Below, one piece after another: positions 1 through 64,000 of a stretch of 64,000 nt of DNA. Position 1 is the first letter of the stretch, and every line of letters starts with the position of its first letter. Position numbers and translations under genes: made by a program. This stretch comes from Dermatophagoides farinae (taxonomy: Eukaryota; Arthropoda; Arachnida; Sarcoptiformes; Pyroglyphidae), in the NCBI RefSeq assembly GCF_024713945.1, contig NC_134681.1:4007501-4071500 (forward strand), given 5' to 3'. The notes under the pieces were generated by a model. The model did not search any database, had not been told where the DNA came from, and saw nothing but the letters and a program-made list of their open reading frames with translations.

Positions 1-10108
<10,108 letters not shown>

Positions 10109-11450
10109 ATGATGGTGATGAGAAAGAAAAATTTCAATTCAATCATCATCAATGATCAACAGCAACAACAACAACATATTGATCATAAAATATTGATAAT
10201 GATGATCAATAAACAACATCAGCAACAGCAGCAGCAACAACAACAGCATTATGATCGTTGGCGTGAAAAATATAAAAAACCAATAAAAATCAATGAATAT
10301 GATGATAATGATATGAATTCATTAAGAAGAATAGAAAATATTGCCAAAATCAATAAAATGGCCAATAATCATCAAATATCAAATAATTCTGTGATAATTA
10401 ATAATAATAAATGTTTTTATAATACATGTGATGATGATAATCATAGATGGACAATGTTGAAAAGAAGATATGATAATAATGATCTCTATAATGGTGATGA
10501 TGATGATGGCCATGGCCATGATAATGCCATGATGATTATGTTTGAAAAAAGGCCTAAAAACAACAATGATGACCATCATCATCATTCTTATCAACAACAA
10601 CAGAAACATTGTTGTTTTTATAATAGAAAAAGATTTAAACATCAAAATAGTCGATTATCATTATCATTATCACCATCATCTTTATTATCAGTGATCATAT
10701 CAATATTGATGATGATGATTATAATATTGACAACAATTGGTGATTGTCGTCATTATATAGCACCAGGTCCATGTACTTGGACACATGTTATGATGTCCAA
10801 TAATAATCAACAATTATCTCGTGATAGCCGTCTTAAGTCATCATCAGCATCATTATCAACCCTTTCATCATCATCATCATCATCATCAACATTGACAATG
10901 AATGAGCTGAGTCATCATCATAATCATCATTCATCTTCATCATTATCATCATCAACATCGGAAACATTATCATCATCAAATGATTTTGATGTTTCATTAC
11001 GTTGTTCTGTACCAATATTAACGCCTTATACATTGAATATATCACTTATTGATCCAATACATACTGTACGTTTAATGATTCAATGTTTTGGTACAAATAA
11101 TGGTATTGGTGGTGGTAGTAATGTTGGTGTCAATAGTGAAGGTATACATCATCTTCAACCAATATTTCAATTTGATGATCCACATTCATCATCGATCAAT
11201 AGACAATCGATATTTCCACAACAGCAACAATCATTATATCAACGTTCAACATTATTACGCACTAGTAATATTGGTCATCATCATCAACAACAACCATTTG
11301 AACATTTACATTCATTACAATCATTACAGATTGATGATTGTCTATTCGATCGTATACCAACCGATACATTTCGTGGCCTATCATCATTGAAAAATCTCAC
11401 GATTCGTCGTGCATCATCATCATCAACGTCAACAAGCAACATTCATGATG

Positions 11451-11498
<48 letters not shown>

Positions 11499-12406
11499 GT
11501 GATCAATCATCATCATCAAGATTAAATGATGAAAGTCTTTTAGTTGAACCGTATTCATTTCGTCATGTTGAATCAACGGTTGAACATTTAGATTTAAGCC
11601 AAAATCATATTGAATCATTACCAAATGATTTATTCTGTCCATTTTTAACATTACATACATTGAATCTATCATATAATCATTTGATAAATTTAGCCAGTTT
11701 TGGTCTTATAGATCCAGCAACTGGACGTCTTTGTTTACAAGAATTACATCATTTAGATTTATCTAATAACCGATTGGAATTTGTACCAGAAACAAGTGGT
11801 GTGGCTGCATTGAAAAATCTACAACATTTAAATCTATCTGCTAATCATATAACGGAGATTACTGAATTAGCTTTTTCTGCATTACGTCGTTTACATGTAT
11901 TGGATTTATCTGGAAATCGTTTACGTACATTACCTGGTCGTATGTTTCGTGATTCGGATGAATTGCGTGAATTACATTTAGCAAATAATGGCCTTATTGA
12001 ATTGCCAATCGGTCTATTTCAAGGCCTTTCAAAATTACAAGTATTAAATGTTGCCGGCAATCAAATAACATCGGATACATTGACATCAGATACATTTGCC
12101 GATCTAATACGTGTTATTGTATTGGATATTTCTGGTAACAATCTACGACGTTTACCAGCATCAACATTTCAGAATCAATATTCATTACAAGTGCTTTCAT
12201 TAGAATATAATGAATTGGAAACAATTGACGAAGGAGCCTTTTCAACATTATATAATCTACATAAACTTAAATTGGCTGGAAATCGTTTTCGTCATCTACC
12301 GGAATCAATATTATCCGGATTATTTGTATTACAGCAGCTATTATTATCACATAATCAATTGGAACATGTGCATGAAGATGCATTTAAAAATTGTAGCAAT
12401 TTACAG
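10109..12406 (+). CDS. Tollo: Toll receptor (Toll-6/7/8/18w type), coding exon 1: N-terminus, signal segment, first leucine-rich repeats
   Basis: First coding exon of a single-pass Toll receptor, residues 1-766 of about 2240. The frame opens after a stop at 10076, and 10109 is the first ATG. Residues 1-185 are low-complexity (Gln, Asn, Asp, His, Met). A hydrophobic segment at about 192-210, ending just before Asp-Cys, looks like a signal peptide, so the true start may be downstream or the leader may be unusual. Ser-rich and Asn-rich stretches follow, then typical extracellular leucine-rich repeats from about residue 390 (LDLSQNHIESLP, LDLSNNRLEFVP, LDLSGNRLRTLP and similar). The exon ends in phase 0 at a GT donor at 12407, splitting one repeat. 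The Tollo, Toll-6, Toll-7 and 18-wheeler paralogs cannot be separated by eye. Confidence 0.9.
11453..11497 (+). repeat. (AAT)15 microsatellite inside Toll exon 1
   Basis: A pure AAT run read in frame as 15 consecutive Asn residues, within a Ser/Asn/Asp-rich insertion between the first leucine-rich repeat and the next ones. Pure trinucleotide runs in coding DNA tend to vary in length between individuals. Confidence 0.95.
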
Positions 12407-12831
12407 GTTAGTTATTGGATTTTTGTTTGATATTTTTTTTTCTTCTCATTTATTTTCAATAATGCAAATGAGATGCATGAACCAGTAATGCCTTTCACAT
12501 ATACATACACACATACACAAACAAAAACACACATTGGCTTGTGTCACATGATGATAATGATGGCGAATTCTAATTAATTAATCTTAATTATAATTAATTG
12601 GTTTTTTTTTCTTCATTCAACAAATCACATTGCACATTACACACACACATTATATACAGAGGCATCAAATGTGTCGATTTCGCCATATGTGAGAAAAAAA
12701 AAGAAAGAAAAAAAATCTCAATTTTCGCAATATTAACATTATGCATTTCATTAATTTTTTTTCTTTTTCTTTCTTTTTTTTTTGTTTCATTTTTTTTCCA
12801 CATCGACAATGAATATATTCTTCATGTATAG
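12407..12831 (+). other. Intron of the Toll gene (425 bp)
   Basis: GT at 12407-12408 and AG at 12830-12831 bound an A/T-rich stretch with stops in the Toll frame. Removing it joins the phase-0 end of exon 1 to the leucine-rich motif NLDLSANRLTTIP and restores the repeat, which supports the boundaries. Short open frames on both strands inside it are not convincing as genes. Confidence 0.9.
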
Positions 12832-15800
12832 AATCTTGATTTATCTGCCAATCGTTTGACAACAATTCCCATGGCATTACGTTCATTGAATAAATTGAAT
12901 CAATTGAATCTTTCGGGAAATAAATTCACAACATGGACCGATTCAACGGCATTGATTGGTACGAAAATTAAAAAATTAGATCTAAGCGATAATTATCTGG
13001 TCAATATAACCAGAAATGCATTACGACCGATTATGTCTACATTACAACAATTATATCTTGGCGGTAATCGTCTACGGCAATTGGATAAAGATACATTCAT
13101 TGATCTACGTCAATCGTTACGTGTATTACGTTTAGATCGTAATGAATTCAATGATATTATTTCGGCTACAACATTTGCAACGATAAAACAATTGGAACGT
13201 TTACAAATATTTAATATTAGTCAGAACAAAATTCAACGTTTTGATTATTCAATCATACCAAATGGTCTAATTGTATTGGATATATCGGCAAATCGTTTAG
13301 AAACATTGGGCAATTATTTTGAACGTGATTTACAATTACGTTTAGAACAATTAGATGTTAATGGTAATCAATTGAAAGAAATCCAAGCAACATCCATACC
13401 AAATTCAATACGTGTACTGAATTTACGGCAAAATCGTTTGGAAAAAATTGATCAATTTGCATTTGTTGCCAAACATAATATCACCTTTGTTGATTTGCGT
13501 AATAATTCTTTACGCCGTATTGATAATAATGCATTCCGTTTGGGTGTCCAAAGACCAACAAATGGTTATTTTCAATTTGGATCATCCACATCATTACCGT
13601 TATCGATTTCACAAATAACCAGTATTGATAAAGATGATGAACAAGAATCAACCAATGAAAATATGATGAACGTTAAAAATCTACCATCACCAATATTTTT
13701 AATATCCAGTAATCCATATTATTGTGATTGTACTATGGAATGGTTACAACGTGTTAATCAATTAGTTGGTGGTGTAACCGGTTCTGGTACTATTTCAACA
13801 TATCCAAGAATTGGTGATCTTGATCAAGTGGAATGTGAATTACCATTTTCACGTCAATCATTGTTATTGTCTATTAATAATAAATCAACAACAACAACAA
13901 CAAATGACCAACAACAACAACAATCGTCACAAGCAGCCACAATAACAAAAACGACAACATTGTCAAATAATTTAAAATCAAATAATTTTGTACCATTATT
14001 ACAAGCAAATTCATCAAATTTCTTATGCCGTTATCGTTCACATTGTTTTGCATTATGTCATTGTTGTGAATTTGATGCATGTGATTGTGAAATGATGTGT
14101 CCAGAGAATTGTACCTGTTATTATGATCAAACATGGAATACGAATATTGTCGATTGTAGTGGTGGCCGTTATCGTCAGGTACCATTACGTATACCGATGG
14201 ATGTAACATCATTATATCTAGATGGTAATCATCTACAATCATTGAATGCACATACATTTATTGGCCGTAAAAATTTACGCATATTACATTTGAATCATTC
14301 AATGGTTGAGACCATTTCAAATCGTAGTTTTAATGGTTTAGTTTATCTGGAAGAATTACATCTTGAAAATAATCTACTGACAGCATTATATGGTTATGAA
14401 TTTGAAAGTTTACATTATTTAACAACATTGAATCTACAAAATAATCGTCTGTCATTTATTAATGATAAAACATTTCATCCATTACGTTCATTACAAACAT
14501 TACGTATTGATCATAATCATTTACAAACATTTGGTCAATGGTTTGTTATGGACACTAATGCAGCATCGATGACAATAGCGGCCAATACACCACATTCACA
14601 TCATCATATTCTTCATCATCATCATCATCAGAATAAATTATCCATACGTATAGGTGAAAATCCATGGTCATGTCAATGTTCATCATTGGCAATAATGTAT
14701 GAAACATTATGGCAATTAAGACAACGAATATCGGTTGCTGATTATCAAGAAATACGTTGCCAACCAAATGGTTCAACATTATTCGTAGGTGGCGCAGCTA
14801 ATCATCTGATTGATAAATGTAATCTTACCAGACAATATTATCTAATGTTGAATACACCAACAACATCTATTAGTTCATTGAATCCATTGATTGAACAATC
14901 ATCATCATCTATAAATCAACATCAAGATTATTATCCGGCAACAGCCAAACCACCAACACCAGATCCATCAGCAGAACAGCCACCATCACAACAATCAACA
15001 CAATCACCACATCAATCATCAGTACCTGGTTTATATCCACAGAATGCAAATAATTTTGATTCAATTTATCATCATCAATCAAGACCAATGAATCCGATTA
15101 CGAACAACAACAACAACAACAACAATAATAATAATAATAATGATAATTCTCGTGTATCGATGCCAATCATTCCAAATGTAAATGATGATGAAAATGATCC
15201 AGATCTCACATATCAACCAATAGATTTATTGGGTGGTATACGACCAAAATTGCTGCCATCACCAGTAATGCCACCACCACCACCATTACAGAATCATTCT
15301 TCATATTGGCCATCTGGTTCACATTTTTCTATACCATCATCATCGTCGCCGTCATCGTCATCGATGCCATTCAATTCATCATCATGGTTTTGGATCATAT
15401 TATTACCATCGATATTGTTGATATTATGTATGTCTATTTTTCTTACAATTCGTTTTAAACAAGATATACAATTATGGTTCTATGGCCGTTATGGTATACG
15501 TTTATTTGAGTCCGGTTTCTGTTTCGGTTCTAATGATAGTTCATCCGGTTCATCGGGTTCCGGTTCAGTTGGTTCCTCAAGATCACGTAGACGTGCCGGC
15601 CGTAATGGATTTAATGATACTTATGTTCGTGATAGTGAAAAATTATTCGATGCATTTGTCATCTATGCACGACAAGATGAATCGTTTGTTGCACAACAAT
15701 TGGCAGCTGAATTAGAATGTGGTTATCCACCATATCGTTTATGTTTACGTTATCGTGATTTACCAGCTCCGACAAATGTTGATTCATTAACAGCATCACC

Positions 15801-17256
15801 AGGTTCCGGCACAACAATGGGTGTAATGACAACAAAAGATCATGGCTATGCATTTGATGCTGTTACACAAGCAATTGAATGTTCACGAAGAACATTAGTC
15901 GTTATTTCTGAACAATTTTTACAATCTGAATGGTGTAAATTTGAATTGAAAGCAGCACATCAAGAAACATTGACCAGTTGTAAAACACATCGATTAATTG
16001 TAGTGGTTGTACCAACACAAACACAGCAGCAACAACAACAACAACAACATCTTCATCAACAACAACAACCATTAGTCAGTTCACCGATGACATCGCCAAC
16101 ATTATCATCACAAATGCCAATGAATAATAATAATAATAATAATAATAATTCACCAGCCAAACAGGCAGAATCATTATTACAACGTTTAGATTCAGAAACA
16201 AAAACCTGTATACGTGGTGTAACAATATTAACATGGCAAGAACGTCGTTTTTGGGAAAAATTACGTTTTGCAATGCCAGCTAATTCTACGATTGGTGGTG
16301 CTGCTGGTAGCGGAAATGGTGGCAGTGGATCATCATCAGGCGTAATTGGATCAATGAGTGGTGCACTTGGATCATTAACATTTGGTAATAATAATAATAA
16401 TAATAATTCCACCATTGGTAGACATCAATCAAATCATCATGGACCTGTTGTTGATAATTTAAAAGGACGTACATCAACAGTTGTTGTTACAAATTGTGGT
16501 GGTATTGGTGGCGGCGCTAGTGGTGGCTATCCAACATTAGCACCATCATCATTAAGTTCATCATCATCATTGGCACGTAGTTCAGTTTTATATGATTCAA
16601 CGATAATGTCCAATAATAATCAACATCAACAACAGCAGCCAATATATCAACATCATTATCATTATGCACAATTGCCACCATCAATGACAACAAATCAATC
16701 TGATCGATCAATTAATCAATCAACAATGTCATTACATAAATTGGGCAAAACAAATAATAATAATAATAATGATAATAATAATCAATCAAGCCCTATTGTA
16801 AGGAATCCATTTAGTACAAAACCATTACCACCACCACCAAATCAGCCATTACCACCATTACCATTGGTAAATAATAATTCAACAACAGCATCGACAACAA
16901 CAACAACATCAGCATATAATTCTTCATTACAAAGTCCAATACTTCATTCACAAAATCAACATCCACATCATTATCATCAACAATCATCAATTGATCATCA
17001 TAATAATAATCAGCAGCTACAGCAACAACAACAGGCACCACCACCATATGTAGAATATACTAATCAACAACAGCAGCAGCAGCAACAATCAATTATAATG
17101 GATCATCATTTACAGCAACAATTTATTATTGAATCAAATCCAGATAGTACAAATCATCATCATCAACAACAACAACAAACAATGTTGAATCTACATGGTA
17201 GACGTCCACAGCAACAATCATATTATATGACACATCGTACAAGGGCACCATTATAA
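12832..17256 (+). CDS. Tollo: Toll receptor (Toll-6/7/8/18w type), coding exon 2: ectodomain, membrane segment, TIR domain, tail
   Basis: Residues 767-2240, ending at TAA 17254-17256. Leucine-rich repeats continue to about residue 1010. A Cys-rich flank starts with YCDC (Cys1064, Cys1066), and a dense cluster around 1170-1203 (HCFALCHCCEFDACDCEMMC, then CPENCTC) is closely like Drosophila Tollo/18-wheeler and marks the long, multiple-cysteine-cluster Tolls. A second repeat block follows, then a C-terminal flank (NPWSCQC, near 1380), a Pro/Ser/Asn-rich stalk, a membrane segment at about 1618-1641 and a TIR domain at 1703-1915. TIR boxes are visible: KLFDAFVIYARQDE, RYRDLP, FWEKLRFAMP. The TIR spans about 213 residues against the usual 140-150, because of insertions at 1745-1770 and 1828-1884. 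A tail of about 325 Gln/Asn/His/Pro/Gly-rich residues follows. Expected role: cell-surface receptor in epithelial patterning or immunity. Confidence 0.95.
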   Translation, partial: NLDLSANRLTTIPMALRSLNKLNQLNLSGNKFTTWTDSTALIGTKIKKLDLSDNYLVNITRNALRPIMSTLQQLYLGGNRLRQLDKDTFIDLRQSLRVLRLDRNEFNDIISATTFATIKQLERLQIFNISQNKIQRFDYSIIPNGLIVLDISANRLETLGNYFERDLQLRLEQLDVNGNQLKEIQATSIPNSIRVLNLRQNRLEKIDQFAFVAKHNITFVDLRNNSLRRIDNNAFRLGVQRPTNGYFQFGSSTSLPLSISQITSIDKDDEQESTNENMMNVKNLPSPIFLISSNPYYCDCTMEWLQRVNQLVGGVTGSGTISTYPRIGDLDQVECELPFSRQSLLLSINNKSTTTTTNDQQQQQSSQAATITKTTTLSNNLKSNNFVPLLQANSSNFLCRYRSHCFALCHCCEFDACDCEMMCPENCTCYYDQTWNTNIVDCSGGRYRQVPLRIPMDVTSLYLDGNHLQSLNAHTFIGRKNLRILHLNHSMVETISNRSFNGLVYLEELHLENNLLTALYGYEFESLHYLTTLNLQNNRLSFINDKTFHPLRSLQTLRIDHNHLQTFGQWFVMDTNAASMTIAANTPHSHHHILHHHHHQNKLSIRIGENPWSCQCSSLAIMYETLWQLRQRISVADYQEIRCQPNGSTLFVGGAANHLIDKCNLTRQYYLMLNTPTTSISSLNPLIEQSSSSINQHQDYYPATAKPPTPDPSAEQPPSQQSTQSPHQSSVPGLYPQNANNFDSIYHHQSRPMNPITNNNNNNNNNNNNNDNSRVSMPIIPNVNDDENDPDLTYQPIDLLGGIRPKLLPSPVMPPPPPLQNHSSYWPSGSHFSIPSSSSPSSSSMPFNSSSWFWIILLPSILLILCMSIFLTIRFKQDIQLWFYGRYGIRLFESGFCFGSNDSSSGSSGSGSVGSSRSRRRAGRNGFNDTYVRDSEKLFDAFVIYARQDESFVAQQLAAELECGYPPYRLCLRYRDLPAPTNVDSLTASPGSGTTMGVMTTKDHGYAFDAVTQAIECSRRTLVVISEQFLQSEWCKFELKAAHQETLTSCKTHRLIVVVVPTQTQQQQQQQQHLHQQQQPLVSSPMTSPTLSSQMPMNNNNNNNNNSPAKQAESLLQRLDSETKTCIRGVTILTWQERRFWEKLRFAMPANSTIGGAAGSGNGGSGSSSGVIGSMSGALGSLTFGNNNNNNNSTIGRHQSNHHGPVVDNLKGRTSTVVVTNCGGIGGGASGGYPTLAPSSLSSSSSLARSSVLYDSTIMSNNNQHQQQQPIYQHHYHYAQLPPSMTTNQSDRSINQSTMSLHKLGKTNNNNNNDNNNQSSPIVRNPFSTKPLPPPPNQPLPPLPLVNNNSTTASTTTTTSAYNSSLQSPILHSQNQHPHHYHQQSSIDHHNNNQQLQQQQQAPPPYVEYTNQQQQQQQQSIIMDHHLQQQFIIESNPDSTNHHHQQQQQTMLNLHGRRPQQQSYYMTHRTRAPL

Positions 17257-18270
17257 TATCTTTGCAAATTTTGTAAATAATTTTATTTTTTCTTGTAATT
17301 TTTTTCTTTCAATTTTTTCTGTTTTTTTTTTGTTCTTGCCACTTCCATTTTTTTTTCACACAAGCCACAAACAAACATTTTTATGAATTTATGAATATCA
17401 TTTTCTTTGGCCTTTTTTTTGTAATAATAATTGTAATAATTGTAATAATTATCATTGTGAATTGATTTCTGTGAACATCATCATCATCATTATTATGATT
17501 TTAAACAAACAAACAAACAAAACAAAACGAAAAAAACATTGAGATTTTTTTTTCTTGTAATTTGTAATATTTTAATTAAGAAATATAATATGATTATTAT
17601 ATGTGTATGTGAAAAATAAAAAATAAGAAAATTTTATTCTTTATATATTAAAATTGAATCGATGTGAACAAAATCAAAATCAAAAAACAGAAAAAAAGCA
17701 TCCACTAGGTCACCATTAATTTGAAAATTCATTGATGTATTGCTGATATAGGCGAAAAAGCAGCAAACACACACACACACAGACACATGGAGCAGTGAAT
17801 GTAGTGAAGTGAAAAAAAACGCTGATGATGATGATGATAAATGATTGATTGATTGATTGATCGGATGAGTTTGAAATGAAATGAAATTTATATGAATGAT
17901 GATGATGATGTTTGATTTGATGAATATAAGAAAACAAAAACGAAAGCATTTTTCAATTACAAATTTTTTAGTTAAATGAATTTCAAAATTGGTGAAAAAA
18001 AAGGAAAAAATCAATGGCCAACGAACCGGTGAGATGGAAAAAAAAGCAGATTTTTTTTATCGTTTTGTTTTGTTTTTTTTCAAATTTAAACATGAGCAAT
18101 GAAAAGAAGAAAAAGTTCAAATTTTTGTTGTCATCAACCATATAGCAAAGAGTATTTGTCGTCGTCGTCATTATCATCATCATCATCATCATCTATTCAA
18201 TGGTCATAAACACACACAGACACACACACTAAAAAAAAGTTGTAATGAGTGTGTGTGTTTCGTGTATATG
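17257..18270. other. Convergent intergenic region between Toll and the chitin-binding gene
   Basis: Both neighbouring genes end here, the Toll gene at 17256 and the chitin-binding gene at 18271 on the other strand. The sequence is A/T-rich with T runs and short ATC/TGA repeats, and probably consists of the two 3' untranslated regions. I see no coding region in it. Confidence 0.7.
17615..17620 (+). terminator. Likely polyadenylation signal of the Toll gene
   Basis: An AATAAA hexamer about 360 bp after the Toll stop codon. A/T-rich DNA contains this hexamer by chance, so the call rests on position. A complementary TTTATT at 17633-17638 could serve the opposite gene. Confidence 0.4.
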
Positions 18271-18969
18271 TTAACAAGCAACATTATACCACCAATCACA
18301 AACACCATTTTTGGAATTAAAAACAGTACCAATTGGACAAAGAAATGAATGCATTTGGCCATTTTGACAAATATGCCATACTTGACAACCGGTTTCTTCA
18401 TCAGCATAAACACCATCGGATCTTTTATCACCACATTCAAATGATGTTTTCGGTATTGTACTCAATGATGCTTTTGTTGATTGATGTTGATGATGCATTA
18501 ATGTTGCACCGGCAATACCTATTGGTTTACGTGATTTTGTTGATTTTTTCGGCAATTTATCATTATCATTTCTTGATGATGGTTGCTGTTGTTGTTGATG
18601 ATTACGATGACGGCCAGTTGATGATGGTATTAATGAATTATGATTCTGATGGCTATTAATTGTTTCCGATGTTTCAATCATATCATCATATCGTTGTTGT
18701 TGTTGTTGTCCATCATTGTAATTGATATTATCATCTTCATCTGAATAATCATCATCATTATCATCAATATTTGGATGATTTTTACCAGTCAATTTATTAT
18801 TACGTAATGTTTGTTGAATTCTAATCGTTGATGAGTGGTCCCAATTCATTCGATTTGATAATGTTGATGATTGATGATTATTATTATTACGACGACGTTG
18901 TGATTTTTTTGATTTTTGACGTTTTCTCATTGTATTGTTTTGACGATTTCTTGTACGTCGTGTTTTATT
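18271..18969 (-). CDS. CPAP1-like chitin-binding protein, last exon with the CBM14 domain
   Basis: Terminal exon, residues 877-1108 of the predicted protein, stop TAA at 18273-18271. Residues up to about 1050 are basic and then Asn/Gln/Asp/His-rich linker. The end is a single peritrophin-A (CBM14) chitin-binding domain with cysteines at 1055, 1071, 1077, 1087, 1100 and 1108, spacing C-x15-C-x5-C-x9-C-x12-C-x7-C. The motifs GVYADEETGCQVWHIC, SFLCPIGTVFN and CDWWYNVAC are typical of arthropod CPAP1 cuticle proteins, and the chain stops at the sixth cysteine. The likely role is binding chitin in cuticle or tracheal matrix outside the cell. The acceptor AG at 18971-18970 is the first AG after a CTAAT-like branch site and a T-rich tract, and gives phase 0, matching the upstream donor. 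An ATG at 18930 is in frame, but a start there would leave no signal peptide. Confidence 0.85.
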   Translation of the reverse strand, partial: NKTRRTRNRQNNTMRKRQKSKKSQRRRNNNNHQSSTLSNRMNWDHSSTIRIQQTLRNNKLTGKNHPNIDDNDDDYSDEDDNINYNDGQQQQQRYDDMIETSETINSHQNHNSLIPSSTGRHRNHQQQQQPSSRNDNDKLPKKSTKSRKPIGIAGATLMHHQHQSTKASLSTIPKTSFECGDKRSDGVYADEETGCQVWHICQNGQMHSFLCPIGTVFNSKNGVCDWWYNVAC

Positions 18970-21900
18970 CTTTTTTTTTGATAATTTTTTTTCGCGGGAA
19001 AAATTTCGATAAAATGAAAAAAAGAAAAAAAACAGAAAAATTATTAGCCAGAATAAATGAATGGGAAATTTTTTTCATTTAAAATTCTATAGGATTACAT
19101 CAACAACAATTGCAACGAAAATTGTAAAGAATTTAGCTTCTCATTAAACAGACGATGACAATGATAATAGGATGATTTGCTGATAAATTACTGTGTCTTT
19201 TTCTCACATTTCAAATTGAAAGAAATTTTTTTTTTTGCAAAATGAACAAAAAAAAATTAAATGAATCAAATGTCGAATGACAAAAGACAACACAAAAGTT
19301 TAAATTGTTTAGAATAAAAAAAATCTTGAAATTTTGTCTTTGTAAAGTTTCCACATTTGAAACAACAATATTCTCGTTACGAAAAAAAAAAAATTCCAAA
19401 TGACAAATTCTGATTCATGATTCTTTCTACAATCCAAAATGATGATAGACCATTTCTCTTTTATCTTCTGTATGCGTGTAATTGCAATTCTTTCATTTTT
19501 TTTCATACAATAGAAAATCTATATGCGTTAAATTGCTGTTGTGTAATATACTAAACTGCAACAATAATAACCACCGATGATCATCAAGATGATGATGATG
19601 ATGATGATGATGACAGTTGTAATAATCGGTCTAAATTCAAAGCTTAAGATTGTTTTTTTTTCGCTTTTGAAACATAAAGAGAGATGAAGAGAGAGTTAGA
19701 GCAAAAATTCCTGAAATGAATGGAATCAAACAAATGAATGATACTGACAATAAACCGAATAATATAAAGGGAGATGGAACAAACGAAAAGATTTTTATTC
19801 TTTTTTTTTCGTTTGGCCAGAAATAAAAACGATAAAGAAGAACAGGACCATCAATTATCAAATCAAATCGATTAATAACGAACATCCCAAATATAGCACA
19901 CACATGCACACACACAAATTTTGTTGGAAAAAAACGAGACACCACCACCACCATCAACCCAACCATTCTTTTTTTTCAATCTCATTCAACTTGAACATTG
20001 AAAAAACACCCACCAATACAACCATCATCATCACCACCACCACCACCACTAAAAAACAATATAAATGAGAGAGAGAGAGAGAGACAGAGAAGCAAAAATA
20101 AAAAACACAATCTTTTATCATTCTTTCACATACACACACACACAGACACACAATTCACAATCATCATCATCTCCATTATTTCCTTTTCCAGTTGTTAGAA
20201 TGTTATGGAATGTTCAACCAACCAGCCAACCAACCAACCAACCAACCAACCATCCGACCGACCGACGAACCAGCTCAATAACCAAAACGAGAGAAAAAAG
20301 CAATTTTTTTTCGTCTTGTTCTCTTTTTGATCTCGACAAAACGAAACGAAATATATAGATCGACTGATTTTAAGTGGGCACTAATTGGTACAGTTTTTTT
20401 TTTTTTTTTTTTGGTTCGACAACATCTTTCATCGCACATTGCTATTATTTTTTTCGGAGCCATCATTTTGCACCAAGAAAAGAAAAAAAAACTTAACTTA
20501 AATGATGATGATGATAACGACATTGATATCATTGTAATGAAACAAAAACAAAAAAACAAAAAAGAAAAAAACGGGCATAATACAAAAATGAAAAAAATCG
20601 TTTTTTTTTGTTGGCTGTTGTCAAGATAAAAAAAAAATAAAGTAAAGTAAAATAGAAATAGAAAAGAGAATCAAGAGAACCTTATTTGCCATTATATTTT
20701 TTTTTGTTGTTGTCTCTCGATTCTGTTATCAAGATTATTACAAAGATGTATGGTAACTTCCTTCTGATAGATATTCTTTTCATTCTTTGTTTCCTTTTAT
20801 CATGCTATTCTTGTGTGTGTGTGTGTGTGTGTTTGGTACAGAAAGTTTAATTTCCGTTTTCTTGTATGTGTGTGTGTTATACATTGCCATTTTTGTTTTT
20901 ATCTTTTGTTTCGTTTCCATTTCAATCGAGCCGGATGACAAATCCAAAACAAAACAAAACGAAACAACAACAACAACAAAAAAATGTTTGACATTCATAT
21001 CATTGACTGATTATCATGATGATCATTTGACATTATCATTGTGGACAAACAAAACTGACCAATGGACCAAAAAAAAGAAAGAAATTCAACATTCTTGTGA
21101 TAAAAGTGTGGACAATTCTTTGAATTTTTTTTTTTAAACAAAAACATTTCAGCAACATATAATTTCGATTTGTTTTTTAATTTGTTCGGGTTATTATTTT
21201 ATTATTTATGATTTCATTTGAATTTTTCATTGATTATATTAATCAATTTTTTTTCTTAATTGCAAGCCATGAAAAAAAACATTCACATTCAAGTATAATT
21301 CAAATAATAATGAACAAACTATAGTTTGGTTGTGCTAGTGGTAGCATAATATGTAGTTTAGTGTTTTTTTCTGGCTTTTGTACACTTTTTTTTTTTTTTT
21401 TTTGGTTATCATCATCATCAGCATCATCAGTTTTCTTTGAAAAGATTTTTTTTCTGCTCATTTTTTTTTCATTTTCCAATTTTTATAGTGATCCATCATA
21501 ATTCAACACACACACACACACACACGAATAAAAAAGAAAAGAATGGCTATAGCCATACAGTGGAACAATGATGATGATGATGATGATGATGAGAAACACT
21601 CTTATTCTTTTCCATTGGTTCCAATGGCCTAGTCTGTATCTGTATAGTTCATGGCTATGTCTATTTTCTCAATCAATCACCGATTGGCGGCAACCAAGAC
21701 TTATTTCAGAAAAAAAAACTTGAACCGAAAAATGAGAATCGAAAGAAAAAAAAATCATAAAAGAGATACAGAGAGAGAGAGAGAGAGAGGGCAGAAAGGA
21801 AAAATTCTTTGGTTCATGGATTCTCTATTTCTATTTGAAACCTATCATCATCATCATCATTATTAAACATTGAATTTCTTTTCTTTTCTTTTTCATTATT

Positions 21901-22215
21901 GCACTTTGACTTTTTGGATTGTTTGTACAAATGGATTTTCAAAATTTCAAAATCAAATAAAAGTACAAGATGATGAAAATAACCTATCTGCTGTGGTGAT
22001 GGTCTAAGAATTTTATTTTTTTTTCTGGATTCGGTAAACGAACCAATAACAATAACAACAACAACAACAACTTTTTTCGGTTTTGTTTCTGGTTTAGTTT
22101 TTTTTTTTTTAGTTCTCATTCTAATTTTGGGTGTGTGTGTGTGTTTGTACGTTAAAATCAATGATGATGATCGACGACAGCTAATTGAATATTCATCTTG
22201 GGCGTCGAACTTTTT

Positions 22216-22246
<31 letters not shown>

Positions 22247-23645
22247 GGTGATGGTGGTCCAATTTCCATATCATTTTCTTTTTTCTCTTTTTGTGTTTTC
22301 CCACTATATTTCTTTATTCATTCAATATTTGGGTTTTGTATTTTTTTTCCTTCTTTGATCATTTGTAAACCCTTCAATTTTGTTAGCTAACACACACACA
22401 CACACATCTAATTCTTTCATCTGCTCTATATTCACTGACTTTCGATTTTCAATTTGTCATTTGCCAATTTTTTTTCCACCATTCATTCATTTATCGTTGA
22501 TTGGTTTGATTCTAGAATCTAGATTCTATATGAACAAAGCAAAGAAAAAAAATTAGCCTCATTTCACAGTTGATGATCATTATTATTATCATTTAGAATT
22601 TTTTTTTCTCTCTCTCTTTTTATGATTCTTTTGAAAAATTCCAAATTCTTTTTTTTTCTTGAGTCAATTCATCATCATCATCATCATCATTGTTGTAATA
22701 AAAATTCTTGTGAAAATCAACGAAAATTTTTGTCCATTAAAATCAAGTAAAGTCAGATCAATGATAATGATAAGTAATTCTTTTGTGTTCCGGAATAAAA
22801 AAAAAGAAAAAAAATTCTCATCATCTTGAAACTTTTTTTTATATTTAATATTTAGAAATTCATTTCTACTACTAATATCATTTCATAATGATCATGATTA
22901 GATGGCCACCACCACTACCACCACCACCACCACCGTCGTCGTCGTCGTCGATAAATCTAGATGATACGAAACAATTCAATAATAAATGATACACGTGCCA
23001 AAACAAAAAAAAAAAGAATGTGAATCATATGATTCATTATAATAATGATGATGATCTAATGTCATCAGGAATTATTATTATCATCATCATCTATATGGCT
23101 TTAGCATTCGAATCGATTATCATTATTTGGATAACTATACCATGAGATATATGTAGAAAAATAATTTTCGATTCCATACAATTTTTATTAGAAGATATAT
23201 TTTTGCTTACGAGAAAAAAAATAAGTCTAATAATAATTCCAGTGGATAATAATAACCAGTGATAATAATGATATATAATATAGACCCAACTTCATTGTCC
23301 ACTCTCTCTCTCTCCGATTCTGTTGATTTTTCATCAACATTCAGAAGCGTTTAGAAATCGTGCTCTTTCATTGAACCTTGCTTTTTTGGCGTTTAGCCAA
23401 AAACAAAGAAAAAAAAATCATTCTCATCATTATGTATCGAGGTGGTGGTGATGGTGGTTGATCAAAGAGAATTTTTTGTTGTTGTTGTTGTTGTTGTTAT
23501 AACACTCAATCATATAATACACACAGTAGTGGACACACGCACACACACACACACAGTGAAAAGTGTCAGAACCAGAAACAAACAAAAAAAAAATATCAGA
23601 CGGATTCAATCGGATCGCTTTAGTAAAACTCCTAATAAGTGTATA

Positions 23646-23681
<36 letters not shown>

Positions 23682-26600
23682 TTGATTCCCAAGAGTTAAT
23701 TTTTCGCTTTTATTTCGTTTTGTTTATTGGTTTTGATCCACCAGAAATGAAAATGAGAAGAGGATTTTAGTATTCAAGCTTAGTAACATCATCATCATCA
23801 TCATCAGTGCAAAATGTTTCAACATTCACAATTTGTTCACAATTGGAAATTTTTCATACTTATCCACTTATAAATGTGATGATGATCCAACAATCGGATC
23901 AGATCGAATAAAGTTAAACCAAAGTGAAAAAAAAGTCATTTCAGAATCATTGTACGTGTGTATATACTCAGAATCCATTTTTTTCCCCGTAATAGAAATC
24001 GTTTGTTGTCGAAATGAAAAAAAAAGTTGTTAGAAACATGACAAATTAATACATATATATCACATTGAAATATGACCACCAATTTTTATCATTTGTCATC
24101 ATCATTCAAGTGGTGGTATCAATTTTTTTTTAAATATCCAAGCAGAATCCAGGCAGAATCGAGGATGAAAAAAAAGTTCATGTGATTGTGGAACAATAAC
24201 CAGAATAAACATTTTATAAAAATTTACATTTCAAACGCAAGTGCAAAAATAAAACTTGATAATCTCTTCTCTTTTTTTATGGTTCGAATAAACACGTTTG
24301 TCCCAGTTGAACTTTTGGACACACATTTTGTTACTAAAATTGGAACGTTTATTTTTTTTCCTGTCGATGACGTACTGAATGATTCTGAATGGAAAAGTTT
24401 TTCAAGTTTTGTAGAAGAATACGAACGAATGAATGAATGAATGGAAGAAAAAACTTTAAAAACAAAGAATTGATGATTCAGCTAGAATGTAATTACCATC
24501 ACCATATTTGACTGGTTTATATATATATTTTTATTCGTCTTCATTTTCATCCAGTTTCTATCAAATGGACATAATACACTCTGTTACAAAGAAATAACAC
24601 ACACACACACACAAGAAAAAAAATTTCAACCGGACAATTTGAAATTAATGGAATTTTAACAGTGAAAAAAAAGAGAAAAATCAAGAATTGAACGGAAATT
24701 CGGTTGATGGTGGTGATGAAATAAAATAAAAAAAAAAAAAACAAAAATTCCGGCACATTTTCGATTCTTTTTTTTTCCTTTGTTCACTCATTCAAGAGAC
24801 AGAGAAAAAAAATTGGGTGAAGATTTATAGATTTTCAACATCACATCACCACATTGTCTTGTCTTTACAAAAGAAGAAAAGAAGAAAGAAAATCCAAAGA
24901 AAATAAAAATTCACAGCAGAATATTAGTGCATGTCAAAAGTTTTTTTTGTTGTTGGATGAATTCTTTTTAAACAAAAAAGAGAAAATTTCTCATTTCCAC
25001 AATTTCTGACAATTCTGCATTCTACGAATTTATTTTTTTTTTTTTTTGATTTTTTTTTGCAAGAATTCAATTTTTTTTCAAAGACAACAAAATGTTTGAC
25101 ACACACACACACATACGAACAGTGAAAAGCCCGTAGGGAACAAGCAAAAAAAAAAATATGTCCCATTGATGACCATTATTATTATTATGAAAACAAAAAA
25201 TTCAATTCATCTCCAAAAGATCAGAATGAAATCAGTTCATATTCTTTTAGGCTTAAGAGAATTGGTAGAATTTTTTCTTTGTTTTTTTTTTTAGTTACTA
25301 CCGAGAACCAAGCAGAAATGAAATTCAAAGAAAACAGAATTGAAATTAAACGGATCGACAAATTCACACACACACAAAAAGAGAGAAAATTCGATTTGTT
25401 TCACAAAAAAAAATATAAATATAATTCCGGGTAAAAGAAAATTGAATCCACTGCAATGGCAATTGTAGTTAATAATAACGAAAACAGCAACAACCAGAAT
25501 TGTGTCTGAACCAATGAAATAGTTGAACGAAGCATCTTTTTCATCGTTTTTATCTATCTGGATCTAGCTTTGGGCTATTTTTCTTTCCTAAACAAAACAA
25601 AAAAAAAATATATTGCATTTAAACACACAAAAACTAATACTTGGTCCATTGAATTTGGTTTGTCTCTGAAGTTGTTGATATGATGATGATGATGATGATA
25701 ATAAGATGATTCTGAAATTATATTCCACGTCATCATCAATGTTCATTTGTTTTTCTTCCTTTAATTCTTTTACAAATTCCGGTTACCGGAGAACGAAATG
25801 GTTATATTCATCAATCAGCTCAAAAAGTATATAAATTTATCATATTTTTGTTGTTGTTGTTGTCGAAACGGAAAAAATGTTTGGGTAGAAATAGAAATAG
25901 AAATAGAAAGAAAAAAACGAAACTTTGTTTTTGTCTTTCTACACAAGAAAAAAAATATTGACCATATCATTCATCATTTATCACCAAAAAAAAAAAAAAC
26001 AAAAACAGAAGAAACATTTATGGCCGAATGAATTTCAAACACCAGACATCAAATTACTTTTTTTTGTTTTTCTCTCACTAGTTCTTTTTTTTTATTCGCG
26101 TGAATGAATATTTTTCTCTCTCTCTCGATGTGAGCAATGTAGCAAATGATTCCAGAATTTTTGAAATGAGAAAAAAAAACGTCCATATTCACACATACAC
26201 CCCCACACACCCACATGATGATGATGCCTTTAGGCTATATTCATTCATTTAATTTTAAATCTACCATAAATTCCATTATAGATTGATCATCATCAACATC
26301 ATTATCAACCCTATCGAAAAAAAAACTAAATGAAGAAAAAAAGAAATTTGTAGAATTGATGACTAAAAAAAAAACTCGAAAACAAATAGAATCGATCGAT
26401 GCTATAGGGCGTGCATCAATGATTCATTCGCACACATACACACACACACACACCATAATAGTATCTATTGGACCGATAGATGTGTTACAGTATATCATTT
26501 GATGGTGATAATAATAAATTGCAAAATTAAATGAAATTTTCAATTGCCTAAAGGCAAAAATTGAGAAAACAAATGGAATCGGTGTGCGAAAAAAAACAAA

Positions 26601-27094
26601 TCCAGTGAAAAACATCCACACACACACAAAGAAAGAAATCGCGTATGATGAAAAATAGACAATCGATTTCAAATGATGCAAAAATTCAACGAACCAAAAA
26701 ATATTTTGCCCGTTTAGTTTCATCGTCATCATTATCGTTTTTGTTGATTCATTTCGTTGTGAATCAAATAAATCAATAAACGGTAAATCGAATTGAAACT
26801 TTTTTTTTTTTTGAATCAAGTGTCCTGGAATCAAGTGATCGTGTATTTTGAACGTACGCATTTTGAATTTTAATTCAAAAAAAAAATTTTTTTTGTTTCT
26901 TGTCATTGTTTCTGATGCTTTTATCGATTTAAATGATCACACACACACACACATTTGATTGGATGATCTGTTGAAATCGATATGTTTAATACATAGCCAC
27001 CACTGTGTGACTATGTTTAAAATTTTTTGTTTTGTTTCGTTGCAACTGATTAATCAGGAAAGTTTTTCAAAACGAAAAAAAAACAAACACTAAC
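18970..27094 (-). other. Long intron (about 8.1 kb) of the chitin-binding gene
   Basis: Placed between the phase-0 donor at 27094-27093 and the phase-0 acceptor at 18971-18970. It contains microsatellites ((CCAA)n near 20216-20252, (CT)n at 22221-22246, (TG)n near 23650) and many short A/T runs. The open frames on either strand read as repeat translations or Phe/Lys-rich chains. A + strand frame at 24186-24440 is less repetitive but has no recognisable motif and no clear splice context, so I do not call it. A further small exon of the host gene could be hidden here. Confidence 0.55.
22221..22246. repeat. (CT)13 microsatellite after a T10 run
   Basis: Pure CT dinucleotide tract directly following ten T residues, in intronic DNA. 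Confidence 0.95.
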
Positions 27095-27375
27095 TTTTCG
27101 TGAATACGGCTCCGATAGCGCCATCTGTGTACGTTGAATTGAAGGTTTTGGTACATATCCATTTAGGCTATACATTGCTGGACGATTTACTTTTGGTAAT
27201 AATAATTTCGGTATTCGTAATGGTCGTTTATTGATTGTTTGTTGTTGTTGTTGATTGGCATAACGTTCAAATAATAATGCTGTTGTCGGTATTGTTGTTG
27301 AATTAGTCACATCATCTGATTGTGATCCATTCGTTTTGTATTTATTACGATTTCGTCGATTTACTTGCCATAAAT
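27095..27375 (-). CDS. CPAP1-like chitin-binding protein, exon 5
   Basis: Internal exon encoding linker without a known domain. It completes an Asp codon split by the 69-bp intron upstream (27376-27444, AG acceptor after a T-rich tract) and starts DLWQVNRRNRNKY. It then runs through a Gln stretch to a basic, Pro-containing segment (KRPLRIPKLLLPKVNRPAMY, NGYVPKPSIQRTQMALSEPY) and ends in phase 0 at Lys before a GTTAGT donor at 27094. The upstream intron is a multiple of three and has no stop, so the frame stays open through it and it could occasionally be retained. This basic segment is more complex in sequence than the rest of the linker and may be better conserved. Confidence 0.75.
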
Positions 27376-27444
27376 CTAAATAAACAAAAAAAAAACGAAA
27401 AGAATTTATTTCAAAATCCGATCCAAACACCACAATTAGCATAC

Positions 27445-27715
27445 CTTTGATCAATGTTGATTCTTCAGAATTTTTTCCTCTTGTTTCCTCGGAATCATCC
27501 ATAATGGTCGATGGTGTTGATGTTGTTAACGATTCCGATGATGATGATGATGATGATTTTTCGGGCTGATATCGTTTTTTAATCGATTCATCATTATCAG
27601 ATTTACCATCAAGTAATACAAATGAATCGATTCGTTCAACAGATGATGACGATGAATTATTTGGCTGTAATTGTTGTTGTTTTGATTCGGATTCTGATTC
27701 TGGTGGAATCAATGC
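27445..27715 (-). CDS. CPAP1-like chitin-binding protein, exon 4
   Basis: Internal exon of low-complexity linker: Glu/Ser/Gln-rich start (ALIPPESESESKQQQLQ), a less repetitive patch around ERIDSFVLLDGKSDNDESIK, then Ser/Thr-rich sequence. The acceptor AG at 27717-27716 follows a T/G-rich tract, and entry is in phase 0, matching exon 3. It ends in phase 1 at a GTATGC donor (27444-27443). No domain was recognised. Abundant Ser/Thr suggests an O-glycosylated or extended region if the protein is secreted as predicted. Confidence 0.75.
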
Positions 27716-27858
27716 CTACAACATCAACATCACCATCAACAAGCTGATAATATTCAGGTGATGATTTAACATCCAAAATATCCTTACAGAATCATAGAAA
27801 TAAAAATTAAATTAGATCAAAAAAATCATTTCAAAAAAATTATCATCATTAATATTAC

Positions 27859-29189
27859 CTTATCATCACGTGTTCGATTATCAACAATCAATTCTAGATT
27901 ACTATTTACTTGTGGATATTCATAAACATTTACAAATGGTTCATTCATTATCATTGTAGTACTACTACCACCATCACTACTACTACTATGATTATTATCA
28001 GAATTTGTCAGAATTTCTTTTGAATCATCATCATTATTATTGATTGATTCAATTTCTCTACCATCATCATCATCATCATCACCAGCATTTGTAATATTGA
28101 TAGAATTCCCATTATTATTATTATCAATCGTATTATCATCTTGATCTTGTTGTTGTTGTTGTTGTGGTTGTCGTCTTTCATTCACATCTATTATTATTGG
28201 CGATTCTGTTGTTGTTGTTGTTGTTGTCGTCGTTGTCATTGGCATTGTTATTTCTTTATTATCATCATCATTATTTGATTGTAATGAACGACCATAACCA
28301 CTATTGGTAAATAGTCCAATACGTTTAAAAAATGCTTTTGTTGTTGTTTGTGGTAAAAATAATGGTGGCATATAATGTTGAAATGATTGGCTACTTGTTG
28401 ATTCTTCCGTATGTAATAAATCAGCTGCTGATACTGATGCTGTTGATGGTGATGATGTAGATTCAATGGATGATGATTGTTGCTGTTTTTGTTGTTGAAT
28501 ACTATTATTAGGTTGTTCAATAAATAATCCACCGATATTCATCATCTGGCCAGTTGATGATGATGATGATGTATCAGTATTATCATCTTCTAATGCATAA
28601 AAACATTTGGGCGATATTGAATCATTTGCCATTTCATCCGTTATATTTGTTGTACGAATCATTGATAGACAGATAATTTTTTCACGTTTTGGTAACAATG
28701 ATGGTGATACCATTGTAGTAGCCATATCAGCAGTAGCAGGTATTTCAACAGCTGTATCTGTTGTTATCATTGTTGTTGTTGTTGGCGGTGGTGATGGTGG
28801 CGGTGGAAAAGATGTTGATTTCAATTGATGATAATCCAATGTATTCATCATTGATGGCTGTTGATTGAATGTTGATTCAATAGTTATATCATCCATAATA
28901 ATTGAATCATCTATCATTGAATTATTCAAACGATTTGCATTTTGTTGTTGTTGCTGTTGTTCTTTAATTATATGTTTTTTTCGTAATTTTATTACTTTTT
29001 TCAATAATTTTCGTTTATTATTCAAACGTAACATTGCCAAATCACTTGGTGTGAGTACATCAAATTCATTTGATCGTCTTACTTTCATACGTCTTCGTTG
29101 TCTACGTATAATTCTTGCACGTTGTGGCATCGATAACAATGATGATGATGATGATGATGATTCAGATCCATTGATTATAGAATCAGAAT
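27859..29189 (-). CDS. CPAP1-like chitin-binding protein, exon 3 (large low-complexity exon)
   Basis: The largest exon, 443 full codons plus a split Asp codon. It opens with Ser- and Asp-rich residues, then a strongly basic stretch (RARIIRRQRRRMKVRR and a Lys-rich helix-like segment) containing possible dibasic cleavage sites. After that it is Thr/Pro/Ser/Gln-rich with poly-Thr and poly-Asp runs. Near the end a less repetitive patch reads NEPFVNVYEYPQVNSNLELI. No catalytic or binding domain is visible. Entry uses an AG at 29191-29190 (phase 1) and exit a GTAATA donor at 27858 (phase 0). About 1.3 kb of uninterrupted frame with the genome's usual coding style supports real coding sequence, even though the chain is low-complexity. 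Confidence 0.8.
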
Positions 29190-29245
29190 CTAATTCAAGA
29201 AAAAAAATGTTAAATGAATGAAAAAAATTGAAAAAAAACAAATAC

Positions 29246-29365
29246 CTTGCTGTTGGCCAGAATTTTCATTATCAGATAACGTAGTAGTAGTAGTAGTAGT
29301 AGGCGATGTTGTTGTACTTGCATCATCATTATCATCGTCAATAATCGATGGTGCCATCGATTGTT
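29246..29365 (-). CDS. CPAP1-like chitin-binding protein, exon 2
   Basis: A 120-bp exon with a good acceptor (T/G-rich tract then AG at 29367-29366) and a CAAG-GTATTT donor at 29245. It enters and leaves in phase 1 and reads QSMAPSIIDDDNDDAST, a run of Thr, then LSDNENSGQQQ, with the last base joining exon 3 to make Asp. The 56-bp downstream intron is short, as expected in a compact arthropod genome. The upstream partner must end in phase 1, which the exon at 55032 does. Confidence 0.7.
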
Positions 29366-30402
29366 CTACAACAACAAAAAAAAAAAAACATAAATTTCAA
29401 TTAATTATTATTCAGCATCATCAGCGTCATATCCTTTTTTCGATGATGATCTTGTTGCGCATCTGTTATTTGTTTAATTATTATTCAGTTTTTATGATGA
29501 TCTTGTTATTTTTTAACACTCGATTAATTTTTACTTTCATTTCAGGTTGTTAAATAAATTTTAATCAGGTTGATTCTTATCATACACATTTTAATACATG
29601 AACAATAAAATCCTTCAATAACAACAACAACAACAACAAATGTCAAAAAATTGTTTGCAGTCGAATTTTGTGTGAATTTATGACAGAAAAATTTCGATTC
29701 TTTTTTTTTTTTTTTGGTAAAAACAACAACAACCACAAGACATAAATTTTCTCATTGGTCATTTTGATGTTTTTTTTGTCTCACTTTCAGGTTTAAAATA
29801 ATGAAAATGTCAAGGCTAATTGATTGTTACCAGGAATGTATGTGCGGGCAAAAAAAAATTTTTCATTTCATTCCAAAATTTTTCATTACATTTTCCATGA
29901 TGAAAATAAATCTTTTTGAATCATCCACAATTGTGGCTGCTTCTACTGCTGCTGCTGCTGCTGTCGTCGTCGACGACGACGACGACAATGATATTGAATT
30001 TCAGCATTTTTTTTTTTGGATAATTTGCAATTTTATTTTCACAAGAAAAATTGAAAACAAAACTTTGAACGAAAAAAAAAATTTGTTACATTCTTATTTT
30101 GTGTGTGTGTGTGTGTGGTTAAAAAACACATTAGCTTATCAACAACAACAACAACAGCAACAACAATTACACAACTTGATAATTATTCATTATATCCTGG
30201 AGACATTACAAATCAATCATAATTTGGAGTATTGAATTAATTTCATTTTTTTTTCATCAATAAAAAAAACTCGGTGTTTTTTTTGTTTGCTTCAAAATTT
30301 TGTCAATTAATGTAGAAATAGCACAATTGAGAGAATGATGGAAATTGAAATCAAAACGATATATAATGATTATATGGGGAAGGAAATGAAAGAAAAAAAA
30401 AC

Positions 30403-30470
30403 TATCGATCGATTGATTGATTGATTGATTGATTTAAATTGATTGATTGATCGATCGAATGATTGATTTA
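30403..30470. repeat. GATT/GATC tetranucleotide cluster
   Basis: GATC units lead into a GATT array, a short TTTAAA, then more GATT and GATC units and a final GATTGATTT. The pattern is roughly mirrored around the TTTAAA. Confidence 0.85.
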
Positions 30471-30816
30471 TTTGAATTGAATTGATTTGAAATTAAATCA
30501 AATTTTTGATTTGTCAAAATGAATCTGTATGTCTATCTAGTAGGTATGTTGTGTGTACGTGCAAACATTTTTTTTTCTTCTTTTTCTTGTTTGCCCATAA
30601 AATGAAATGTGCTCTTGGGCAATCTCTTCAATGTATCGTTTATTGTGAATTTTTTTTTTTTTTTTTTTTTGGCGGTCATTAATAAGTAGTGGCCACCAAT
30701 AATGATGATGATTGAATGTAATAAGAGTTAAATTGTCATTGACAAGGAAATCACCATTGACATTAGGATCATATTCATACGGGGAAAAAAAAGAAAATAG
30801 AAAAAAAAATTTCGGA

Positions 30817-30848
<32 letters not shown>

Positions 30849-31260
30849 GACCAATTGGATATTCTTTCCAAATAGCAAGCAAAATGAATAAAGAATCCAA
30901 ATGATGGACATGAATGAATATTCAATGATGATGACTTTTCAGTTTAGTTTAGCTACACAGAAAAAAAAATTCATAGCTACCATAGATTATCGAGTATCCA
31001 CTTTTAATTATTATTTTTGTACATCAATTTTACTCGATTATTGAGTGATGAATAATTTGCTGCGGTTGTTGTTGTTGATAATCCATTTCACCTTGTTTTT
31101 GTTTTGTTTTGTTTTTTTTTTGATGATGATGATCTCAAATTGCTTAGCACTGTGGATTAAATCTCTGTTTTCTAACATCAATCGATTCACGAATATATTG
31201 ATTTTTAATTGTTTTTAATTTCACAGTGAATAAATGAAAAAAAACTTGTTAACAATTCAA

Positions 31261-31295
<35 letters not shown>

Positions 31296-33412
31296 TCTAT
31301 TATGAGAACTTGATTCATGAACGCGTGCATTCAACAGAACAGAACAGCAGCACGTGCGGTTCGTGATACAAGATAAGTCGAATGTTTTTTTTTTCGTTTT
31401 TGTTTCACTCAATCATTGTCCATGATGTTGGAAAGAAAAAAAAAACAATCAATTGATAATCGAGATTTTATTTTCATTCCAAAATATGATTAATATGAGA
31501 AAAATTGATTCAATAATTTTAATCCAAAAAATTTTGTTGTTGCCATTATCAACAGGTGTTGATGAAACTACAACAACTACAACAACAACAACAAACGATT
31601 CGTTTAATAATCAATTAATAACAAATTTTTTCTGTTCATTTTAATTTTGTATTACATTTCCAATGTTTTTTTTCCCCCCAAAAATATATGGCCTTGTTTT
31701 ATATTTGAACTCAATGTGTAACGAGAAACAAAAAAAAAAAAAAAAAAATCTGCATATAGAACGTATATGTGTGTGTGTATGGGAAAGTTTCACATAAATT
31801 AAACATTATCGTACATTGAACTGTTTATTATTGCCAATATTTTTTTTTTTTTGGATGACAACAGCAAAATGAATTTGATTTAATTTACAGTCACAAAATT
31901 TCATTTCATATTTTTTTTTCTTCTTCTTCTTCAATCAGAATCATTGAGAATGTGTAACACACACACACACACACAAACGCGTGCGCTTGAAGATAAACAA
32001 AATAATCCTTTTTGAATTTTTTTTTTGTGTGTTTCAAAACAGAAAAAAATTGTCATTCATTTGTCCAATCAATATCGTTCAATCAATGATTTTTTGTTTC
32101 AGAACACAGAGATCATATCAGAAAAAATGAATCAATTTTTGTCGAATTCGAATGGATATCGATAATCGATCTGCAGAAATAATGATATTATCGATTAATT
32201 ATACTGTAGAATGCTGTGTGAAAAAAAAATTCTTCAACACGTAGAATTGATAATTGAACTTGATAATTTTTTTTCTCGAATTATCATTACATAACGCATT
32301 CGATACGGAACTCTTTCTGTACGAATGTATTCAATATAAATTATGATTATTTTTTTTGCGACAAACAAGAGAGAGAGAGAGAGAGAAAAACAACAACAAC
32401 AAAAATCAATCTAGTTTGAAATTGAAAGTGATTGCTTAGATTTTTATTTTATTTTTTTCACTGAAATCAATCTTGAAAATTCAATCAATCCATTTTAAAA
32501 GATTGATTGAATGACAGTTTTTCAGTAGATTCAATGATTGCCCAACAAAAAAAAAAATTTTTTTTTCGATTTTTTTCCAATATAATTACAAATGTGTTTT
32601 CGTTAGTCGATGACGAACGGTTTACACATGGTGGATGTACAGAAACAACAACAACGACGATGACGACGACAGTCATAGATATTCAATTTGATGGATTAGA
32701 TGGATTGTAGTAATGTCTATTTATTTTGGATGTTGTTGTTTGATCCAAATTTGAAAAATGCAGACAAACTTACACCACACACACACAAATCTACCTGTAT
32801 GACCTTCAAATTGACGAATAATGATATTTTCATGTTTTTCATTTTAATGTTGGAAAAAAATTTATTGCCTACGATTAAATCATTGTAATGTTATAATCAA
32901 AAACAAGAAGAAAATTAATGAGAAATAAAAGAAAAAAAAATTGAAGCAAATTTTCGATGAAAAAAAATGACATTTTTTTTCGTTTCTGTGTTGTTGATTT
33001 TGTCTTTTTTTTGGCTTGAAATGATAATTCCACAACAACATAGATATTGATTTGAATATCACAGTCTGAGCTTCTCATCCATTTTATTTATCTGGACAAA
33101 AACAAAAAAAAATAAAGATCAGAATCAATTCAAGATTCAAACAAACAAAAATAACTGTGATGAAAAACAAAATAACAATCAAGGCGTAGTTTGATATGTA
33201 TGGAATGTGATCCAAAAGAAAATAGCCACAACAATTACAACAACAAGAAATGAAATGAAATGAAATCTCATCCATCTAATCCAAAATACAATCATCATCG
33301 TCATCATTGTCGATGAACAATTTTTTTTGATTTAGACGAGTAGGTGTGTGTGTGTGTGTATTTGTATTTGTGTTTGTCGTGGCCAAATCGTCTTTGGATT
33401 AATGGTGGTACA

Positions 33413-33414
<2 letters not shown>

Positions 33415-33457
<43 letters not shown>
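33415..33457. repeat. (ACA)n trinucleotide microsatellite
   Basis: A nearly pure ACA/CAA run of about 14 units, one of the longest copies of the commonest trinucleotide family in the window. Non-coding. Confidence 0.93.
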
Positions 33458-34954
33458 AAGAAAGACTACAAAGAAAAATCAAATTCATCCATGTATGTTC
33501 AATAGAATGAATGATGAATATATATCGATAAATAAAATCGATAATCACGGTTATAGTATATACTAATAGTATTAATCGATTGATAGATAGATTTAGATGG
33601 CCACACCTATTTATATACAAACAAACGGAACAACAACAAACCTTTGACCTTGGCAGACAATTGTTGTTGTTGTTGTTGTTATAAAATTTAAAAGATGATG
33701 ATGATGAATAAATCAAATATTGTCAATAAGATTTTTTATTTTCCTGATCATTTGTATTGAATAATACAAATACAATCATTTTTTGGTGTATTTTATTTTG
33801 CTGAAATTCATACAAGATTCATATGAAAAATGTGCAAAATGGAAAAAATGAAAAAAATTTGAATTCTACCATTGAAATGAAATGAAATGAATAATGATGA
33901 ACAGAATGGAATGAAAACAACTATTGAATCATAATCATAATCATCATCATTATGATGATCATCATTATCACAATTGTAATTACAATTTATATCCAATATA
34001 TAATGATTGTACATATGCCAATGAATGAATAAATGAATGAATGAATTGAGTGGATAAATGAGTGGATAAATGGAAGTAAAAAAAAACTTCATTTTTTTTG
34101 TTCTGACCAAATGGGGCATTGTAATTGATCAACAACATTAACAATGAAAAATGAATTTTTTTTTCTTTCTTTCTTCACGATAATGGCCTGTCCACAGGAT
34201 TCTTCATAATCATCAGCAGTTTTTTTTTGGCTGTTTATTATTGGGCCAAAAAATTACAGCAACAACAACAACAACAAAATAAATTAAACGTATTGCACGA
34301 ACACACACACACACACACACAGGAACCTTGCATTGAATTGATTTTTAGAAATTCATCCATTTCTTCATTTGTTTATTTGTATTGTATTGTATTGTGTGTG
34401 TTTTTTCTCATTGTTTTTTTTTTCACCATTATTATTCAATAAATTCAAAATTACAAATTTATCATTGAAAAAATCAAATCAAAATATAAATCTTTTCATA
34501 AAATTTCAAAATGGATATAAGAAAGAAAGAAAAAAAATTGGCAAATTACAGTTGTAATAGATATATATATTTATAGTCCAGAAAACAAAAATGAAATTTT
34601 TGGACAATGTCCATTGTGTGTGTGTGTATCCATAATATTGGATGAATATTTTGTGTCTGATCAATATTCAATAATAATAGAAAAAAAAAGAAAAAAAAAT
34701 TCAAAAGAAATTTAATCCATTCGGATGGTTGTTGCTATGGTGGTGGTGGTGGTGGTGTTAGATGTGTTAAAAGTTGTGATTAATATGCTCAATGATTTTT
34801 TTTTTTATTTTACTGGCCAGTTATAAATTCAATGGTAATTCAATCAAAACACAATGATTGATAAATTGAATACGGCCGTAATTAATAATAGACATGTATT
34901 ATATTGTAATCTAAATTCTGTATTGTGAATTTCAAATTTGAGTATAGTGGATAT

Positions 34955-34991
34955 AAATGGCAGGCGTGTGTTCAATCAACGCCTGCCATTT
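34955..34991. other. Perfect 12-bp GC-containing inverted repeat (hairpin)
   Basis: The arm AAATGGCAGGCG at 34955-34966 is exactly complementary to CGCCTGCCATTT at 34980-34991, around a 13-base loop. The GC-rich core is unlike the surrounding A/T-rich repeats, so chance pairing of microsatellites does not explain it. It could be a structured RNA element, a protein-binding palindrome or an end of a degraded mobile element. Confidence 0.85.
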
Positions 34992-35221
34992 TTCAGTTTG
35001 TTTGTTTGTTTGTTTGTTTTTCTTTCAAAGAAGAATGGTGTAATGACATTGAAAAATTTTTTGTTTTTTTTCATCCACTGAAGAAGGAAAAAAATGGATC
35101 GAAATGGAATTTATTTCCAATTCGATTGATCGATAATAATAATAATGTGAATGGAAAGCGTAGATTTTCTCCGCTTTTTTTTAATGAGATATTTGAATTT
35201 GTTATTTCATTTTCAAAATTT

Positions 35222-35659
35222 TCAAAAGAAAAAGAAACGTTTTTTTCTGGATTTTTCCGCTTGATCCAAAGAATTATTATCAGATGATTGTGCAGAATTT
35301 TGTTTAGAATTTTTATTCGATTCCGTTTGTTCTGAATTAATTTTAATTGAATTCTGTTGTTGATTATCTGATTTTGTTGCCATTGTTGTTGCTGCAGCTG
35401 CTGTTGTCGTCTTCGTTGGTGATGATGACGACCTCGATGATGATGACGATGATGATGATGATGATGAGATGGATAATTTATGAAAATTTTTACCATGACA
35501 ATCATCATTTTGTTTATTCATAAAATTTTCATTCGATTTTGATGTTTTTTTTGCAATTTTTTTCGATTCATATGGATTTTTATCTTTAGAATTTTTTTCA
35601 TTACGTATCATCCATGGATGATGTGAACCGGCACTGAATCGCCTTGATAAATGATATTT
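35222..35659 (-). CDS. Unrecognised protein, exon 2 of a two-exon open frame nested in a long intron
   Basis: Second exon of a predicted protein of about 196 residues, contributing 145 residues and a TGA stop at 35224-35222. It starts KYHLSRRFSAGSHHPWMIRN and continues with a Lys/Asn-rich region containing a single Cys (NDDCHGKNFHK). A run of Ser, a Thr/Ala stretch and a Gln/Asn/Ser-rich section follow, ending in a basic and aromatic tail. The acceptor AG at 35661-35660 is the first AG after the upstream donor, and the phase (0) fits. I do not recognise the family. Codon style matches the confident genes, and the opening 20 residues are of ordinary complexity. It may be an independent nested gene or part of an alternative transcript of the host gene. 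Confidence 0.55.
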   Translation of the reverse strand, partial: KYHLSRRFSAGSHHPWMIRNEKNSKDKNPYESKKIAKKTSKSNENFMNKQNDDCHGKNFHKLSISSSSSSSSSSSRSSSSPTKTTTAAAATTMATKSDNQQQNSIKINSEQTESNKNSKQNSAQSSDNNSLDQAEKSRKKRFFFF

Positions 35660-35765
35660 CTTCATGTGTTTGTTTGCATTTTTTTTCAAAATTAAAGTTT
35701 TTTTTTAAAAATTGAAAATTTCAAAGAATTGTTTTTTTTTCAATTCAACAAAAAAGTGTGCTTAC

Positions 35766-35918
35766 TTTTTTCCGTTCATCACATTGACAATCATAGCTTT
35801 GACATTCCCAACAATAATGGCCATTTTTATTAAAACGATGGCGATTCATTTCCGCTTGATGACGATTTGGAAATGGATCATTTTCCATGATTTTATTAAA
35901 TACAGACATATAAAACAT
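35766..35918 (-). CDS. Unrecognised Cys-motif protein, exon 1 of the nested open frame
   Basis: Fifty-one codons from an ATG at 35918, three bases after an in-frame stop, to a GTAAGC donor at 35765. Alternative in-frame starts lie at 35909 and 35888. The chain contains MENDPFPNRHQAEMNRHRF followed by a compact cysteine cluster, HYCWECQSYDCQCDERKK (C-x2-C-x5-C-x-C). Such a cluster could bind a metal or form disulfides; the sequence does not say which, and no signal peptide or membrane segment is visible. The sequence is non-repetitive, which in this window is itself evidence for coding. A 106-bp intron (35660-35765) joins it to the next exon. I do not recognise the family. Confidence 0.6.
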
Positions 35919-38900
35919 TTATTCAACAATCGTAAATTAGACAGAAAAATTTTTCAACCAAACAATCAACAAGAACATTTTCATTCCAAAGTCAATCATA
36001 AGAATGGTGAAACCAAACGAATACCAAACACGCACACATTCAACAACAACAACAACAACAAAATCTGAACAAGAAGAAAAGATGAAGAGGGTCCAGAGAA
36101 AGACTGGGTAAAAAAAGAAAAAAAATTCTAGCAGCAGATCTATCAATGTATTGATACATCCATATGTTACCTAATGATAACAGCAGCAGCAGCAGCAGCA
36201 GCAGCTACAACGCACACAAGTTGAAACGATTTCGATGTCACATTTTTTTTTAGACCATGAAATCATTCAAAGAAAGAATGCGTTTTTTTTTATTTATTTC
36301 AATAAAAAAAAAAAAATCTTTTCCACGAATAAAGAAAACAACAACAAGAAAAGTCAAATTAAATGGACCGAAAAAAAATTGCTGTACACACACACACACA
36401 CAAAATACGAAAACATAAATATTATCATCAACATCAACCGAGTTCATCAAATGTGTGGACTGCAGCAACAACAACAACAACAACAATCGGATATATTCCT
36501 AAATGATTTATGTTTCATTTTACACACACACACACAAATAGACAATAATTTTCAAAAACAAACGAACGAATGAAAAAAAAAATTAAAGATTGGCCAGCAC
36601 CCATTTAACAGTGGAAAAAAAAATCAAATAGCCAAATCATAATTATAATGATGATGATGATGATTACAAAGTTGGATGAAAAGAAATGATGAAAAAAAAA
36701 ACACAATGAAAACGCCCAAAAATGTAATGATATTTTTTGTTTTGTTTTTTGTTTTTTGTTTTTTTTTTCTTTACTATCTACCATCATCATCAGTCAGTTT
36801 ATAAGTTGAAAGTATCATATAAGGTATACAAAAAAAAATGCAATCAGTCATTGATACGATGATGATGATGATGATGATGATGATAGTGATAATGGCAATG
36901 ATGCTTGATTGTAAATGAGATATGAGAATTTTTTTTGTTTTGTTTTGTTTTTCGCTTATCGTTTCTGGATCATTTTGTTTTATATAAACACAAACGCATA
37001 CAAAACGGTAAATCTATATAAATTTGTTCTGGAAACGTGTGTGTGTGTGAAAAAAATTTTTGTTTTTGCCTAAATTTTGTTTGTTTGTTTCTGTTTTCTT
37101 CGTCTTTTTTTACATTTGATTCATATATATTTATTTTATTACACGTTATCGGTGAATTATCATCAATCTAGGACAATGGTTAGAATTCTGAAATTTTTTT
37201 TTCGCTGATTTTGATGATTAGATTTAAATTTTTTTTTTCGTAAAAATTACAGGAAATATAACCACTTACAGCCAGTTTATAATCGACTGATGATTTTTTT
37301 TTATGACAAAAGATCATTAGTAATCATTAGATTGAAATTAACCCCCACCCCCCGATTCGGCAAGCATAGTGGCATTACGGTTTGATGTTTTTTTTTGTTT
37401 GGACTAACTTTAAATTGTGCCACTAGTTTTCAAGAAAAAAACCGGGAGGATTTTTTTCTTCGTGTTGATTATGTCATCAACATCATCATTACACTTTTTT
37501 TTGAATATAGGAAAGGTCATTATGTTATTTACAAAAGAATAAAAGGGTGCCCATTCTCATTATCAACGACAACTGTTCATTATTATTATTCAAATTCAAA
37601 TGATGAATATAGATCAACGATTTAATGAATTGATTTATATATTCATTAATCCAACAGTCAGAAGAAAAAAATGTAAATAAAAATATCAATGCAAATGAAA
37701 CAGACACAGCAAAAAAAAAAACATTAAGTAAGAGATCAAGCAAGCAAGCGAGAAAAAATCCATCAATCCAACTATATTTATGGGCTTGTTGAAGCAAAAA
37801 AAAAATTGAATTTAATGATGATGATGATGATTGAATGAAAATGATCAACAAGTATCAAATTATAATGAATTTTGAATGAAAAATCAGAAAAAAAACATAA
37901 TTATTGTATAGTGTACGATGATGGTGGTTTTTGCAACACACGCCCATATGAATGAAGAATTTTTTGAATAACGAAAACAAAAAAAAATTAAAAAAATCAA
38001 TGTCGTTGATATTAATTTACCATATGGATAGATGGCGTTACCTGTACAATATATTTGTACTTGAATCTTATATTTATTTAGTCATCAGTTTTTCTGCTGT
38101 TGTTGTTGTTGTTGTTGTTCACTCTTGAATCTCTTTGATTAATGATCGTTTCATTTTTCTTTTTTTTTAAATAAAATTAAGTAAAAAAAAAATTGATGAT
38201 AAAATCTTTTTCCATCTGTTCCATGTTTAATTGTAACGAATAAATCATCATCATCATTGAACATTAACAGACAACAACAACAACAAAAAATTGTTGATAA
38301 TCATCGTTATATGATCATCATGATGATGATGATGATGATGATTATTATTATATGATGGAAGTGTTAATTAATCGAGTACATTCTAAAGTATTTTTTTCAG
38401 TTTGATTGTACTTGGACAACAAAAAAAAAACGTTGAACTGAACTGAACTGAACTGAAATTCAACTTTGAACTTGAACATTTTTTTTTATTGATGATATTC
38501 AATGAATAAGAGGAAAAAAAATTGGAAAAAATTTTCGACGCACAATCATCATCATTTAAAATTGTTGAACATAAAAAACACGTGCTAATGTGCACGTACA
38601 AAAAAATTATTTTGTTTTGTCCTTCAATCATCATCATCACCATCATCACCCATTCGATTGACGCCCACAATAATTTGTATTGATCAATCCAGAAATTGCA
38701 AAAGCAAAAACAAAACAAAACAAAACAAAAAAATGAACGAAAGTGGTCGCTATTACAGATCAGATTTCTGACGATCATCAAAAGTGTTTACTTTACAAAT
38801 TTCTATCTTCTGGTCTTTATTCGTCAAAAAAAAGATGTTCAAAAAACAACAACAACAACAAATCGATTGAAGGTCCATTTTTTTACAGTCTTTACAACAA

Positions 38901-40325
38901 TCATCAACTTTGTTCAAATAAAAAAAAAACGACAACAACAACAACAACATCGAATGGATGAATATATCGAAAATCGAACAAGTTCAATTTATATATTTAT
39001 TTATTGAATTTGAATTGTCTTAATGTGAACAACAGCAACAACAACAACAACGAAATATCGAAAAAAAATACTCAACAACATTCAATTGAAAAAAACCTAC
39101 GATATAAAAAAAAAACTTCGGTTCAGTAAACACACACACACACACACATGCATACATTATTTGTTGAATGAAATGAAGCCACCTTATTGATGATTATTTT
39201 ATGATTTTATAATGATGATGATGATGATGATGATAAAATGGAACATTTTTTCAAATTCAAATTCAAAAAAAAATCATCTTCATTGTAAAAAGTGAAAATA
39301 AAAAAACAGCTCAAGGCTCAATTTGAAGTGTATATGTTCATGTGTACACAAAACATTGAACACAGTATGTTTGATTGATTTACATATGATTTTTTTTCCA
39401 AAAAAAAAAAAAAAAAAAAATTCAAATTGATTGTCAAATCAAGTGAAAACTTGTAAACATACATTGTGCGTGTGTGTAATAAATATATAATAAATGTGTT
39501 TATTTGTGAAAAAAAATGATCGATTGATGATTGTAAGTGCAAAACAGCGACGACAACGAAAAAAAAAAATTGATTTCATCACATAACATTAGATTTCCGT
39601 AAACTTTTTTTTTATTTGCTGTTATTTTGAATCATATTTTTGTAGTGAAGAACAAAAATAAAATTTCTTTTTTCCCTTTACACACACACACACACACATA
39701 TACGGAAATTCATGTGATTAAAAAATCGGAAATTTTTCATTTTTTATTTGTTGAAAACCAACATATCAGATGATGGCAAACAGATGATAATCAGACTATT
39801 AATCGAATGATTGATTTTCAAATGGTCAATCATATCACATATTAATAGTAGATATTAAAGAGCAAAAAATAATCAAGAAACAAGTGACATTTAAAAAAAA
39901 AAATTTTGCGTAACTTAATGGACAACAACAAAGAAAAAAAATTACATTTTCATAATGTCTAATGACGGAATATGCAACTCATCATTATTATTCATAATGA
40001 TGATGATAATTATCATCATCATCATCATCATCATCATTTCATTAATTTACTTGCCATGAAAAATATAAATGTGAGAAAAATGAAAAAATAGTTTCGCGTA
40101 GCGAATTAATTGATTCATGAAACACACACACACGCAGACAAAAGGTGGACAATACAAAAAACAAAAACGTAATTATAATTAAAAATCGTTTAGAAATGAT
40201 TGATCCATCCATCGTCAAATGATGGTGATGAATCTTCTTCAGATAAATTCAACAAAAAAAAACATTGAATTGGACAATGAAAAAGAATTGAGCAATGAGC
40301 TTGTTTATTAGATTTTATCATGTCA

Positions 40326-40358
<33 letters not shown>

Positions 40359-43300
40359 TTGTTTGTCAACTACGTGGATGACGACATTTTTTCCACAAAA
40401 GTAGCCAAAATATATTTTTCAGCGGATCATAATCATTTCATTTTAGAACATTTTTATATATTACATGAATAGATTTTTTTTTTCTTTTTTCAACAAAATT
40501 GACACTTTACACGATTATATTGTTATAATGATGATCCATCATCATCATCATCATCATCACACCATCAATAAATCGTTTTGAAAACAATTATTATTGTCCA
40601 CTTGTGTGTGTGTGTGTGTGTGTGAATATTTTGACAAGAAAAATTTCGTAAATCAAATACAATTCGATGGTGAAAGTGAGAGATAGAGAGAGAGAAATTG
40701 GATTGGATGTGAAATCAAAAATCAGAAATCAGAAATCAAATCAACACCATACAAAGACCATTTTGATTTTATTTCTGGCATATGGAAAAAAAATAAAATA
40801 AAATGAAATGAAATAAATCCAGTAGCTGCTCATGTGTGTGTGTGTGTGTGGTAAATATTTAAATTGAAAATTTGAAACAAAATTTTTCATTTTCTTCTTG
40901 CCACTAAAATGAATAAAAGTTTTTCAATCCAATTGAATTCATTTCGCGTAATCAAATGTGATTTGAAAATTTTTTTTTTCTTTTTTTTCACTACAACAAA
41001 GAGCGAAACTTTGAACGTTTTTTTTTTCTTCAAAAAAATTCAAGTCAATAGCCGAATAGACGTTAGTGTTTTTTTTTACATTGAATTTAAACATTTTAAC
41101 ATGTAAAATGATACCGAGAAAAAAAATTGCAAAACGCCTACACTAGAAAAAAAAACATAAATTATTTACACACACACACACACACACACCTGTGGATAAT
41201 CAACAATTTTTTTTGCTAGTTAATCAATTCAGTGGATTAAAATCAAACAGACAGACACAGACAGACGCACACACACACCTTACCAAATGGGTAACCTTAT
41301 CCTTCTATGTTTACATGATTTGTTTGATGATGATCATATGACGACATTTAGTTAAGAAAAAAACAACAACAACAAGAAGATCCAAAAACCTTGAATCATT
41401 CATTTTATTTCATACATTCATTCTGTGAATGAATGAATAAACGAATCATTGTCAATCCTTTTTTTCCCTAATTATCAACGGATGTAATCACAAGAATATT
41501 GAAATTGATTGAGTGACTGAAATTTTTATATCAAAGTTGATGATGATGATGTATTCATATGTAAATGATAATAATGATTATCATCATCTGTAACCTTCAA
41601 GTTTTCTTTTGTTTTTTTTCTTCTTCCACTTTTTTTTTAATTATTCAATTTAAATAAATAGAAATTAAATCAGATTATTATCTTGAATGTTTTTAATTGT
41701 GAAAAACAAACAAACAACCACACACACACACACACACACACCCGATATTGTTCATGTTCAAATGTTTTTTTTTTTTTTTTTTTTGAAGATTCTCTAGCAA
41801 TAATGACGATAATGATAATAATAGATTTCTTGACTTTCAGCTGTTTATTGTGTGTCTGTGTGTGTGTATTTTTTTTTGTCTTCACTTACTTAATCACGTA
41901 TGTTCATCATGAGAAATTCTTGAGAAATTTTTATATTCAACCAAAATGAAACGAAAACAATGCCACAAAAAACAATGACGAAAAAAAAGCAAAGAATCAT
42001 CGTGTGCAATCATCGATGGTGAATATATATATTCAATTGTTCCAGGATTCATTGTAATAGATTCCATATACCATCATCATTCATAGTTATTATAGAAATG
42101 ATGATGATGATAATTGACCAGAAATCAACGTTTTTATGACCATGTTATTGAAAAATTTTTGTTGATAAGAGGGTAGCAGTAGCTGACTTTTTCATTCATT
42201 ATATACGACACAATTGAATAAAAAAAAATAAAAAAAATTTTCAAAATTGTGCACGTATTTTGCACGTGTTTTTCATCAATCAAACACTACTTTTGAATGG
42301 ATGAATAATAATAAAAAAAAAAATTTTTTAAATTGTTTTCACAGATTTTTTTCAAGCACAAAATAAAACAACATACAACATTTCAATTGTTTCAATTGAA
42401 TAATTGAATCAGGGTCAGTCAGTTTGTTTTATTATCCAAAACTAACCAGCAACAAAATAACAATGAAATTGAAAACCAGTTGCACTGCATCATAATAATA
42501 ATCCATCATGATCTTGTTTTTTTTTCTCACTGGTAAATCAATCATCATTTATTCATTCATATTGCCATTCACGTGACATATGGATTAAGTTTCAGTATCT
42601 AATTTTCTTATATTTATATGAATATAATTCATTATTATATCGCATATTGGCTATACTCATCATGTGATTGAAAATGAACAAATAAAATCGATTATCATCA
42701 TCATCATTGCATATGTGTGTGTGTAACGGAAATTTTGTTTTTCTTTGTTTTACGGTTGGTTTTCTATTTGAATTTTTTTCATTTTCGTTTTGTCATTTTT
42801 TATAGAATGCCGCTTATAGATGACCATTATTGATGATGATGAAATGTTTTTAGATTTTTTGTTTTTTGTTTTTGTTTTATTTTGTTTCGGTCTCATGTAT
42901 ATATCTCATTATCATCATCATTGTGGTCAAGGTTGTTTTGTTTGTTTGTTTATTTGTTTTTTTGTTTTTTGCTTTTTGTTTTGTTTTGCATTTTCTCTAC
43001 GATGATGATGATAATTCGATTTGGTAAAATTTTCAATTTCATTTTCTCATCATCATTATAATGAGGATTTTTTTCGTTACACTCTCGTACATTTTCTTTA
43101 CCTGTATTTCATTCATATATGAGGTCAAAGTTGTAAAAAAAAACATGCGTAATTAACAAGAAAAAAATTGAATAAAAAACAACAACAACAACAACACCAA
43201 ATTACAATGGCCATGATCATGACAATTAATCATTACACACAAATTTTGATGACAAACAAATCAACAATCAATGTGATGATGTTTGGCCAAATCTAAATCC

Positions 43301-43560
43301 AAATTCAAATTATTACCGTCCATGATGTGAAAAAATATTCAAAAAGAATGAAGAAAACAATTTAAATTGAATGAAAAAAAATTTGAATTTTCCCTTTTGC
43401 ATATATATAATGTAATGTGATCCAAGTAGAAAAAAAATTGGTGTCATTTCGGGCTGAAATTCAAATCATTATATTATACACACGAGAGATAGAAACAGTT
43501 TGTCATTCATTCATTTATTCAATGGTTTTTTTTTGGTGTAATTTTCATTTCTCAATCATC

Positions 43561-43588
43561 AAAAAAAAAAAAAAAAAAAAAAAAAAAA
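43561..43588. repeat. A28 homopolymer
   Basis: Twenty-eight consecutive A residues. I see no open frame or target-site duplication beside it that would mark a retrocopy, so I take it as a simple homopolymer. Confidence 0.9.
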
Positions 43589-44491
43589 TAATGACAATGC
43601 AAATCAGAATGGAAAAAAAATGATAATCTCATTGTATTTGTGTGTGTGTGTTTGTTCTATTTCAATTGGATATATATTCAAATGATGATGATGATGATGA
43701 TGGTAAATAATAATTGAATCATTTGTTGTTGTTTTGATGTTATAAAAATAGTAACAAAATAAGAGAATAAAAAAAACGACGACAACAACAACAACAATAA
43801 TAATAACAACAACAACACCGATAATATTGTCCTGTTTATGTAAATTGTTATCTTATTTCTTTTCTTTTTTTTTTTTGTATAAATTTCATCTCATTTTTTT
43901 GATGTGAATTTTTCATTTTTCAGTTATTTTTTTTGGTTTTTTTTGAATTTGGTTCAGTTAAAAATGGATGAATGAAACCAATTTGTTTTTGATTTGAATT
44001 TTCGTTTTCTCTACATCATCATCATGATCATCATGATGATGATGATGATAATTTGAATAAATTTTTTCTAGGTTTAAGGTCATGATGATGATAAAGAATA
44101 AGAAAAAAAATAGACTGACCAATCATACACACACACACACATACAGGGAAAAGATATCTTTAGATAATCTATTCAGGATTTACAAAGAAAAAAAAATTTT
44201 TCATTTTTCATTTTTTTTTATATTTTGAGAAAAAAAAATGAATTTCTTCTCTCTCATTCGCTCTCTGAAATCATTGTTTTCCACTGTGTGGTCACATTTT
44301 TGAATCATCCAATGTTTTTTTTATGTGTTTGCAGGTACATTTTTTTTCGGGAGTATCGATTTCGGATTTTTTTTTCCTTCATTGAATTGCGAAAACACAT
44401 CATCATCATCATCATCATCAACCGGATGGATTGATGGATCCAATTTCACTGATTTTAATTCATGAGTAAAATTTATTTTATATCCGACTGT

Positions 44492-44533
44492 GATGATGAT
44501 GACCGATGATGATGGTCATCGGTCATCATCATC
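44492..44533. other. Perfect 18-bp inverted repeat with 6-base loop
   Basis: The arm at 44492-44509 (GATGATGATGACCGATGA) is exactly complementary to 44516-44533, separated by TGATGG. Part of the arm is the ubiquitous TGA repeat, but the central GACCGATGA and its complement are not repeat units, so the pairing is not just a chance meeting of TGA and ATC tracts. Confidence 0.85.
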
Positions 44534-47500
44534 TGAATCATTGTGAACGGGATTTTTATTTTTTTTATATATTTGAAATCTCGTCCTCGTCGATTGTTTT
44601 TTTTTTTTTTTGTTTTTCATCATCTCATTTAATGACGATTGTTTTCTGCTATCCACTTGTATGTTACGTTTGTTCCACTCTTCAGATTTTTATTTTTTTT
44701 TCTTTCTTTTGATGATGATGATGATGATTATCATGATCACAGCTTGTGGGATAAAATTTCTTCGGTTGCAGATCCGAAAAAAAAATGATTCATGAGTTCA
44801 AAAAGCAAAAAAAAAATTGTTGAAAATAACAGCAAAAAAAAAAATGAAAATTTTCACCCGAAAATTATATATATGTGTATGGTTGTTATCATTGAATCCT
44901 TGTTGTTGTTGTTGTTGTTTTTTTTTTTCATTCACAATCTTTGATCACGATAAATTCTTGTACACATCACAAACATAGTGAGAGTGTGGAACAAGATGAA
45001 CCAGATTCATATATAATAACAATAACAACAACAACAAAAACCATTTGTCTTCAATTTAATAAATAATTGGTCATATCATTCATAAACGCATCATCATCTA
45101 GATTTACCGACAAATTGTCTATTTTTTTTGCTCTACTTCAATATATGATAATGGTCAAAATTTTTAAATCCATATAACACAATTATATATGTGTGTGTGT
45201 GTGTGTGTGTGATATTATCAACCAGAAAAACAGAACAAAACAGAAAACAAAGCGATGGATCAAGATTTTTTTTTCTCTCTCTCTCCTGAAATTATTGATG
45301 CTAAATAAGATACTATCATCAACATGATCATGATGAGATTGTAATGATGAAATCTAATAATGATGATATATCCATATCATAATAATAATAATAATCGACG
45401 ATATATCAATCACTGGTTACAAGTGTAAATGATTGCAAAGTGTATCATCAATGATGATGTAAAGTGTTGATTTGTTATATTTATTTATTTATTTTTGTTT
45501 CTACAAAAAATTTTCTTGTTGAAAATGACACTTAAGAGGAAAATGAAACTAGTTGATTGCGAACATCAACCACAACAACAACAACAACAACAACAATGTC
45601 CGGTATATGGAAAAAAAACCGTACAACAACAATTCTTCAGCAACAAGTTATACTTGTTCAAATTTTCGATGCCATAAACATCCATTAACATTCATGTAAA
45701 TGAAAATTTCAAATTTTGTTTTTTTTTTTGTTTTCTGCAAAATACAAGCACAGTATCATCACCATCATCAGCAATGAACAAATAAAAATATGGCCGACAT
45801 TCTCATCATTTGAATTTGAAACTTCATACTTTTGAAAGGAAAAAAAAATTTTGTTTTCATTTCATTTCATATATTCATGAATACAGAAAGACAACAGAAA
45901 AAAATCACATATTTGCATTGTCCGTTTTGTTGTTGTTGTTGTTCATTTTTTAAAATACTTGAAATGAAATGATACCGACCAGGATATGAAACATAAAACA
46001 CACACACACACACACATTCATACACTACAAAATGACACAAAAGATTTTTTTTCCGCATTAAACAAAATATAAATATTTTGTGGCGAATAAAAAAAAAAAA
46101 AAAAAAAGAAGAGCGAGAAAACAAAGAAAAAAAAACAAACAGAAATCATCATCATTATTATGAATCGAATAAAGCAAAGACAACAACAACAACAAAAAAT
46201 TTAGAATTATATAACGGAGGTGGATGAATAACGAAAAAAAAAACAAATTCAAACAAAATGACAATGATGAACAACATCATTATCATTAGGAATTGGTTTT
46301 TTTTTCCTGTACAAAATGAAAATGATGATGATGATGTTTTTTAACTATGAAAAATTCCATAGTTCCGGGATCGATTTCATTTTTTTTGAGATGAAAAAAA
46401 AAATTTTTTTCCACCTCCTTTCAAAAACCACCAAAAAGTAGAATGACAATGATAATCTATATAAATCATTGATATTTGGATCAAATTATTACACACACAC
46501 ACAGACAGACAGAGAGCGAGAGAAACTTGAACTACTGTTTGACCATATCATTTAATAGGGTCAATTGATCAAAAAAAAAATTGATGTCTTTATATATTAC
46601 CGTGTTTAGTTCACTAACACACACACACATATGCAGACACAAAACACATGTTGAATGAATTAAACATAAGAAAAAAATTTTTAATAGTAGGTTGATGGAT
46701 TCATTTTCGGTTCAAGTTTTGATTTTTTTTTGTTTTCTTTTCATCTGATTTGATCGACAATAATCTAATTATTATCAAAATCCAGTTTTTTTATATTTCA
46801 GCCAAAAGGGTTAAATGCTACACACACACACACACAGATGATATCATCAATATCCTTGTTCATAATTAAAAATTCTGGCCTGTCATCGATGTTATCATCA
46901 TCAACATCATCAAAATTGGTGGTGACAACCCCAAAAAATAATAATGTTTGTGTGAAACAATTTTTTCATGTAAACATGATTTATATGTATTATAAATAGC
47001 AGCACACACACATATATGTATTGTAGTAGTGGGATGAATATGCCATAAAAAGTCAAATAAAAACATTTTTCCCTTTGTCTGTGTGTGTGTCTGTGTTTTT
47101 TGTCGGTTATGACAATAACCAAATAATCAACCATGAAACAAATAATAAAAAAAAAATCAGATTTTTTTTTCACAAAACACACACATGCACAAATTTTTTT
47201 TCCATCCCAATCCATTATCACTGAATAATGGCAAACAAATCGCACACACACACACACACATCGATGGAGAAGACAACAACAACAAAAAAAAATATAGATT
47301 CCACATGATTGATGATGGATATTGTGTGTGTGTGTATTGAATCAAACAAATTTTTTTTTTGGCTTAAATACAAAAAAAATGGGAAAACAAAAAAAACTCT
47401 CAATCATTTGTTTGTTTGTTCGACATGTTTTTTATCATTATATGGCCATTTGTTTTGTTTTTTTTTTTTGAAGAAAATTCAAAATTCAAAATTCTTAAAA

Positions 47501-49847
47501 TATTTTTTTCCATTCTTACTCTTCTCAACAACCTGTTATTACATGACTGATATTTATGCACACATTGTAAATATATGATATGTCAATCTGATGCTATGAT
47601 CATCATCATCATCACCATAATCATCACCGTCATCATCAGCTCATTATTATTATCAGATGAATGATAGATTACAATAATTTTCTCCATTTTTTTTGGACAG
47701 TTTCATCCATATGTCAATCATGTTAATTTTTTTTTGCGGTTTAGTTTGGTTCGGTTCGGTTTGGTTTGGTTTAGTTTGGATTTTTTTTTTTCATTTTTCA
47801 ATCCACCACTTTTTCAAAAAAAAAAGTTATTTTCGGTAATTTTATATTTGTGCATGTGCATGTGTGTGTGTGTGTGTGGATTTGAATTTAAATTTCGTCA
47901 TTTTTTTTGTTGTTGTTGTTGTTCACCACATTTTTTTATTTACGAGAAATTTTCTTGGATCGAGAAAAAAAAACGAAAATTTTTAAATATTTCCAATTTT
48001 AAATTTACTCTTGCCATGAAATTTTTTTGCCCTACTCCATCATTTTCATTCACATTTGTCAAAATATGACAGTATGGCTGTGTGTGTGTGTGTGCGTGTT
48101 AATTGAAATCGTTACGATTCGTTTAATAATAATGAAAATACCCAAAAGAACTATCATCATTTGGTAAAAAAAAACTTGATGTATATATGCATGATGATGA
48201 TGTAATGATGAGCAAAATGGTTTTTAAATGCATACACACACACACATGGAGACAGAAACCAACATAAGCTTGACATAAATTTTACAACAAAAATCTTTGC
48301 CACAATTTTTCTTGGAAATTTTGTATTGAAAAAAAAAGACTGCAAGGTGCCATTTTTCATCATAATCATCATCATTATAATAATAATAACGTCATGTGTG
48401 TGTGTAATTTGTCATGTCTCACTCACTCAGTCATCATCGCCGGAACTATTATATCACTAGAAAATTTTTTTTTTAAAAATTTTTGTTTTCATCTCAATTT
48501 AATTTAAAATGAAATTGAAAAATTATTTTTTTTTCTTTATCTAAGGGAATCATTCTCACACACACACACACACACAGAGACACACTGAAACACCGGAAAC
48601 GGACTATGTCCACCATTTTCCCGGTGTGTGAAACTGTAATTGTAATTTGATCATAATCATTATCATCATCAACATCATCATCATCAACAACAACAGCAAT
48701 AAAATCTTAAAGTTAATTTGATTTGTATATCAGAATGGATACACAACAAAAGAAGTATATCATGCTCGTATCGTATCGTAATCTTGTCTGTTTGTTAATA
48801 ATTTGTTCAGATTAGGTTAATTACAATCGTACAATGTTTTTTTTCCATGTTTTTTTTCTGAATGAAATAAAGTTTGATGCCAAGTTAATTTAGATATAAA
48901 TCATTTACACACTCACACACACATACACACGGTGGTACATTTTCATTTTCATCATCAAGATATATATATATATAACTGTAAGGAAAACAACAAACAAACA
49001 AACAAACAAACACCTACATATTGGACATGTGTCCTGCTTTCGGAAACTTTCTCAGCAAGTAGGAAAAAAAAATAACAGATATTTCCGTCAACATGGTTAT
49101 GAAGGAAAAAAGGCTTATAGTTGATGTAATAAACAAACAAAACAAAACAAAACAAAACAAAATATAAAATCCGATTAATACGTTTCTCAATATGATCGTA
49201 CTATTTTTGTTTTTTTTTCTTTAATTTCAAAAAAATTTTGTTTATCAACAAAATGAAAAACAACAACAACAACAAATACTGTGACAAAATTTATATTTCA
49301 CCTCGATATATATGAACAAATGTTCAATTTCAAATGATTAAAATTTGACAAAATTTCATTTCATAATTTTTTTCGTTCTTTTTTTTTGTATTTTTCAATT
49401 TGTTTTTCCTATTTTTTTTTGTTTCTTTCTTGGTTAACTGAGACACATGAACAGAATAAATGAAAAAAAAACAACATTTCAATTCAAGTTCATTTCAATT
49501 CGTACCTGTATTATGTTACAACATCAATGATGTTTTTTGTTTTGTTTTATCATGGAAAAAAAAGTCGAAAGAATTCATCACACAATTCACAATGCAGTGT
49601 TGTTTGTGATATAAAATATACACCTGATGATAATCGAGAGGAACAAGAAAAAAAAACATTGAATTGTTTTTTTTTAGTATGTTGTAAAAAGATTCGGTGA
49701 TGATGATGATCATGATGATGATAATGGATGGAAAGAAAAAAAAAGAAAGAAAATAATTAACGTATATCAAATGCACGTGCAATTTAGCAATGGATTTCTA
49801 TAATTTTTTTTTCCATTTTTATCATACACAATTCATGGATCTGTGTT

Positions 49848-49873
49848 GGCCAGTGGCCAGTGGCTAGTGGCCA
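49848..49873. repeat. Short 7-bp tandem repeat (GGCCAGT)
   Basis: Three full units (GGCCAGT, GGCCAGT, GGCTAGT) and a partial fourth. It is GC-richer than its surroundings and does not belong to the common repeat families of the window. Confidence 0.85.
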
Positions 49874-52800
49874 CACACACACATTGGAACAATTTGATCA
49901 CGAACTACAAAAAAAAAATATCATTAAATCATTATAAGTGAATGGCAAAAAATAGAAATAAATAATAATAATAATGATAAAAATTACATGATGATACCTG
50001 TTGATGATGATGATAATAATAATAATAAGGATGTTTTAAAAATTGAAAATTGAAATTAGAAACAAATTATTCAGATTATGTTGTTGTTGTTGTTGTTGTT
50101 GTTTTTTTTTCGTTTTTGTTTTCGTTCACGTATTAGAAAACAAAAGAAAAGTTTTTATTTTATATCCAAATAGACTTTCTTTCATCGAAATTTCCTCACA
50201 CATATGAATAGATTGTGAATGAAAATGAAAATGAAAATGAATGTAAGAGAAAAATTCAATAAAAAATAAAAGTAAAAAAAAAAAATTCCATTCACGTTCA
50301 ATGTTGATCAAATAAATCGAAAAAAAATATGCCCGGTAAATTGTAATATGTACAAGTCAAATTTGACAGTTATGAATGAGCAAAAAGCATCGCTGATAAA
50401 GTCAATCTAAACATCATCATCATTATCATTTGTGATTAGTGTTGTTTGTTTGTTTGTGTATTATTATTGACCAAACACAATCATCTTTCAATCACAATCG
50501 ATATGTATTTATGTAATAATCCTTTAGGGCAACAGCGAACATAATTCAGCATCACTCATTCGCAGCCTCAAGTTCGTGATTATTTTTTGCTCTCTTTTTA
50601 TTTTTATTTTTATTTTCATTTCATTCAATTCAATGTTGTTGTTGTTGTTGTTGTTGTTTGTTTTTGTGGATTGTTTGTCGTTCAGTCCAGTTCCATTACA
50701 TTATTTTTCATCGATTTTTTGTTTTGTTCTGTTTTTTTTTGTTTTTTGCTGCCCATAATAATTTTTCCAGGTTTTTCTGCTGTCCAATGATCAATAATCA
50801 TCGTCATCATCATAAATCTTGATGCTAAAGCTTGATTTTTATTGTTTATTGTAGGTGGTGATAGTGGTAAACGGTGATTGTGGATAGACCAAAAAAAAAA
50901 TATATATCATTTTAATTCAAAAAAAACCAATTTAGCTTGAAATTATTAACCGGTAAAATCTTAATTGATCATCATCATCATCATTATTATCGAATGATTA
51001 CGAACAACATTTATTGACCATTGGTCAAATCTATAATTTGATCATTCAGAAATGTTTTTTCTCATTTTCATTTATATATCAATTTGATGATTTTGAATCT
51101 CAACGACAAAAGTATATATAATAAAACTTTAAATCACCATAAAATTAAATTGAAAAAAATTAAAATTTTAAATTTTTTTTTGTCCAAACAACAGTGGCAG
51201 ATAGAATTGAATCTCATCATTATGATTATCATCATCGTCAGTTTTTTTTTGAAATTTAAGAAAAAAAAAATTTTTTTTCACATCTCTTCAACACTAGAGA
51301 TAATAACGGGGTTGATTCATCAAACACTACTAAATTCAATTCTCCCAAGACAGATGCACACACACACACACACATTGAAATTTGACCATCATAACATAAC
51401 ATCATGAGTAAAATAACCATCAACAGCAACAGCAACAAAAATGAATGAAAGATGATCCAAGATCATCATCATGATGCACAATATTAACATCTCTAATCTT
51501 ATCTGGATAAAAGATAAAAGATTTTTTCTTTAAAAATATAAAATTAGATTACTATGAAGGAGGAGGGGCAGTAAAAAAAAAAAATCTATCACCACCACCA
51601 TCATTCATCCATCCATCCATCCATCCGGGTACATGATTTTTTAGACTAAAAAAAAAGTAAAAAAAACTTGAAAAAAAATTCGTTATCCGATCATCATCAT
51701 CATCATCGTTGTCATAATTTTTTTTCTACTTTCCCACCATCAAAAAAAAAAAAATATCCATTTGGTCAGTCCGTCAATCTTGATTTTTTTTTACATTTTT
51801 TCATGGTTTATCATCATCATTTTTAAAGATTTCAACGAAAAAAAAAACGGTCAGCCGATTAACGTTTTGGCTACCGTCATAATTTAATGGGCAATAATGA
51901 TGACGATTGATTTTTTTTTTTTTTTTGGTTCTCTTGAATAACATCAACAACAACAAACAACGACAAACAATTTGATTATCAATGATTGTGTTGTAAAAGA
52001 AAACGAAAAATTTACATTTGAATACAACAAAAATACATGAATCTATGAAGAATTAATGAATTGAGTGGACGTGATACACGATTTGAAATGAAGATATTCG
52101 TCCCTCATAATGATAATATAATAAAAGATAATCGATCGTTACCAGCATAACAATATAATAGCAGTTGTACCATTTCTGGTAATTTTTCTCGTTGTTTTTG
52201 TTTTTGGTTTTGTTTTGTTGATGATGCCACTGTTTTGTTTTTACTGGCCATTATAATAATAATCTAATGATGAATATCATCATTACCGGCTGAACATGTA
52301 CCACCATCGTAATGATGAAAATAGAAATAGTCATGAAATTTTGCCATTTTTTTCTGTTTTGTTTTTTGTTTTGAAAATTTCCTTTTCCATCAATTCAAAG
52401 TCAAAAGAAAAAAAATTTTTCTTTTTCTTTTTATTTTGGTCATTGTGATACAATTTTGGTCATATGGTTACTGTCGATCATGATCATCATAATCAATGAT
52501 AATCGACATAACATCATGACGATGATGATGATGATGATTCTAAAAATAAACCAAGAATCCAGCCATGATCATCATCAATATAATTTAATTGATCGATTTA
52601 TTTTTTTTTGTTTGCGGTTGATTCGCTTTCCTCTTCTTTCTTTTTCTTTCTTATTGAATTATATAATCATCAAATTGATCATTCATCCAACAACAATCAA
52701 ACACATTAGTAACTGCCTTTGAAATTGGACAATTGAAAGGGGCAAAAGTATTGAAAAAACGAAAGAAATTCAAATGTTCGTTTTTCTTTAATGGATTTCA

Positions 52801-53612
52801 ACGTTTTAATTTAAATTTAAATTAAAAATTCATTCAGTAGCATCGTGATTTTGCAAAAGAAAAAAAAAGACATGCAAAAGATTTTTATTTCATCTGTGTG
52901 TGTGGGTGTTTTTGTTCAATGAAAATGACGACGACGACGACGACGACGGCGACGTTGATGACAGGATTGAATGAATGAGAATCAAGGTGATGCAATTATA
53001 CATACACCGCACTTACGCACTTAATTAGAACTAGTTCAAAGCCAAATTCGGGTGTGATATTTTTGTTTTTAATTGAATTTCCAGAAAAAAAAGAAAAAAA
53101 TTTCACAAGAATACTACAGTGAAAACAAAAGGATGGCGTTAATTTACTTTGATTACCCAGAGCAAAAAAATAAAGGGGTATAATGATGAAATATGGAATG
53201 GAGGGAAAAAGAAAAGTGAAGAGATACACCAAATCGATCGATCGATTCATATCATCATCATTTCAATATAAAAATTTTCCATGGCAAATGAATTGATAAT
53301 TTGTGAGAGAGATGGTGTAAAAAAAACTGAAATTAAATGAATCGATTAAAATTATTACGGCGTCTTAATGATGATTTTTTAAAGAAAAACAAAAAATAAA
53401 AAACATTCAAATGTTCATGTTTATACGTGGGTTGTCCATGAAAATCATCATCATGATAATTGAGATTGAGAGCATGGATTTTTCGTGTTTTGATTTGAAT
53501 GTTTGAAATTAACATTGAACGAATATGAAAACAAAAAACGAAACGAAACGAAAATCGCAAACGAATCGAATGAAAAGTTAACGACGAATTGATTCCACAT
53601 AAACATCCCACA

Positions 53613-53614
<2 letters not shown>

Positions 53615-53647
<33 letters not shown>
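53615..53647. repeat. (TG)n microsatellite, about 16 units
   Basis: A pure TG run of 33 bp in non-coding DNA. Confidence 0.95.
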
Positions 53648-53649
<2 letters not shown>

Positions 53650-54144
53650 TTGTGTGGCAGCAGTGTTACATATGCACCGGATTCTCTGGAAATTTTTTTT
53701 TCTGTTTTTGAATTCATTCTTAAAAATTTAGAAAAGAAAACAACAACAACAACAACAGAGTAAACAAAATTAAGACATGATTTCAAATGATAAAAAAAAA
53801 ATTTGCAAATGAAAATCGTGATTTTAGCCTATCAATAATTATTGTTATTATTGGTGGATCAATTGGTCATGTGCATATATATTTTTTATAATTGATTGTG
53901 AAATGTGGAAAAAAAACAAGAGAAAACTTGTGTGTGTGTGCACGCGGTAGCGGTATAATAAAGTTAGCCAATTTAATTGTTGATGAATTTATTATAATTT
54001 CATGTTTGCCCATCATTTTGATTTTAAAAATTTTGAAATTTTTTTTTCGTTTCGTTTCGTTTCGTTTTGTCTGATGAATTTCAAACACAAAAGGCAGGCA
54101 CACATGATGATGTAAATTTTCTTCAAATTCTATGCCATACATTT

Positions 54145-54239
54145 GATTGATTGATAGATAGATAGATAGATAGGTTATCGATAACAATTTTCTTTTGTCA
54201 ATCAATCAATCAATCGATCGATCGATCGATCTATCTAAT
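54145..54239. repeat. Opposed tetranucleotide arrays around a 12-bp palindrome
   Basis: GATT then GATA units run to about 54173, followed by the palindrome GTTATCGATAAC (54174-54185) and a short spacer. TCAA, CGAT and CTAT units follow, which are roughly the reverse complement of the left array. The whole can fold into a long imperfect hairpin. Confidence 0.8.
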
Positions 54240-55031
54240 CATCACATTTGAATAATTTATTATTTTTTTTTTTTTTTGGTTGGCTGGAACAACACACACA
54301 CACACTAAGCAACAATAAAATTGAATTTTTTTTTTATGATAGGAAAAAAAAATTTGAAAATTTCATTTTATCACAAATTGTGATCTTTTGAACGAAAAAA
54401 AAAAATGAAATGAAATGAAATGAAATTATCAAACAAACAAAACGATCAAAAACAATAGAAATGATGACAGTTCCAAATTGACAAATTGAATTGTGAAAAT
54501 TGAAGACAACGAAAAAAAATAAATTCCATTCCAAAATGAACAAGAAAAGCTCATTTTTTTTTGCTCCTTGCAACAAGTATATCTATCTATGGTGAATGTG
54601 ATCGGAAATAACAAAAAATAAAAAAAAAAATTTTTGAAGCAAAAAAAAAAGTCTGATGATGATGATGATGATAGGTAAATTGCGTTTGTGTCAACAATAG
54701 CAATAACACAACAAGTAACAAATCAAAAATGGTTCGATGATGATGATGGTGATGATGATGAATGGGTGAAATGTATTGATTTTAAATTGAAAATTGATGA
54801 TTGATCAAATCAAATCATAAACATATATAAGTAGTGATCATCAAGTTGAACAAGGAAAAAACAAGAAAATATCCTGTTTTTTTTACATTTCCACCGCCAC
54901 CATCACCATCATCATCATAACCAGAAACGGAAAATATTTTCCTGTTACTAATGAGGTGTGAAAAATGGCGTTACATTTTTTATATGTCTACACACTATGT
55001 ATTAAAGTAAGTGTTTGTAAAAAAAACCTAC

Positions 55032-55656
55032 CGGAATCATTATGAATCGATGATGATGATAAAGTTGGAGGCGGCATTGTCGCTGTTGTAATTGTTATGG
55101 TTTTATTATCATCATCATCATCATTTGTATTATTATTCTTGATTTCTTTTGACAACAACAACATTTCCGGAACAATTGGTAATGATAATGTTGATGATGT
55201 TGAAATTGATGTCGATATTGATGTTGATGTTGTCGCCATTGGTGTTGTCATTGTTAATGATGATTGATCATCATTTGATTGATTGGTTGATGATGATGAT
55301 GATGATGATTGTTGTTGTTGTAAATGTTGTTGTAATTGTCGTTGTATACGATGTAAACGATGATCAGGATAATGATGTGCATTATTGAATATAAATGATG
55401 ATGATGAATCAGATGATGATACAATTGGCACAAAACAGAAGCCAATAATGAAAATAAACATTGACATTAATAATAATAATGATTTCGATGATGATAATGA
55501 TGATGGCGATGATGATCGATAAATGGTTTTATGTAATTGATGAAATATTGGTGAAATATTTATTATTATTATGGCCATCATCGATAATTTATTTGATGAT
55601 GGCCGTTCTGTTGATGATTTCGATGTTGGTGAATTCATTATTCTTGTTAAATTCAT
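55032..55656 (-). CDS. CPAP1-like chitin-binding protein, first coding exon with signal-type segment
   Basis: 208 codons plus one base. The first ATG is at 55656, a second is at 55638, and one immediately at the hydrophobic stretch is at 55467. Residues 59-79 (LLLLMSMFIFIIGFCFVPIV) form a signal-peptide-like segment followed by Ser/Asp, so the protein is predicted to be secreted. Downstream are a Tyr/His/Arg patch (HHYPDHRLHRIQRQLQQHL), then Gln, Ser, Thr and Asp-rich linker. The frame stops at a GTAGGT donor (55031-55030) with one base, G, left over. Joined to the exon at 29365 this gives Glu and an open frame all the way to the CBM14 domain. No nearer acceptor with a long downstream frame was found, except the candidate near 35854. 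The linkage across about 25.7 kb is inference. Confidence 0.65.
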
Positions 55657-58600
55657 TTGTAATAATATAATTTTTAAGATTTTTGTTGTTTTTTTTTTCG
55701 CCAAAGACAAACACACTTACACATACACACCCACAATAATTCACATTGTCACCGATGATGATTAATGTTGGTGATTATTAAGATTTCATCAAAAAGAAAA
55801 ATTTTTTTCCATGACAAAAAAAAACTCAAATAACAAAGAAAGAAATTTCGATGAAGAAAAAAAATCGATACAGGAAACGAAAATCAAAATGCAATGGAAA
55901 AGAAAATTGTTGTTGTTGTTGTTGATGATTGGAAAATCATTTCATTTGGAACAAAAAAAAAAAAAAAATTTTCCAATCACAAACAAACAATATTTTCGTC
56001 GTCGATCTGATCAAATGGATGGACACTAAATGAATGAATGAATTGCAGTCTGTTTTGCAAATAATTTCCAACAACAACAACAAAAACAGCAAAAACAACA
56101 CGATCGAGTGAATGGCGCCAAAGATTTTCAAGACTTTTTTCTCTCTCTCTCTCTCTCTCTAATGTTCACTCTCTTTTTTTTTACTACCTAACATTTTTTT
56201 TTTTTTTTTTGATCGACTCTACGATACACACACAAATTCATAGTTTGAAAGTATCCGTCTTTATTGGCATATTATATGTGTATAATATGGAAATTCAAAA
56301 ATAAAAAAAAAGAGAAAAATTTACTGGGGAAAAAAAAGTATTGACAAAACGCCATCTTGAGATTATCATTGAAAACATTGAAATTGAAAAAATTATTAAT
56401 TATTTAATTACAACCACCGTTGTATATGAAAATGTTATGTTTTTTTTTCGTCTGTTTGTTTGTTTTTATTTTCATTTCATCATTATCACATCCAGGAAAC
56501 AGGAATAATGAAATTATAAACATCATCATCAACAACAACAACAACAACAGCAGCACTAACACCTGGAACTAATTTGAATTTATCAATTTTTTTTTGTATG
56601 ACCAAAACAAGCCTAGACTAAGCCGGACATGATCATTTTCATTTTCATTTTCATTTTTTTTATTTTTTTTTGACAAATTATCGCAGTCAAATCATCACAA
56701 TAATAATAATTTGTTTGTATGATACAAAATTTGACAAAATTAATTTATCGGTCAAATGAAGATGTGTTGTTTAACACAAAAACACGTGCAACACTTGAAA
56801 ATTATTCTGAAAAAAAAAATTTTTGTTTTCGTTTTTTTATTATTCAAAAGTTTTTTTAATTATTTTTTTTTCTCTGTTGTGGTTCTCTTGCTTCTTGATA
56901 ATTTTTTTCTTCTTTTTCGTTGATGTTGATCATCATCAACATCACCTATCACTGGATAGTACCGGACAACATGCAGATGTAAATTATTGCTGCTGTTGTT
57001 GTTGGTCAAATTAGTCAATTACTGTATTATGCAAAACAAAATAGAAAAAAAAGGTAAATAGAGCAACAGCTAAATCAGCCAAATCTTATACATTGTTTCA
57101 TCGTTTTTTTTTCGGTAATTTCTTCTTTTTAATTTTCCGACTTGAATACACCATGACAACCATAATGATGGTAAGGTGATGGTGATTTCGTAATATTAAT
57201 AATGAAAAATTCTTATTTTTGTTTTCATTTAAAAACATCATTAATTTCCATACAAAAAAAAAATTTGTGGCCAACAGCAAATAGTAAATGACCCAAAAAA
57301 TGATTAATTGTGTTTCACAGCAACAACAACAACAAAATGTCTAGATGTATCAGGTCAACAAAAATTTTTTTTTTCTTTTTCTTTACTTTCGTCGTGTATA
57401 TCATGTCATATTCGTTGCAGAACGACAACAACAACAACAGCAACAACAAAAATTAATATTTTTATGAAAAATGAATTTTATGAATGCCGGAAATATTTTT
57501 ATTTCATTTTTTTTTCCATCGGTAGTTGGGTTTTTATTTTTGTCCATCCAATTTCATTTCTGTGTTTGTATTGACAGCCACCAGATTGCACCACATTGTA
57601 TGGTGAAAATTTAATTTTTCAATTCACAATACACATTGGTCATGATATTTGAAATTTTTTTTTTTACTGTTTATTTTCCATTCGACAAATTGATTAATCG
57701 TATCAATTAATCACCACAATGTCAAATGATGTGAGTCACAGTGTGTGTGTGTGTAATTGTATCATGGACAGCAACATAAATCATTTGATGACCAAAATAA
57801 TGATTTGAATTCAATTTATATTTATTTTCATTCGATTCGATTTTTTTTTATTATAAATTTCTCATCATTTGACATGATGATTGGTGGTTGGTTGGTTGGT
57901 TGGTTGACGCAAACCAATCACTGCAAATGATTTTTTTTCCTGCCTTTTTTTTTCTTTTTATCCAAACATACAATCGACAACAGCAACAACAACAACAACA
58001 ACAACAAGGACAACAACAATCATGATCATCACATTTTTTTTGTATTAATAGGAAAAAAATAAAATAAAAACGAATCGATGACAAACACAGATGCCGATAC
58101 ACATGAATGAATGGAAAGATTTTTTTTTTCTAATGACGAAATAAATTCTGATTAAAATCAATTTTTCATTTTCATTTTCTGTTCTTTTATCTTCTTGAAT
58201 TTTCCAATGCCAAAAACAAAGTGTTAAATGGAATTTTAACAACAACAACAACAATAACAACAACCATGGTGAATCTCTCTTTTTTTCTCTTTCTATTTCA
58301 TTCCAAGAATTCATTGGAAAATTCTTTTCTACTTTTTTTTGTTTGCTTGTTCTTGTTCTGCTCATTCTCGATATATATATATATGCTAATTAACTTGTTG
58401 CCCTGAATGGTGTATGGCTTTCGACATTTTGTCATTTCTTTTTTTCTGTTTTTGTCTTTGTCATCATCAGTATTAGTTGTTTTAAAGACATTTCATTTGT
58501 TTGTTCACTTTAAAAATTATCATCATTTTCATCATCATCATCATCATCCTCGTTATTTATTGTCGTCTTAGTTGATTGATGCCGCTACCATTCTGTTCAT

Positions 58601-61600
58601 TTTAAATATACGAATGAATGAATGACTGGAAAAAAGAGCCATCATTGAAGAGAGAAAGAGAGAGAGAGAGAGAGAGGGAAAAAAGAACTATCCAATCTAT
58701 CTATCTTTTTTTTTGGCTTTACGAATAATTTTCCATCATCATCATCATCAGCAACAACAACAACAACAACAGCAGCAGCAGCATTTGCGGTAGAAAAAAA
58801 AACATTGCTATTTTTTGACGAAAGAAGACGACGACGACAAAACAAAAAAAATTCATTGCACTATTTGCCATCGACATCGACATCGACATCGACATCATCA
58901 TCATCATTATTATCCAGGGCCATCCATTCAATGAAACCGAAATAAAATGAAATGAAATGAAACCAACGAAACCAACCAACTAGCTAACCAGCTAACCAAG
59001 CATTCGATGCAATGTGTGTGTATGTGTGTGTGTATTTGTAAGCAAACAAATGTTGAACATAATAATTTTTCTCTCTGAAGCTTTATTCATTCTTTTCATG
59101 CCTAAAGCACAATGAATAATGTGTGTGTGTGTGTGTGTGTGTGGAAAGCATACAAAAATAGCGAAATAGAGAAAATAACGCATGAATCTTGTTTGATGAT
59201 GATGATGATGATGATGATAATTATGAGCATCCAACAACAACAACAACAACAACAAAAAATGGTATAGTGGTGTTTATAATTTGTTTGTTTGTTTGTTTGT
59301 GCTTGTGTGTGTGAATTTCGTTTTTTTTTTTGGCAATCCAAACCCCCACACACACACACACACACACCAACGCATATACAAACAGACATGTGAGAATAAT
59401 CATGAAATCGATTCCAATATATATATTTTTTTTAATTGATTGGAAATTATTCTGCAAATAAAAAAAAAATTCTTTATTCATTCAAATTCATTCATCAACA
59501 ATTTTTTTTTGTTTTCCATCCATTGTCCACAAGCTTTTTTGAAACTTTGTTTTGTTTATATTCACTGTGTGATGGTGCTGTTTTTTTTTCTTCTTCTTCT
59601 TCTTTAAAAATTGATTGATTGATTGATTGAATTCAACTATCAACAATTGGCTGCTGGAATTTAGTGTTTAAAAAAAAAAATAATTTTCATTTTCCGCATC
59701 CGATTATCAAACCAAGAAAATAAAAATAAATCAAGTATAATGATGATGATGGTGATTATTGAAAAATTTTTTTTTTCTGTTTTGTTCAAAATCTTAGCTG
59801 CTGTAATATTTATATATATAATATATCATCATCATCATCATGTATAAATGTTTCGACATAATGAATTGATGATATCATTGATTGATTGAGAATTTTCACT
59901 GTGCAGTAAAAAAAAACTGTGTTTATTTGTGTGTGTGTGTGTGTGAAACAATTTTCATCATTGGTGATATTTAGTTTTAGTTTTTTTTTATTCCGTTGTT
60001 TGAAAGAATATCGTACGGGTTAAGTGTAAGTAGCCATTTATATTTATATTTATTTTTTTCCAATGTTACATTATCATTTCATCATCATTATATATATATA
60101 TGGCCATTTCATTTCATTTCATTATCAATATTTCATTTCATTTCATTTTTATATGGAGATTATAAACCACACAATCATCATCATTGATTATTATTATATA
60201 TATAAATATATGATGATCAATGCAATCATTACAATTGCAATCATCATCATCATCAACGACAACCAACCAACCAACCAATATGAAAATGGTGAAAGTTAAA
60301 GAATAATAATGGTGATGATAGCGAAAGAGAGAGAGAGAGGAAAAAACGTATCGACATCGTCATTGTTGTTGATATTTTGTCGTCATTGTGGAGGCAAAAC
60401 ATTTGTGTGTGTGTGTGTGTGTGTATGTACTGTATTCGGTCGATATTGCTAAATTGTGGCTTCAATCATCATTTTTTGTTTCGTTTGATCATATATCGAT
60501 AACAAAATGAATGGGGTTATTTCCAATTGATCAAAAAAAAAAATTTTTTTGATTATTTCATTGTCATGAGTGTATATGGTGGTAGCTGTTGATTTAAATG
60601 AAAATTTTTTTCAAATTTTTTTTTATCAAAGTGATTCATTTACCACTGTGGTTATGCAACAAGTGTCAGTGTTAATATTAGCCGGGTGTAGTAAATATTT
60701 GTTGTACTCATCATCATCATTATTAGGACAACCACCATGACCACCATGATCAACATGATTGGATAATTAAAATTAATCGTTTGTCATGTATAAATGTTTT
60801 ATTGCTATTTTTTTTTGCTGCTGCTGTCTGATGATAATGATGATGATGAATATAACCACACACACATATATATATTCTTTTGCGGTTAATGATTTTATAT
60901 GGTTGCAATTTTTGTTATTCTCATTCATTCATTCAATCATTCAATCATTCACGATATAACAATAAAAAATTTTTTTTTTCTTTACTATAGCTATAATGGT
61001 ATAATATATGTTATTTATGAATTATCGATTTCCAGATAAATAATGACAATAGAAAACAAATGAAAAATAATTATTTGCTTGTGTGTTTATTGTCAACATT
61101 TGATGACTGATTCGTTTGTACATTGTGTGTGTGTGTGTGTGATTACATCACATCAAACAATGACAATGATGATGAAAAAAAAAACAAATGAAATGAAATG
61201 AAATGAAATGTTTTTTCCATTCAATTGTTTGAGATATTTCGATATAGTTTATTCATCTGATAACTCCCAAAAAAATTTTTTTTTCGCCATTCATTCATTA
61301 CATATTGTTCAAATAATCACGGATCCACTTGACAACGGATTTGATCTGATAATCAAAATAAAAAAAAAAAAAATAGAAGAAGAAGAACAGTAAAATCATT
61401 TGACAATTAATCAAGTGTGTGTGTGTGTGTTTTTTTTTTCTGTAAAGTCATCTTCATTTTCCCACTGTCAGTATGTGTGTTTAATAAATATATCACGTGA
61501 TTGACATATATAATAATTAAATTAAATTAATTATCGCAACGACATTGATTGGATTGGGAAACAAACAAAAAAAAAAAATCAAACAGCCGATAAAAAACTG

Positions 61601-62636
61601 GAGAGGAGAATCTTTTTTTTTCCACTTCATAATTTCAACCAAACAAAAAAAAAAAAGAATCGAGAGAAAAAAAATCATATGTTGAACACAATCAGATAAT
61701 CGATGACGTTAATTAATCAATCACAAAAAATTAATTAATCAGGTATTTTGGATTGGTTTTTTTTCTGGTTGTTGATACACACAACACACATATATTCACA
61801 ATCAATATTTCTACCAATTTTTAATTGAAAATTTTTATCTTTTCGTTCATTTCTTTTAATTTTTCTACTTTCTTCATTCTAATGATGATAATTTTCCTGA
61901 TTAAATAACGATAACAAAAAACAAAAAAAAAAATTTTTTTTTTCCTTTTTCTTTCCACTTGTATATTATCCACGACCATGTTTGCATTTTGACTATGACG
62001 ACGACGACGACAACAACAACAACGCCAACGACGATTGTGTATCTTTCGTTTTCTCTCTCCCTCTCTCCATTTTTTTTCTTTTGATTGACATTTATACACC
62101 GTTGAATAGTAAAAAAAAAATCCGTTTCAGCACAAAAACACACACACACAAAAAAACCATATCACCAGATAAATAATGAAAAAATAAAAAATAAAAATCC
62201 ATCTCATGTGTGCATGTTTCTCTGCAATCACTTTTTTTCGATAATAATAATAAAAAACGAGACTCAAGTTGAATGAAAGAAAGAAAAATAAATCTAGCCA
62301 ACAGGCATCTTAATAACCGATTGTTATTGATGTGATACTCATTTTTTTTTTTGCTGCTAAACCGGAAAATTATCACCAAAATCATTATTTGTGATTGTGA
62401 TCTTGTTGTTTTTTTTTTCATTGTTTGTTTTGCATTGAAATTAATTAACTATACTAGTCAATCATCAATTATTGATTATTATTGATCATTTGTTTTTTTT
62501 CTGTCTTTTTTTTTTGTTCATTTATTTGTTTATTATTATTATTGTTGTTGTTGTTGTTATTGTTGTTCTGAAACCGACTGAATCAAAAAAAAAAAAAAAA
62601 AAAAAAAAAAAACAAACAAAAACCAAACAAACGAAA
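55657..62636. other. Intergenic region between the chitin-binding gene and MAPKAPK2
   Basis: The two flanking genes diverge from this stretch, so it should contain both promoters and 5' untranslated regions. I see no supported coding exon. It holds CT repeats (near 56142-56160), CAA, ATC and CA/TG tracts, a GACATC-type tandem around 58868-58895 and many A/T runs. No TATA box or other promoter element can be picked out reliably in DNA this A/T-rich. Confidence 0.55.
62585..62612 (+). repeat. A28 homopolymer just upstream of the MAPKAPK2 start
   Basis: Twenty-eight A residues ending 24 bp before the ATG at 62637, and in frame with it as Lys codons. It is probably in the 5' untranslated region, because Lys-rich translation upstream would not resemble the family. 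Confidence 0.9.
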
Positions 62637-62915
62637 ATGTTGCTCAAAAAGATAATGAATCGTAATCGTAATGAAACAACCGGTGGAAATAGTGGTAATC
62701 CACAACCACAACCACCACCACCACCACCGCCATCATTATTATCACAGTCAACGAATCCAATTATACAACAACAAATGCAAACACAACCATTACGGATAAA
62801 GGCAACATCAATTTATGCCGATTATATAATGACCGATACTGTACTTGGTCTCGGTATCAATGGTAAAGTGATTGAATGTCGATCAAAATTGACTGGACAA
62901 AAATATGCAATAAAG
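62637..62915 (+). CDS. MAPKAPK2: MAP kinase-activated protein kinase 2, exon 1
   Basis: Residues 1-93 of a p38-activated Ser/Thr kinase. The start is taken at 62637; a second in-frame ATG is at 62655. A Pro-rich stretch (PQPQPPPPPPP, residues 23-33) resembles the Pro-rich N-terminus of animal MK2. The kinase domain begins near residue 60, with the glycine-rich loop GLGINGKV at 71-78 and the ATP-binding lysine Lys93 in YAIK, the last codon before the GTAATG donor. The family phosphorylates small heat-shock proteins and RNA-binding factors in stress signalling. An open frame extends upstream through the A tract, but it is low-complexity and was not chosen. Confidence 0.93.
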
Positions 62916-63005
62916 GTAATGTTGTTCAAATTGAAGAAATAAGAAAGAGAGAAAAAAAACTTTAGAAAATTTTTCATCATCATCATCATTTTTTTTTTTC
63001 ATCAG

Positions 63006-63145
63006 GTTCTTCGTGACAATACAAAATCCAGACGTGAAGTTGAATTACATTGGCGTGCTAGCCGCTGTAAACATATTGTGCCGGTAATTGATGTATATGA
63101 AAATGTATTGAAATCAGATAAATGTCTGTTTGTCATCATGGAATG
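63006..63145 (+). CDS. MAPKAPK2: MAP kinase-activated protein kinase 2, exon 2
   Basis: Residues 94-139 plus two bases of codon 140. It contains REVELHWRASRCKHIVPVID (103-122), including the conserved helix-C glutamate and the MK2 signature ELHWRAS, and the hinge approach KCLFVIME. The acceptor is a T-rich tract ending in CAG at 63003-63005; the donor is GTGAAT at 63146. The 90-bp intron upstream and 86-bp intron downstream are typical of this gene. Confidence 0.95.
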
Positions 63146-63190
63146 GTGAATTGGATTATCATTTGCTTTTGTTTTATCGATTTGTTTTAA

Positions 63191-63803
<613 letters not shown>

Positions 63804-63854
63804 TAAAATTTAAATTTTTGTTTTTGCTAAATTTTTAAATTTAAAAAAAAATAG

Positions 63855-63940
63855 CCAAAGATCTAATCAAAGCATTATTGACAACCGATCCAGAAAAACG
63901 TTTAACCATCGAACAGGTTATGAAACATAATTGGATTGCT
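63855..63940 (+). CDS. MAPKAPK2: MAP kinase-activated protein kinase 2, exon 5 (gene continues past the window)
   Basis: Completes Ala296 and encodes [20 protein letters not shown] to HNWIA (residue 324), the last helices of the kinase domain with the conserved Arg of subdomain XI. It ends in phase 0 at a GTAAGT donor (63941). The C-terminal regulatory helix, nuclear export signal and p38-docking tail of MK2 should lie beyond base 64000. Confidence 0.93.
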
Positions 63941-64000
63941 GTAAGTTTTGAATTTTAAATGAAATTAATTGTAATTATAATCACATAATGATGATGATAA

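Follow-up and report, generated by a model that had tools for sequence, protein, structure and literature searches.

An in-frame insertion in the BB loop of the TIR domain of a probable long-Toll receptor from Dermatophagoides farinae

A Toll gene of the mite Dermatophagoides farinae carries an insertion, exonic and in frame, in the BB loop of its TIR domain: 26 residues (1745–1770, encoded at 15766–15843 on the forward strand) that continue the open frame after box 2, score as coding sequence and are absent from the three other aligned TIR genes. Residue numbers and coordinates of this segment agree with those given in the initial annotation of the 64,000-nucleotide stretch of DNA that was analysed (the window). 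The insertion is a true but modest variant of the domain.

A probable long-Toll receptor gene in the window

The gene consists of two exons and, like all window features described here, lies on the forward strand. Exon 1 (10109–12406, within an open frame at 10079–12430) encodes the N-terminal region and many LRRs (LRR_8, E = 7.7e-51); its start was set at the first in-frame Met, a choice that is uncertain, and residue numbers assume a start at 10109. An inferred intron 1 (12407–12831, bordered by CAG/GTTAGT and TATAG/AA, with a GC content of 26%) separates it from exon 2 (12832–17256), whose frame is open across 1474 codons and which encodes LRRs, cysteine clusters, a transmembrane stretch, the TIR domain and a Q/N/H-rich tail, with Pfam matches to LRR_8 and TIR. 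Joining both exons yields a protein of 2240 amino acids with zero internal stops and the domain order LRR, cysteine block, LRR, cysteine block, transmembrane stretch, TIR and Q/N/H-rich tail. This is the layout of multi-cysteine-cluster Tolls as given in the available text of PMC4833078 and PMC6013529.

A regular expression for LRR motifs matched 27 times in the window Toll and 26 times in its closest paralog; for the Toll-1-like gene the count, 13, covers only its last exon. This number of LRRs points to the long-Toll class, and cysteine blocks flank the second LRR run on both sides, as in mccTLRs. Judged by domain layout, this D. farinae gene probably encodes a Loto-like receptor of the long-Toll, multi-cysteine-cluster kind; LRRs, cysteine clusters and TIR domain bear out its first designation as a Toll receptor. 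It shares LRRs, cysteine-rich blocks, a transmembrane stretch, the TIR domain and a long tail with the Loto receptors (Toll-6, Toll-7, Toll-8/Tollo and 18-wheeler), and we presume kinship to the named fly genes from this layout, not from a tree.

The genome searched comprised 62,435,336 bases in 22 contigs. A fragment of a group 2 allergen encoded in it agrees with Der f 2 at 115 of 116 positions (260.5 bits) and reaches 236.8–238.7 bits against Der p 2, in keeping with D. farinae. Profile PF01582 scored above its cut-off in at least four genes: a Toll-1-like gene (L001), the closest paralog (L002), the window Toll and a MyD88-like gene (L004), the names of L001 and L004 being given from layout. 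PF13676 gave at least seven matches, of which five scored above the cut-off; all these counts are lower bounds, because a profile search of this kind is limited to the best candidates. The paralog (L002/L031, C5:2908231) has the same architecture as the window Toll. Our alignment of TIR domains covers four genes out of the seven PF13676 matches, with the BB loops of L021 and L022 left out.

The BB-loop insertion and its coding status

The TIR domain spans 15637–16281 (215 residues including two insertions) and matches PF01582 with 42.5 bits against a cut-off of 21.3. Box 2 (RYRDLP, residues 1739–1744) is encoded at 15748–15765 and runs directly into the BB-loop insertion, which appears in the paralog alignment as a gap at 15775–15843. 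Alignment and structural model place the resumption of the domain at 15844–15993, with helix B, strand C and helix C (GYAFDAV...THR); HGYAFDAV is encoded at 15841–15864. From the RD of box 2 to the aligned helix residue we counted 32 residues in the window Toll compared with 9 in L002, 8 in L001, 8 in L004 and 8 in human TLR2 (counts were made by hand, in the four-sequence alignment for the mite genes and in a separate alignment for TLR2). One of the four aligned TIR genes has the expansion, and the stretch exceeds that of the Tollo sequence RDFPVGAYIADTI, quoted in the initial annotation, by about 24 residues. An extra segment of about 26 residues had been proposed there; the segment is real and in frame, although the net gain on the alignment is only 23–24 residues. 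It is Ser/Thr/Gly-rich as described, with 6 Thr, 3 Ser and 3 Gly (12 in all) among its 26 residues. A Gly directly before the helix that follows the insertion (HGYAF) might close the turn.

That the BB segment is intronic or alternatively spliced is scarcely credible. The initial annotation had stated that no GT-AG borders would remove it. Taken literally this does not hold: 117 GT..AG pairs between 15640 and 16100 could cut out 70 or more of its 78 bases, 55 of them without a shift of frame, for example 15755–15838 (84 bases) and 15755–15871 (117 bases), the acceptor at 15871 having pyrimidines at 10 of 17 positions, equal to that of the gene's own intron. What does hold is that there is no convincing donor, as the best one able to remove the segment matches 6 of 9 consensus bases compared with 8 of 9 in the gene's intron; the acceptor at 15838 has only 5 pyrimidines in 17. 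Moreover, both example splices would delete the D of the box-2 RD plus the following LP, and the longer one would also delete the start of helix B. The segment differs from intron 1 in GC content (42% versus 26%) and in its longest T run (2 versus 10), and its other two forward frames contain stops. Its codon log-odds of 0.716 bits per codon lies above the mean of coding windows (0.448) and above 86% of these 419 windows, which are the training set of the score (three Toll genes and MyD88, with the insertion excluded). Among 1228 noncoding windows, taken from parts of the 64-kb window assumed to be noncoding, the mean was -0.675 and a single one reached the score of the segment. Splicing of the segment was rejected because of its poor donors, its base composition and its codon score.

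An assembly error or a rare allele is very unlikely. This reading draws on the fact that a single assembly is the basis of the analysis; against it, the segment is in frame, coding-like and found once in the genome, and a consensus quality of 36.1 has been published, according to the portion of PMC11074847 available, if that is the same assembly.

As to the origin of the segment, a 91-base query containing it matched only itself in the genome in a search that skips simple repeats, and within that scope the single copy rules out a mobile element or a duplication. A tandem-repeat origin was ruled out as well, with no array reported at 15766–15843. A search for relatives elsewhere gave 31 pattern matches in genome contigs and 30 in viral contigs, with zero confirmed.

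A second insertion and the TIR core

The flanks of the BB insertion had been described as intact, which is correct upstream; downstream, however, a second insertion lies at 16012–16179. It comprises 56 residues, 51 of them unaligned with the paralog, and is thus larger than the first one; it follows strand D (LIVVVV) on the DD-loop side and carries CAA x13 and AAT x9 arrays. The initial annotation did not contain it. The domain resumes at 16183–16278 with the helix D region, strand E and box 3 (FWEKLRFAMP). In comparison to the paralog, which has a BB stretch of ordinary length and nothing inserted after strand D, the window Toll has both insertions, and the one after strand D also sets it apart from the Loto receptors.

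Expansions of this kind are not limited to the TIR domain. The alignment of the window Toll with the paralog contains 23 gaps of at least 10 residues, 19 of them extra stretches in the window Toll (3 in the TIR domain) and 4 in the paralog. Because of these 19 extra stretches we regard expansion as a habit of this Toll and not as something special to its BB loop. In the Toll-1-like gene L001 the AB loop of the TIR domain is expanded by about 53 residues, and the BB loop has ordinary length. Ras-domain matches of this genome served as a control: among 81 stop-free ones, 4 surpassed the length of the corresponding model stretch by no fewer than 15 residues (4 in 6732 model positions). Of 112 matches, the 31 that contain stop codons had been dropped from this control, and the stop-free remainder, the four included, may hold in-frame introns; a local match is interrupted by a long insert, as happens with the window TIR, and the Ras family is very conserved. 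Elsewhere in the genome such expansions do occur, but this very conserved domain rarely carries them.

These observations bear on the main rival to the explanation favoured below, namely that the insertion is neutral: a loop expansion within a protein in which low-complexity inserts abound, accommodated off the contact surfaces and leaving TIR signalling normal. The many extra stretches relative to the paralog, the AB-loop insertion in L001 and the four extended Ras domains all speak for it. On the other hand, the insertion is located at a contact loop and displaces a conserved Gly, and the Ras expansions are rare in a control with the limits just given. We consider neutrality unlikely on balance, yet a serious contender.

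The core of the domain has not degenerated. Identity between window Toll and paralog is 76/140 in the TIR domain, 231/576 in the main LRR block and 41/50 in the cysteine block. Identity is higher in the TIR domain than in the main LRR block; the TIR core thus does not decay more quickly than the rest of the protein, and a decayed TIR domain was ruled out on these grounds. In a phmmer comparison with solved structures the window TIR matched the TLR2 TIR with E = 2.8e-13 in two pieces, the break falling inside the BB insertion, whereas the paralog TIR aligned with TLR2 in one piece. The FW of box 3 in group 3 TIR domains is present (RRFWEKLRFAMP). Box 2 is changed: according to the available text of PMC7075850, RDxxPG is common to Tolls, TLRs and MyD88, and group 3, which includes the Tolls, has HxRDFxxG. 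The window Toll reads RDLPAP and then the insertion, so that the RD is kept and the Gly is displaced; Pro residues are present after the RD, although the insertion blurs which position equals P681 of TLR2. A change in box 2 is not confined to the expanded loop, because the paralog (RDLPVASG) and the quoted Tollo sequence (RDFPVG) strictly depart from RDxxPG, too.

Structural modelling, which the initial annotation had suggested, returned the BB segment as a loop of very low confidence with the flanking strand and helix kept. The AlphaFold2 model of the window TIR had a mean pLDDT of 62.6, a pTM of 0.55 and a TIR-like order of strands and helices. Model residues 41–70, which include the BB insertion (44–69), fell below a pLDDT of 50 and sit between the modelled strand B and helix B. 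A second stretch under 50, residues 142–169, lies within the second insertion (126–181), whose ends were modelled as helix. The paralog control, built on an alignment of the same 4 sequences, had a mean pLDDT of 69.9 and at most two consecutive residues below 50. The low pLDDT of the insertions probably reflects disorder in these modest models and may partly reflect the few related sequences. Judged from alignment, the TIR core is conserved, and by prediction its fold is probably retained.

Possible consequences for TIR assembly

The initial annotation had pointed to the BB loop as a main surface for TIR contacts, and published work agrees (PMC10161769, PMC3634009 and PMC7075850, each as far as its accessible text goes). 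In the accessible part of PMC10161769, the dimer interface of the TLR15 TIR is formed by the BB, alphaC2 and DD regions, and one BB-loop mutant lost dimerisation. Extensions or insertions of the BB loop have been published for other TIR proteins, namely TEP1 (PMC13174449) and staphylococcal SaTlp1 and SaTlp2 (PMC4260764). From the available excerpts, the TIR-like domain of TEP1 (DUF4062) has an extended BB loop like that of the window Toll but belongs to a different family, is an NADase and has a helix embedded in the loop (PMC13174449); the staphylococcal proteins are bacterial, their insertion is helical by modelling and they are without box 3 (PMC4260764). The BB loop of TLR15 protrudes through an extended conformation of residues 744–751, with no long insertion described in the text available (PMC10161769). 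For an insertion in the BB loop of an arthropod Toll we found no description in the available text of the open-access literature searched by topic terms.

The explanation we favour, to which we assign an even chance, is that the disordered loop expansions weaken or shield BB-loop assembly, the demand for BB signalling having been relaxed with the fold kept in one long Toll. The TIR domain would have acquired two expansions, probably disordered, one within the BB loop and one behind strand D; the RD of the BB loop is retained and the Gly of RDFxxG is out of place. Both expansions lie in loops for which a position at a TLR TIR dimer face has been reported; that the window Toll uses the same face as TLR15 we infer. 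From expansions at dimer-face loops together with the displaced Gly, weakened or shielded BB-loop assembly and MyD88 recruitment would be expected. The receptor would then work mainly via its ectodomain and tail, like several insect long-Toll functions, and the Toll-1-like gene with its ordinary BB loop length would serve MyD88 signalling.

Several observations are in line with shielding: the BB loops of the three other aligned TIR genes and of TLR2 have ordinary lengths, the TIR domain has not decayed more quickly than the rest of the protein, and the BB segment is of very low confidence where the paralog control is not. Published long-Toll functions fit as well. The intracellular domain is dispensable for myosin recruitment by Toll-8 and for wiring by Toll-6 and Toll-7 (PMC9116419, available sections), and the airway immune role of Tollo is phenocopied by Ect4/SARM mutants and not by dMyd88 mutants (PMC3192845, likewise in part). 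Against shielding stand the 4-sequence basis of the models, the Gly of HGYAF and the departures from RDxxPG in the paralog and the quoted Tollo. To these may be added, within the text available for each source, that BB loops are described as flexible (PMC7075850), that responses of TLR2/1 and TLR2/2 were not fully lost with TLR2 P681A, in a paper that also cites P681H as unable to recruit MyD88 (PMC3634009), and that Toll-2 does need its intracellular domain (PMC9116419).

Two other functional readings deserve mention. There is a small chance that, with both the BB and DD loops disordered, TIR stacking is off or conditional (for example on phosphorylation) and the domain is a scaffold read by a different partner. 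Similarly improbable is a gain of function in which a disordered, phosphorylatable lid gates assembly or recruits a new partner. Such a lid is suggested by S-P sites at residues 1755, 1850, 1854 and 1873, one in the BB insertion and three in the second, although motifs this short arise by chance. Precedents, each from the part of the source available, are the extended BB loop of TEP1 that folds into the active site (PMC13174449), the protruding BB loop of TLR15 that is proposed to bind adaptor (PMC10161769) and a review that connects the greater BB-loop length of TLR4 with its recruiting two adaptors (PMC12756155). Partner switching through the insertion, which the initial annotation had raised, is conceivable.

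The host is a medically important mite in which profile search found at least three Toll genes. If BB contacts are truly blocked by shielding with the TIR core conserved, the window Toll would be a natural experiment on roles of long-Toll TIR domains beyond MyD88 signalling; if the insertion is neutral, it shows how much change a TIR contact loop tolerates. In the same genome L023, a PF13676 match below the cut-off, carries the ERLEAG pattern, which the available text of PMC7075850 gives for SARM1.

Second insertion and tail motif of the Toll receptor

The TIR domain of the window's Toll receptor carries a second insertion (16012-16179), located 3′ of strand D, which is larger than the one in the BB loop and is made up in part of CAA and AAT repeats. 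PPxY-type motifs are ligands of WW domains; a regular-expression search identified one such motif, PPPY, in the receptor tail (17038-17049), and the same expression found none in the paralog L002/L031, the receptor's closest relative in this genome.

Downstream open frame

Downstream of the Toll gene, an open frame on the minus strand (18271-19074) bears a chitin-binding Peritrophin-A domain (CBM_14) at its end (E = 6.2e-14).

TIR matches elsewhere in the genome

In the Toll-1-like gene L001/L032 (C3:6008846-6009190, minus strand), the alignment shows that the AB loop of the TIR domain holds an insertion of ∼53 residues. The short TIR_2 match L021/L034 (C1:1655038-1655172, minus strand) scored above the cut-off and is adjoined by a frame of 433 codons.
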